Source of the DNA: Nitrospinota bacterium | GTDB lineage: Bacteria > Nitrospinota > Nitrospinia > JACRGO01 | Direction: 5' to 3' | Assembly (NCBI GenBank): GCA_016212295.1 | Contig: JACRGO010000233.1 | Coordinates: forward strand, 1 to 7,009 | Length of the DNA: 7,009 nucleotides | Shown: one piece after another, positions 1-7,009 of the stretch | Position numbering within the stretch: position 1 is the first letter of the stretch | Layout: every line of letters starts with the position of its first letter | Made by a program: the position numbers and the translations under genes | The notes under the pieces: model-generated | What the model was told of the DNA's origin: nothing | Database searches by the model: none | Seen by the model: only the letters and a program-made list of their open reading frames with translations

Positions 1-323
1 ATGATCCCCATTAAGGAAAGGGCAACTGTAATAAAAAGTCCCAACATCCATTGGATAATATCAAATCGCTTATTAGTTGATTCCTTGAGGTCGTTGGTCT
101 GCTGCTGAGTGGACTCCTTGAGGTCGTTGATCTGCTGCTGAGTGGACTCTTTGAGGTCGTTGATCTGCTGCTGAACGCCTCTCTGTCCTTCCTCTAACCT
201 TGCAAGTTTTTCAATAATCTCTCTGTCGGATATGCGAGGGTCGACTTCCACTGCAAGGACACTCGCGGAAGGATACATGGCGCAGAACGCGAGAGACAGA
301 ATAATGAGAAAGGCTTTCTTCAT
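1..323 (-). CDS. Small exported coiled-coil protein with 11-residue repeats and a C-terminal hydrophobic segment (3' end off the window)
   Basis: The first 107 codons are visible and the frame is open to the window edge. Residues 1-24 look like a Sec signal peptide: MKK, then a hydrophobic core (AFLIILSLAFCAM), then a cleavage site after SVLA. Residues 29-48 are charged and helical. Residues 51-83 are three tandem copies of an 11-residue unit, QQQINDLKEST (third copy with T for I), a hendecad period that fits a coiled coil. After NKRFDIIQ comes a hydrophobic stretch from W92 (WMLGLFITVALSLMGI), which reads as a membrane segment. This resembles the many small bacterial proteins with a repeated coiled coil followed by one C-terminal membrane helix; I cannot name a family or function. 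The start at 323 is preferred because it gives a complete signal peptide; the next ATG (codon 16) lies inside the signal core and has no ribosome binding site. No Shine-Dalgarno precedes 323 either. It is separated from the operon to its right by over 500 bases. Confidence 0.8.
   Translation of the reverse strand, partial: MKKAFLIILSLAFCAMYPSASVLAVEVDPRISDREIIEKLARLEEGQRGVQQQINDLKESTQQQINDLKESTQQQTNDLKESTNKRFDIIQWMLGLFITVALSLMGI
81..179 (-). repeat. Three tandem 33-bp repeats encoding the 11-residue coiled-coil unit
   Basis: Units lie at 81-113, 114-146 and 147-179. They are nearly identical: a few substitutions, with the last bases of the third unit diverged. The unit is a multiple of three, so copy-number change keeps the reading frame. 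Confidence 0.9.
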
Positions 324-338
324 GGCTAAAGTTTAGCC
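324..338. promoter_or_regulatory. Perfect 15-base palindrome touching the start codon, possible operator
   Basis: GGCTAAAGTTTAGCC has 7-base arms around one central base. It covers the putative -10 hexamer and ends immediately before the ATG at 323. It could be a dimeric repressor site or, if transcribed, a small stem of 5 pairs next to the start. The symmetry is seen directly; the role is inferred. Confidence 0.45.
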
Positions 339-359
339 GCAATACGTGAGGAATGTCAA
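330..359 (-). promoter_or_regulatory. Sigma70-like promoter placed for a leaderless transcript of the coiled-coil gene
   Basis: On the minus strand a perfect -35 hexamer TTGACA (359-354) is followed after 18 bases by TAAACT (335-330), which matches the -10 consensus at four of six positions. Six bases (TTAGCC) separate the -10 from the ATG at 323, so the expected transcription start is the A of the start codon. This fits the lack of a Shine-Dalgarno. It is a pattern reading only; the -10 is imperfect. Confidence 0.45.
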
Positions 360-362
360 TTG

Positions 363-401
363 GATTTCGGATCTCGAATTTTAGATTTGGGATTTTAAAT
401 C
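363..401. repeat. Intergenic AT-rich repeat, copy 1
   Basis: Begins GATTTCGGAT, contains GATTTGGGATTTT and ends ATTTTAAATC. The second copy at 512-543 shares both ends and the GATTTGG core, differing by a short internal deletion. Such wordings are common in intergenic repeats of environmental genomes; the family is not named here. Confidence 0.6.
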
Positions 402-511
402 CTCCATCCCTTCACCGTTCGCCCTTCGCCATAATATTGGATCCCAAATCCGTGGTCTTTTTGCTTGGGCCAATTCACAATTCAAGACGCAGTCCCATTC
501 AGACTATTTTT

Positions 512-543
512 GATTTCGGATTTTTGATTTGGAATTTTAAATC
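512..543. repeat. Intergenic AT-rich repeat, copy 2
   Basis: Same orientation as copy 1, starting GATTTCGGAT and ending ATTTTAAATC, with a shorter centre (32 against 39 bases). Confidence 0.6.
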
Positions 544-686
544 GCCAATCCTAATTCACAAATCCGCAATCTCATTACAGGTCCCCGGCAACTCCCAATT
601 GTCAATTGATGAATGCCCAATTTTCCTGTCAACTGACAACCGGAAACCGATCCCTGGTGTCTGGCAACCGCCTTTCTCACTGCCCC

Positions 687-849
687 TGCCTCGAACGCAT
701 CGGACAAGCCAGAATATCCGCCAAGGCTCAATGAAGCACAGTAAGCATTGACACGCCCCATAACCCTGCTGTGTTGTCATCCTTCTTATCTGCCACATCA
801 GGCCAGTTTGATTGGCGATTATAGTCCCATTATTCCCATTGTCTGTGTA
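687..849 (-). pseudogene. Remnant of a DUF1566 (Lcl C-terminal domain) gene, broken by frameshifts
   Basis: Three pieces of one DUF1566-type domain follow in the correct order but in three different frames. Positions 849-790 read YTDNGNNGTII..NQTGLMWQ, matching the family's opening FTDNGDGTVTDN.TGLMWQ. Positions 781-755 read DDNTAGLWG, matching the DD-T--W-EAL part. Positions 749-687 read NAYCASLSLGGYS followed by SDAFEA, matching AL-YC--LSLGGYSDWRLPD-FEL with the DWRLP motif damaged. At least two frameshifts are needed, plus a probable loss of two codons after GGYS. No start codon context or signal peptide survives, and homology stops within about 50 bases of the propeller gene's stop, so the 5' part is gone. 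Intact DUF1566 domains are found in exported proteins of similar bacteria; the fold's function is poorly known. The call rests on motif order recognised by eye. Sequencing error is unlikely to explain it because both neighbouring long genes are intact. Confidence 0.7.
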
Positions 850-893
850 TTTAGAAATGGAGATTGTGCACCACAAACCCCCGATCAACCATA

Positions 894-2432
894 CTATTTT
901 CTTCCGGTGCTTTCGTTGCCTTGGTGGAAACGGGCTGAACCTGCATTTTGCAAAAGACCGGTGGAGTCAGTGGCAATGGCAAATACGTACCCTCCCTCCG
1001 TCTGAGTGCAACCCTCATTACACGCGGCCATATTGCCAATATATAAAGTTCCATCGTTTGATAAGGCAACTGAACTCCAGGTGCTGTCCGCATAGTTTGG
1101 ATATTGATATGACCAAACCTCAACACCCGTTTTCATATCCAATGCGTGCAATTTTGCTCCTTCTGAACCTACATAAAGAATCCCATTGTCACCCAATGCT
1201 GGAGAAGAATAAAGGTCTCTCCCAATCGCATTCTGCCATAAGAGACCGGAACCGTCCGACTTTACCGCGTAAAAGACCGAATCATTGTTGGACTTGGTGC
1301 CGATGTAAACATTATCCTCATTATCAACGGCGGGTGTGGCGCGAAAGTGTCCTGCCATACCCGTGGGTGTAAACTGCCAAACCTTGGCTCCATCAGCGGC
1401 ATTGAGGCAGTAAATCGTATCATTAATGGCAGCATAAATTTTGGATCCGTCCGCGGAAAAAGCCGGACTGGCAAGAGACTCATCGCCAGAACCCGCATAG
1501 GTCCACCTTGTATTGCCACTGGAATCCACTGAAACCGCCGCCGCGTTTCCAATAAAATAAATATTTCCATTCTTATCTATTATGGGGGCGTTGTATATGC
1601 CGGAAGTTGCGCTGTTTGTCCATTTTTCAGTCCCATCCGTCGTCAGGGCGTACAACTTGTCCACGCCGACATAAATCGTGTCATCGGATGCTATGGCAGG
1701 GCTGGCGGCGCCAATTTGCTGGACATTTGATGATAATATAAGGTGCGTCCATCTTATATTTCCTTTAGAATCAAGAGAATAGAGGTAAAGTTTTGAATTG
1801 GACGTGTCCCCTAATTGCCGGCCTTCCTCCACAACAAAATAAACGTTTCCTCCACTGTCAAGCGCCGCCGAGCCTCTTACCTCCTTCGAGCCTAGAGAAT
1901 ACTCCCATACCTTGGCAAGGGCTGAATCCAATTTGAAAAAATAATTGTCGGTTATCGGATTTCCGTACATCTTAACGGACGTTCCTATGTAGATATTATT
2001 ATCCACCAGGGTCGGAGAGGCATAGTAAAAATAGCCAAACCCATGGGTAAAAGAAGAAAGCAAAGCGCCTCTTTCAATTGTAACTTTTTCATAAACACCT
2101 TCAATCTGTTCCCTTTTGCCTGCCGCGATTTTCACCGTCCGGGTCCCATTTTGAGGACTTTTAATGGTATAGCCATCCACATCTCCGAATTTAATTGTAT
2201 ATGATTTATCAGCGGGAACTTTTATCAGCTTCTTTCCCTTTTTGTCGGTTTTCATATTTTTTGCATTCAAAGTGAAAGAGACATTTCCGAGCATTTGGCC
2301 GTCCGTGTCCTTGGTAATAACGATCAATGTCCCATTTCCCTTCTTTGCATAAGCCCTGTCGCCAGAAAATGATGCATCCAAGGAAATGAATACAAAGAAC
2401 AATAAAAAAACAAACGTTAAACTCTTTTTCAT
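894..2432 (-). CDS. Exported eight-blade PQQ-like beta-propeller protein with an N-terminal beta module
   Basis: The 512-residue protein starts at 2432 (MKKSLTFVFLLFFVF...). The in-frame ATG 13 codons upstream (2471) would overlap the previous stop and put [13 protein letters not shown] before the signal peptide. Residues 1-29 are a Sec signal peptide ending AYA. Residues 34-115 are a small beta module (GTLIV..., YTIKFGDVDGYTIK, TVKI--G, GVYEK) that is also present in the upstream gene. From about 138 to 495 I count eight PQQ-like propeller repeats of the form SPA-...-(D/N)G-IY-G...L-AL...G---W: ASPTLVD, GSAALD, ASPAIAS, NAPIID, ASPAFS, ATPAVD, SSPALG and SSVALS. The last blade carries a close cysteine pair, C471 and C475. 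The tail FHQGNESTGRK is a degenerate form of the (F/W)..D..NTGR ending common in this type of propeller. No PQQ-dehydrogenase catalytic residues or haem motif (CXXCH) are seen, so this is probably a structural or binding propeller in the periplasm or outside the cell. It lies 35 bases behind the RCC1 gene and is probably co-transcribed. Confidence 0.9.
   Translation of the reverse strand: MKKSLTFVFLLFFVFISLDASFSGDRAYAKKGNGTLIVITKDTDGQMLGNVSFTLNAKNMKTDKKGKKLIKVPADKSYTIKFGDVDGYTIKSPQNGTRTVKIAAGKREQIEGVYEKVTIERGALLSSFTHGFGYFYYASPTLVDNNIYIGTSVKMYGNPITDNYFFKLDSALAKVWEYSLGSKEVRGSAALDSGGNVYFVVEEGRQLGDTSNSKLYLYSLDSKGNIRWTHLILSSNVQQIGAASPAIASDDTIYVGVDKLYALTTDGTEKWTNSATSGIYNAPIIDKNGNIYFIGNAAAVSVDSSGNTRWTYAGSGDESLASPAFSADGSKIYAAINDTIYCLNAADGAKVWQFTPTGMAGHFRATPAVDNEDNVYIGTKSNNDSVFYAVKSDGSGLLWQNAIGRDLYSSPALGDNGILYVGSEGAKLHALDMKTGVEVWSYQYPNYADSTWSSVALSNDGTLYIGNMAACNEGCTQTEGGYVFAIATDSTGLLQNAGSARFHQGNESTGRK
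2088..2333 (-). repeat. Shared N-terminal beta module, copy in the PQQ-like protein
   Basis: Residues 34-115 of the propeller protein. By eye, 22 of 40 positions in its second half are identical to the matching segment of the RCC1 protein (from YT(I/V)KFG to GVYE(K/R)V). The pattern resembles short PEGA-like or carboxypeptidase-regulatory-like beta domains, but I do not assign a family. Confidence 0.75.
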
Positions 2433-2439
2433 AATCTTT

Positions 2440-2447
2440 CCCCTTTT
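2440..2447 (-). promoter_or_regulatory. Ribosome binding site deciding the start of the PQQ-like gene
   Basis: AAAAGGGG on the minus strand ends 7 bases before the ATG at 2432. It is a moderate Shine-Dalgarno-like purine run, and it supports the 2432 start over the in-frame ATG at 2471. Confidence 0.55.
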
Positions 2448-2467
2448 AAAAGTTATAGTTTGGATAA

Positions 2468-5400
2468 TCAAAAGCTTGTTGCCTGGACCGGGGTGTAGCT
2501 ATTGGTCGTGGTCCCGTTCCCGAACTGGCCCATGCCACCTACGCCCCACCCCCACACCGTGCCGTCGCTTTTCAGGGCAAGGGAAAATTGATAGCCCCTG
2601 GCGACGGCGGTAACGCTGGAAAGGCCGCTCACCTGGACCGGTGAGTATCTTATCGTTGTGCTTCCATCTCCCAATTGGCCCGAAGTATTGGAACCCCAAG
2701 CCCAAACCGTGCCGTCGCTCTTGAGGGCCAGGGTATGCTGGTGAGCACATGCAAGGGCCGTAACCCCGGTCAATCCTGTAGCGGCCGCGCTTGGGGTAAG
2801 TCTTTGACCCACCACAGTTCCAGTTCCATCCCCCAATTCGCCTGAAGTATTGGAACCCCAAGCCCAGACCGTGCCGTTCGTTTTTACGGCAAGGGAGTAG
2901 GTTCCTCCAGCGCCGATGATGTTCACTCCGGTGAGGCCGCTTACCTGCACTGGTGTGGAACGGCTGGTGGTTGAGCCGTCCCCTAATTGGCCCGAAGTAT
3001 TAGATCCCCAAGCCCAGACCGTTCCATCGCTTTTAAGCGCAAGGGAATGGTAATATCCTACGTCAATAGCGACCACGCCTGTCAGACCGCTCACCTGCAC
3101 TGGTGTGGAGCGGTTGGTGGTTGTGCCGTCCCCTAATAGGCCGGGGGCGAACCCATTATATCCCCAAGCCCAGACCGTGCCGTCGCTTTTAAGAGCAAGC
3201 GAATGGCCCATGCCGACGGCTATGGCTGTTATTCCGGTGAGACTTGTTACCTGAACAGGGCTGGAGCTGTTTGTCGTTGAGCCGTTTCCCAACTCACCAG
3301 CCCCATTATTCCCCCAGGCCCAGACCGTGCCATCATTTTTCAGGGCCACGGTAAAGCTCCACCCTCCCTCCATGGCGGAAATGCCCGTAAGCCCGGTTGC
3401 CACCTGAACAGGAGAGATGCGGTCCGTGGTTGTCCCGTCCCCCAGTTGTCCTGCGGCATTCCACCCCCAAGCCCAGATGGAGCCGGTGCTCTTAAAAGCC
3501 AAGGTGTGAAAATACCCCCCTCCTATTGATGTGGTCACCTTGGTATAGGTCTCGGACCTTACAGATTCCGAATTCCCGGCGTTATCCACGCTGAAAAATT
3601 TCAGAGTGGTTGTGGAAGAAATAGTGATGGCGGCGGAATAGACCGTTGAAGCGGTGGTGGGTATGCTTCCGTCGATTGTATAGTAGGTCTTGTTAGCAGC
3701 GCACCCGGAGCCTCCTGAATCGGAACAGGACAGAGTGATTGTTTGCGTGGAAGTGAAAGTCCCGCTTGAAGGCGAGGCCGCTGTGGTAGGCGCGGTTGTA
3801 TCTGGAATGGTGTAGGTTGCTAACTTGACGGTCTCCGAATTTCCGGAGTTATCCACGCTGAAAAATTTCAGAGTGGTTGTGGAAGAAATAGTGATGGCGG
3901 TGGAGTAAGCCGGGGAAGAAGCGGTGGGTGTGCTCCCATCGGTAGTGTAGTAGGTCTTGTTAGTAGCGCATCCTGAACCGCCGGAATTGTCCGAACAGGA
4001 CAAGACCACCGATTGAGCGGAACCATACGATCCTCCGGCGGGTGAGGCCGTGGTTGTGGGAGCGGTTGCATCGGAGATGGTATAGGTTTCAGTCCTGACC
4101 GCTTCCTTGTTTCCCGCTTTATCCGTGCTATAAAATTTTATGGTTTTGTTGGAGGAAACGCCGATGGTGTCGGGAGAAACCATGGCCGTTACCGTGGAGG
4201 ACGTTAGAGGGTCCGTTCCGTCTGATGTATGGTATATTTTGTCGCAGCCTGATCTGCCCGTGTCCGAGCAAGTCAAAGTAACATTTAAAGCTGAGGTAAA
4301 GGTCCCTCCCGCAGGGGAGACAGTAGTTGTAGGGGCGATTGTGTCGATGGGGGTAGTGCTGGTTTCCGTCCCGCCGCTTGTGGACCCGCCGGAAGAACCG
4401 CCCCCGCTCGTGCTTCCTCCGCTTGATCCACCGCTGGTGGAACCACCTGAGCTTCCGCCACTGCTGCTCCCCCCGGATGATCCACCACTGGTGGAACCGC
4501 CGCTTGTGCTGCCGCCGGAACCGCTTCCGCCGGAGGAGCCACCGCTCGTGGACCCGCCGTTGCTGCTACCCGGATTCGTGGTCGTGATTGGGGCGGCTTT
4601 CAAGACAAAACTTCCTTTCGCCGCTTCCACCGCCTTGCCTGCTTTGTCTTTTACCCGTAGGGAGTATGTGTATGTCCCAGCAACCCATCCGGCGGTGGAA
4701 AAGTTGCCGCTATAGGAGGCAGAGTAGCCGCCCGGATACCAGGACGGAGGCGCATACTTTTGTGCCCCGGATGCGTCCGTCACCGCAAAGGTCATTTCAG
4801 ATAAGCCGCTGGATGCCCTCCCATCCGCAAAATAATAAATAGCATTTCCCGCGACATAGGACAAGTATATTCCAGTAATATTTCCTGAAGGGTTGGCGGT
4901 ATTTTCACCGTTGTTAATGCCGCCGTCCTTCACCGAGCCGCCGCTGTTATTCCCGCCACCGGCATAAACGCCATCACCTTTGGCGCCAGGAATAGTTATT
5001 TCTTGCGGCATCTTTAAAAGAAAGCTTCCCTTGGCAACCTCCCATGCCTGGCCGGTTTGATCCTTGACCCAAAGGGCATAAAAATACATCCCCCCTTCCT
5101 GCCATTTTGGGCCGGAAATGAGAAAAGATTCACCTGCGCGAGAGGAGGGGACCCATAGTTTTTTATAAGCCTCTTTACCGGATGGGCTTGCCACCAGGAA
5201 TGTCATATTGCTAAGGGGTTGATTGTATATAGCCTCAACCGAGTAAGAAAGCTTATCTCCGTATGTATAACTGCCTTGGATGTCTGTTACAATTCCCGTC
5301 GGCGAAGATTTATCCCCACTATTTATCCTGCTGTCTCCCTGTTGGCCGCTTTTTCTTTTGGATTCGTCGTAGAGGATGATAACCGTTTTTAAAGATGTTA

Positions 5401-6754
5401 CAAGGTTATTGTTGGGATCCCGGTAAAGGGCTTTGATTTTGAGTGGAACGTTATAGTTGACTGGCAATATTTTAGTGGTAAGCTCCCCATTATGATTTAT
5501 AGATGAATAATCAATTGGAATGGTGGATTCTATTGAAGAAAATACGGTGGAACCAGCGCCGGTTTTTGGAGTAAGATCGGATACAAGAGTCCATTCTTCA
5601 GCCTGCACGGTTTCTGGTTTGCCGTTTCTGGTTACCTTGATAGAATATTTAGCGGTAGAATTTTCTGAAACTTTTTCCGGACCGATTATTTCAACTATTC
5701 CTGTATCTTCCGCATAGGCAGAAAATGTTTCCTGCGCTACAGATGTTAAACATTCTTTTGGGTTCAGGCGGCCACATGAAGAAACCAAATCTAACCCTTT
5801 ACTAAAAAATCCTGCGGCTTTATTGCCGGTCGCAAGATTCACGATATCGAGGCCGGCACTGGCGCAAGCCATAGAGGCAGCTAAGGCTGCAACCGGCACT
5901 AAAGGACCGGAAACAGGAATTGCAATAGCTCCAAGCGCGCAACCAACAGCCCCAGAGATTTTAAATCCCCATTCGACCATATTTACAGTCGATTTCTCAA
6001 TAAGATAATCCGAACTGATAAGCAGCCCGTTATCCTCCAAACGGGAAGAAGAGGTTAATGTCATGGATTGCAAGGATTTAAGGCTGTTAACATCAATAAT
6101 AGTCGTGGCAGGACCAGCAGTGAGGTTTCCCTTGGAATCATAGAGGGATATGTCAACGGTGTTAGCCGTATAGTTGGAAAGTTTCGCCGTATACCCGCTG
6201 GAATCGGTATACGCGGCGGGGAGTCCATCATCCCCCAACGTGAAACTGACCCAACTTCCGTCCGCCTGGTTGGAAAGTGTCGCGCCAGTGATTTTCGTGG
6301 GGTTCCCGTTCTCGTCTTTTTCCGCCGTTACTCCCAATGCCTCCGCACCGGTGCTGAGGACGCCTATCACGGCAAAGGGACTTTGAGCGTCCTTTACCTC
6401 GAACATCTTGATGGTCTCATCCCCCACTCTTTCATAAACCCCGGAGACCTTTGTCTCTTTTCCTGGCGTTACCTTGACTGTCTTTTTCCCATTTTTAGGG
6501 TCCTTGATGGAGTACCCCGCCAGTTCACCGAATTTCACGGTATAATTTTTAGGGGGAAGGCTAAGCTTCATCTCCCCTTTCCCCTTCTTTCTCTCAACCG
6601 TGATCGATGCGTCGACCTTCGCCCCTTGGGAGTCAACGGACTTGACGATCAATGTCCCTGTTTTTCTCCCTGCCTCCGAGTCCCCATGAAACAAAAAAGC
6701 GCCCATGACCACAAAAGCCATCAGCGCTGAAATAAAAATAGTCCATTTTTTCAT
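2468..6754 (-). CDS. Large exported mosaic protein: Ig-like domains, Gly/Ser linker, three chitobiase-C-terminal-like repeats, seven-blade RCC1 propeller
   Basis: The 1428-residue protein is probably secreted or held at the cell surface. Residues 1-28 are a Sec signal peptide (cleavage after SEA; no lipobox cysteine). Residues 32-108 are the beta module shared with the next gene. Residues 109-265 are beta-rich and unrecognised. Residues 266-305 are strongly hydrophobic, and cysteines lie at 272, 297, 327 and 335. Residues 353-462 look Ig-like ([17 protein letters not shown]). Residues 485-581 and 622-719 are a tandem pair of one domain, each ending (L/V)KD--G-A-E-AKGSF-LK. Residues 729-795 are a Gly/Ser/Thr linker. 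Residues 804-894, 895-984 and 985-1071 are chitobiase/hexosaminidase C-terminal-like repeats ([29 protein letters not shown]). Residues 1075-1428 hold seven RCC1 repeats of about 50 residues ([30 protein letters not shown]), a full propeller. No enzyme active site is visible; ligand binding or adhesion is plausible but unproven. No sorting motif follows the propeller. It is the first gene of a likely two-gene operon. Confidence 0.92.
2471..3532 (-). repeat. Seven RCC1 repeats forming a complete C-terminal propeller
   Basis: The WAWG-type core occurs seven times: [86 protein letters not shown] and [14 protein letters not shown]. Seven is the canonical blade number for RCC1. Blade 3 has a two-residue insertion and blade 5 a longer loop ([10 protein letters not shown]). 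The protein ends right after blade 7 (TPVQATSF). Confidence 0.92.
3581..3633. repeat. 53-bp exact direct repeat, copy in chitobiase-like repeat 3
   Basis: Identical over 53 bases to 3848-3900, at an offset of 267 bases (89 codons, one protein repeat). It encodes [17 protein letters not shown]. This indicates recent duplication or gene conversion between repeats 2 and 3. Confidence 0.9.
3848..3900. repeat. 53-bp exact direct repeat, copy in chitobiase-like repeat 2
   Basis: Partner of 3581-3633, same orientation and same codon frame. The flanking DNA diverges to the ordinary level of the domain repeats. Confidence 0.9.
4370..4570 (-). repeat. Gly/Ser/Thr linker with degenerate [10 protein letters not shown] units
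   Basis: Residues 729-795 are almost entirely G, S and T, built from repeats of GGS, SGGS and GGSTSG. It separates the Ig-like half from the chitobiase/RCC1 half, so it is probably a flexible tether. At DNA level it is a run of imperfect short repeats and likely length-variable. The complementary strand reads as an open proline-rich frame, which is an artefact. Confidence 0.9.
6431..6661 (-). repeat. Shared N-terminal beta module, copy in the RCC1 protein
   Basis: Residues 32-108, directly after the signal peptide: [12 protein letters not shown], then [19 protein letters not shown], then TVKV-PG and GVYER. It is matched in order and spacing by residues 34-115 of the next gene's product. Confidence 0.75.
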
Positions 6755-6759
6755 TTGCC

Positions 6760-6768
6760 CCTCCTTTT
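6760..6768 (-). promoter_or_regulatory. Strong ribosome binding site of the RCC1 gene
   Basis: AAAAGGAGG on the minus strand ends 5 bases before the ATG at 6754. It is a full Shine-Dalgarno match and fixes the start codon. Confidence 0.85.
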
Positions 6769-6824
6769 CTGGATAAAATGAAAATGTTAAAAAAAAACGG
6801 CTACGGCATGTCTGAAAAAAATCA

Positions 6825-6853
6825 AATTTAAATTATTGCTATTACCTGCCCAA
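6825..6853 (-). promoter_or_regulatory. Weak candidate promoter for the two-gene operon
   Basis: TTGGGC (6853-6848), 17 bases, then TAAATT (6830-6825) on the minus strand. The -35 matches three and the -10 four of six consensus positions, in a very AT-rich stretch. It would give a leader of about 60 bases. No better sigma70 pair and no -24/-12 site were found. Confidence 0.2.
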
Positions 6854-6922
6854 AAAATAACTCGTAAAAAAGCCGAAGTTGCGATATTTTTCCTGCTTTC
6901 TGCATTTTACCCCGGCCACCCC

Positions 6923-6949
6923 CCTGCCTGTGCGTCGCACGCAGACAGG
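6923..6949. repeat. Imperfect 27-base palindrome, intergenic REP-like hairpin
   Basis: CCTGCCTGTGCG and CACGCAGACAGG flank TCG. The ends pair (CCTG with CAGG, CTG with CAG), with mismatches and G-T pairs inside. The core GTGCGTCGCAC (6930-6940) is a perfect 11-base palindrome in an alternative pairing. It is GC-rich within an AT-rich spacer and has no T-run after it, so it is more like a dispersed palindromic element than a terminator. Confidence 0.5.
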
Positions 6950-7009
6950 TCTCAAGAGGGGAATTAAAAGTCGTAATGTCTCAATTTTAGAGGAAGCCCA
7001 AAAATAAAA

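Follow-up and report, generated by a model that had tools for sequence, protein, structure and literature searches.

A basic N-terminal module shared by two adjacent propeller genes belongs to a genome-wide family of exported proteins in a Nitrospinota bacterium

Why should two neighboring genes that encode different propeller proteins carry the same N-terminal module? The original prediction for this locus was that the module is a common docking or targeting element and that the two propellers form a paired extracellular system. We addressed this question for a Nitrospinota bacterium (assembly GCA_016212295.1), taking as our window the 7,009 nucleotides at positions 1-7,009 of contig JACRGO010000233.1, named C197 in our analysis. 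The two genes (W1 and W2) lie on one strand at the predicted distance of 35 bases, with AAAAGGGGAAAGATT preceding the W2 ATG, and both encode Sec-type signal peptides that, by inspection, carry no lipobox cysteine. The features of the window and the members of the module family are listed in Table 1.

Table 1. Features of the window and genome-wide occurrence of the module, by contig
Feature	Position or contig	Strand	Remarks
Gene 1 (W1)	2468..6754	-	1428 aa; signal peptide, module, region without family, CHB_HEX repeats, RCC1 propeller
W1 ribosome-binding site region	6755..6768	-	AAAAGGAGGGGC; start of DNA homology with the C110 orphan copy
W1 signal peptide	6671..6754	-	residues 1-28; cleavage about SEA/GRK, by inspection
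W1 N-terminal module	6425..6658	-	residues 33-110
W1 CHB_HEX_C_1/Fn3_assoc repeats (n=3)	3545..4294	-	about residues 821-1070
W1 RCC1 repeats (n=7)	2471..3505	-	
Intergenic gap, 35 bases	2433..2467	-	holds W2 ribosome-binding site AAAAGGGG
Gene 2 (W2)	894..2432	-	512 aa; signal peptide, module, PQQ/BamB-like propeller
W2 signal peptide	2346..2432	-	residues 1-29; cleavage about AYA/KKG, by inspection
W2 N-terminal module	2082..2333	-	residues 34-117
W2 PQQ/BamB-like propeller, eight-blade	897..2078	-	residues 119-512; blade count by inspection
Contig right end	6869..7009		141 bases identical to C109 left end
Loci with two module genes each	C197 (window), C163, C119, C110		C110 plus orphan fragment
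Loci with one module gene each	C81, C211, C187, C236, C93, C97, C156, C219, C60, C30, C98, C168, C109		
Loci with two module copies	C190, C131		in C190, both in one protein
FISUMP passengers	C60, C119a, C156, C236, C211		C211 with FGE and CHB_HEX
Lcl_C (DUF1566) passengers	C97, C110 (two), C119b, C98		C119b and C98 broken
RCC1 passengers	C197, C163a		
PQQ propeller passenger	C197		
Kelch passenger	C219		
CAP passenger	C187		
Subtilase passenger	C30		
CHB_HEX passengers	C190, C93		
Passengers without Pfam family	C163b, C109		

The C-terminal passengers proved to be of the predicted kinds, i.e., a seven-blade RCC1 propeller in W1 and an eight-blade PQQ-like propeller in W2. More specifically, a Gly/Ser-rich linker with the three CHB_HEX_C_1 repeats precedes the RCC1 repeats of W1, all seven of which scored above the cut-off. 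W2 matched Pfam PQQ_2 (6e-22; 78.9 bits against a cut-off of 27.6), and eight blade motifs were recognized by inspection, starting from about residues 141, 187, 243, 281, 321, 365, 411, and 454. The single-sequence model of the whole W2 protein was poor (pLDDT 55.7) and was therefore used for the propeller only; in this low-confidence model, two designed propellers whose names mark them as eight-fold, Cake8 and v31Bagel8, were among the best structural matches, with BamB further down. BamB proper was rejected as an identity for W2, which scored 57.7 bits against the NCBIfam BamB equivalog cut-off of 285.2 and has no lipobox cysteine. The portion of W1 from about residue 113 to 480 (5315-6418, minus strand) gave no Pfam match and includes a hydrophobic, glycine/alanine-rich stretch at about residues 255-310; no homologue of this portion was found in 40 relatives.

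Several further elements flank the pair. Just downstream of W2, positions 705-918 (minus strand) hold a decayed Lcl_C/DUF1566 remnant (YTDNGNNGTIIANQTGLMWQ, CASLSLGGYSG) with broken frames (tblastn E about 1e-5). Positions 3-323 (minus strand) encode a small exported protein of the coiled-coil/TM type, in which an 11-residue unit (NDLKESTQQQI) is repeated. Proteins related to it and sharing its PRISDREIIE motif are encoded on L020, L065, and L010, and module or Lcl genes are present on these contigs as well. A short AT-rich dispersed repeat at 363-402 recurs on L059 and L060 (90-97% over 32-40 bases). At the opposite end of the window, the identity of positions 6869-7009 to the start of C109 represents an assembly overlap, which would put a third, divergent module gene (899 aa, no Pfam match) beside W1.

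Comparison of the two modules confirmed that homologous domains of about 80 residues follow both signal peptides (46% identity; BLASTP E 6e-17 over 96 residues), with an alignment score of 167 versus 29.8 ± 5.5 for shuffled sequences (z about 25). The predicted 22 identities among the 40 residues of the second half were obtained again, and the two copies fell into one family rather than into unrelated ones. This family extends far beyond the pair. When the genome (3.74 Mb in 237 contigs, 90.5% complete) was searched, a single module as query returned 23 matches and a profile 26-29, resolving into 24 genes or remnants, as expected of a common element that is not peculiar to W1 and W2. The module was predicted always to lie directly behind a signal peptide, and it does so, with a Sec-type signal peptide, wherever the gene start is readable; the exception is C131, where a gene interrupted by frame changes has its copies internally, flanked by propeller-like parts on one side and CHB_HEX/outer-membrane-barrel parts on the other. 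On C81 and C236, the gene is cut off by the contig end. Behind the module we found many passenger classes, in line with the predicted variety of C-termini, and this genome also encodes many Lcl_C and RCC1 proteins that lack the module. Two Lcl paralogues (L019 4137-4424/3173-4249 and L024 2618-2896/2790-3296; 84% DNA identity) have frame breaks inside the module at about the same place, followed by an open downstream frame, and L020 is likewise frame-broken near this site; decay, error, or recoding may lie behind these breaks.

Module genes also proved to be neighbors often, as had been anticipated: four adjacent pairs (on C197, C163, C119, and C110) were observed versus 0.16 expected (about 3500 genes assumed), an excess of the kind that tandem copying would give. 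In a module tree with few supported branches, W2 grouped with C81 and W1 fell into a weak group with the C110 Lcl genes; passenger classes did not cluster on this poorly resolved tree, 67 of 200 shuffles being as low.

How the module came to precede so many passengers is suggested by the DNA itself. When the 5' ends of these genes are compared, homology often sets in close to the ribosome-binding site and breaks off where the module or the signal peptide ends; the DNA beyond is unrelated. The RCC1 gene on C163 and its adjoining gene without Pfam family are 85.6% identical over -26..+343 and unrelated thereafter, and the Kelch gene on C219 shares 73-77% with the FISUMP genes on C156, C236, and C60 in blocks that start at -24 to -57 and end at about +350. 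Likewise, an orphan copy of the W1 5' end on C110 (L057, minus strand near 2489-2716; 84-87% identity) begins at the ribosome-binding site and ends mid-module, at a point between codons 70 and 80; unrelated DNA and, close by, the gene of another exported protein follow it. Finally, two neighboring genes on C97 (L018, 2897 and 3790, plus strand) are 95% identical over -29..+97, which covers only the leader and signal peptide, and their mature proteins are unrelated (module plus Lcl_C versus TIG plus FGE). These blocks indicate that leader segments, some including the module and some not, were copied onto different coding sequences, and cassette copying of 5' leaders within the genome is thus strongly supported by the aligned sequences. 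We also considered whether a diversity-generating retroelement diversifies the lectin-like passengers and rejected this idea, the single reverse transcriptase found in the 90.5% complete assembly being of the group II intron type by our reading of its QGGVISP and YADD motifs.

To what kind of domain might the module belong? No copy exceeded any Pfam or NCBIfam cut-off. PEGA (PF08308) was the commonest match below threshold (in 6 of 18 modules; best 9e-4), but no copy reached its gathering cut-off of 20.8 bits, and assignment to PEGA or to any other named family is not established; the resemblance lies in small domain size and these weak matches, whereas the conserved FG..GY..P core and the strong basicity belong to the module. 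AlphaFold, given the two copies of the window, predicted a model of seven strands at moderate confidence (pLDDT 73). Foldseek returned nothing significant with this model, and searching PDB sequences with a profile of the module yielded nothing better than E 0.3. In a second structural comparison, the SdrD B-domain, UafA, and CnaB2 appeared in the top rows, with RrgA and transthyretin (prealbumin) lower; the CnaB/transthyretin rows reached Z 2.4-3.8 on this moderate model, below the aligner's clear range. Unlike CnaB domains, the module has no conserved Asn suggestive of an isopeptide bond. Taken with the PEGA matches, these weak resemblances hint at a putative prealbumin/PEGA-like beta-sandwich. 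Among proteins of the same genome, the Lcl proteins at L062 and L063 have a CarboxypepD_reg domain (PF13620) in the same place, between signal peptide and Lcl_C; however, the module gave no Pfam match to this family, and hhalign detected no profile-profile similarity, with two local domain sequences only on one side. FISUMP (PF09603) is likewise a paralogous exported family, and five members here carry the module, but FISUMP proteins share a C-terminal domain, whereas the module is N-terminal and shared across families.

The module is also marked by its charge. Each of the 17 full-length copies that were scored is basic (net charge between +6 and +13 over about 80 residues; pI 9.6-10.3), the basic columns of the alignment being concentrated in the second half. 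In contrast, the passengers are net negative except for CAP (+2), with a mean of -2.7 per 100 residues (Wilcoxon p 3e-5 versus the modules, paralogues that share descent; the 7-residue remainder of C81 was left out). The equivalent segment of 25 module-less exported controls, drawn from the same loci by a crude signal-peptide rule, averaged -0.6 per 100 residues (Mann-Whitney p 1e-7). Such a composition would suit electrostatic attachment to anionic envelope polymers.

Outside this genome, a search of 76 further genomes of the phylum, the sole same-genus genome among them, returned no module match at E<=1e-3, and six relatives searched at E<=10 gave chance-level matches only (best 0.12). Two pattern scans over 84,980 species and a tblastn search of phages and plasmids likewise found no module; all of these searches have limited sensitivity for a short divergent domain. 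A match on a viral contig (L070) was rejected as a homologue: its score with the module profile was no better than chance, and it lies in an apparent phage structural gene. The W2 propeller and the W1 middle part had no counterpart in 40 relatives either; parts of the later repeated domains in the W1 middle part are similar to three further sites of this genome. As no match was found in these relatives and scans, the family looks like a species-level expansion, although short divergent domains are easily missed.

We propose, with a probability of about one in two, that the module is a cationic N-terminal domain that serves for envelope retention or as a stalk, and that it spread as 5' leaders were copied from gene to gene onto different passengers. 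Sec would export the proteins, perhaps followed by type II secretion, of which GspG is encoded above cut-off in this genome and a GspD-like protein below cut-off. The basic module would then hold the protein at the envelope via anionic envelope polymers, and the acidic C-terminal passenger (FISUMP/Lcl_C lectin-like, propeller, protease, or CAP) would face outward or act nearby. Leader segments comprising the ribosome-binding site and signal peptide, with or without the module, would have been copied within the genome onto the various passengers. The layout has a functional precedent in Legionella Lcl, in which the N-terminal part binds the bacterial surface and the C-terminal DUF1566 domain binds glycans (PMC11162425). 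This exported protein resembles ours in placing a surface-binding N-terminus ahead of a DUF1566 lectin-like domain, but that N-terminus consists of a short amphipathic helix and a collagen-like stalk rather than a beta domain (PMC11162425), and Lcl is a parallel in function, with no kinship to the module. As originally predicted, the module may plausibly act in targeting or docking.

Other readings account for parts of these observations. The module might be a passive spacer, i.e., a ligand-free Ig/prealbumin-like stalk carried along inside the copied leader, which would fit the C97 leader copied without a module, the CarboxypepD_reg-like domain at the module's place in sister Lcl genes, and passengers that presumably work without it. 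However, every full-length copy is basic down to about 25-30% identity and the P/GY/FG core is conserved, which suggests selection beyond spacing, and we consider a mere spacer somewhat unlikely. A more far-reaching form of our proposal, in which leader shuffling is active, 5' cassettes being repeatedly copied onto new coding sequences for surface display, and the module is a previously undescribed envelope-attachment domain, appears doubtful to us. The module could also be a secretion or sorting tag read by a dedicated export or attachment machine, as it is the sole element common to many unrelated exported passengers, sits directly behind the signal peptide, and occurs in a genome with type II secretion parts; but module-less paralogous passengers also have signal peptides, and no partner gene common to the module loci was found among neighbors that are mixed and include several housekeeping genes, making such a tag improbable. 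The dedicated two-protein RCC1/PQQ system docked via the shared module is very improbable and not supported: although W1 and W2 are likely co-transcribed from one strand at 35 bp, none of 40 relatives has a counterpart of the pair, the module is present in some 22 other genes, the W1 and W2 modules are not nearest neighbors in the poorly resolved tree, the other module-bearing RCC1 gene (C163) adjoins an unrelated passenger, and the remaining RCC1 genes of the genome have no module match.

Under the leader-copying proposal, the RCC1 and PQQ neighbors share the module without functional partnership, their pairing is incidental, and the module appears to be a reusable building block for the front end of proteins, not the signature of a machine made of two proteins. 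The presumed two-protein system is replaced by a genome-wide family. Its members follow a known type of arrangement, in which paralogous exported proteins have an N-terminal domain in common; here, the copying of leaders is recorded with unusual clarity. The analysis adds an uncatalogued N-terminal domain, by which its carriers could be annotated together. Leaders that are 95%, 86%, and 84-87% identical and sit on unrelated or missing passengers provide a clear natural case of how bacteria may place export and retention signals on new proteins, and the contrast between basic module and acidic passenger offers a simple, testable hypothesis for how such proteins may be held at the cell surface.
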